From NCBI GenBank assembly GCA_011391695.1, contig JAABQB010000027.1:1-38048 (forward strand): a DNA stretch of 38,048 bases, in the 5' to 3' direction. How positions within the stretch are numbered: the first letter of the stretch is position 1; each line of letters starts with the position of its first letter. The translations under genes were made by a program, and so were the position numbers. The stretch comes from Desulfobacteraceae bacterium (GTDB lineage Bacteria > Desulfobacterota > Desulfobacteria > Desulfobacterales > RPRI01). Below are positions 1 through 38,048 of this stretch, piece by piece. Under the pieces are notes generated by a model. That model did not search any database. It saw only the letters and a program-made list of their open reading frames with translations, and was not told where the DNA came from.

Positions 1-695
1 GTCTTGATTTTTTCCCCGGCTCTCTTTTTTGAATGAATATTGTAAATTTCATACACAACAGGAAAACCTATTCCGCCAAGTATGATAAGGCCGCATATCG
101 TGAAATTGAGGAGGAGTGAATCGGGATAGTTCATAAAGCTGTTCTCAAAAAGCGAGAAACCAGCATTACAAAAGGCAGAAACAGAATGAAAAAGAGATAT
201 ATATAAGGCCTTTGAGAAAGAATATTCCTTATACCAGTGAAGAAAAAGAAAAAACACCCCCACGGCTTCGGCAACAAATGTAAAAATAAAGATAGATTTT
301 ATCAGACGATATATGTCTTTTCTTGGAGTATGAGCAAAAGTTTCCTGCATGGCCATTCTATGCCTGAAGGAAATTATCTTTCCGAGAAACTGGAAAAGAA
401 GAACGGAAACGGTCATAATGCCAAGACCGCCAAGCTGAATTAAGGCAAGGATTATTAACTGGCCTGTCAGGGTGAAAAAGGTGCCTGTGTTAACAACAAT
501 AAGCCCTGTAACGCAGATAGCCGAGGTTGAAGTAAAGAGAGCATCTATAAACTTTATGCTACCGGATACTGTTGAAAATGGAAGCATGAGCAGCATCGCG
601 CCAAGAGTTATGGCGCCGACAAAGCTCAACAGTAAAAGAGTTGCAGTACTTATCTTCCTGAACCTGCTAAATATCAACCCAAATATCTTTTTCAT
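1..695 (-). CDS. TrkH/KtrB-family potassium uptake channel subunit (partial, N-terminal part)
   Basis: Reading the minus strand from the ATG at 693-695 gives about 231 codons with no stop up to the window edge, so the C-terminal half is missing. The product begins MKKIFGLIFSRFRK and then alternates hydrophobic helices with pore-loop motifs. The first is TSAICVTGL, matching the TrkH/KtrB selectivity-filter signature. The second is SVSAFCNAGFSLF, the next filter repeat. The family forms the membrane-embedded channel of Trk/Ktr potassium uptake systems, gated by a cytoplasmic RCK subunit (TrkA/KtrA). No such subunit is seen here; it could lie just beyond the left edge, downstream. I see no clear Shine-Dalgarno before the ATG. 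The short inner-loop style resembles KtrB rather than long TrkH, but the missing C terminus prevents a firm choice. Confidence 0.88.
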   Translation of the reverse strand, partial: MKKIFGLIFSRFRKISTATLLLLSFVGAITLGAMLLMLPFSTVSGSIKFIDALFTSTSAICVTGLIVVNTGTFFTLTGQLIILALIQLGGLGIMTVSVLLFQFLGKIISFRHRMAMQETFAHTPRKDIYRLIKSIFIFTFVAEAVGVFFLFLHWYKEYSFSKALYISLFHSVSAFCNAGFSLFENSFMNYPDSLLLNFTICGLIILGGIGFPVVYEIYNIHSKKRAGEKIK

Positions 696-853
696 AACAG
701 AGACTATGTGTTAATGAATCATCTATGAGGCAATTTTCGAAATTTATATTCGGAATTGTCTGTATAACCGGTTCAACAGCAAGAATTTTATATGCAAAGA
801 GATCATAATAAATATGACCTAAATGGAATATCTTTTTGAGTCTTTTGATATAT

Positions 854-930
854 TGGTCGGGACGACTGGATTTGAACCAGCGACCCCAGCGTCCCGAACG
901 CTGTGCTCTACCAGGCTGAGCCACGTCCCG
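854..930 (-). tRNA. tRNA-Pro (anticodon CGG)
   Basis: The minus strand folds as a full cloverleaf of 77 nt. The acceptor arms CGGGACG/CGTCCCG pair perfectly, the anticodon stem CAGCG/CGCTG encloses the loop TTCGGGA with anticodon CGG, and the T-arm contains GGTTCAAATCC. The 3' CCA is encoded (tgg at 854-856 on the plus strand). A good sigma-70 promoter lies upstream at 947-975. Confidence 0.97.
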
Positions 931-946
931 ACTTTTCAGGTTGTCC

Positions 947-975
947 TATCTATGTCACAATCATTCTGTTGTCAA
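947..975 (-). promoter_or_regulatory. sigma-70 promoter of tRNA-Pro
   Basis: On the minus strand TTGACA (970-975) is separated by exactly 17 nt from TAGATA (947-952). Transcription would start about ten bases before the mature tRNA 5' end at 930, the expected arrangement for a tRNA gene. This is inferred from consensus match and position. Confidence 0.75.
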
Positions 976-1030
976 TAAAGTTTAATGCTTTATAGTTCTT
1001 GGTTTCTGGTCGATTCAGTTGCTTGAGCCA

Positions 1031-1055
1031 CTTGAATCCTCGGATCCTCAAACCC
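1031..1055. repeat. TTGAAYCC-type degenerate octamer repeat
   Basis: The stretch CTTGAATCCT-CGGATCCTCA-AACCCTC downstream of purA is a short run of degenerate octamers of the TTGAATCC/TTGAACCC type. Related runs occur at 2391-2433, 10837-10857, 13242-13309, 21663-21680 and 30141-30176, always between genes. A CTGGTTTCTGGT-like word sits just before it near 1000-1010, as it also does before the 2391 copy. Confidence 0.7.
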
Positions 1056-2384
<1,329 letters not shown>

Positions 2385-2390
2385 TTAAAC

Positions 2391-2433
2391 ACTTGAACCC
2401 TTGAACCCCGGAATCCTTGAATCCTTGAATCCT
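2391..2433. repeat. Tandem TTGAACCC/TTGAATCC octamers
   Basis: Five to six head-to-tail octamers (ACTTGAACCC TTGAACCCCG GAATCC TTGAATCC TTGAATCC) fill the tadA-purA gap. Preceded by GGTTTCTGGTTTTTAAAC, a combination also seen near 1000-1055. No stem or coding potential is visible. Confidence 0.85.
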
Positions 2434-2441
2434 TTCATTGT

Positions 2442-2912
2442 TCACAATCCACGCTTCTCTTTAAAAAACTCCTGAATCAGGCTTCTGCATTCTTCTTCAC
2501 AAATACCTGACACTATATCTGTTTTGTGATTCAGTCTTTTGTCTTCAGCAAAGTTATAAAGAGAACCGGCTGCTCCCCATTTATTATCGTATGTTCCAAA
2601 TACAAGCCTTTTTAATCTTGCATGCACTATGGCGCCCATGCACATAAGGCACGGTTCCATTGTAACATAGATAGTAGTGTTTATCAGCCTGTAATTCTTT
2701 AATTTATGTCCGGCTTCCCGAAGAGCAAGTATCTCGGCATGGGCGGACGGATCAGAAAGTGAAATAGTGCTGTTATATGCCGCCGCAAGTATCTTTTCAT
2801 CTTCAGAAACCAGTATAGCACCTATAGGAACTTCGCCATTTTGTCCAGCCTTTTTTGCCTCGTCCAAGGCAAGCTTCATGTATTTCTCGTGCACCTCTTG
2901 TATCTGGTTCAT
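2442..2912 (-). CDS. tadA: tRNA-specific adenosine deaminase TadA
   Basis: TadA deaminates A34 to inosine in the anticodon of tRNA-Arg(ACG), allowing one tRNA to read CGU, CGC and CGA. The zinc-dependent cytidine-deaminase fold is shown by H58-A-E60 (PSAHAEILALREAG) and the PCLMC motif (C88, C91). I choose the ATG at 2912 (MNQIQEVHEKYM, 156 aa), preceded by AGGAA at a 9-nt distance. The longer frame begins at a TTG with no ribosome-binding site. The length fits the family (E. coli TadA is 167 aa). Its substrate tRNA lies only about 110 bp away on the opposite strand. purA follows on the same strand. Confidence 0.95.
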   Translation of the reverse strand: MNQIQEVHEKYMKLALDEAKKAGQNGEVPIGAILVSEDEKILAAAYNSTISLSDPSAHAEILALREAGHKLKNYRLINTTIYVTMEPCLMCMGAIVHARLKRLVFGTYDNKWGAAGSLYNFAEDKRLNHKTDIVSGICEEECRSLIQEFFKEKRGL

Positions 2913-2963
2913 GGTTACTGGTTCCTGCTTCCTTATCAATTGCTTATCATACAAAATTTCCCG

Positions 2964-2992
2964 TTGACTTTATTTCAACTATATCCTATTAA
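2964..2992 (+). promoter_or_regulatory. sigma-70 promoter of tRNA-Arg
   Basis: TTGACT (2964-2969), 17-nt spacer, TATTAA (2987-2992). The predicted start near 2999 gives a leader of about 22 nt before the mature tRNA at 3021. It points away from tadA, so tadA and tRNA-Arg are divergently transcribed from this gap. Confidence 0.75.
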
Positions 2993-3020
2993 CGTGGCAA
3001 ATTTCAAATCAATTCATTTT

Positions 3021-3097
3021 GCGCCCGTAGCTCAGCTGGATAGAGTACCGGACTACGAATCCGTTGGCCGCAAGTTCGAATCTTGCCGGGCGCGCCA
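3021..3097 (+). tRNA. tRNA-Arg (anticodon ACG)
   Basis: A 77-nt cloverleaf. Acceptor arms GCGCCCG/CGGGCGC pair fully, the anticodon loop CTACGAA carries ACG, the T-arm is GCAAG-TTCGAAT-CTTGC, and CCA is encoded at 3095-3097. The base of the anticodon stem (27-43) is a C-U mismatch. A34 must become inosine for normal decoding, which is the job of the neighbouring tadA. No T-rich terminator hairpin follows. G+C-richer DNA starts right after its 3' end. Confidence 0.97.
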
Positions 3098-3141
3098 GTC
3101 ATATTTCATTCTTAAACCGCCTCATGGCGTGGAGGTAGCTC

Positions 3142-3642
3142 ATGATACGACTCGAGGGAATCATCTTTGTAGTTATCTGTTCATTCTTCTGTTTTGTGAT
3201 ATCCGGACCGGCGCAGGCGGCAAATACGATGAGTGTCCAGATCAAGGAAGGGCAGGTGCGGAGCACCCCTTCTTTCCTGGGGACTATCGTTGCCAAACTG
3301 GCATATGGCGACAGTGTCGAGATCATCCAGGATCAGGGGGCCTGGAAAAAGGTTGCCCTGCGCGGTGGAGTGCAGGGGTGGATACACACCTCCGCCCTGT
3401 CAGAGAAAAGTATCATTCTCAAGGCCGGGGCGAAAAACGTGCAGACCAGCGCCACAGGGAGTGAAATCGCTTTGGCCGGCAAGGGGTTCAGCGAGCAGGT
3501 CGAGAAGCAGTACAAGAGTCTCAATCGTAATATAAATTATGCCTGGATAGACCGGATGGAGAAGTTCCAGGTCTCGCCAGAGCAGATGCAGGCATTTCTG
3601 AAACAAGGTGGGGTGGCGCCCGCGAAAGGAGGTGCGCAATGA
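3142..3642 (+). CDS. Secreted bacterial SH3-domain protein
   Basis: A 166-aa exported protein. GGAGG lies 6 nt before the ATG. Residues 1-27 are a signal peptide (hydrophobic IIFVVICSFFCFVISG, cleavage after AQA). Residues about 30-90 form a bacterial SH3 (SH3b) fold: VQIKEGQVRSTPS, LAYGDSVEIIQDQGAWKKV and GGVQGWIHTSAL are typical. SH3b domains often bind peptidoglycan or peptide stems in the envelope. The rest is polar and helical, with no recognised domain. It overlaps the M48 protease gene by 4 bp (ATGA) and heads a three-gene operon with it and the CHASE2 cyclase. The DNA is G+C-richer than the flanks. The precise role is unknown; an envelope-sensing accessory is inferred. Confidence 0.85.
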   Translation: MIRLEGIIFVVICSFFCFVISGPAQAANTMSVQIKEGQVRSTPSFLGTIVAKLAYGDSVEIIQDQGAWKKVALRGGVQGWIHTSALSEKSIILKAGAKNVQTSATGSEIALAGKGFSEQVEKQYKSLNRNINYAWIDRMEKFQVSPEQMQAFLKQGGVAPAKGGAQ

Positions 3643-4547
3643 AAACGAGACTTCTACCTCTGTCATTGATAGCCCTTCTGAGCCTGGTCTCCTGTCAAAC
3701 GATGGAGTCCGCGACCTCCATCGCCACCACGATCGGTCAGAGCACAGGTGTGGTCAGCAGTTCCCAGGCGGATTCGATACAGAAAACGGCACGAGCTGTT
3801 TCGCGCAGCGCCGAGGAATTCACCCCGGAGCAGGAGTACTATATCGGCCGATCCGTAGGAGCGGTCGTTCTGACAAAATACCCGGCCCATGAAGACGACA
3901 AGGTCAATCAATATCTGAACATTATCGGACAGACTTTGGCCCAGGCCTCGGATATGCCTGGAATCTTCGGGGGCTACCATTTCCTTGTCCTCAATTCTAA
4001 TGAAATAAATGCCTTCGCAACTCCGAGCGGGCTTGTCTTTGTGACACGTGGGCTTCTACGCTGCTGTCGGAATGAGGACGCCCTCGCGGCGGTTCTTGCC
4101 CATGAGATCGGCCATATAGAACTCAGGCACGGTATGCAGGCCATCAAAAAGGCGCGGATAACCGAGGCGTTGACCACCATCGCTGCTGAGGGGGCGAAAA
4201 CTTTCGGATCAAAAGAAGTCGCCGCTCTCACCGAGACTTTCGGCGGTACTATTACTGACATCACCAATACGATGATTGAAAAAGGCTACTCCAGGTCTGC
4301 CGAATACGAGGCGGATCTGAAGGCCGTGAAGCTTCTGCGGCGCGTCGGTTATGATCCTAACGGTCTCGTGGAGATGCTCACGGCGATGAAGAAGAATCTG
4401 AAGGCAGGCGGTCTCGATTTCGCCAAGACCCATCCCTCACCGGAAAACCGGATCGAAGAGATTCAAAAGGATGGTATACAGTACGCGACGGTCAAGATAC
4501 CGACTGCTCGCCAGCAAAGATTCCAGCAGATGCTTGGAAAGATATAG
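3639..4547 (+). CDS. M48-family zinc metalloprotease, lipoprotein
   Basis: A 302-aa lipoprotein. The N terminus ends in the lipobox LSLVSC (Cys about 19), so the mature protein should be lipid-anchored. The catalytic zinc site is HEIGHIELRHG near residue 155, and the third ligand is the Glu of SAEYEADLKAVKLL. THPSPENRI near the C terminus is typical of periplasmic M48 proteases of the LoiP/YcaL/BepA type, which act in outer-membrane protein quality control. There are no TPR repeats after the catalytic domain, so it is not a full BepA. It starts inside the SH3 gene stop (ATGA) and ends 2 nt before the cyclase ATG, so the three are almost certainly translated from one message. The substrate is unknown. 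Confidence 0.92.
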   Translation: MKTRLLPLSLIALLSLVSCQTMESATSIATTIGQSTGVVSSSQADSIQKTARAVSRSAEEFTPEQEYYIGRSVGAVVLTKYPAHEDDKVNQYLNIIGQTLAQASDMPGIFGGYHFLVLNSNEINAFATPSGLVFVTRGLLRCCRNEDALAAVLAHEIGHIELRHGMQAIKKARITEALTTIAAEGAKTFGSKEVAALTETFGGTITDITNTMIEKGYSRSAEYEADLKAVKLLRRVGYDPNGLVEMLTAMKKNLKAGGLDFAKTHPSPENRIEEIQKDGIQYATVKIPTARQQRFQQMLGKI

Positions 4548-4549
4548 CG

Positions 4550-6697
4550 ATGAACATTGCGTCACCTTCGGTGAAGAAACTCCTGCAGGGCGCAGCGGCA
4601 GGTCTGATCGGTTTTGCGCTGGCGCTATCACTCTGGCTCCCGGGGTGGCTCGATACCTGGGAGGGGAAAACTTGGGACTGGAGGGTCAACCTGCTGGCCA
4701 GGCCGGGGGCGGCCACCGACTCGATCCGTCTAATCCTCCTCGATCAGAACAGCCTCGACTGGGGAAAGAGGGAGAATGCGCTCGGCTGGCCTTGGCCCCG
4801 TGAGATCTACACTGTCCTTCTCGATTTCTGCCGCCGTCAGGGGGCAAAAGCAGTCATCTTCGACGTACTGTTTACGGAACCCTCCACATATGGCGTCGCT
4901 GACGATCAAACCCTGGGCGAGGCGATCAAAAACGGCCCACCTTTTGTCGGTGCGGTCTTTCTGAGCGATGATGCAGGTGCGGAACGGAAGTGGCCAGAGT
5001 TCATCCCGGTGCCGAAGTTCAAGATTGACGATCCCATACCGTGGCTCACGGACACAATCGCCGGAAAAGGCAGCGCCCTTGGGGGGACATTCCCCGTTCC
5101 GGACGTTGCCCGAAACAGCACGGTTTTAGCCGATACCCACCTCAACCCTGATCCAGATAACGTCTATCGCCGGATGAGGCTTTTCAGCGCCTTCGACGGA
5201 AAAATAGTGCCGTCACCGGCGTTGGGCGCCTACCTGGCAGCCGCACCGGATGTGCAGCTGAATGTCGCCGCCAGCCTTCTCGTCGTGGGGACTCGCCGTA
5301 TTCCGGTCGATGAGAGGGGAAACACGATTCTAAACTTCCGTGGGTCCTCCGGCACGCACAAGACTTATAGCGCTGCTGCCGTAATCCAGAGCGAGCTTCG
5401 TCTCCAAAACGGAGAGGAGCCGATCATCGATGGGACGAATCTCTTCAGGGACCGTTATGTCTTTTTCGGATTTTCCGCGCCCGGGCTCTACGATCTCCGC
5501 CCGACACCCACCTCCGGCATCTACCCTGGCGTAGAGGTTCACGCGACGGCGCTGGACAATCTCCTGTCTGGCGACTTCCTCCGGCCGGCGCCGAAAGTAT
5601 TCCTCCTGGCCCTGACCTTCTTTTTGACCCTCTTTGCCGGAGTCGCGACTGCGCGCGCAACCGGGATTGCAAAGAGCCTTCTCATCAACGGGTTATTCAT
5701 TCTACTTCCTATATTCATAGCCGGGGTTGCATACCGTACCGGGTTTTGGCTGCCGCTTGTCGTCCAGGAGATAGCGGTCGCCGTCACGCTATTTTCCGCC
5801 GGTGTGATCTATTACACGACCGAGGGGAGACAGAAACTCTTCATCAAAAATGCCTTCAAACAGTACCTTAGCCCTGCGATCATCGAAGAGCTCATCCAGC
5901 ATCCGGAGCGATTAAAACTCGGCGGTGAGCGGCGCCTGCTCTCCATCTTTTTTTCGGACTTAGAGGGATTTACGGGAATCTCCGAGGGGTTGGAACCGGA
6001 GGCGTTGACGAATCTCCTTAACGAATATCTGTCTGCGATGACCGACATCATCCATGAGGAGGGAGGGACTGTCGACAAGTATGAAGGGGATGCGATCATC
6101 GCTTTCTGGAATGCCCCCCTGCCTCAAGCCGATCATGCCGAAAGGTGCGTCAGGGCGGCCCTTCACTGCCAGGCAAAGCTGGCCCTGATGCGGCCGGCGC
6201 TCCGCGAGCGCGTCGGGAAGGACCTTCTCATGCGGATTGGAATAAACAGCGGCCTGGCGGTCGTCGGCAACATGGGTTCACATACCCGGTTCGATTACAC
6301 GATGCTCGGCGATGCCGTGAATCTCGCCGCCCGCCTGGAGGGGATCAATAAGCAGTTCGGAACTTATACCGTAATATCGCAGGCCACATTGGAGCTCATG
6401 AAAGAGAGCTTACCCGTACGCGAACTCGCACGAGTCTCAGTGGTGGGTCGCAAGGAGGCAGTGACAATCTTTGAGCCGATGGTTTCCGGGGAGTTTGCAG
6501 CAAGGGCGGACGATCTCCGGATCTTTGCCGGCGGACTGGAAGCATTCTCCTTGGGCCGGTTTGCCGAGGCAGAGGCGATCTTCGCCACCCTGGCCGACCG
6601 TGATCCCGCCGCCCGCGCCTACATCGCGAAGTGCCGTTCGCTTATCGAAAAGCCGCCCGGAGAATGGAACGGCGTCTGGGTGGTAACGACCAAGTGA
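4550..6697 (+). CDS. CHASE2-domain class III adenylate cyclase
   Basis: A 715-aa membrane signalling enzyme. One N-terminal membrane segment is followed by a CHASE2 sensor (about 40-330: SIRLILLDQNSLDW, WPWPREIYTVLLDFCRRQGAKAVIFDVLF), which faces outside. Then come three closely spaced hydrophobic helices (about 345-420) and a class III cyclase domain (about 460-630). Metal-binding Asp residues occur in FFSDLEGFTGI and KYEGDAIIAFW. Lys in DKYEGD and Asp in MLGDAVN specify ATP, and the Asn and Arg of NLAARLEG are the transition-state pair. All catalytic residues are present, so cAMP production is expected. The last ~80 residues look like a short TPR-like tail. It is translationally linked to the SH3 and M48 genes, suggesting that an envelope signal controls cAMP. 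Sequence is G+C-rich (36 of 60 bases at 4561-4620). Confidence 0.93.
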   Translation: MNIASPSVKKLLQGAAAGLIGFALALSLWLPGWLDTWEGKTWDWRVNLLARPGAATDSIRLILLDQNSLDWGKRENALGWPWPREIYTVLLDFCRRQGAKAVIFDVLFTEPSTYGVADDQTLGEAIKNGPPFVGAVFLSDDAGAERKWPEFIPVPKFKIDDPIPWLTDTIAGKGSALGGTFPVPDVARNSTVLADTHLNPDPDNVYRRMRLFSAFDGKIVPSPALGAYLAAAPDVQLNVAASLLVVGTRRIPVDERGNTILNFRGSSGTHKTYSAAAVIQSELRLQNGEEPIIDGTNLFRDRYVFFGFSAPGLYDLRPTPTSGIYPGVEVHATALDNLLSGDFLRPAPKVFLLALTFFLTLFAGVATARATGIAKSLLINGLFILLPIFIAGVAYRTGFWLPLVVQEIAVAVTLFSAGVIYYTTEGRQKLFIKNAFKQYLSPAIIEELIQHPERLKLGGERRLLSIFFSDLEGFTGISEGLEPEALTNLLNEYLSAMTDIIHEEGGTVDKYEGDAIIAFWNAPLPQADHAERCVRAALHCQAKLALMRPALRERVGKDLLMRIGINSGLAVVGNMGSHTRFDYTMLGDAVNLAARLEGINKQFGTYTVISQATLELMKESLPVRELARVSVVGRKEAVTIFEPMVSGEFAARADDLRIFAGGLEAFSLGRFAEAEAIFATLADRDPAARAYIAKCRSLIEKPPGEWNGVWVVTTK

Positions 6698-6719
6698 CGG
6701 TTTCGCCCCTTCCTTTTCC

Positions 6720-6734
6720 GGTTCAGCCTAATTA
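6720..6734 (+). repeat. Outer short direct repeat, left copy
   Basis: GGTTCAGCCTAATTA here matches GGTTCAACCTAATTA at 8352-8366 in 14 of 15 positions. The pair encloses the hairpin chain, tRNA-Val, toxin-antitoxin pair and decayed frame. The match could be chance or a mobile boundary. Confidence 0.5.
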
Positions 6735-6786
6735 TCTGTTTTTAATAAAGTTATTGACTTGTCACGAGCATATTGATAGCAAATTT

Positions 6787-6903
6787 GATGGACTAGTTAG
6801 AAGTCCATCATCAGGCCGATGGCGATTAAGCCACGGCCTGGTGTGAGGGTGGAACCGCTTGAATTTACTTCAAGCGGCGGGAGAGGGGAAGCCCTTTCCC
6901 GCC
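6787..6903 (+). ncRNA. Chain of four strong hairpins, possible structured RNA or transposon-end remnant
   Basis: Four consecutive hairpins occupy 117 nt. H1: GATGGACT/AGTCCATC, 8 bp, loop AGTTAGA (6787-6809). H2: AGGCCG/CGGCCT with inner TGGC/GCCA and one bulge (6813-6839). H3: CCGCTTGAA/TTCAAGCGG, 9 bp (6855-6877). H4: CGGGAGAGGG/CCCTTTCCCG with a GAAG loop and one G-U pair (6878-6901), extensible by two bp at the expense of H3. Almost every base is paired, which is not expected of random intergenic DNA. A TTGACT lies about 30 nt upstream. The pattern, with its last GGGGAAGCCC hairpin, resembles from memory the 3' RNA (omegaRNA-like) end of IS200/IS605 tnpB elements, but no tnpB fits in the 89 nt after the cyclase stop. 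Unproven. Confidence 0.5.
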
Positions 6904-6932
6904 AAGTAAAAAATCGTTTTCTGACTTTGTAT

Positions 6933-6956
6933 GAATTGACCTGACTTCCGAAGGGA
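6933..6956 (+). repeat. Inner 24-bp direct repeat, left copy
   Basis: GAATTGACCTGACTTCC followed by GAAGGGA matches 8051-8074 with a single difference (A/G). Both copies can be read in frame as IDL(T/A)SEG, suggesting fragments of one coding sequence. In this copy the frame stops after about 20 codons. Confidence 0.75.
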
Positions 6957-6982
6957 CTCAATATCTTTATGAGATTTTTCCC

Positions 6983-7024
6983 AAAAAAAAGCCAGCATAG
7001 AAATCTCCCAATCTCCACGCTGGC
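6983..7024 (-). terminator. Rho-independent terminator downstream of tRNA-Val
   Basis: On the minus strand GCCAGCGTGG (7015-7024) pairs with CTATGCTGGC (6991-7000) over 10 bp including two G-U pairs. It is followed directly by eight T residues (6983-6990). It lies 85 nt past the tRNA-Val 3' end and points the right way to end that transcript. Confidence 0.75.
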
Positions 7025-7071
7025 CATCTTTTCATTAAAATTGGCATATCCGCCACCACAAATAAAGAAGA

Positions 7072-7093
7072 GGTTAACCATAAAGAGTTAACC
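7072..7093. promoter_or_regulatory. Inverted repeat GGTTAAC-8-GTTAACC
   Basis: Two perfect 7-bp arms (7072-7078 and 7087-7093) separated by 8 nt, between the terminator and tRNA-Val. The 7-8-7 geometry is the same as the promoter-overlapping repeat at 32324-32345. It could be a protein-binding site or a recombination site; no promoter is visible at it. Confidence 0.35.
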
Positions 7094-7108
7094 CCTTGAT
7101 ATTTCCGG

Positions 7109-7180
7109 TAGGCGCGATTGGATTTGAACCAACAACTTCTACCGTGTCAGGGTAGCGCTCTCCCCCTGAGCTACGCGCAG
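7109..7180 (-). tRNA. tRNA-Val (anticodon GAC), atypical acceptor end
   Basis: The minus strand gives D-arm GCTC/GAGC, anticodon stem CTACC/GGTAG with loop CTGACAC (anticodon GAC), and T-arm GTTGG-TTCAAAT-CCAAT. The acceptor arms CTGCGCG and CGCGCCT pair at only five of seven positions: pairs 1-72 and 2-71 are mismatched. The bases after the discriminator are CCG, whereas the other two tRNAs here encode CCA. TATAAT lies immediately against the 5' end, leaving no room for a normal promoter and leader. A terminator is present downstream. It may be a functional but edited gene, or a tRNA whose 5' edge was replaced by a recombination event. Confidence 0.75.
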
Positions 7181-7354
7181 AATTATATGGATAAATATTT
7201 CCCCGAATGGACAAAAGAACAGGATAAGGCTGTTTTCCCAAGGCTTTGATAATAGATTTGAAATCGGCTTGCTTTGTATTCAGAAATATTACATAGTATT
7301 AATATATTGAACAATGAAATCGGTCTGCATATTGACCATTGAAAGGAGAATAAC

Positions 7355-7561
7355 ATGGCGCAGTTTACAGCAGAAACCCTGATAAAAAATGGCGGGATTA
7401 CATTGCGCAAAATTCCTTTAAAGGAAAATACCAGGGTAAAAGTTGTTTTAATCCCCAAAGCCGACCTGTCAAGCATGTCTTTTGCGACTGCTCGTAAATT
7501 GACAAAAAAAATTAAAGGGAATCTGTCCGAAGATATTCTTGCGGAAAGAGATAAGAGATGA
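7355..7561 (+). CDS. Antitoxin of a VapBC-like toxin-antitoxin pair
   Basis: A 68-aa protein with AAAGGAG 7 nt before the ATG. The N-terminal half is beta-rich (LRKIPLKENTRVKVVLIPKADL), and the C-terminal half is charged and helical (ATARKLTKKIKGNLSEDILAERDKR). This resembles small beta-barrel antitoxins of the AF2212/DUF104 kind more than classic AbrB VapB. It overlaps the PIN-domain toxin gene by 4 bp (ATGA), the standard toxin-antitoxin arrangement. The antitoxin should bind and block the nuclease and autoregulate the promoter. I see no clear -35/-10 pair in the A+T-rich upstream 170 bp, which also carries the 5' side of tRNA-Val. The assignment rests mainly on context and size. Confidence 0.8.
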   Translation: MAQFTAETLIKNGGITLRKIPLKENTRVKVVLIPKADLSSMSFATARKLTKKIKGNLSEDILAERDKR

Positions 7562-8007
7562 ATCTCTATCTTGATTCAAATGCGCTGATCAAACTTTATC
7601 ATGAGGAAGCCGGCACGGGTGAGCTTGTCAAACTGCTTGATGATAATGCAGATAATCTTATTTTAACAATTGCGGATATTACAAGAATTGAATTTTACTC
7701 GGCTTTTCTTAAAAGGGTTCGCAAAAAGGAAATAAAGATTGAAACGGTAAAAGAAGTCCTATCGGCTTTTGAAAACGATCTCTACATGTTCAATTTTATC
7801 GAAGTTGATAATATTGTTAAAACAATGGCTGTCGATTTGCTTAAGACAACAGCGAATAAACTGGGTCTGACGACTCTTGATTCTATTCAATTAGCAGCGG
7901 CTATAACTGCGCATCAAATTTTTCCGATCGACTGTTTTGTGACTTCCGACCGTATATTGCTGAACATTGCAAAAAAATACTTCCGGACATTCAATCCTGA
8001 GTCATAA
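7558..8007 (+). CDS. PIN-domain ribonuclease toxin (VapC-like)
   Basis: A 149-aa PIN-domain protein. The acidic metal-binding residues are visible: D6 (LYLDSNALIKLY), E45 (ADITRIEFYSAF), D108 (GLTTLDSIQLAAA) and D131 (FVTSDRILL). VapC toxins are Mg-dependent endoribonucleases that cut specific tRNAs or rRNA and arrest growth when the antitoxin is degraded. The length is in the usual range of about 130-150 aa. The start codon overlaps the antitoxin stop. The target cannot be told from sequence. The tRNA-Val 180 bp upstream is an interesting neighbour but not evidence of targeting. It ends just before the decayed reading frame and the right copy of the 24-bp repeat. Confidence 0.92.
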   Translation: MNLYLDSNALIKLYHEEAGTGELVKLLDDNADNLILTIADITRIEFYSAFLKRVRKKEIKIETVKEVLSAFENDLYMFNFIEVDNIVKTMAVDLLKTTANKLGLTTLDSIQLAAAITAHQIFPIDCFVTSDRILLNIAKKYFRTFNPES

Positions 8008-8050
8008 ATTTCATGCAGATTATCTGTTGAACTTTGACAATTTGATATAA

Positions 8051-8074
8051 GAATTGACCTGGCTTCCGAAGGGA
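8051..8074 (+). repeat. Inner 24-bp direct repeat, right copy
   Basis: Matches 6933-6956 at 23 of 24 positions (GAATTGACCTGGCTTCC then GAAGGGA). The two copies bracket the terminator, tRNA-Val and the toxin-antitoxin pair, about 1.1 kb in all. Confidence 0.75.
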
Positions 8075-8289
8075 TTGCGACGCAGCCAACCGGTCTTTAT
8101 AAAATCTTTGTTCCTATGCCACAGGGGAAAGAGATCGCACCGCTCAATGCGGAGTGAATTGCCTGTTTGTTGTATGATGGCTTGCTTTTTGATGTATCAT
8201 ACTTAGCTTACCCCTTGATGGATAAAGGATTAAAGCTCACCGAAGAAAACTATGGGGAGCCTGAGGCGGATTCCAATCGTAATGAATAG
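8053..8289 (+). pseudogene. Decayed coding fragment of unknown family
   Basis: From 8053 one frame runs 79 codons to a TAG at 8287-8289, interrupted only by a TGA at 8155-8157. Before the stop it reads IDLASEGIATQPTG...LYKIFVPMPQGKEIAP. After it comes LLYDGLLFDVSYLAYPLMDKGL...LTEENYGEPEADSN. The composition is protein-like, and there is no good start codon or ribosome-binding site. The first words are repeated at 6933, where the frame dies quickly. I read this as the remnant of a gene whose pieces now flank the toxin-antitoxin region. I do not recognise the family. The rest of the 8008-8385 gap contains only the 8343-8366 repeat. Confidence 0.5.
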
Positions 8290-8342
8290 CCTATATTGTT
8301 AGTTCGTTCGCAAACCCCGTCCCAAGCATTGTGGATTGCGCT

Positions 8343-8366
8343 CGCTGTTTCGGTTCAACCTAATTA
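8343..8366 (+). repeat. CGCTGTTTCGGTTCAA dispersed repeat / right outer repeat
   Basis: CGCTGTTTCGGTTCAA (8343-8358) recurs exactly at 26692-26707, both preceded by a GCTCG-containing stretch. Its 3' part, GGTTCAACCTAATTA, matches 6720-6734. It lies 20 bp before the EEP-family gene. Confidence 0.65.
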
Positions 8367-8385
8367 CAAACGGGTTATATAAGGC

Positions 8386-9405
8386 ATGGTAAGTAAAATA
8401 AAGAAAGGGCTGATATTTGCCAAAAAATCAATTGCTCAAATGTATAAGCCTGTTTGCCGGCCTGTCGCTTGGCCTTTGGTTTCAAATTCCCAGCAAAGAA
8501 TTCCGAAATCCGGATTGAACTTAAATGTCATGAGTTTTAATATTCGGCGCGGGACGGCGAGAGACGGCAAAAATCACTGGATATTTCGTCGTAACCGTGT
8601 GCGCGAACTTTTGAATTATTACCGCCCTGATGTTATGGGCCTGCAGGAAGCGATGGGCTTTCAAGTATCAGAGATCCGTACTATGCTTCCCGGATATGAG
8701 AAGATTGGGAGTGGAAGTTTGGGTGGCAGCAAAGGGCTGTTCAATGCCATTTTTTATGATGCAGTCCGGTTCTTCCCATCCGAGGGAGGCACATTCTGGT
8801 TTTCAGATACACCCGATATTCCTGGATCAAGAGGGTGGGGGAACATACTCCCGCGAACATGTACCTGGGTTTGCCTGATTGAAAAAGACTCAGGGCAGGC
8901 TTTTTATTTTTACAATGTTCATTTGGATCATATTTCCCGCCGTTCGCGAAAAAACAGCATAGTTTTATTGACTCGGTTTATTCATAAGAGGTCGTCCCCG
9001 GATCCTTTTGTACTGACAGGTGATTTTAATGCCAGAGAAAAGAGCGCGCCCATAAAATATCTAAAAGGTGACATTCCTTTAAGAATCAGAGTTAAAGAGA
9101 GCGTAGTAAATCCCGAACCATTAATGGACACTTTTCGGGTACGATATCCGAATGGTAGAAATGTTGCCACCTTTCACGGGTTTCGCAAACATTTTTTCCG
9201 GTTCAAATTTGACTATATTTTTGTTCCGTCTTCTGTCCGGGTCCAGGACGCAATAATTATTCAACCGCAATGGGAGAAATGTTACCCATCTGACCACTTC
9301 CCGCTGTTTGCCAATATCAATTTATCTGTAATCTCTGACTCTGCAAATCCAGGCGTTTTTATTGAAGAGTACAAAAAGGATATGGCTGATAAAAAGGTGC
9401 GATAG
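8386..9405 (+). CDS. Endonuclease/exonuclease/phosphatase (EEP) family protein
   Basis: A 339-aa protein with the EEP metal-dependent phosphoesterase fold over about residues 45-310. Motifs in order are NVMSFNIRRG (metal-site Asn), DVMGLQEAMGFQ (metal-binding Glu), FYFYNVHLDH (catalytic His region), VLTGDFNAREKSAP (GDFN signature), RFKFDYIFVPSSV (DYIF) and CYPSDHFPLFANI (SDH, catalytic Asp-His). All key residues are present, so hydrolytic activity is likely. The family includes sphingomyelinases, inositol phosphatases, nucleases and deadenylases; the substrate cannot be assigned. The N-terminal 40 residues are basic and not clearly a signal peptide. The start is uncertain: only AAGG lies almost against the ATG. 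It converges with the flavoprotein gene at 9414. Confidence 0.9.
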   Translation: MVSKIKKGLIFAKKSIAQMYKPVCRPVAWPLVSNSQQRIPKSGLNLNVMSFNIRRGTARDGKNHWIFRRNRVRELLNYYRPDVMGLQEAMGFQVSEIRTMLPGYEKIGSGSLGGSKGLFNAIFYDAVRFFPSEGGTFWFSDTPDIPGSRGWGNILPRTCTWVCLIEKDSGQAFYFYNVHLDHISRRSRKNSIVLLTRFIHKRSSPDPFVLTGDFNAREKSAPIKYLKGDIPLRIRVKESVVNPEPLMDTFRVRYPNGRNVATFHGFRKHFFRFKFDYIFVPSSVRVQDAIIIQPQWEKCYPSDHFPLFANINLSVISDSANPGVFIEEYKKDMADKKVR

Positions 9406-9413
9406 TCAGGCCA

Positions 9414-10754
9414 TTATATCCGCTTAAGCAGCTGATTTGCTGCTGTTAACATCGGGTCCCAGACAGGGCTGAACGGAGGCGCGTATGCAAGATCGCTTTG
9501 AACAAACTCGTCAACAGTCATACCGGCATGAAGAGCTACGGCAGCCGCATTTATACGATGGGCGACGCCTTCTTTTCCAACCATCTGCACCCCGATAAGC
9601 CTGCCTGATTTCCGGTCTCCAACCATCTGAACCAGGATTGAACTTGATCCGGGATGGGCGTGCGCGCGGGAACGGCTTTCAATGACTGCCTCAACAGGTT
9701 CAAAATCAAGCTCTTTTGCTTCATCCATGCCAAGACCCGTTCTGGCGACCTGAATATCAAAGACTTTAAATACCGCTGTTCCGGCCACTCCCTGAAGTTC
9801 AGCTTTTACACCGGTTACATTATCGGCCACGGCCCATCCGCCCCTGTTGGCACGAAGAGCAACCGGAATCCATGTTTTCCTGCCTGTAACCACGTGATAG
9901 GCATCCGCACAATCTCCCGCGGCGTATATATCAGGGTTGGAGGTGCAAAGGGTTTTATCGACCGAAATCGACCCTGAGGGTCCAAGTTCAAGACCTGCAT
10001 CTTGAGCCAATTGACTGTTGGGCGAAATTCCAACGGCAACGAACACCATCTGACAGGAAAGATCGAGATTGCGGCAGATCACTTTAAGTCCGTCTTCTGT
10101 CTTCACAATTTTTTCTATACTGTGACCGAGATAAATTCTCACATTGTTATTTTCGACTTCAGTTTTTATCGCTGAAGCAAGCTTGTCGTTCATCCACGGA
10201 ATAAAAACAGATCGTGGTTTAATCATATCAACTTCAATTCCAAGTGCCCTGAAAGCTTCGCACATTTCAAGCGCGATATATCCCATACCTATGACAACAA
10301 CATTTTTGACCTTGTTGTCAGTGATGAATTGCTTGATAATTCTTCCGTCATCAAGGCTTTTCATGTTCGTTACTCCCAAAAGATCAAATCCGGGAAGCTT
10401 CGGAATAACGGGTGATGCTCCGGTAGCTAACAGAAGCTTGTCGTATGGAAGCTCGAACTTGCTGCCGTCATGCTTTGTCCCTCTGACTGCTTTTCGGTTT
10501 ATATCTATTGCTTCGACAAGATGTCCTGTTCTTAAGTCGATCTTCTGCCTGTCTCTGAAAACATCTGCCTGCCTGACAACAAGATCATCCATGCTTCTTT
10601 TTGAATCAGCCAGGTTGTAAGGCATGCCGCATGCGCTGTATGAAACATCGAAAGTTTTTTCAAGGACTATGACATCCATATCGGGTCTGTTTCTTTTTGC
10701 CCGGCTTGCTGCACTCATTCCTGCAGCATCACCCCCAATGATTATGAATTTCAT
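9414..10754 (-). CDS. CoA-disulfide reductase / persulfide-reductase-like flavoprotein
   Basis: A 446-aa FAD/NAD(P)H oxidoreductase. The N-terminal FAD motif is IIGGDAAGMSAASRAKR. The second dinucleotide motif is VVVIGMGYIALEMCEAF, and the FAD-binding GD motif is TSNPDIYAAGDCADAYH. The single active-site Cys is C42 in YSACGMPY, the hallmark of CoA-disulfide reductases and related NADH oxidase/persulfide reductases. YAPPFSPVWDP in the C-terminal dimer domain also fits that group. There is no C-terminal rhodanese domain, unlike Npsr-type persulfide reductases. GAGG lies 8 nt before the ATG. The role could be thiol redox balance or NADH-linked sulfur reduction; sequence alone does not decide. 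It follows pgi on the same strand after about 110 bp. Confidence 0.92.
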   Translation of the reverse strand: MKFIIIGGDAAGMSAASRAKRNRPDMDVIVLEKTFDVSYSACGMPYNLADSKRSMDDLVVRQADVFRDRQKIDLRTGHLVEAIDINRKAVRGTKHDGSKFELPYDKLLLATGASPVIPKLPGFDLLGVTNMKSLDDGRIIKQFITDNKVKNVVVIGMGYIALEMCEAFRALGIEVDMIKPRSVFIPWMNDKLASAIKTEVENNNVRIYLGHSIEKIVKTEDGLKVICRNLDLSCQMVFVAVGISPNSQLAQDAGLELGPSGSISVDKTLCTSNPDIYAAGDCADAYHVVTGRKTWIPVALRANRGGWAVADNVTGVKAELQGVAGTAVFKVFDIQVARTGLGMDEAKELDFEPVEAVIESRSRAHAHPGSSSILVQMVGDRKSGRLIGVQMVGKEGVAHRINAAAVALHAGMTVDEFVQSDLAYAPPFSPVWDPMLTAANQLLKRI

Positions 10755-10836
10755 AAAATTTTCCTCAATATGTGCAGTTTGGAAATCCCATACGAATATT
10801 CAAAATATGGTTTTTCTCCAGATCAATCGGGAAAAA

Positions 10837-10857
10837 GGGTTCGAGGGTTCAAGGACT
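10837..10857. repeat. TTGAACCC-type octamer repeat
   Basis: GGGTTCGAGGGTTCAAGGACT, the complement of the octamer family at 2391-2433, fills the gap between pgi and the flavoprotein gene. Confidence 0.7.
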
Positions 10858-10864
10858 CATTCGA

Positions 10865-12490
10865 TTAACCTGTGAATAATTTTTCAAGGTAGAACTTTGT
10901 AATCTTGTCGGCATCTTCAAAAGAATATTCCGGGTTTCTATTTTTTTCCGCCATTTTCGTTCTGATGCCAGATGCGAGGGATTTTCCAAGCTCCACTCCG
11001 AACTGGTCGAACGGGTTTATACCCCAGATAAATGCTTCATAGACCGTTTTTGCCTCGTAGAAAGAGAGAAGCCTTCCAATATTTTCCGGGGACAAGTCAT
11101 TTAATAGTATGGTTGAAGAAGGCCTGTTTCCATCAAAACGTTTTGCGCCATCGGTGTCATCTTTTCCGAATGCGAGGGCGGCTGGCTGAGCGATTAGATT
11201 TGCCCAGAGCTCCTGGTGGTTAGTTACTCCTTTTGATTTGAACCCGTACTGATCATAAGACGGCTTGATGACTCCTATGAAATCGACAGGAAAGGGTCTT
11301 CCCTGGTGAGCAAGCTGAAAAAACGAATGCTGTGCATTGGTGCCCGGTTCACCGAAGATAATTGTTCCTGCAGGTACATCAAGGGCATATCCGTCTTTTG
11401 TGACCGATTTCCCGTTACTTTCCATGTTCAACTGCTGTATGTGGGGAGCAAGCTTTGACAAGGGAGAGGCATAAGGTATTACAGCCTGTGCCGGATAATG
11501 AAGAAAATTATTGTTCCATACGGATATCAGAGCGGCGACAAGGGGGAGATTCTTTTCGGGAGGCGCCTCTTTAGCGTGAATATCCATCTCTTCAGCTCCT
11601 TTTAAAAACCGTTCAAAGAGATCATATCCGATGTAAAGACTTAGCGGCACGCCTCCAACCGCCGAAGTGACGCTGTATCTTCCCCCTATGAAATCGAACA
11701 TGTGAAACGACGCGATAACCGGGTTTGAAGGATCATCTCCCGGACTCCCCTTGCTGGTGACTGTTACGAAGTGTTTTGCCGGATCGAGCCCTTTCTGTTT
11801 CATGAACTCGTAGGCCTGGTTTGTGTTTGCCGCTGTTTCGGCAGTAGTATAGCTTTTTGATATAACAATCCAGATCGTGCTTTCGGGATCAATAGACGCC
11901 GCTATTTCTCCAAAGTTGTGAATATCAACATTAGAAAGAAAATGTATCTGCATTTTCCTGATGGCAAGATGCTTTAATGCTGACGCAACAAATTCAGGAC
12001 CAAGGTAAGAGCCTCCGATTCCTATAACCACCATATGTTCGAAAATCTTGCCTGTTGAACCCCGGATTTCACCACTATGAATTTTGGATGTAAATTCTTT
12101 TATCTTTTTTCTTACCGAAAACATTTCGGGCATGATGTCTTTACCGTTTACAAAGACAGCATCGGCGGAAAATGATCTTGATGCTGTGTGAAGTGCGGCG
12201 CGGTTTTCGGTGTTGTTGACCGTTTCTCCGCTGGTCATGGATTTGAACTGTTTTTTTATTCGTCTTTTTTCAGCAAGTTCAAACAAAAGTTTCATGGTTC
12301 CGGAATTCACCCTCTGACGGGAATAGTCATAGAAAATACCGGCGCCTTCCAGGGAAAAATTTTCCAAGCGCCCCTTTTGACCGACAAGGTATTTAAGGTG
12401 ATTTTCTCTGCGGTTAATTATACCCGCATGTTTTTTCAGATTTATCCATTCGGGAATATCAATTATGGAATATGACTGTTCAGGGTTCAT
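10865..12490 (-). CDS. pgi: Glucose-6-phosphate isomerase
   Basis: Interconverts glucose-6-phosphate and fructose-6-phosphate in glycolysis and gluconeogenesis. The 541-aa length is close to the E. coli enzyme (549 aa). Family motifs occur in order: VIGIGGSYLGPEFVASAL (phosphate binding), GGRYSVTSAVGGVPLS, GEPGTNAQHSFFQLAHQG (catalytic Glu and His region) and AFIWGINPFDQFGVELGK (PGI signature near the C terminus). The start ATG overlaps the stop of the upstream lipoprotein gene by 4 bp, so the two are translationally coupled, although the lipoprotein belongs functionally to lipid transport. No defect is visible. Confidence 0.97.
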   Translation of the reverse strand: MNPEQSYSIIDIPEWINLKKHAGIINRRENHLKYLVGQKGRLENFSLEGAGIFYDYSRQRVNSGTMKLLFELAEKRRIKKQFKSMTSGETVNNTENRAALHTASRSFSADAVFVNGKDIMPEMFSVRKKIKEFTSKIHSGEIRGSTGKIFEHMVVIGIGGSYLGPEFVASALKHLAIRKMQIHFLSNVDIHNFGEIAASIDPESTIWIVISKSYTTAETAANTNQAYEFMKQKGLDPAKHFVTVTSKGSPGDDPSNPVIASFHMFDFIGGRYSVTSAVGGVPLSLYIGYDLFERFLKGAEEMDIHAKEAPPEKNLPLVAALISVWNNNFLHYPAQAVIPYASPLSKLAPHIQQLNMESNGKSVTKDGYALDVPAGTIIFGEPGTNAQHSFFQLAHQGRPFPVDFIGVIKPSYDQYGFKSKGVTNHQELWANLIAQPAALAFGKDDTDGAKRFDGNRPSSTILLNDLSPENIGRLLSFYEAKTVYEAFIWGINPFDQFGVELGKSLASGIRTKMAEKNRNPEYSFEDADKITKFYLEKLFTG

Positions 12491-13146
12491 GGTTTACCTT
12501 CAAGGGTTTTATATATATCAGTTATAATTTGTGCAGATAATTCTGACATTGCCTTGCTCATTGCTTCAGCGAGCGCTCCCGGATTATTCCTGGCACATTC
12601 TTTCCGGGTGCTGTATCTTTTTTGAAAAAGAATTCTTTTGTTCAAGTCGGTTTCATTTTCTGCCATGAGAATGATATCAAGCGACAGAACAGCTTCCCAT
12701 CTCCCGCCTCTGTCATCCTCGAAAAATTCATCAACAGTTCCCGATATTGAATGGGTTGCAGCAAAGCCTGTATCATGGTTGAATACAGCCTTGAAAAGAC
12801 CGGACTGCCTGATGTCCCTGAACAGAAAATAAGCAATAAGATGAGCAGGGTTTGTCTCCCATCTTTGGTTACTGTACTTATCGGTCTGGAAATTGTTTTT
12901 CCTGTAACTGATTCTTTCTGAGTTGTTCAGGGGAGAGGCCTGAAAGCGTTCCATTCTTATTGTTGAATTGACGGCTTTAACTTCAGTGAATTTCGGAAAA
13001 GCATATTCAAGGGTATAAAAATCGACCTTGCCTGCCGGCTCTCCGAAACTCAAACAGCCAGCAAGAGATAAAACCAGGCCGCCGATGAACAAGAAAAAAA
13101 ATGCATAAAAAGTTCTTCCAATGATTTTATCTTTGGCTTTAAGCAT
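12487..13146 (-). CDS. PqiC/ABC-type transport auxiliary lipoprotein
   Basis: A 219-aa protein with a cytoplasmic N terminus (MLKAKDKIIGRTF), one hydrophobic segment and the lipobox LSLAGC (Cys about 31), so it should be lipidated. FYTLEYAFPKF and ISYRKNNFQTDKYSNQRWETNP are typical of the PqiC/YmbA (DUF330) lipoproteins that partner MCE transporters at the outer membrane. A conserved serine/aspartate-rich middle (SISGTVDEFFEDDRGGRWEAVLSLDI) also fits. It follows the MCE, ATPase and permease genes and completes a Mla/Pqi-like lipid transport operon. A repeat-filled gap of about 190 bp separates it from the MCE gene. It overlaps pgi by 4 bp. Confidence 0.85.
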   Translation of the reverse strand: MLKAKDKIIGRTFYAFFFLFIGGLVLSLAGCLSFGEPAGKVDFYTLEYAFPKFTEVKAVNSTIRMERFQASPLNNSERISYRKNNFQTDKYSNQRWETNPAHLIAYFLFRDIRQSGLFKAVFNHDTGFAATHSISGTVDEFFEDDRGGRWEAVLSLDIILMAENETDLNKRILFQKRYSTRKECARNNPGALAEAMSKAMSELSAQIITDIYKTLEGKP

Positions 13147-13241
13147 CCTCTCAACCTCCCCGATATCTCTTGCGAAGTTCTGACGGGCTTTCTTTATTGA
13201 GATAGCCCAGATCCCCTGATAATAATATTTGAGTCTCTAAT

Positions 13242-13309
13242 TCACTCGAATCCTTGAACCCTGCCGAAGGCCCGCCAATCTTTATGGCGGGAACCCTCGA
13301 ATCCTCATA
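13242..13309. repeat. TTGAACCC-type octamers split by a hairpin
   Basis: Octamers CACTCGAATCC-TTGAACCC and AACCCTCGAATCC flank an inserted hairpin CCCGCCA-ATCTTTA-TGGCGGG (13271-13291, 7 perfect bp). It appears to have landed inside the octamer run. It lies between the MCE gene and its lipoprotein partner. Confidence 0.75.
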
Positions 13310-13339
13310 GGATCACCAACTAATTTGGAGCTGATCCAT

Positions 13340-14317
13340 TTAATCTTTATCCGTCTCTTTTTCAGGAGGAGGATTTCCATAAAGAAGCATGGATGGCTGA
13401 TCAGAAATTAATTCAACAGAACGATTTAATGTTTCGCTGGTTTTTTCTATGCTCTGCATTGTTGCGAGGATCTGCTTCTGCAGGGATGAAAGGTTGTTAT
13501 CGGTCTTTTCAACGAGAAAGGTCCCTTTCTGTATCAGGTTTCCCGCATCATTTGCGGCTCGATTGAAGTTCTGAATAGCCTGTTTGATGTCGTCCTGATT
13601 ATCGGCAACAATTTTATCAACTTTTGCTATTGTTCCATTCAGATTTGAAATGGTCTTATCGGTATTTGATGAAAACAATTTAAATGTGTTTCCTGCCTTT
13701 TCGATGGAATCCATCGCAGCATCCCATTTGTCCAAAGATTCCCTGATATCGGAGGATAATTTCCCGATTTTCGCACTATCAACGGCAATGTTTATTTTAT
13801 CCAGAGATTTTTTAAACTTATCAGACATTCCTCCAAGGTCCATATTTTGCAATTGTTTTACCACGTCATTTATGTTGTCTATGAAGTTTCTTATTTCAGA
13901 AGGTTTTGTATCGATAACCGCATATCTTGGTGGAAAGTTCAGTATCGGGGAAAGATCCGGTTCACCTTTTCTCTTTATGTCCAGTTCAATAAACATTATG
14001 CCTGTTATTCCGACCGATTTTAACTGGGCAACGATGTTTTTATCCGGTTTCATATCAGTTTCTATTTTTAATATTATTTCTATAAGCTTTGCATCCGGAG
14101 CCACAAGTATGTCGGCAACCCTTCCGATTGTGACTCCCCTGTATTTTACGGGCGAGTCTTTTGCCAATCCCTGTACGGAATCATCGAAATAGGCTGAATA
14201 GAGATGTCCCTGTTCAAAAAAATGTGTCATGCCGAGCCATATTATTGCAATAAACGCAACAATTAAACCCAACATAACGAAGATCCCGACACTTAATTTT
14301 GTTTTTATTGAAGCCAT
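13340..14317 (-). CDS. mlaD: MCE-domain lipid transport protein (MlaD-like)
   Basis: A 325-aa periplasmic substrate-binding subunit of an MCE lipid transporter. Residues about 8-28 form a membrane anchor (VGIFVMLGLIVAFIAIIWLG). The MCE domain spans about 38-120 (YSAYFDDSVQGLAKDSPVKYRGVTIGRVADI). The next ~180 residues are helical, with weak heptads, and rich in Asp, Asn and Ser, longer than E. coli MlaD (183 aa). This is like PqiB/LetB-side or plant/actinobacterial MCE proteins with an extended C-terminal needle or coiled coil. It probably forms a hexameric ring shuttling phospholipids between membranes. It follows the ATPase gene but is separated from it by a dispersed repeat element. The Shine-Dalgarno is weak (GGGT). 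Confidence 0.93.
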   Translation of the reverse strand: MASIKTKLSVGIFVMLGLIVAFIAIIWLGMTHFFEQGHLYSAYFDDSVQGLAKDSPVKYRGVTIGRVADILVAPDAKLIEIILKIETDMKPDKNIVAQLKSVGITGIMFIELDIKRKGEPDLSPILNFPPRYAVIDTKPSEIRNFIDNINDVVKQLQNMDLGGMSDKFKKSLDKINIAVDSAKIGKLSSDIRESLDKWDAAMDSIEKAGNTFKLFSSNTDKTISNLNGTIAKVDKIVADNQDDIKQAIQNFNRAANDAGNLIQKGTFLVEKTDNNLSSLQKQILATMQSIEKTSETLNRSVELISDQPSMLLYGNPPPEKETDKD

Positions 14318-14369
14318 ATTTTACCCATCTTTGATAACTATGACGACTTCTCACGAGTCCATCAGTTTT

Positions 14370-14503
14370 GATGGTCCCGTAAAAAGTCAGGATCTCACAC
14401 CAAGCCACAAAGATCACAAAGTTAACATGTTAATATTAAATGAAATATTTCTTCGTGTTCTTAGTGCCTTTGTGAGAAAATATAGTTTTCACGGGTCCAT
14501 CAG
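14370..14503. repeat. 135-bp dispersed repeat with terminal inverted repeats, copy A
   Basis: The ends GATGGTCCCGTAAAA and TTTTCACGGGTCCATC are near-perfect inverted repeats. The interior (CACAAAGATCACAAAGTTAAC ... TTCTTCGTGTTCTTAGTGCC) matches copies B (19841-19978) and C (30234-30366), which lie in the opposite orientation. The right end runs into the last codons of the ATPase gene. Just left of it is another half terminus, CCATCAGTTTTGATGG. No coding capacity; MITE-like. Confidence 0.9.
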
Positions 14504-15256
14504 TTTTGCGTTCCGTTTAAAAAATTGCCTGACTGAAGGATTGGGACTGTGATCCCTGATACTCTTTGGATCTCCCTCGGCAATTATACCCTTTGTATTT
14601 TTATCAAGCATTACAACCCGGTTTGCAACCGTAAATATTGTATCAAGGTCATGTGTCACGATTACAATGGTTGTGCCCAGTCTCCTGTTGATTTGCATTA
14701 TAAGCTCATCAATTTCAGAGGAGATAACCGGATCGAGGCCGGCTGTCGGTTCATCCAGAAAAAGTATTTTAGGATTAAGAGCAAGAGCACGTGCCAGGCC
14801 AGCCCTTTTTTTCATTCCCCCGCTTAATTCCGAAGGCAGATAATTTTCAAAACCTTCAAGTTCAACAAGCCGAAGCTTCAGATGAACAAGCATATCCACG
14901 GAATATTTAGGCATTAAAGAGTACTCTGTTATCGGTAGCGCTATGTTTTCCGCAACTGTCATTGAGCCAATAAGGGCGCTGCTTTGGAAAAGTATTCCTA
15001 TTCCTTTTAAAATATTGTGCAGTGTTTTGGTGTCACATCCGGTTATGTCAATGCCGTCAATAAAAACATTCCCGGATGATGGAGCGGCAAGGCCTACCAT
15101 ATGTTTCAGCAATGTGCTTTTTCCGCATCCGCTTCCACCCAGAATCACAAGAACTTCACCTGCATAAACATCGAGGCTGATGTTATTGAGAATAACTTCA
15201 TCGCCGTATTTTGCAATAAGATTTTTTACCTGGATGACCGTATCTTTTATTGCCAT
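14489..15256 (-). CDS. mlaF: ABC transporter ATPase of the MCE lipid transporter (MlaF-like)
   Basis: A 255-aa ABC ATPase: Walker A GGSGCGKST, Q-loop ILFQSSALIGSMTVAENI, signature LSGGMKKRAGLARAL, Walker B KILFLDEPTAGLDP and switch VTHDLDTI. SGGMKKR is characteristic of MlaF/MCE ATPases. I choose the ATG at 15256 (MAIKDTVIQVKNL), with GAAAGG just upstream, 13 nt after the permease stop. The longer frame would overlap the permease and lacks a ribosome-binding site. The last codons (LMDP-stop) lie inside a terminus of the dispersed repeat copy A, so the natural C terminus was probably replaced by the repeat. The core is complete, so the protein should be active. It powers the MlaE-like permease. 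Confidence 0.95.
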   Translation of the reverse strand: MAIKDTVIQVKNLIAKYGDEVILNNISLDVYAGEVLVILGGSGCGKSTLLKHMVGLAAPSSGNVFIDGIDITGCDTKTLHNILKGIGILFQSSALIGSMTVAENIALPITEYSLMPKYSVDMLVHLKLRLVELEGFENYLPSELSGGMKKRAGLARALALNPKILFLDEPTAGLDPVISSEIDELIMQINRRLGTTIVIVTHDLDTIFTVANRVVMLDKNTKGIIAEGDPKSIRDHSPNPSVRQFFKRNAKLMDP

Positions 15257-15269
15257 AACCTTTCTATAT

Positions 15270-16415
15270 TTATCGCCAGTAGCTTCGTCCGACTGCAAAC
15301 ATTGAATCAAAAAGGATAATAAGAAATATACCGCTCACAACTGCCGATGTGGCCGCATTCCCTACTGCATCAGCGCCTCCTCTTGTCTGAAAACCCCTGA
15401 GACATCCAACCCATGAAATAAGGATGGCAAAGATAATGCTTTTGGACATTCCCCAGACAACTTCGAAAAGGGTCAGAACCTTGATAGTCTGGGAGATATA
15501 CGAACTTATTGTCAAGTCAAGAATGAAGACTCCGACAACAAGTCCGCCTGCTATCGCGAATATATTCGAAAAAAGAGTAAGCAGCGGGACTACGATAACA
15601 GACGCCAGTATTCTGGGGATTGCCAGAAAAAGTGTAGGGTCGAAACCCATTACAAAAAGGGCGTCAATCTCTTCGGATATTTTCATGGTTCCAATTTCTG
15701 CCGCAAAAGCCGAACCGGATCTGCCGGCGACAACTATGGCAGTCATAATCGGTCCAAGTTCAGAAACCATTGCAATAGCCACCAGTGAAGCAACATAAAG
15801 ATTTGCTCCAAACTGCTGCAGCTGTAAAGAAGACATGAAAGAAATAACAAGCCCGAGAAGAAAACTGATAAGGGCCACTATGGGAACGGCGTTAACACCG
15901 GTTTTTTCCATGCACAGTATCGTATCGTCAACACGAAGCGACCCGGGATGACGGAATACATGGTAAAATGAAAAAAGAACCGAACCGATGAAAGAAACAA
16001 GAATTTTAAAATTAGAAGCGCTTTTTATTACGGTTTCACCGAATCTTATAACAACCCCGTAAGATTTTTTCGGTTTAGCGGAACCGGGAGATCTATCAAA
16101 ATCCGACTCATTTAAAGAAAGAATGTTTTCTGCCATGTTGCGGGTGTCTGTCATCCCGAATGAACTGTTTTTATTCTTTATTGCTTTTTTTAATTCAATA
16201 AGGAGAATCAGACCGAAATCGTCAATATATGAGACGTCATCAAGATCGGCAGTGAGGGAAGTCAGAGATAATGCATTTATTTCCGGAATTAATTCTTTAA
16301 TAATGCCCGCTGAGGACCTGACATCCAATTTCCCATGAAAATGAACAGTAAAAACACCCGGTTCATTCCCGGAAATGTTGTAGAATTCGGATCTGTTCAG
16401 CTCAGGTTTTTTCAT
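15270..16415 (-). CDS. mlaE: MCE transporter permease with N-terminal STAS domain (MlaE-like)
   Basis: A 381-aa fusion. Residues about 10-105 form a STAS domain (GVFTVHFHGKLDVRSSAG, LTADLDDVSYIDDFGLILLIELKKA). The rest is the MlaE/YrbE permease with 5-6 membrane helices and the family core FAAEIGTMKISEEIDALFVMGFDP. In E. coli the STAS protein is a separate gene (mlaB); here it is fused in front, a common variant in several phyla. I take the ATG at 16415, preceded by AGGG at 7 nt, rather than the in-frame TTG two codons earlier. It is the first gene of the minus-strand operon permease-ATPase-MCE-lipoprotein. Inner membrane. Confidence 0.94.
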   Translation of the reverse strand: MKKPELNRSEFYNISGNEPGVFTVHFHGKLDVRSSAGIIKELIPEINALSLTSLTADLDDVSYIDDFGLILLIELKKAIKNKNSSFGMTDTRNMAENILSLNESDFDRSPGSAKPKKSYGVVIRFGETVIKSASNFKILVSFIGSVLFSFYHVFRHPGSLRVDDTILCMEKTGVNAVPIVALISFLLGLVISFMSSLQLQQFGANLYVASLVAIAMVSELGPIMTAIVVAGRSGSAFAAEIGTMKISEEIDALFVMGFDPTLFLAIPRILASVIVVPLLTLFSNIFAIAGGLVVGVFILDLTISSYISQTIKVLTLFEVVWGMSKSIIFAILISWVGCLRGFQTRGGADAVGNAATSAVVSGIFLIILFDSMFAVGRSYWR

Positions 16416-16460
16416 TATCAAACCCTATGCTTCTGAAAATAAAGGTTTAAACAGCCGGTA

Positions 16461-16658
16461 TCAGATTCTTCGTGAACTGGATATCCCTTCCGATAAAATA
16501 GCCTGTATTCTATTTAACGTAATGCAGGTATCTGAGCATCCCGGAAAATTGATTCTTAGCTGACATTCTCTGCAGGGACTCTTAATCAGGTAGCCAATTT
16601 CAAAGTCAAACCTGTAGTTGATGCGTTCCAGTTTAGGGATATATTCCAAAAGTTCCAA
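16461..16658 (-). CDS. Small Cys-rich protein, unknown
   Basis: A 65-aa frame with four Cys in CRECQLRINFPGCSDTC (CxxC-x8-CxxxC), which could bind zinc or iron. The surrounding text (YIPKLERINYRFDFEIGYLIK) looks protein-like rather than random. The start is unclear. The TTG at 16656-16658 has no well-placed ribosome-binding site. The frame stays open upstream (VCKQELELLEYIPKL), but a good GGAGG sits in front of an ATG followed at once by TAA in another frame, or in front of a GTA in this frame. It could be a gene with a damaged or non-standard start. It lies just upstream of the lipid-transport operon on the same strand. I do not recognise the family. Confidence 0.5.
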   Translation of the reverse strand: MELLEYIPKLERINYRFDFEIGYLIKSPCRECQLRINFPGCSDTCITLNRIQAILSEGISSSRRI

Positions 16659-16715
16659 TTCCTGTTTACAGACCTTTACATAAAACCTCCTTTTGCCCGA
16701 TTACTATAAAGATTT

Positions 16716-16790
16716 GGTCTCTGGTCTCTGGTTTGTCGTTTCTGGTTTTTCTTTTAACCAGAAACCAGGAACTTTAAACCAGGAACCTGA
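16716..16790. repeat. CTGGTTTCTGGT simple repeat with 10-bp hairpin
   Basis: A run of TCTGGT words meets its own complement: GTTTCTGGTT (16738-16747) pairs with AACCAGAAAC (16756-16765) around an 8-nt loop. More AACCAGGAAC words follow. Single words of the same kind precede the octamer repeats near 1005 and 2375. The surrounding gap (16659-16929) shows no gene. Confidence 0.75.
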
Positions 16791-16929
16791 ATCTTTTTTT
16801 AGCCTTCCTTGTACTTGGGCAAAATGAAATGTTCTGCAAAGGTCTTATTCCCTGAACATTTTATTATTGGGAGATGTTCCTTATTTTTGATAAATATCAT
16901 AATGTTGAATACATAACAAGACAAACCTG

Positions 16930-19110
16930 CTATTTTCTCGATAAGAAGCGCTTGTATTCATACATTTTTGCAAAAGCCTTAACCGCACGTTCGGGAGAGG
17001 GATAGAATACTCCTTTAAATGAACAGCCGCCGACCCTGTAAACAGTTTTATCTTTTTCATCGGTAAGCAGGCTTACACCGAACACGGGTTTATTATATTT
17101 TTCCATCAATGTTACAATGTGCTTGATATAATTTTCATCAAAAGCTGTGAGTGTTTTACTGATCGATTCCAGATATTCGGGAGTGTATGTCGGATCAGCG
17201 TCAAGTATCGAATCGACAAGACGTTTCAAGAGTATTCTCCGGCCCAGGATGCCGAGGTTGATTACCGCATCGCAACCCTCCCATTTCAGGAGCTCTTCTA
17301 TTATGGTCATGGGAATAGACGGATCATTTTCTCCAACAATGTCAACCGGATTTGATCTGCTCCAGTAGGGCGGTAGAATTTTGTCCATTAGTTCAATCAT
17401 ATCCTGTGACAGTTCGGATACTTCAAGGCCGTACTGTGAACACAGATCTGAAGTTACGACACCCCATCCTCCGCCGAGAGTCATTATGGCAGCCCGGTTT
17501 CCTTTCGGGAGAGGCAGGGATGAAAATGCTGCAGAAAGGTCAAGCAGATCCATAGGCTGTTCTACCAAAACAATTCCGGCCTGACGGCATACGGCATCAA
17601 ATATCCTGGAATCTGATGTCATTGCGCCGGTATGGCTTGCGGCAGCCCGGTTTCCTGCTTTACTTCTTCCGCCTTTCAGTAAAATAATCGGTTTCTTTTT
17701 CCCAACCCTGCAGGCGCTTTCGAAAAAGCGACGCCCGTTTTTAACGCTTTCCACGTAGAGCATAACAGTTTTTGTTAAATTATCCGCTTCAAAGGCATCT
17801 ATATAATCTTCAATCGTAATCATTGCCTCATTGCCAGAGCCGCAGAATGCCCTGATTCCTATATCCTGCCGTTCCGCAAATGCAAGCAGTTGAGTTCCCA
17901 TATTCCCGGATTGAGCCACAACCGCTGTAGCCCCCGGTCGTGGTCTGACATGACTTCCTGTGCAGTAAAGGTTGATGTGCGGGTTGCATATTCCCATGGT
18001 ATTCGGGCCGAGTATAAGTATTCCGGCATCCTGGGCAGCACTTACAAGGTTTTTTTCAAGTTCTTTTCCTTTTACACCTGTTTCCCCGAATCCGGATGTA
18101 ATAAGCAGCATGTTCCTGATTTTTTTTGCCTTGAAATCGGGAAGCAGATTTATTACCCCTGAAGCAGGGATTGTGACTACCGCAAGATCAACTTTGCCGG
18201 GAATTTCAGTAACGGATTTATAAACCGGCCTGCCTGCTATCGTTCCGCCTTTGGGATTTACCAGGTATATTTCACCTTCGTATCCTCCGCTTATCGTTAA
18301 TGTGAAAAGGGTGTGTCCCCATTTCCCCATTTGCGAGGATGCCCCGACAAAGGCAATTGATCTCGGATAAAAAACAGAGCCGATATCATCGGCAGGGATT
18401 GACGGAAGGAACTCTTTTTTTTCGCTGTCCGGTCCCAATATTATGAGGGCATCAACCGCCTTAAGATTCCCATCCGGCAGGGCAATAAGAGGGTTGATGT
18501 CAATTTCCGCTATTTGCGGTTGCTCAAGCGCAAGGCGTGAAAGGCCTGTAAGCGCTTTAATAATCTGTTTCCGGTTGACTGCATTTTCACCCCTGAATTC
18601 ATTAAGAAGCACTTTTGCTCTTATTTCATCAAGCATCTCCTCCGCATCATTTTCTGTAACGGGAGCAATCCTGAAAGATACATCAGAAAAAGCTTCGGTG
18701 AAGATACCTCCGATTCCGAACATGATTACCGGCCCGAAATGGGGGTCCCTGAACATGCCTGTGACAAATTCCCTTTTACCTTTGAGCTGGGGCTGAACAA
18801 GGAAACCTTCGAGTTTATCCCCGGCCATTTTTTCTATGGTTAAAGCAGCCGCTTTTACCTCTTCGGGATCTTTCAGGTTAAGGTGAACAAGTCCCATTTC
18901 AGTTTTATGCAAAATAGAAGATCCAAGCCCTTTAAGAACAACAGGGAAACCAATGCTTGAAGCCAAAAATACCGCCTCATCGGGAGTTGCTGCTATTTTC
19001 TCTTCAATGACGGGAACATTGTATTCTATGAGAACCTGTTTTGATTCGCTTTCTATAAGAGCATGCTTTTCGTCATTAATATGTTTTCTGATAAGACCTG
19101 TTATATCCAT
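16930..19110 (-). CDS. ADP-forming acetate/acyl-CoA synthetase, fused beta-alpha chains
   Basis: A 726-aa fusion with the beta (ATP-grasp) part first. Residues about 5-230: VLIEYNVPVIEEKIA, PVVLKGLGSSILHKTEMGLV, AEIDINPLIA. Then comes the alpha part with a CoA-binding Rossmann domain (about 245-370: FYPRSIAFVGASSQMGKWG) and the succinyl-CoA-ligase-like region (about 380-700). ASHTGAM holds the conserved His expected to carry the phosphate. NDP-forming acyl-CoA synthetases interconvert acyl-CoA, ADP and phosphate with acid, CoA and ATP, conserving energy in fermenting and aromatic- or fatty-acid-degrading anaerobes. GAGGAG lies before the ATG. The substrate (acetate, phenylacetate, pimelate and so on) is not readable from sequence. 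It stands alone, divergent from ispF across about 250 bp. Confidence 0.93.
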   Translation of the reverse strand: MDITGLIRKHINDEKHALIESESKQVLIEYNVPVIEEKIAATPDEAVFLASSIGFPVVLKGLGSSILHKTEMGLVHLNLKDPEEVKAAALTIEKMAGDKLEGFLVQPQLKGKREFVTGMFRDPHFGPVIMFGIGGIFTEAFSDVSFRIAPVTENDAEEMLDEIRAKVLLNEFRGENAVNRKQIIKALTGLSRLALEQPQIAEIDINPLIALPDGNLKAVDALIILGPDSEKKEFLPSIPADDIGSVFYPRSIAFVGASSQMGKWGHTLFTLTISGGYEGEIYLVNPKGGTIAGRPVYKSVTEIPGKVDLAVVTIPASGVINLLPDFKAKKIRNMLLITSGFGETGVKGKELEKNLVSAAQDAGILILGPNTMGICNPHINLYCTGSHVRPRPGATAVVAQSGNMGTQLLAFAERQDIGIRAFCGSGNEAMITIEDYIDAFEADNLTKTVMLYVESVKNGRRFFESACRVGKKKPIILLKGGRSKAGNRAAASHTGAMTSDSRIFDAVCRQAGIVLVEQPMDLLDLSAAFSSLPLPKGNRAAIMTLGGGWGVVTSDLCSQYGLEVSELSQDMIELMDKILPPYWSRSNPVDIVGENDPSIPMTIIEELLKWEGCDAVINLGILGRRILLKRLVDSILDADPTYTPEYLESISKTLTAFDENYIKHIVTLMEKYNKPVFGVSLLTDEKDKTVYRVGGCSFKGVFYPSPERAVKAFAKMYEYKRFLSRK

Positions 19111-19357
19111 TCATTCTCCTCGATTGATATCCGTATTGAAAACTCCCTTGTGTCCAAAATTTGTTTCCAGATGGACAATATCCATAAAAAGTTGGTTAAA
19201 AATACCATAAGCAGTCTTTTATGCAAATAATTTATTTTATAAAAACTTGTATGTTGCAGATGATTTATTATATTCATTTGAGTGGAAACGGATAAAAAAA
19301 AATGGTATACGTGATTAGCTCGTAAGAGTTTGTCACCATTTATTCAGGAGATAGTTG

Positions 19358-19837
19358 ATGCGTGCAGGTATCGGATATGACGTTCACAGGCTTGTTTGTG
19401 GCCGCAAACTGGTTCTTGGCGGAATTGTCCTCCCTTTTGAAAAAGGTTTGCTCGGCCATTCTGATGCAGATGTTCTTGTTCATGCAATTTGTGATGCTCT
19501 GCTGGGGGCAGCAGGTCTTGGGGATATTGGTATCCATTTCCCGGACACAGATCCAAACTATAAGGACATCAGCAGCCTGAAACTGCTTACAGCGACCTGT
19601 GAAATGTTAAAGAATAGAGGATATGGAATTAACAGCATTGATTCCACGATTTTTGCCGAAAAGCCTTCAATATCTCCCTTCAGGGATAGAATGAGAACAG
19701 AAATAGCCAATGCTGCAGGAATAGATGAGGCGCTTGTTAATATTAAAGCCACAACAACTGAAGGACTCGGGATTATCGGAAAAGAAGAAGGGATTGCTGC
19801 TATGTGTATCGCATTAATAAGTTCTGTCAGAATTTAA
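19358..19837 (+). CDS. ispF: 2-C-methyl-D-erythritol 2,4-cyclodiphosphate synthase
   Basis: IspF makes the cyclic diphosphate intermediate of the MEP isoprenoid pathway. The 159-aa product from the ATG at 19358 (AGGAG 7-8 nt upstream) places the zinc ligands at D8, H10 (GYDVHR) and H42 (HSDADVLVHA), the same numbers as the E. coli enzyme. This supports that start over the in-frame TTG one codon earlier. IKATTTEGLGIIGKEEGIAA near the C terminus is the family signature. The adjacent ispD, often fused or next to it, is not here; instead cysS follows downstream, an ispF-cysS order known in other bacteria. A dispersed repeat separates the two. Confidence 0.97.
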   Translation: MRAGIGYDVHRLVCGRKLVLGGIVLPFEKGLLGHSDADVLVHAICDALLGAAGLGDIGIHFPDTDPNYKDISSLKLLTATCEMLKNRGYGINSIDSTIFAEKPSISPFRDRMRTEIANAAGIDEALVNIKATTTEGLGIIGKEEGIAAMCIALISSVRI

Positions 19838-19840
19838 TCT

Positions 19841-19978
19841 TGATGGAATCGTAAAAACTATATTTTCTCACAAAGGCACTAAGAACACGAAGAAAAAATT
19901 CATTTAATATTAACATGTTAACTTAGTGATCTTTGTGGCTTGGTGTGAGATCCTGGCTTTTTACAAGATCGTCCATCT
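19841..19978. repeat. 135-bp dispersed repeat, copy B
   Basis: TGATGGAATCGTAAAAAC at the left end and TTTTTACAAGATCGTCCATC at the right end form imperfect terminal inverted repeats. The interior (CTCACAAAGGCACTAAGAAC ... GGCTTGGTGTGAGATCC) matches copies A and C. It begins 3 bp after the ispF stop codon and ends about 38 bp before the cysS start. Confidence 0.9.
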
Positions 19979-20015
19979 TAATATAAAAACATTGCGGTTT
20001 GATTGCCGGAGGAAA

Positions 20016-21455
20016 ATGTCGCTTCGTATTTATAATACCCTTGAAAGAAAAAAAGTTCCGTTCGTGCCTGTAAAACCCGGGAAAGTCAGCATGTATGTTT
20101 GCGGGCCCACGGTATATGATTCCTGCCATATCGGGCATGCAAGATCCGTCATTGTTTTCGATGTTATTTTGAAATACCTGAAAGCAGCCGGGTTTGATGT
20201 GACTTATGTCAGAAATTTTACAGATGTTGACGACAAGATCATAAACCGCGCCGGTCAGCTTGGAGTTGAAACATCTGAAGTTGCGGAAAAATACATAAAG
20301 GAATTCTATGAAGATATGGATGCCTTAAACATTGAAAGGGCAACCGTAGAGCCGCGGGCAACCGAGCACATAGACAGAATTGTAGCTCTTATTGAAAAGC
20401 TGCTGGAAAAAGGGATGGCATACAGAATAAACGGAGATATATTTTATTCTGTCGAAAAATTTGAAAATTACGGAAAACTTTCCGGGCGAAGACTTGAAGA
20501 GATGGAAGCCGGCTCAAGAGTTGATATAGATGAAAGAAAAAAGAATCCCTTTGATTTTGCCCTTTGGAAATCGTTAAAACCAGGCGAACCTGCCTGGGAC
20601 AGTCCCTGGGGAAAGGGGAGACCCGGCTGGCATATTGAGTGCTCGGCCATGAGCAGCGCGTACCTGGGGGAAACATTTGATATTCATGGAGGAGGCAGGG
20701 ATCTTGTCTTTCCACATCATGAAAACGAGATTGCCCAATCCGAGGGAGCAACAGGAAAACCTTTTGCAAAATACTGGATTCACAACGGATTTGTAAACAT
20801 AAATCATGAGAAGATGTCAAAGTCTCTCGGTAATTTTCTTCTGATTAAGGATATACTTAAATCATACCATCCGGATTCTGTCCGGCTCTTTTTATTGTCC
20901 AATCATTACAGGAGCCCTATCGATTATACAAACAAGGCGATGGATGAATCCGATGCGGGTCTTGATAAAATTTACTCCCTGATAAAACGGGTGGAGGAAA
21001 ATCCGGGCTTTGAATCAAAAGAGGTTCAAAATGAACCGGGAGATTACTGGAAACAGTTTTGCGAGGCTATGGACGATGATTTTAATACAGCGAAGGGCGT
21101 TGGAATTATTTTCGACTCTGTCCGGCATGTGAATCGTCTGATGGACGAAAACAGCGGAATCATTCCGGGAGATGTTAAAATCATTATTGGTAAAATCCAT
21201 GCCGACATCCTCAAAACAGGGAAAGTCTTGGGTATATTATCAGAGTCTGTCGGAACATATTTTGAAAGAAAGAAAACAAATTTTCTAGAAAATAAAGCGA
21301 TTGATCCTTCCATGATTGACTCTCTGGTGAAGGAGCGTTTCGAAGCAAGAAAAGCAAAGGACTGGAAGAAGGCTGATGAGATAAGAAAGAAACTTTCGGA
21401 TATGGGTGTTTTGATCGAGGATAGAGCTGACGGAACCATCTGGAAGTTCAACTGA
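20016..21455 (+). CDS. cysS: Cysteinyl-tRNA synthetase
   Basis: Charges tRNA-Cys. The true start is the ATG at 20016 (MSLRIYNTLERKKVPF), with GGAGG 3-4 nt upstream; the longer open frame is only translation of the upstream repeat. It gives 479 aa, near the usual ~460-480. Class I motifs are HIGH (YDSCHIGHARS) and KMSKS (NHEKMSKSLGNF). The zinc ligands are visible: Cys of MYVCGPTVYD, Cys of WHIECSAMS, and His/Glu of FPHHENEIAQSE. The C-terminal helical region ends with EARKAKDWKKADEIRKKL. It probably shares a transcript with ispF, though the repeat lies between. Nothing unusual in the protein. Confidence 0.97.
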   Translation: MSLRIYNTLERKKVPFVPVKPGKVSMYVCGPTVYDSCHIGHARSVIVFDVILKYLKAAGFDVTYVRNFTDVDDKIINRAGQLGVETSEVAEKYIKEFYEDMDALNIERATVEPRATEHIDRIVALIEKLLEKGMAYRINGDIFYSVEKFENYGKLSGRRLEEMEAGSRVDIDERKKNPFDFALWKSLKPGEPAWDSPWGKGRPGWHIECSAMSSAYLGETFDIHGGGRDLVFPHHENEIAQSEGATGKPFAKYWIHNGFVNINHEKMSKSLGNFLLIKDILKSYHPDSVRLFLLSNHYRSPIDYTNKAMDESDAGLDKIYSLIKRVEENPGFESKEVQNEPGDYWKQFCEAMDDDFNTAKGVGIIFDSVRHVNRLMDENSGIIPGDVKIIIGKIHADILKTGKVLGILSESVGTYFERKKTNFLENKAIDPSMIDSLVKERFEARKAKDWKKADEIRKKLSDMGVLIEDRADGTIWKFN

Positions 21456-21537
21456 CGGCTTTGTGAAAAGTCCCTCTGCTGTGTTGCATAATATGAGCCA
21501 ATTTAAAAACAGCGTCCAAAATAAATAGTCATAATCC

Positions 21538-21600
21538 GTCATTCCCGCGAAAGCGGGAATCCAAAAATAACTCTGGATTCCGGGTCAAGCCCGGAATGAC
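21538..21600. repeat. GTCATTCCCG-type double hairpin
   Basis: GTCATTCCCGCGAAAGCGGG begins the unit, continuing AATCCA ... TGGATTCCGGGTC and closing AAGCCCGGAATGAC. The outer arms GTCATTCC/GGAATGAC and inner CCCGC/GCGGG and CCGGG/CCCGG pair. A widespread intergenic repeat type; half copies occur at 34462-34489 and 36394-36413. It lies between cysS and uvrB. Confidence 0.85.
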
Positions 21601-21662
21601 AAGCAATGTTGACGTGTACAACTAATTATGTCGTTATGCATAGATTTAAACGAATTATTTTC

Positions 21663-21680
21663 ACTTGAACCCTCGAACCC
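21663..21680. repeat. TTGAACCC-type octamers at uvrB start
   Basis: ACTTGAACCCTCGAACCC ends 9 bp before the uvrB ATG, occupying the place where a ribosome-binding site would be expected. Confidence 0.7.
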
Positions 21681-21689
21681 TATAATATT

Positions 21690-23681
21690 ATGCCCAACTT
21701 CAAGATAGTATCCGATTATTCCCCTAAAGGTGATCAGCCAAAGGCAATAGAAGTTTTATCATCCGGAATAACATCAGGGAAAAAGCACCAGGTGCTTCTT
21801 GGCGTTACAGGGTCGGGGAAAACATTTACCATGGCCAATGTAATTGCAAATGTTGATAAACCGACTCTTGTTCTTGCCCCTAATAAAACACTGGCAGCAC
21901 AATTATACAGCGAATTCAGATCCCTCTTCCCGGAAAGCGCCGTGGAATATTTCGTCAGCTATTATGATTACTACCAGCCGGAAGCATATATCCCTTCAAG
22001 CGATACTTATATCCAGAAAGACTCGTCAATTAATGACATGATAGACAAGTTAAGACATTCCGCGACAAGATCTGTTCTTACACGCAGGGATGTTATTGTG
22101 GTTGCAAGCGTTTCATGTATTTTCGGACTTGGCGCTCCAGAAGATTATCTCGCTATGAGGGTCGATATTAACAAAAACATGGAGCTTGACCGGGACAAAT
22201 TTCTTCACGATCTTGTTTCCATGCATTATGAACGAAATGACATTGATTTTTTCAGGGGAAGCTTCAGGGTCAGGGGCGACAGAGTGGAGATTTTTCCGGC
22301 TTATGAAGAAGATAAAGCCGTCCGCGTAAATTTTTTCGGAGATGAGGTTGAGAGCATATCGGAAATAGATCCACTTAAGGGATCGGTTCTTAATAAATTA
22401 AACGGCACAACCATTTTCCCTGCAAGTCATTATGTTACACAGAAAATGACTCTCCAGAGGGCCATTGAGACTATTTTGCCGGAGCTGAAAGAGAGAATAG
22501 CGTATTTCAGAAATGAGAATAAATACATTGAAGCACAAAGGATAGAAGAGAGAACTCATTTCGACATCGAGATGATGCAGGAGATTGGGTACTGCAACGG
22601 GATAGAAAACTATTCACGCCATTTGACGGGAAGGGCGCCCGGTGAGCCGCCACCGACCCTTCTCGATTATTTTCCATCCGATTTCCTGTTGTTTATCGAT
22701 GAAAGCCATATTTCCGTTCCGCAGCTTCACGGAATGTATAAAGGCGACAGATCGAGAAAAGAGACACTCATAAATTTCGGGTTCAGGCTTCCGTCGGCTC
22801 TTGACAACAGGCCTCTTAAATTTGAGGAATTTGAATCAAGAGTTTCTCAAGCGATATATGTATCTGCCACTCCGGCTGATTTTGAGCTTGAAAAGGGAAA
22901 GGACTCTCTTGTTCAGCTTATCGTCAGACCGACCGGACTTGTTGATCCTCCTATTGCAATAAGGAGGGCGGAAAATCAGGTCGACGATCTTTATGAGGAG
23001 ATAGTCTCCTGTACAAAGAAAAACGAGAGGGTCCTTGTCACTACTCTTACAAAACGAATGGCAGAGGATCTGACCGAATATTATTCGGATCTGGGAATAA
23101 AAGTCAGTTATCTTCACTCGGACATAGGAACCCTGGAAAGGATGGAAATCATCCATGATCTCAGGACGGGCAAGTTCGATGTTCTTGTGGGAATAAATCT
23201 TTTGAGAGAAGGTCTTGATATCCCGGAAGTTTCTCTTGTTGCGGTGCTTGACGCGGATAAAGAAGGCTTCCTTCGTTCGGCAAGAGCGCTCATACAGACG
23301 TGCGGACGGGCTGCGAGAAATATTAACGGTAAGATAATAATGTATTGCGATACCGTTACGAATTCAATGCGGAATGCTATAGACGAGACCAATAGGAGAA
23401 GAAATATCCAGGAATCGTTTAATAAAAAATATAATATCACACCGGCAGGTATCGAGAAAGCGATTACACATGTATTTGAGCAGGTTTCGGAATCACCCAC
23501 GGTATCGGATAAGGTATCTGAAACCATATCCAGATATCGTTCTCTCGATAATCTCGATGAGATTATTTCAAATCTTGAAAAAGAGATGGAAAGTGCGGCC
23601 CGTGAACTTGAATTTGAAAAAGCGGCCGAGCTGAGAGACAGGATCAGGGATATCAAGCAAAAGATAATTTTTGAATACTGA
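21690..23681 (+). CDS. uvrB: Excinuclease ABC subunit B
   Basis: UvrB verifies DNA damage delivered by UvrA and recruits UvrC for incision. The 663-aa protein has Walker [16 protein letters not shown], the DNA-clamping beta-hairpin ([18 protein letters not shown]), the DEAD-like [18 protein letters not shown], helicase motifs V-VI ([31 protein letters not shown]) and a C-terminal UVR domain ([19 protein letters not shown]) that contacts UvrC. Length is normal. No Shine-Dalgarno is visible: an octamer repeat and TATAATATT precede the ATG directly, so initiation may be weak or leaderless. No LexA-like box was seen. uvrC follows after 48 bp, an uncommon direct uvrB-uvrC pairing in one transcription unit. 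Confidence 0.97.
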
Positions 23682-23729
23682 CGGCTTTTTACTTTGCCGT
23701 CCGAAGAATCTTCAAATTCAAGGGTTCAT

Positions 23730-25562
23730 ATGCCGGATCATTTGATTGAAAAATTGTCGGGTGTTTCAACAGGCCCCGGTGTCTATCTGATGAAAGATGA
23801 CGGCGGAGAAATAATTTATGTCGGAAAGGCGCTGAATTTAAAAAAGCGGCTTTCTTCATATTTTATTGGAGCAGATTCAAGCCGGCAGCAGCAGGTTAAC
23901 CTGAAAACGAGCCTTCTGATAAAAAAAATAACTTCCTTCGAAACCATAATCACGGGAACGGAAAAAGAAGCGCTTATTCTTGAGTCAAACCTGATTAAGA
24001 AGCACAAACCCAGATATAACGTGATATTAAAAGACGACAAGAGATATCCTTCGCTTAAACTCAACATCAAAAACCCTTATCCTAATCTTGCGATTGTCAG
24101 AAAAACCGGAAATGACAATGCGATCTATTTCGGTCCGTTTGCCTCTTCTCAGGCGGTCCGCCGGACCCTTAGGTTGATACATAAGACATTCAGGCTCAGA
24201 AAGTGCACCACTGCAAATTTTAAAAAAAGAACCCGGCCATGTCTTAATTTTCAGATGGGAACCTGCCTCGGCCCCTGTTGCAATAATATAGATCAAACGG
24301 TTTATGGAGAGATAGTAAAAGAGGTTATACTTTTTTTAAAAGGCAGAACTCCGGTTCTTATAAGGGAGATAAAAGATAAGATGGTGAAGGCTGCGCAGGT
24401 TCAGGATTACGAGCTTGCGGCAGTTTACAGGGACAGGCTCTTTTCGATCCGGGAAACACTTGAAAGGCAGGTAGCGGTCACAACCGATTTTATGGACAGG
24501 GATGTGTTTGCTGTTGCGCGTGAGAATGAGCATTCGGTTATAACTGTTCTTGTAGTTAAGGGCGGCTATCTGCAGGGAACCCGTCATTTCAGTTTCAAGG
24601 CCGTGATTTCATCAGAATCAGGGATGCTGGGAGAATTCATACGACAATATTATGAGAAAGCCGATCTTATACCGGAAGAGGTGGTTGTATCCGTTGAGAT
24701 GGAGGACTCGCTTTTACTTGAAGAATTGCTGACCGAGGTTAAAGGGGAAAAAGTCAAAATTTTCGAGCCGAAAAAAGGGGAACGCTTTAATCTTGTTACC
24801 ATGGCTGTTCATAACGCAAAAGATGAGCTTAACAGAATAATCTCTTCGATTGCTTCGTCCGCCGACCTGCTTTGCCGTCTTCAGAAGCGCCTTGACATGG
24901 ATAATGCCCCGAAAAGAATCGAATGTTTCGACAATTCAAATATTTCAGGGAAAAACGCGGTATCCGCCATGGTTGTATTTGAAAACGGAAAACCCCTGAA
25001 ATCGGCCTATAGAAAATACAGAATAAAGACCGTTGAGGAGCATAATGATTATGCCTATATGGCGGAGGTTATACGGAGGCGATTCGGGAAAAATGAAGAA
25101 TCGAAACCTTATCCCGATCTTCTCATTATTGACGGAGGAAAAGGACATGTAAGAATTGTCCGCGACATATTAAATGATCTTGAACTTGAACGGCAATTTG
25201 ATCTTATTGGAATTGCAAAGAAGGATGAAAATAAAGGCGAGAACGAAGATAAGATTTATAAGCCGGGCAGATCCAATCCGGTAAACTTCGGAAGGGAAGG
25301 GGATCTTCTTTTTTTTCTTCAGCGGATAAGGGATGAAGCGCATCGTTTTGCCATATCTTTTCACAGGAAGCAGATCCGCAGAAAATCGGTTCATTCGGCG
25401 CTGGATGATATTAAAGGAATCGGGAAAAAGAAAAAAGAGATGCTTTTAAAGAATTTCGGAAGTTTCAAAAAAATCCGGGCAGCAACGCATGATGAACTGT
25501 GCTCACTGCCCGGAATAACCTCTGAAATCGCAAAAAATATAAAAGAAGCCCTGGAACTTTGA
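23730..25562 (+). CDS. uvrC: Excinuclease ABC subunit C
   Basis: UvrC makes both incisions in nucleotide excision repair. I choose the ATG at 23730 (MPDHLIEKLSGVSTGPG, AAGGG 5 nt upstream), giving 610 aa; the frame could begin earlier only at a TTG. Domains: GIY-YIG nuclease at about 12-95 (GVYLMKDDGGEIIYVGKALN); a Cys cluster at about 150-185 (C of LRKCTTANF, RPCLNF, GTCLGPC), which in UvrC can hold an Fe-S cluster; a UVR domain near 210-245; an RNase-H-like 5' nuclease (IECFDNSNISG, LLIIDGGKGH); and a C-terminal double helix-hairpin-helix (DIKGIGKKKKEMLL, LPGITSEIAKNI). A 6-bp hairpin, GACGGC/GCCGTC (23680-23701), lies right after uvrB. Confidence 0.97.
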   Translation: MPDHLIEKLSGVSTGPGVYLMKDDGGEIIYVGKALNLKKRLSSYFIGADSSRQQQVNLKTSLLIKKITSFETIITGTEKEALILESNLIKKHKPRYNVILKDDKRYPSLKLNIKNPYPNLAIVRKTGNDNAIYFGPFASSQAVRRTLRLIHKTFRLRKCTTANFKKRTRPCLNFQMGTCLGPCCNNIDQTVYGEIVKEVILFLKGRTPVLIREIKDKMVKAAQVQDYELAAVYRDRLFSIRETLERQVAVTTDFMDRDVFAVARENEHSVITVLVVKGGYLQGTRHFSFKAVISSESGMLGEFIRQYYEKADLIPEEVVVSVEMEDSLLLEELLTEVKGEKVKIFEPKKGERFNLVTMAVHNAKDELNRIISSIASSADLLCRLQKRLDMDNAPKRIECFDNSNISGKNAVSAMVVFENGKPLKSAYRKYRIKTVEEHNDYAYMAEVIRRRFGKNEESKPYPDLLIIDGGKGHVRIVRDILNDLELERQFDLIGIAKKDENKGENEDKIYKPGRSNPVNFGREGDLLFFLQRIRDEAHRFAISFHRKQIRRKSVHSALDDIKGIGKKKKEMLLKNFGSFKKIRAATHDELCSLPGITSEIAKNIKEALEL

Positions 25563-25585
25563 AATCTCAAATTTGAAATTGTATG

Positions 25586-26533
<948 letters not shown>

Positions 26534-26691
26534 TTATGTTTTATAATTGGATACTCTTGAGGAACGTCCTGTTGCCTCTCTTCGATTTTTTCTTTGGCAC
26601 GGCAAATGCGACTTATTGAGGCTCCCCGCATCAAGCTTCAGGGAATCTTCGACCGCAGGAATAGGGTCCATTTTAATTCGCTCGCATTTCC

Positions 26692-26707
26692 CGCTGTTTC
26701 GGTTCAA
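26692..26707 (+). repeat. CGCTGTTTCGGTTCAA dispersed repeat, second copy
   Basis: Exact 16-bp match to 8343-8358, both preceded by a GCTCG-containing stretch. The 357-bp gap 26522-26878 shows no gene apart from this repeat and the promoter at 26797. Confidence 0.6.
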
Positions 26708-26796
26708 ACCTCAAAACTCTTAAAGACATCTGATAAGACTGGTTTCAGATAATAATAATTTGAATTGTTGTCAATAGGTTTTACGTTTTTCAAGTA

Positions 26797-26826
26797 TTGA
26801 CATTAGAGCTCTAAATAAGTTATGTT
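26797..26826 (+). promoter_or_regulatory. Probable sigma-70 promoter of the GTPase/PilZ module
   Basis: TTGACA (26797-26802), an 18-nt spacer containing the palindrome TTAGAGCTCTAA, then TATGTT (26821-26826). It is placed about 50 bp before the first gene of the module. The spacer palindrome could be an operator. Confidence 0.6.
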
Positions 26827-26878
26827 AAAAACAGAGTGAAGTGACTACATTCATTTTATCGGCTCAAGGGGAATTGTC

Positions 26879-27844
26879 ATGAGTATAAAGGAACAAATAA
26901 AATCTATTTTGCAGGAAGCTGAAATATACAGGGTTCAGGGTTTACTCAACGAAGCGATGATAAAATACAAAATTGCCGCCGAACTTGTTGAGAAAAATGT
27001 TAAGCAGGAAAGCAGGCAGTCATTAATCGATGGTATAACAAAAAAAATTGAATTGTTAAAGGGAACAATATTAAAATATAATGATCCTGAAAAAACACCG
27101 GAAATGCCTGTCGAAATTCAGAATCTGATAAAAGATAAATTTGCGTTTTCAGCCGATAAAGAATCAGCCGTTCTTGAAGGGGCAATAGCTTTATCCAAAT
27201 TTGGACAATATGAAAGAGCAATTACAGAATTTAGTGAATTGCTCAAGAACGATTCTTTAAGGCTCGTTGCTGCCAAGAATATTTTGAGATGCTATTTTGC
27301 AAACTCTTCTGTGGATGGAGCGCTTTCAAAATATGAGCAGTGGCTGAAGTCCGGATTATTTCATGAAGGGCAGATTGAAAAAATACGTTTTTTTTTAGAG
27401 AATCTGCTGAAAGACAAGGGAATTGAAAGAGAACTCCCCATAGCAGATGTTCCTGAAGAGAAGACCGTTTTCGAGAAAGCAACTATTGAAAAGCCTGTTT
27501 CCGGAAAAGGATTGATGACTGATATTCCTCAACAGGAGGAGGCGGAGGAAGACGAGTTCCTTGACGTAAATTCAGTTGGAATTGAAATTACTGACGGCCC
27601 GCAGAAGGGTAAGGAAATTGTTCTTGATGTAGCCTTCCAGTCCGGTAAATCGGTCAGTCTGATTATTCCGGGCAGGGAGAAAACACTAATTGAAACATTT
27701 AAAGTTGGATTGAAATTGGACAATGTCCAGTTCTATTCACCTATTGCAATCCTGAATGGTTCGGGTGTTATTTCAGCTTTTACAAAGATCGCCTCAGGCC
27801 CCAAAATGGGAAGCTTCAGTCTCGACTTGAAGATATCCGCTTAA
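26879..27844 (+). CDS. TPR-like helical protein with a novel beta-rich C-terminal domain
   Basis: A 321-aa cytoplasmic protein, first gene of the signalling cluster (AAGGGG before the ATG). Residues about 1-65 are helical, like a MIT/TPR unit (EAEIYRVQGLLNEAMIKYKIAAEL). Residues about 95-185 look like two more TPR-like units (ALSKFGQYERAITEFSELL, CYFANSSVDGALSKYEQWL). An acidic linker (QQEEAEEDEF) joins a predicted beta-rich C-terminal domain of about 90 residues (VGIEITDGPQKGKEIVLDV, SGKSVSLIIPGREK, LKISA) that I do not recognise. TPRs suggest a scaffold. With the MglA GTPase 36 bp downstream, it may be its effector or regulator. It has no signal peptide and no catalytic motif. Function inferred only from context. 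Confidence 0.8.
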   Translation: MSIKEQIKSILQEAEIYRVQGLLNEAMIKYKIAAELVEKNVKQESRQSLIDGITKKIELLKGTILKYNDPEKTPEMPVEIQNLIKDKFAFSADKESAVLEGAIALSKFGQYERAITEFSELLKNDSLRLVAAKNILRCYFANSSVDGALSKYEQWLKSGLFHEGQIEKIRFFLENLLKDKGIERELPIADVPEEKTVFEKATIEKPVSGKGLMTDIPQQEEAEEDEFLDVNSVGIEITDGPQKGKEIVLDVAFQSGKSVSLIIPGREKTLIETFKVGLKLDNVQFYSPIAILNGSGVISAFTKIASGPKMGSFSLDLKISA

Positions 27845-27879
27845 CCGCATAATAATATAGTCTTACGGAGTTGTGCCAG

Positions 27880-28506
27880 ATGGCAATATTTAATTTGAAA
27901 AATCGTGAGATTGAATGCAAAGTAGTATATTACGGCCCTGGAAGATCAGGCAAAACAACCAATCTTGAATATATTTTTAAAACTTTTAAAAAGCAGGTTA
28001 CCGACCAGCTTGTATCAATTGATACCGAAGGCGACCGGACACTCTTTTTTGATTTCCTTCCCATGGGACTGGGCAAAATAGGGGGGTGTGATATACGGGT
28101 TCAATTGTATACTGTTCCAGGTCAGGTGCAATACAGTTCTACACGAAAACTGGTTTTGAAAGGCGCTGACGGGATTGTTTTTGTCGCCGATTCCTTTGCA
28201 ATAAGGAGGGATAAAAATATCCTCTCGCTAAAGGATCTCGATCAGAATTTAAAAGAATGCGGCCTTAATATCTTTAAGATTCCTCTTGTTCTTCAGTTTA
28301 ACAAGAGGGACATGTCGAGTATGTCAGACGGGAGCATTCCTATCATGTCTGTTGAAACTATGCAGAATGATCTTAACAGGCAGCTTAAAGTTCCTTGTTT
28401 TCCTGCAAGCGCTTTAACGGGTGAGGGTGTTGGCAGAACTTTGAAAGAGTCCCTTAAATTGACTCTCTTACATTTACAAAAAGAATTGAAATGGGCACAG
28501 AAATAA
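27880..28506 (+). CDS. mglA: MglA-type Ras-like GTPase
   Basis: A 208-aa small GTPase. The ATG at 27880 is preferred (GGAG 9 nt upstream); with it the key residues fall at G1 GPGRSGKT (19-26), intrinsic Arg finger R53 (EGDRTLFFDF), G3 TVPGQ (T78, Q82) and G4 NKRD (141-144). These equal the numbering of Myxococcus xanthus MglA as I recall it. All catalytic residues are intact, so GTP hydrolysis is expected. MglA sets cell polarity and motility, normally with the roadblock GAP MglB, which is absent here. The stop codon TAA is directly followed by the ATG of the PATAN/CNB protein, so the two are translationally coupled. The partners here are unusual. Confidence 0.94.
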   Translation: MAIFNLKNREIECKVVYYGPGRSGKTTNLEYIFKTFKKQVTDQLVSIDTEGDRTLFFDFLPMGLGKIGGCDIRVQLYTVPGQVQYSSTRKLVLKGADGIVFVADSFAIRRDKNILSLKDLDQNLKECGLNIFKIPLVLQFNKRDMSSMSDGSIPIMSVETMQNDLNRQLKVPCFPASALTGEGVGRTLKESLKLTLLHLQKELKWAQK

Positions 28507-29685
28507 ATGGCTGACTTTTCCTTAAAAGGCAATTTGAATTTTTTGAATCTTGGCGAGCTGCTTCAGATTTTTGGGACAAACGGCAGCACCGGTGTTTTGA
28601 TAATAAGAAGCAAGTATTCCGAAGAACCGGGGCGTATGTATTTTGTTAAAGGAAACCTCGTTAATGCCGAAGCCGGTTCCAAAGAAGGCGTAGATGCCGC
28701 ACTTGCTCTTTTTGGATGGACTGAAGGTGAATTTGAATTTCGCGCGCAGAATGTAAAAACAAAGAATGTGATTCAAAAAAGCAGAATGGAAATTACTTTG
28801 GATGCATTAAGGCTTCTTGATGATGGCAAGATAGAGAAACTGGGGCCGGTTACTTATGCAAAAACATTTGATGAAAAATCCGAACAGGTTTCTCTGATTC
28901 CTGTTATCAGGGGCCCCCTGGTTGATTATACATATGTAGTTGAAGAAGAAGAGTATCGTGATGGTGACAAAATAGTTGCAGAGGGAAAATATGGCAACTG
29001 GATATGGGTCGTTCTTGAAGGAAAAGTTGAAATTGTTAAAGAAACAGAGCAGGGACAGCGCAAGATAGTTGGGCTGACCGTAGGTTCATTCGTTGGAACC
29101 CTGTCAACAACAATGCCAAGTCAATATAATGTGCGAACTGCCTCGGTTGTTGCTGTCGGTTCAGTACAGCTGGGCCTTCTCGATTCCCAAAGGCTTTACA
29201 GCGAGTACATGAAATTGTCGCCTCAGTTTAAAGAAATAATTTTAAGCCTTGGCAACCGCATGAAGCAGATTACAGGCATGGTTGTCGATGTCAGTTCAAA
29301 AAATATAAACAGCACTGCGCTCTTAAAGGGTAAAAAAATTCTTATTGAAACGGGTTCAAATGATGACAGGGTTTTTTCAATCATTGACGGGGAAGCCACA
29401 GTAGTTCGTACTGTAGAGAATGGGGATCTTCCGCTTATTAATCTTTCTGCCGGAGATTTATTGGGCCATATTCCTTTTATTAATATCGGACATGAACCGC
29501 ATTCGGCATCCGTTTTTGTTTCCAAGGATTTTAATGCAAAGGAGATCGATAAAGAAATAATTCAGAAAGAATATGATCATCTTTCATTAACCTTTAAGAA
29601 TATGCTTGAAAACATAGGCGATTGTATTTCTGCAACAACAATGATTGTCAGCGACTTTCATAGACAATCCCTTATACCCAGATAA
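28507..29685 (+). CDS. PATAN (DUF4388) protein with two cyclic-nucleotide-binding-like domains
   Basis: A 392-aa soluble protein. Residues about 1-105 form a DUF4388/PATAN domain (FSLKGNLNFLNLGELLQIFGTN, STGVLIIRS, GRMYFVKGNLVNAE, TEGEFEF). Residues about 145-255 are a CNB fold (YRDGDKIVAEGKYGNWIWVV, LEGKVEIVKETEQG), and about 270-365 a second, weaker one (GKKILIETGSNDDRVFSIIDGEATVV). In CNB1 the phosphate-binding cassette reads SFVGTLSTTMPSQYNVRTAS: the usual Glu of GEL is Thr, though the Arg remains. In CNB2 it reads LLGHIPFINIGHEPHSAS, lacking both Glu and Arg. They may therefore bind another ligand or only proteins. It starts at the base after the MglA stop. Probably a partner or regulator of the GTPase; inferred. 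Confidence 0.87.
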   Translation: MADFSLKGNLNFLNLGELLQIFGTNGSTGVLIIRSKYSEEPGRMYFVKGNLVNAEAGSKEGVDAALALFGWTEGEFEFRAQNVKTKNVIQKSRMEITLDALRLLDDGKIEKLGPVTYAKTFDEKSEQVSLIPVIRGPLVDYTYVVEEEEYRDGDKIVAEGKYGNWIWVVLEGKVEIVKETEQGQRKIVGLTVGSFVGTLSTTMPSQYNVRTASVVAVGSVQLGLLDSQRLYSEYMKLSPQFKEIILSLGNRMKQITGMVVDVSSKNINSTALLKGKKILIETGSNDDRVFSIIDGEATVVRTVENGDLPLINLSAGDLLGHIPFINIGHEPHSASVFVSKDFNAKEIDKEIIQKEYDHLSLTFKNMLENIGDCISATTMIVSDFHRQSLIPR

Positions 29686-29775
29686 TTTTATATGGCAAAC
29701 TAACGTATTCCCCGCCGTGTGCGGCTTATCAGTCCAATTTGTGGTCGTCTTTATCAGATAAAGGGTGGAGAAACC

Positions 29776-30117
29776 ATGTCAACTGAAAATAGGAAACATC
29801 AGAGGATAGCATCGCTTAATCTTTTGCATGTAGAAGTTTATAAAGAGGACAATTTAATCAAACAGGGAGCGGGAAGGACTTTAAATATTTCAGAGTCCGG
29901 CATTCTGCTTGAAATCAACTTTCCGATTGATAAGGATAATGTTGTTGTCCAGGTGGCAATCGGCCTTAAAGAAGATTTGCTCGAAATCAAAGGTAAATCT
30001 GTGAGATGTTTACAGGCTGAAAACGGAAAATATCAGATCGGGATTCTGTTTGATAAGATTACAAATGAGACAACCGATAAAATATTAAGAAAATATGTTG
30101 AAGCATTTAAAAACTGA
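29776..30117 (+). CDS. Stand-alone PilZ-domain protein
   Basis: A 113-aa single-domain protein from the ATG at 29776 (GGAG 6 nt upstream); the longer frame has no ribosome-binding site. Both c-di-GMP contact motifs are present: RxxxR as R6-K-H-Q-R10 and (D/N)xSxxG as N37-I-S39-E-S-G42 (RTLNISESGILLEI). This predicts real c-di-GMP binding. Length is close to the minimal PilZ fold. It lies 90 bp after the PATAN/CNB gene, in the same direction and with no terminator visible between, so it probably belongs to the same transcript. Stand-alone PilZ proteins usually act by touching a partner after ligand binding; here the GTPase or PATAN protein are natural candidates. After it come repeats and purC. 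Confidence 0.93.
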   Translation: MSTENRKHQRIASLNLLHVEVYKEDNLIKQGAGRTLNISESGILLEINFPIDKDNVVVQVAIGLKEDLLEIKGKSVRCLQAENGKYQIGILFDKITNETTDKILRKYVEAFKN

Positions 30118-30140
30118 AAGTCCGAATAAGTAAAAGAATA

Positions 30141-30176
30141 AGGATTCGAGGGTTCAAGGATTCCAGGGTTCAAGTG
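30141..30176. repeat. TTGAACCC-type octamers
   Basis: AGGATTCGAGGGTTCAAGG followed by ATTCCAGGGTTCAAGTG is the reverse-complement form of the octamer family, four to five units, 23 bp past the PilZ stop. Confidence 0.85.
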
Positions 30177-30233
30177 AAATACTTAGGATATTCAAACATC
30201 AAAACGCTTTAAAAAATGAAAAACTGCCGGAAT

Positions 30234-30366
30234 TGATGATCTCGTAAAAACTATATTTTCTCGCAAAGGCGCTAAGAACACGAAGAAATAATTCATTTAA
30301 TATTAATATGTTAACTTTGTGATCTTTGTGGCTTGGTGTGAGATCCTGACTTTTTATGAAAGCATC
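30234..30366. repeat. 135-bp dispersed repeat, copy C
   Basis: Left end TGATGATCTCGTAAAA, right end TTTTTATGAAAGCATCA. The interior matches copy B nearly base for base (TCGCAAAGGCGCTAAGAACA, then GATCTTTGTGGCTTGG), with scattered substitutions. It lies 35 bp before purC. Confidence 0.9.
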
Positions 30367-30400
30367 AGAATTCGTAGGGCGATAAAATTAAAGGAAACTA

Positions 30401-31291
30401 ATGGTTAAGGCAGTGAGTGAAACTGATTTCAGTGGCATAAAACTTTTAAAAAGAGGTAAGGTTCGGGATATTTATGACCTTGGAGATAAGCTCCTGATGG
30501 TTGCTACTGACAGAATGTCGGCATTTGATGTTGTTATGCCGGATCCTATACCCGATAAAGGCAAAATTCTTACTCAAATATCTCTATTCTGGTTCGATAT
30601 AATAAAACCATTGATTCAAAATCATGTCATTTCAAGCGATGTGCTTGATTATCCTCCTGAATGCAGGCAATATTCTGATTTTTTAAATAAAAGAAGCATG
30701 CTCGTGAAAAAAGCCGAACCTCTTCCTGTTGAATGCGTTGTGAGAGGTTACCTGTCCGGTTCAGGGTGGAGTTCATATCAGGAGCGGGGTGAGATCTGCG
30801 GCATAAAGCTTCCGAAAGGTCTGAAAGAGTCGGATCGGTTGCCTGAGCCGGTATTTACCCCTTCAACAAAAGAAGAGGTAGGCACTCACGATATAAACAT
30901 CGATTTTGATGAAACAGTTAAAATAATAGGAAGAAAGCTTGCTGAAAGAGTAAAAGAGCTGAGTATCGAAATATATATGAGAGGAACCAAGCTTGCGGCT
31001 CAGAAAGGCATTATAATTGCTGACACGAAGTTTGAATTCGGACTCATCGGGAATGATGTAATTATAATAGATGAAGTCTTAACTCCTGATTCATCAAGAT
31101 TCTGGCCGAAAGATTCATATAAACCGGGCGGACCCCAGTTGAGTTTCGACAAGCAGTATTTAAGGGATTATCTCACCTCTATCAAATGGAACAAGAAACC
31201 GCCCGCTCCATCTCTTCCAAAAGATGTCATCGACAACACGCGCAGCAAATACATGGAGGCTTTGAAACGTCTGACCGGCGCCGAATTATGA
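30401..31291 (+). CDS. purC: SAICAR synthetase (phosphoribosylaminoimidazole-succinocarboxamide synthase)
   Basis: PurC joins aspartate to CAIR in de novo purine synthesis, using ATP. The 296-aa length fits the longer bacterial/yeast-like form (E. coli 237 aa). Motifs: [20 protein letters not shown] near the N terminus, [38 protein letters not shown] (signature 1), [12 protein letters not shown] (signature 2) and [20 protein letters not shown] lies 6-7 nt before the ATG. The stop codon overlaps the start of a ParB-like gene (ATGA), so the two are co-translated, an unusual pairing. Upstream is dispersed repeat copy C, so the promoter is not obvious; it may lie inside the repeat. Confidence 0.97.
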
Positions 31292-32271
31292 CATGGAAGG
31301 AAGAAATTATTCGCCTCTCCTCGATAGATATTGAGGATCATACATTCAGAATAACTACTGAAGAGAACATAGAAGGCCTTTCCTGTTCAATAAGAAACGC
31401 AGGTCTTATTAACCCGCCGATAGTAATCAGGAATAAATCGAGGTATGCCGTTATAAGCGGCTTCAGACGCATCCGGTCTGCTCTAAATCTCGGCTGGACG
31501 GATATCCCAGCAAGGGCGATAGAATCGGATTCTGACGGGTTCGAGTGTGCAAAGCTTGCGATTGCCGATAATTCTCTCCAGAGGTCATTGAATTTAATAG
31601 AAATATCAAGATGCTACAAAACACTTTCTGGTTTTTGTAAAGAAGGAGAGTTGCCGGCGGCTGCTTCTCTGCTCGGCCTTCCGGATAACCCGGCTCTGGT
31701 CGGGAAAATAATAAAATTATGTGACCTTCCGAAACCGCTACAGCAATATATTCTTTCCGGAACTGTTTCAATGGCGATAGCTCTTGAACTGGTCAAATCT
31801 GAATATAAGGAATCCGCAATTCAATTTGCGGAAATATTCGACAGTTTAAAATTGAGCCTTAACAAGCAGCGTGAATTTCTTACGCTTTCGTTTGAGATCG
31901 CAGCCCGCGAAGGGATTTCAATCCCGGAGTTGATTAACGGTTTTGATTTTCAAAATATTCTTTCAGATGAGAATTCAGATCGAACCCGTAAAACTCACAA
32001 AATAAGGCAATATCTGAAATTGAGGCGTTTCCCGGCAATTATGAAGGCTGAAGATAATTTCAGGAAGAATTTAAAGAAACTTGAGCTGGAGGAAGGAATA
32101 AAACTTATACCGCCTGCCGACTTTGAAGGAAATACCTTTATTATAAGCATGGAGTTCAAAACAACATCAGAATTCAGCGGGAAGGCGGCATGTCTTTACA
32201 GACTGACAAATGATCCTATTTTAAAGGAAATAGTTTCAAAAAATTCTCCGGATTCTGAAAACCCCCGTTAA
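31288..32271 (+). CDS. ParB/Spo0J-like protein, orphan
   Basis: A 327-aa protein beginning at the ATG inside the purC stop. Residues about 1-95 form a ParB N-terminal domain: [20 protein letters not shown], then GFRRIRSAL, the counterpart of the ParB GERRxRA CTP-binding box, and [20 protein letters not shown], the counterpart of ENxQRxxLxxIE. A helix-turn-helix domain follows (about 125-175: [33 protein letters not shown]). The C-terminal 120 residues are charged and helical and unlike the short dimer domain of chromosomal ParB. No parA and no parS-like 16-mer are visible here, so this is not the usual chromosome segregation locus. It may be a ParB-type CTP switch acting as a transcription or nucleoid factor, co-made with purC. 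Role unknown. Confidence 0.85.
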
Positions 32272-32315
32272 ATAAAACTCATAAATAAAATCCATTACAA
32301 TTCATAAATAAAATC

Positions 32316-32345
32316 TTGACAAATAAGTTAACACACACTAACTTA
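32316..32345 (+). promoter_or_regulatory. Promoter with overlapping operator-like inverted repeat
   Basis: TTGACA (32316-32321), 17-nt spacer, TAACTT (32339-32344). Perfect 7-bp arms TAAGTTA (32324-32330) and TAACTTA (32339-32345), separated by ACACACAC, cover the spacer and the -10 box, an ideal position for a repressor. Just upstream the word TTCATAAATAAAATC is nearly repeated (about 32278-32293 and 32300-32315). The predicted transcript has a leader of about 185 nt before the 64-aa gene. Confidence 0.65.
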
Positions 32346-32376
32346 ATCACAAAATAACATGCCTCATCTGAATACC

Positions 32377-32391
32377 GCTCAACTGTTGAGC
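32377..32391. promoter_or_regulatory. Perfect 15-bp palindrome in the leader
   Basis: GCTCAACTGTTGAGC (6-bp arms, 3-nt centre) lies about 26 nt into the predicted transcript. It could be a second protein-binding site or an RNA hairpin. No T-tract follows, so it is not a terminator. Confidence 0.45.
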
Positions 32392-32537
32392 TGAAAATAA
32401 TCTGCCGAACCGGAATATGTTTTTGCTTAAAGCTTTGTATTATTTGATTCATTCCCACAGGCTTTTGAAAATATTATGTGAATAACAGAAATATTATAAA
32501 GTCAATAAACAAACATAAAAGCAAAGGAGGGAACCTC

Positions 32538-32732
32538 ATGGGATTCAGACTAACAGACCTGTTCGTTCCGAGGCACATGCATAAGAACCCCGAATTCCGG
32601 AAAGAGGGGGCGGCTATGCTTACAGACAAAGCTGTTCTTGCAAAAATGGCGGAAATAGATATTGATCAGGGCGTCCGTGAAGCGGCCAAAAAAAGACTGG
32701 CGGAATTGAAAGATATGAAAGGCGGTTCCTGA
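32538..32732 (+). CDS. Small 64-aa protein with one HEAT-like helical unit
   Basis: AAAGGAGG lies 6-8 nt before the ATG at 32538, the best ribosome-binding site in this area. The N terminus (MGFRLTDLFVPRHMHKNPEFRKEG) is of unknown type. The rest, DKAVLAKMAEIDIDQGVREAAKKRLAEL, reads like a single HEAT/variant leucine-rich repeat unit of the 'D..VR.AA...L' kind. There is no signal peptide, Cys or catalytic motif. It has its own promoter with an operator-like repeat and a strong terminator 60 bp downstream, so it is a regulated single-gene unit that should be well expressed. A protein-protein interaction role is a guess from the repeat type. Confidence 0.8.
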   Translation: MGFRLTDLFVPRHMHKNPEFRKEGAAMLTDKAVLAKMAEIDIDQGVREAAKKRLAELKDMKGGS

Positions 32733-32788
32733 AAGATAATTTTTAACAGGAATCTGCATCAGACGAACCTCCGCCTAATCCTTACCAA

Positions 32789-32834
32789 TAAAAAACCTCC
32801 TGAAGGCTGTATAAGCCTGCATGGAGGTTTTTTT
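32789..32834 (+). terminator. Rho-independent terminator
   Basis: AAAAACCTCC pairs with GGAGGTTTTT around an inner hairpin AGGCT-GTATA-AGCCT, ending in a run of seven T. It lies 57 bp after the 64-aa gene. The symmetrical A-tract would also serve the minus strand, but no gene needs it there. Confidence 0.85.
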
Positions 32835-32991
32835 GTCAGCATCCGTTCGACATACGACTTTAATTTGCCTTCATTAATTCATTGCAGAACAACAGGCGTT
32901 TATGCTATCGGTATTCAGAACAAACGTACACTGAATATTTTTGATATCGAAGCGTAAACTCACGCACTGAAAATACAGAAGGATCGGCCGG

Positions 32992-34437
32992 ATGAGAATC
33001 AGAAAAGAGATCGTTTGCGGTTTGTTTTTGCTCTTGTTTGTAACAGCAATGCCTCTAATAGGATTTGGAAGTGAAAGCGGCTCTCCCGGAGAGCATATCA
33101 ACCTGGGGGAACTTCTTCCTGTCTGGAGCTGTATTCCGTTTGCCTGCATGCTTCTCTCCATTGCCCTTTTTCCATTGCTTGTCCCGAACATCTGGCATCA
33201 CCATTTCGGCAAAATATCGGCCTTCTGGGCTCTATCTATGGCCGTTCCTTTTGTGATTGCTTACCACGGCATGGCTTTGCATCAGATCATCCACATCATT
33301 ATAGCCGACTACATTCCGTTTATAATCCTGCTCTGGTCCCTTTATACAGTATCCGGAGGCATCCTCCTGCGCGGCACACTTGTCGGGACTCCTGCAGTAA
33401 ACACGGGCATGCTTCTCATCGGAACTCTGCTTGCATCATGGATGGGAACAACAGGCGCGGCCATGCTCATGATCCGCCCGTTTTTAAGGGCCAACAGCCA
33501 CCGCAAGAACAGAACCTTCATGGTGGTCTTTTTTATTTTCCTGGTTGCAAACGTCGGCGGCGCTCTCACTCCCCTTGGTGACCCGCCTCTATTTCTGGGA
33601 TTCCTTCACGGAGTTCCATTTTTCTGGACATTCAGCCTCCTGCCCCACATGCTTTTAGTGACAGGACTTCTTCTTATATGTTATTTTTTCCTGGACACCT
33701 ACCATTATCGCCGGGAAAAGCCGGCCCCTGCAGATCCCATGGAAAAAGTGCCTCTTGGACTGGAAGGAAAACATAATTTTCTTTTCCTGCTGGGTGTTGT
33801 GCTGTCTGTTCTCATGAGCGGCATGGTGGACTGGGGAGAAATTTCGACACTCGGAGTGCATCGTTCAATTCAGGACTGGGTTCGTGACGGCCTTCTTATT
33901 GTTATGGGAATTCTTTCAATGACAACCACCTCAAAAACAGTCCGTGAAGACAACCAGTTTACCTGGGCGCCCATTCTTGAAGTTGCTTATCTCTTCATCG
34001 GCATATTTATTACAATGATCCCATGCCTCCTGATCCTCAAAGCAGGCGGAAAGGGTGCTCTCGCTTTTCTGATAAATTCTGTTCAGCAGCCCGCGCATTA
34101 TTTCTGGAGCGCTGGTTCATTATCCGCCTTTCTGGACAATGCGCCGACCTATCTAACCTTTTTTAATACCGCTCTCGGAAGCTTTTACGCATCTTTACCT
34201 GAGGCAGAAGCGGTTCCGCGCCTTATCGCCGAAAATCCGATATATCTGAAGGCTATCTCTGCAGGGTCGGTCTTTTTCGGGGCATGCAGCTATATCGGGA
34301 ATGCCCCCAACTTCATGGTGCGTTCAATAGCCGAGGAAGCCGGCACCCCGATGCCAAGCTTTTTTGGCTACATCATTAAATATACCCTTGTTTTTCTGAT
34401 TCCTTGTTTTGTAATAGTCACTCTAATATTTTTTTAA
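32992..34437 (+). CDS. NhaD-like sodium/proton antiporter or anion transporter
   Basis: A 481-aa inner-membrane protein of the ion transporter (NhaD/CitM-like) superfamily, with about 11-12 hydrophobic helices. The N-terminal segment (LFLLLFVTAMPLIGFGS) may be a first helix or cleaved signal. The family hallmarks are TGAAMLMIRPFLRANSHRKN and FLVANVGGALTPLGDPPLFLGFL in the first half, and FLDNAPTYLTFFNTALG and CSYIGNAPNFMVRSIAEEAG in the second, the paired re-entrant loops expected to bind ion and substrate. GAAGGA lies about 9 nt before the ATG. Substrate is not certain; Na+/H+ exchange is the usual annotation for this subgroup. No partner gene is adjacent. A terminator separates it from the 64-aa gene. 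Confidence 0.88.
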   Translation: MRIRKEIVCGLFLLLFVTAMPLIGFGSESGSPGEHINLGELLPVWSCIPFACMLLSIALFPLLVPNIWHHHFGKISAFWALSMAVPFVIAYHGMALHQIIHIIIADYIPFIILLWSLYTVSGGILLRGTLVGTPAVNTGMLLIGTLLASWMGTTGAAMLMIRPFLRANSHRKNRTFMVVFFIFLVANVGGALTPLGDPPLFLGFLHGVPFFWTFSLLPHMLLVTGLLLICYFFLDTYHYRREKPAPADPMEKVPLGLEGKHNFLFLLGVVLSVLMSGMVDWGEISTLGVHRSIQDWVRDGLLIVMGILSMTTTSKTVREDNQFTWAPILEVAYLFIGIFITMIPCLLILKAGGKGALAFLINSVQQPAHYFWSAGSLSAFLDNAPTYLTFFNTALGSFYASLPEAEAVPRLIAENPIYLKAISAGSVFFGACSYIGNAPNFMVRSIAEEAGTPMPSFFGYIIKYTLVFLIPCFVIVTLIFF

Positions 34438-34448
34438 TCACAAGGGCT

Positions 34449-34592
34449 TATTGCAAAAGTCGTCATTCCCGTGCAAACGGGAATCCAGAAATTTTTGCAA
34501 CATATTGAAAAGACTGGATAGCGCTGTGCTTCACTACGTGCACCACTTTCGCGGGAAAGACAAATTCTTCTCTTTTTAGGATTTTTGCAATC
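34449..34592. repeat. Repeat with TATTGCAAAAGTC ends and a GTCATTCCCG hairpin
   Basis: Left end TATTGCAAAAGTC and right end GATTTTTGCAATC are inverted (11 of 13). Inside the left end lies GTCATTCCCGTGCAAACGGG plus AATCCAG (34462-34488), the same hairpin word as at 21538 and 36394. No credible gene fits. Confidence 0.65.
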
Positions 34593-34650
34593 GGAGCGCG
34601 TTCCCCACTATTGCTGAAGTGAAATTCAATTCCGTTAAATACATTTTTTA

Positions 34651-34679
34651 TTGACAAGAATTATAAATTAAATTAATCG
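34651..34679 (+). promoter_or_regulatory. Promoter of the FnIII-like gene, twin of 36260-36288
   Basis: TTGACA (34651-34656), 17-nt spacer, TAATCG (34674-34679). The stretch TATTGACAAG-AATTATAAA-TTAA-ATTAATCGACGC aligns closely with the one before the symporter gene. The leader to the ATG is about 40 nt. Confidence 0.6.
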
Positions 34680-34726
34680 ACGCGATACCAAAATCTTTAA
34701 CAACAACATCAACAGAAAGGGATATC

Positions 34727-35143
34727 ATGAAACTAAATTTCAGATTGTTTATGGTTGGATTTGTGGCATTGATGTGGCTTACGACTTCAGTTTACGCAGC
34801 GCCTCCTGCGGCTCCGGAACTGGATGCTCCGAAAGACAAGGCCAAAAACCAGGTCCTGACCACTGTATTGAAATGGAAACCGGTGACTGGCGCAACAGGC
34901 TACCGGGTTTTCATGTCAAGCTCAGCCGATATGATTAAAAATCTTGCGCCCGGAGCAGCATGCAAAGACTGCTTCGTTGATGAAAAAACAGATAAACCTA
35001 CCTATCAGATTCCAGCAAAACGTTTGAAAAAGGATATTCCTTATTTCTGGACGGTTCGTGCCGTCAGCGGCACCGAGGAAGGGCCTCTTGCTGCGGTTCG
35101 CTCATATACAATGGCATCGACATTTTTCATGGATATGGATTGA
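34727..35143 (+). CDS. Exported fibronectin-type-III-like protein
   Basis: A 138-aa protein with a clear signal peptide (MKLNFRLFMVGFVALMWLTT..., cleavage after VYA). The mature part is a single FnIII-like beta sandwich: APELDAPKDKAKNQ, LKWKPVTGATGYRVFMSSSAD and IPYFWTVRAVSGTEEGPLAAV show the typical Trp, Tyr and YxxxVRAV positions. Two Cys in GAACKDCFVDE (CxxC) could form a disulfide or carry a cofactor. GAAAGG lies 8 nt before the ATG. Such domains mediate binding in envelope or extracellular proteins; no enzyme domain is attached. Its promoter matches that of the sodium/solute symporter 1.6 kb downstream, suggesting common control. Role unknown. Confidence 0.85.
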   Translation: MKLNFRLFMVGFVALMWLTTSVYAAPPAAPELDAPKDKAKNQVLTTVLKWKPVTGATGYRVFMSSSADMIKNLAPGAACKDCFVDEKTDKPTYQIPAKRLKKDIPYFWTVRAVSGTEEGPLAAVRSYTMASTFFMDMD

Positions 35144-35166
35144 TTATTGGTGTAGTGCCCGAAGCC

Positions 35167-35269
35167 GGCACAACGAAGCATGAGAATACAGGAGTCAGAA
35201 GTCAAGGGCCGGAATAATCCTGGTGCTGTTTTTCTTCTGAATTCTGTATTCTGACTCCTCTATTCTCAT
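35167..35269. repeat. GAATACAGGAGTCAGAA inverted repeat, left unit
   Basis: ATGAGAATACAGGAGTCAGAA (35180-35200) is complementary to 35249-35269 with one mismatch, around a 48-nt loop. Its first 27 bp (35167-35193) also match 36094-36120 in inverted orientation, 25 of 27. Together with the right unit it frames the two small membrane-protein genes. Confidence 0.85.
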
Positions 35270-35281
35270 AGAAAGTCGGAG

Positions 35282-35527
35282 CTACAGAAGGCTTAAAAGA
35301 GGAGTAAGAATCATCTCGATAAAAAAATAGGAAAGCAATCCAATCACAACAACTATAATCGAAATGAAGTAAATCTGGTTCGACCGGCCCCTCTTTTGAT
35401 CCTTTAAATCGTAAAAAAGCTGTTTGCCGCAGGAACGGCACCAGTTGGAGCGCTGCTGGCTCATAAACCGGTTACCGCATTCACAGGTTAGTTCTTTAGA
35501 CGGAAGAGGAGGTTGAGGTTTATCCAT
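35282..35527 (-). CDS. Small zinc-ribbon membrane protein
   Basis: An 81-aa protein. The N-terminal half holds four Cys in two CxxC-like pairs (LTCECGNRFMSQ and WCRSCGKQLFY), a zinc-ribbon. The C-terminal half is one membrane helix (FISIIVVVIGLLSYFFIEMIL), with only a few residues after it. Such proteins are common, poorly studied, and often regulatory or structural. AAAGGAG lies about 12 nt before the ATG, a long spacing. It is encoded downstream of the 146-aa membrane protein on the same strand, 33 bp apart. Both lie inside a pair of inverted repeats. Unknown function. Confidence 0.75.
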   Translation of the reverse strand: MDKPQPPLPSKELTCECGNRFMSQQRSNWCRSCGKQLFYDLKDQKRGRSNQIYFISIIVVVIGLLSYFFIEMILTPLLSLL

Positions 35528-35560
35528 ATCGTATTAAACTCCTTTAAAAATTAATTTCAG

Positions 35561-36001
35561 TTACAGAATTTCCTTCCCATTTTCATCGAATTTTCTTGGT
35601 TCGTGGGCTTTAAAATATCCGGATGTCTCTTTTATCAGAAGGTAATAGGTGCACAATCCGAAAAGAATTACGTTCAGCAATGCGTGAAGGGTCAAGGCAG
35701 GAGATGCCATTCCGATTGATGACAAGCGGATGCCAAGAAAAAGTATGTTGATGCAGATAATTCCCAGATTAAAAAAAATACAAAGTTTTCTTGCCCAGGG
35801 TTTTATTCTGAATACACAGTAAAAGATGCCGATCCCTACAATCAGATTCCGTAAGACTTCATTACTGGTAAACCGGTCCGGAAATGCCATGTTTATATGG
35901 TACATGAACGCATAGACCGATATCCATCCTCCCAGAAGCAGTCCAAGGGCATAACGGACTCCAATAGGATATTCAAAAAAAACGAGCAGTTTATTCAACA
36001 T
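35561..36001 (-). CDS. Four-helix membrane protein, unknown
   Basis: A 146-aa integral membrane protein with four hydrophobic segments: about 17-33 (ALGLLLGGWISVYAFMY), 50-65 (LIVGIGIFYCVFRIKPW), 72-92 (CIFFNLGIICINILFLGI) and 104-122 (LHALLNVILFGLCTYYLL). The C terminus is polar and charged (KAHEPRKFDENGKEIL). No conserved catalytic residues stand out, and I do not recognise the family. The arrangement suggests a four-helix bundle with both ends on the same side. It heads a two-gene minus-strand unit with the zinc-ribbon protein. No strong Shine-Dalgarno is seen at the ATG at 36001 (GAGGGG lies about 10 nt upstream). Confidence 0.7.
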   Translation of the reverse strand: MLNKLLVFFEYPIGVRYALGLLLGGWISVYAFMYHINMAFPDRFTSNEVLRNLIVGIGIFYCVFRIKPWARKLCIFFNLGIICINILFLGIRLSSIGMASPALTLHALLNVILFGLCTYYLLIKETSGYFKAHEPRKFDENGKEIL

Positions 36002-36023
36002 ATGAAGTTACCCCTCTGATTTA

Positions 36024-36120
36024 TATAAGAATACGGAAGTCAGAATATAGAATACTGAAGAAATACAATACCATAGTTATTCTGACTCCCGGTTCCTGTA
36101 TTCTCATTCTTCGTCGTGCC
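36024..36120. repeat. GAATACAGGAGTCAGAA inverted repeat, right unit
   Basis: AAGAATACGGAAGTCAGAATA and the complementary TATTCTGACTCC...CTGTATTCTCAT form an imperfect inverted repeat. The outer 27 bp (36094-36120, ending TTCTTCGTCGTGCC) are the inverted match of 35167-35193. Confidence 0.8.
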
Positions 36121-36259
36121 AGCACCGGAAATGAATGTTAGTTTCCATCCGGAAATAGCCCTATAAATATTCTTAATATGCATTCATTGGAAAATTATCA
36201 AGGTTTATTTAACCAAATTAATCTCTTATTGAAAATAAGTTTACTGAATAACTTTTCTA

Positions 36260-36288
36260 TTGACAACTGTTATAAAATAATTTAACTC
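36260..36288 (+). promoter_or_regulatory. Promoter of the symporter, twin of 34651-34679
   Basis: TTGACA (36260-36265), 17-nt spacer, TAACTC (36283-36288). The word TATTGACAAC-TGTTATAAAA-TAATTTAACTCGACAC closely follows the other copy. The symporter ATG is 266 bp downstream, leaving a long leader that contains a repeat hairpin and a possible 9-codon frame. Confidence 0.55.
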
Positions 36289-36364
36289 GACACTATCAAA
36301 TAAATATAATTCATTTTATACAGATTAATAATTTTCGTTTGATTGTTGTGTCGGCAGTACTCAT

Positions 36365-36413
36365 GATGAACCCGTAAAAAGCATGAGCCTGCCACTCCCG
36401 TGAAAACGGGAGT
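36365..36413. repeat. TGATGAACCCGTAAAAAG end plus ACTCCCGTGAAAACGGGAGT hairpin
   Basis: Starts with the same terminus (TGATGAACCCGTAAAAAG) as the 135-bp element, then continues into the ATTCCCG-type hairpin family (36394-36413) rather than the usual interior. A hybrid or modular copy inside the symporter leader. Confidence 0.7.
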
Positions 36414-36458
36414 CCGGAAAGTTTTTTAATGAACTAAGAACGAATTATAAAGGAGGTG

Positions 36459-36488
36459 ATGGGAAGTAAGCGGATCATACTACAGTAA
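36459..36488 (+). other. Possible 9-codon leader frame
   Basis: ATG GGA AGT AAG CGG ATC ATA CTA CAG TAA (MGSKRIILQ) follows an excellent AAAGGAGG, but only 2 nt separate them, which is too short for normal initiation. It may be a leader peptide or just a decoy ribosome site in the symporter leader. The rest of 36002-36554 holds only repeats and the promoter. Confidence 0.25.
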
Positions 36489-36554
36489 TCCCGTTCGGCC
36501 ATACCGGCCGTTCAACCCTTTAGAAAATAATAGTGTAACTTAAGGAGGATAAGT

Positions 36555-38048
36555 ATGAGTTCTGTAACCTGGGTCTATATCATGCTTGGTGCTTACATGG
36601 TTTATGCGTTCTACCAAGGAATGAAAGGCTTCTTTGCGGAAAAAACTTCGGCCGGCTATGCCATCGGCGGCCGGTCTGTGCCGTTTATAGCCTTTCTGAT
36701 GGCTGCGACAGCAGCCTCGTTCAGCGGCTGGACATTTATCGGCCATCCGGGTCTGATCTGGCGAGATGGTCTTGCTTATGCATTTGCATCTTTTTATGTT
36801 CTCACCATTCCCATTACCGGTACATTCTTCGCCAAACGTCAATGGCTTCTGGGCAAACGTTACGGGTTCGTTACTCCCGGCGACATGTACTCCTACTATT
36901 TCAACAGTACAGCGATTCGCTGGCTGGTTGTGCTGACCGCCGTTCTTTATTCAGTCTTCTATTCGGCCGTACAGTTGATGGCGGCAGGCGCGCTTTTCAA
37001 TATCATCACCGGTGTTGATTTTGTTACCGGCGCCTTATTCCTGGCCGCGATCGTCTGGTTTTACGTAGTTACCGGCGGTATGAAAGCCGGCGCATGGGTC
37101 GGAGTGGTCCAGTTCGTTCTCCTTGTGGGCGGTATCATTGCCATGGGTTTTTATGTTATCATTCAACCCCAGTTCGGCGGCTGGAGCGGATTTTCGACTG
37201 CTGTTGCAAATCTTCCTGCAAAATTCCTGACCGTTCCCGAGGTAATTACTTGGGGGCTGGGCAAGAAGGGGGCTGCTTCATGGACTGCGGTCATGTGTCT
37301 GACTTACATGTTCGCCCTCATGGGCATTCAGTCTTCTCCTGCCTTTACCATGACCTTTTTCGGCATCAAGTCTCCGAAACCTCTGGCATGGCAGCAGACC
37401 TTCATGTCTACATTCGTAGTTGGTTTTGCCCTGTTCTATTTTACAGCCATCCAGGGCATGGGCGGAAAAGTTCTTGAGGTTGCAGGAGTAGCGGCATTTC
37501 AGGGCATGAATGACAGAATCCTTGTTCCGACCCTGATGCAGCAATTTCTTCCGCCTTTCATGGTCGGGTTTGTTTTCATGGGCGCCATTGCGGCCATCCA
37601 TTCCACAGCATCCCCGTATATCAACACAGGTGGCTCCATTCTTCTGCGTGACGTTTATTGGCGCTACATCCGTAATCAACAGGCAGGCCAGGCAGAACAG
37701 ATCTGGGTAAACCGGTTACTGACTACTCTGCTTACCGCCACAGCTCTTTGGGTAGGTATCAATTCCAAAGCGGCTCTAGTTATTCTGGGCGCCCTCGCAA
37801 CGGCTTACGGTTTTGTTATGTATGTGCTTCTGATCGCTGTATGCTGGGGAGTCAAAATGCCCAGGGTAGGCGCCGTTCTCGGCGTTGCAGCCGGTATGAT
37901 ATCGGTTTACCTGACCTATTCCGTGTGGCCGAATCCACTTTCAATGCACTGCGCCTTCTGGGGCACATTTGTAGGCCTTATTGTCGCTTACATCTGCAGA
38001 GGCATCGGCATCAAGGATGATAAGGAGACCATCGATCGCCAGGCCGAA
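36555..38048 (+). CDS. Sodium/solute symporter (SSF family), partial at C terminus
   Basis: AAGGAGG lies 7 nt before the ATG. 498 codons are open to the window edge, so only the C-terminal tail is missing. The start MSSVTWVYIMLGAYMVYAFYQG and the following helices are typical of the SSF family. GYAIGGRSVPFIAFLMAATAAS is the classic TM1 sodium-site region. VTGGMKAGAWVGVVQFVLL and SSPAFTMTFFGIKSPKPLAWQQ match later conserved helices. GAIAAIHSTASPYINTGGSILLRDVYW is the TM8-equivalent signature. I count roughly 12-13 hydrophobic helices. SSF proteins take up acetate, proline, pantothenate, sugars and others with sodium; the substrate is not readable here. A long regulated leader precedes it. Confidence 0.92.
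   Translation, partial: MSSVTWVYIMLGAYMVYAFYQGMKGFFAEKTSAGYAIGGRSVPFIAFLMAATAASFSGWTFIGHPGLIWRDGLAYAFASFYVLTIPITGTFFAKRQWLLGKRYGFVTPGDMYSYYFNSTAIRWLVVLTAVLYSVFYSAVQLMAAGALFNIITGVDFVTGALFLAAIVWFYVVTGGMKAGAWVGVVQFVLLVGGIIAMGFYVIIQPQFGGWSGFSTAVANLPAKFLTVPEVITWGLGKKGAASWTAVMCLTYMFALMGIQSSPAFTMTFFGIKSPKPLAWQQTFMSTFVVGFALFYFTAIQGMGGKVLEVAGVAAFQGMNDRILVPTLMQQFLPPFMVGFVFMGAIAAIHSTASPYINTGGSILLRDVYWRYIRNQQAGQAEQIWVNRLLTTLLTATALWVGINSKAALVILGALATAYGFVMYVLLIAVCWGVKMPRVGAVLGVAAGMISVYLTYSVWPNPLSMHCAFWGTFVGLIVAYICRGIGIKDDKETIDRQAE

Follow-up and report, generated by a model that had tools for sequence, protein, structure and literature searches.

A dispersed MITE-type element with a row of local hairpins in a Desulfobacteraceae genome

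The gene-free stretch and its fold

What kind of sequence folds into a dense row of hairpins where no gene can be seen? This question is raised by positions 6787-6903 of the window, that is, the whole stretch of 38,048 nt that was analyzed (Desulfobacteraceae bacterium, assembly GCA_011391695.1, contig JAABQB010000027.1, positions 1-38,048, forward strand). The original prediction described four near-perfect hairpins in a gene-less chain, and our analysis bears out this description. Folded as RNA, 6787-6903 reaches -71 kcal/mol, compared with -37.8 +/- 3.9 for its shuffles (z -8.4; 0 of 200 shuffles as good), and no gene is evident, the sole overlapping ORF (6797-7081, minus strand, 94 aa) being mechanical. 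The row of hairpins continues past 6903 to about 6941 and includes a weaker fifth hairpin at 6906-6932, which gives a full unit of about 155 bp. The whole element is also stable against shuffles as single-stranded DNA (z -7.7), as is its minus strand folded as RNA (z -7.1). The parts of the window copy are the following:

6781-6786, no strand: likely left target-site sequence AAATTT, with the A-A-n-n-T-T consensus of 33 exact copies
6787-6941, plus strand: whole element, a decayed MITE copy, its ends set by the target duplications of other copies
6787-6805, plus strand: left inverted repeat, three mismatches against GAYGGMYTCGTAAAAAGTC
6787-6809, plus strand: hairpin 1 (H1), 8 bp, its 5' arm within the inverted repeat
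6812-6840, plus strand: hairpin 2 (H2), 7 bp, a bulge and 4 bp
6841-6854, plus strand: unpaired linker GTGTGAGGGTGGAA, ending in TGGAA, the least variable stretch across genomes
6855-6877, plus strand: hairpin 3 (H3), 7-9 bp (9 bp in the consensus), with the strongest covariation
6878-6901, plus strand: hairpin 4 (H4), 10 bp, extendable to 6876-6903 (10-12 bp), one G-U pair
6906-6932, plus strand: hairpin 5 (H5), weak in the window copy, 10 bp in the consensus
6923-6941, minus strand: right inverted repeat, decayed, GACTTTGTATGAATTGACC against GACTTTTTACGAAGGTATC (plus-strand letters)

A new small RNA was among the possibilities raised at the outset. The Rfam search returned only tRNAs in the window at the gathering score, the matches to the element itself being weak (E >= 0.69), and no family was assigned to its short and long forms at relaxed E-values. 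Upstream, a cyclase-like gene (named by eye) ends at 6697, 89 bp before the element, and downstream a tRNA-Val is encoded at 7107-7180 on the minus strand. Beside this tRNA, at about 7356-8007, a small gene and an overlapping 149-aa PIN-like protein (7558-8007) have, by eye, the look of a toxin-antitoxin pair.

Copies, ends and target duplications

The genome that holds the window contains 20 matches to the element, and the full copies are 88-94% identical. All 10 genomes of the genus contain the element, which is found, according to a covariance model, in 21 of the 389 genomes of the order, being rarer in the other families of the order than in the genus; outside the order, the model found it in three genomes of one genus (G469, G397 and G434). 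The named records bearing the core are MAGs labelled Desulfobacterales, Desulfobacteraceae, Desulfonema limicola or Deltaproteobacteria. Many bacteria of the sulfate-reducing type thus harbor the element. A search of phages, plasmids and viral contigs gave no match. By simple ORF calls, 74 of 75 copies are intergenic; they sit among unrelated genes across the genome in all orientations, with a weak bias relative to the neighboring genes (++ 27, -- 13, +- 14, -+ 18). Two genomes show recent bursts: in G469 (the same genome as NC_groundwater_1539, judging by identical copies) the interiors are identical in 7 of the 10 copies compared, and the isolate Dive96_bin10.193 carries more than 20 near-identical copies, with many contigs ending inside the element. 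Tandem copies separated by a few spacer bases that resemble the target duplication were observed at two places (L324, 1-260, and L299, 5280-5593).

This distribution bears on an explanation suggested by the neighborhood, namely that the hairpins are an ordinary intrinsic terminator or a tRNA-processing structure of the adjacent genes. The element lies close behind the cyclase-like gene and faces tRNA-Val, and on the minus strand H1 shares sequence with a terminator-like site. However, better terminator-like sites are found at 7068-7097 and 6990-7025, and the same sequence occurs between unrelated genes genome-wide. Nor is its position conserved: in relatives within the genus, matches to the tRNA-Val region are mostly on contigs that carry no copy, and the window position is not shared. 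We regard this explanation as highly improbable.

The ends of the element, GAYGGACTCGTAAAAAGTC and GACTTTTTACGAAGGTATC, are imperfect inverted repeats. The 6-bp sequences flanking the copies were identical in 33 of 89 cases, when 1.0 would be expected, and showed an A/T-rich AAnnTT consensus; at least five of the six positions were alike in 45 copies, as against 7.1 expected. In addition, one empty orthologous site was identified: the copy in G469 is flanked by AATATT, and in G397, which has no copy there, the flanking sequence is continuous. Dispersed copies, inverted ends, 6-bp duplications and an empty site, taken together, lead to the conclusion that 6787-6941 is one decayed copy of a MITE-type non-autonomous DNA transposon. 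The best explanation as a whole, to which we assign a probability of roughly 0.85, is a MITE that would be moved by a transposase encoded elsewhere and that would carry its interior as cargo. Two observations count against this account. No transposase with the element ends was found, since the inverted-repeat pairs 0.6-5 kb apart, among the ends listed, held ordinary genes only; and in the window copy the right flank, TGACTT, no longer matches the left AAATTT, so that its duplication is not intact.

The original prediction also saw in the locus a selected-looking structure and, as one option, a MITE of the IS200/IS605 type. The structure and the MITE stand, the latter through the 6-bp duplications and the inverted ends; the type does not. 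MITEs of the IS200/IS605 type leave no target duplication on insertion and have no inverted repeats at their ends, and both features of the present copies rule that type out.

A further proposal was that the hairpins are the orphan omegaRNA end of a tnpB transposon, the sequence from 6904 being the guide. Like IS200/IS605 ends and TnpB omegaRNAs, the element packs hairpins densely into a gene-free stretch, and Y1 transposases do occur in the genus. Against this, the sequence after H4 is conserved in full copies instead of variable, so that H5 and the right inverted repeat occupy the place where a guide would be expected. Furthermore, the TnpB domain search (PF07282) was negative in all 10 genomes of the genus, with a control search positive in 6 of 14 genomes, and no full copy was found beside the 12 Y1 transposase loci examined. 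The conserved sequence after the hairpins and the absence of TnpB rule out the omegaRNA, and with the duplications and inverted ends also present, we give an origin as an orphan omegaRNA or IS200/IS605-type end practically no credence.

Same-ended elements and known repeats

The usual view takes bacterial MITEs to be insertion-sequence ends that have decayed. In the 21 genomes analyzed, the end pattern with at most 2 mismatches occurs 6-353 times per genome (dozens to hundreds of times in most), compared with at most 2 occurrences of the reversed control. MITEs that share the ends and the 6-bp duplications and carry unrelated interiors, with no H2-H4, are common; because they do without these hairpins, movement does not in general require H2-H4. 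As far as we found, this set of same-ended MITEs is an undescribed and large source of structure in Desulfobacterales-type genomes. Within the window itself, three such MITEs or fragments (14369-14502, about 30233-30366, and from 19842) have a different interior related to CTCACACCAAGCCACAAAGATCACAAAG, and the one at 14369-14502 has a 6-bp duplication, AGTTTT, at its flanks. A palindrome-rich repeat, GTCATTCCCGCGAAAGCGGGAATCC, occupies about 21520-21610, next to a matching MITE end (21454), the genes on either side ending at 21455 and starting at 21690.

The same-ended MITEs also bear on the idea that the hairpins are transposition signals, bound by the transposase or by a host factor as extruded or single-stranded DNA. 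It is in agreement with this idea that H1 and H5, which share sequence with the inverted repeats, remain paired across genomes, and that the single-stranded DNA form is stable. For H2-H4, however, such a requirement is not general, and we consider this reading unlikely. The interior (H2-H4 and the linker) would be cargo that is not needed for the recognition of the ends.

Bacterial MITEs are gene-less intergenic elements of about 100-235 bp with inverted ends, target duplications and stable stems predicted in their transcripts (PMC2229807, PMC10969869). The present element is like ERIC/IRU, Correia/NEMIS, RUP, QMITE and Chunjie (of Geobacter uraniireducens) in its size, its lack of a gene, its inverted ends and duplications, and its intergenic position. 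It differs from most described MITEs, which form one long stem from their paired ends, in having five local hairpins in a row, a near-invariant unpaired linker and double changes between genomes. TA-type MITE families have other ends and another duplication size. The CIR repeats of Caulobacter and Brucella, conserved across genera, also consist of separate hairpin arms and a linker (PMC2229807); their arms number two, and a terminal inverted repeat is not listed for them, whereas the present element combines five hairpins with inverted ends and 6-bp duplications. REP and REPIN sequences, which are mobilized by RAYT/Y1 transposases such as occur in the genus, are likewise short, palindromic and dispersed, but the present element has target duplications and inverted ends, and at the 12 Y1 loci examined no linkage of a full copy to a Y1 gene was seen. 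In the open papers searched, no description of the end sequence or of a MITE of the Desulfobacterales-type group was found. As far as we found, therefore, the MITE family is apparently undescribed; its kind, the bacterial MITE, is known, and its interior is unusual.

Paired changes in the interior

The original prediction called for a test of covariation across homologues, and covariation is present. Automatic consensus folding gave a poor result for 54 copies owing to a few misaligned decayed rows, and the counts use the named structure instead. In an alignment of 22 rows, with each genome represented by about one copy, 96.8% of the cells are paired and 16 pairs show double change; 49 cells are double-changed, compared with 12.8 in shuffled alignments and at most 12 with the partner slid. 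In the 54 copies, 65 cells are altered on both sides (17.2 shuffled), and the interior alone accounts for 33 double-changed cells (9.7 shuffled). Stems kept paired by matching changes are unusual for such an element; they could reflect selection on a single-stranded form, most likely RNA, or template switching. The fact that the stems stay paired across genera in a dispensable interior makes this element a natural test of RNA function against a mutation process in mobile palindromes, and both readings are testable because single genomes hold many copies that are nearly identical.

The conserved linker fits selection. Differences per site amount to 0.035 in the TGGAA before H3, 0.11-0.16 in the stems and 0.20-0.47 in the loops. 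Between genomes, wobbles comprise 19 G-U and 6 A-C (the fixed G-U pair excluded, and the cells not being independent), and this lean points to plus-strand single-stranded pairing in spreading lineages. In the copies dominated by the genus the wobbles are even, 60 G-U against 61 A-C, with no strand preference (again, cells that are not independent), which points to neutral decay after insertion. The even wobbles in the genus and the weak orientation bias of the copies count against an RNA role. It is conceivable, at odds that we would put clearly below even, that the interior functions as a structured RNA or single-stranded DNA module riding in the MITE, selected in more than one order, with TGGAACC fixed while stems change and hairpins are swapped. 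On the best explanation, a single-stranded form of the interior, as read-through RNA or single-stranded DNA, would matter to the lineages in which the element still multiplies. The most likely account of the role, much less certain than the identification of the MITE, is that the interior, when transcribed from neighboring genes, would fold as a self-contained row of hairpins, by which the insertion is rendered harmless or the transcript protected.

The other reading keeps the same MITE and derives the paired changes from mutation: in an imperfect palindrome, template switching from arm to arm would copy one arm onto the other. Replication template switching reportedly both generates and mends hairpins (PMC8794818). 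Paired changes without intermediates within one genome fit this process. Few intermediates are seen (at H3 columns 71-89, AU in 16 rows, GC in 6 and none between), and near-identical copies in one genome differ by a paired H2 change from GAGGGC/GCCCC to GAAGGC/GCCTC (L348, L364). Furthermore, the H4 tip alternates within one genome between GAATC and GATTC, which are reverse complements, and other short palindromes have been inserted or swapped in. Template switching leaves unexplained that TGGAA, although unpaired, varies least of all, as well as the lean towards G-U between genomes. We hold it to be a possible source of the paired changes, short of a probable one.

The hairpin tips have variation of their own. 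In G469 the interiors are almost identical between copies, yet the 7-base H1 loop differs at 0.24 per site (L245-L263); in Dive96_bin10.193 the variation is in the tips of H4 and H5, with hardly any in the H1 loop. Gene conversion of the interior or repair of the ends during transposition could be candidate causes.

A second dispersed element, about 115 bp long, has the form TTGAACCGAAACAGCGAGCG...CCCCGC..GCGGGGTTAGCGAGCGAATC...GGTCGAAGATTCCCC..GGGGAGCTTCAA (L089-L092 and L160-L187; for example, L176 near 1501). It shows no obvious target duplication, in some cases lies inside the H3 loop, and is possibly REP or IS200-like. The long form of the MITE, whose H3 loop is larger by about 110 bases (L089-L092), was considered as the ancestral one and rejected, as these bases are the nested second element. 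In several copies (L135, L125, L104, L105, L298 and L301), the hairpin tips contain, or are replaced by, a small palindrome, TCCGCCTNAGGCGGA or TCCCGCC..GGCGGGA, which occurs elsewhere too.
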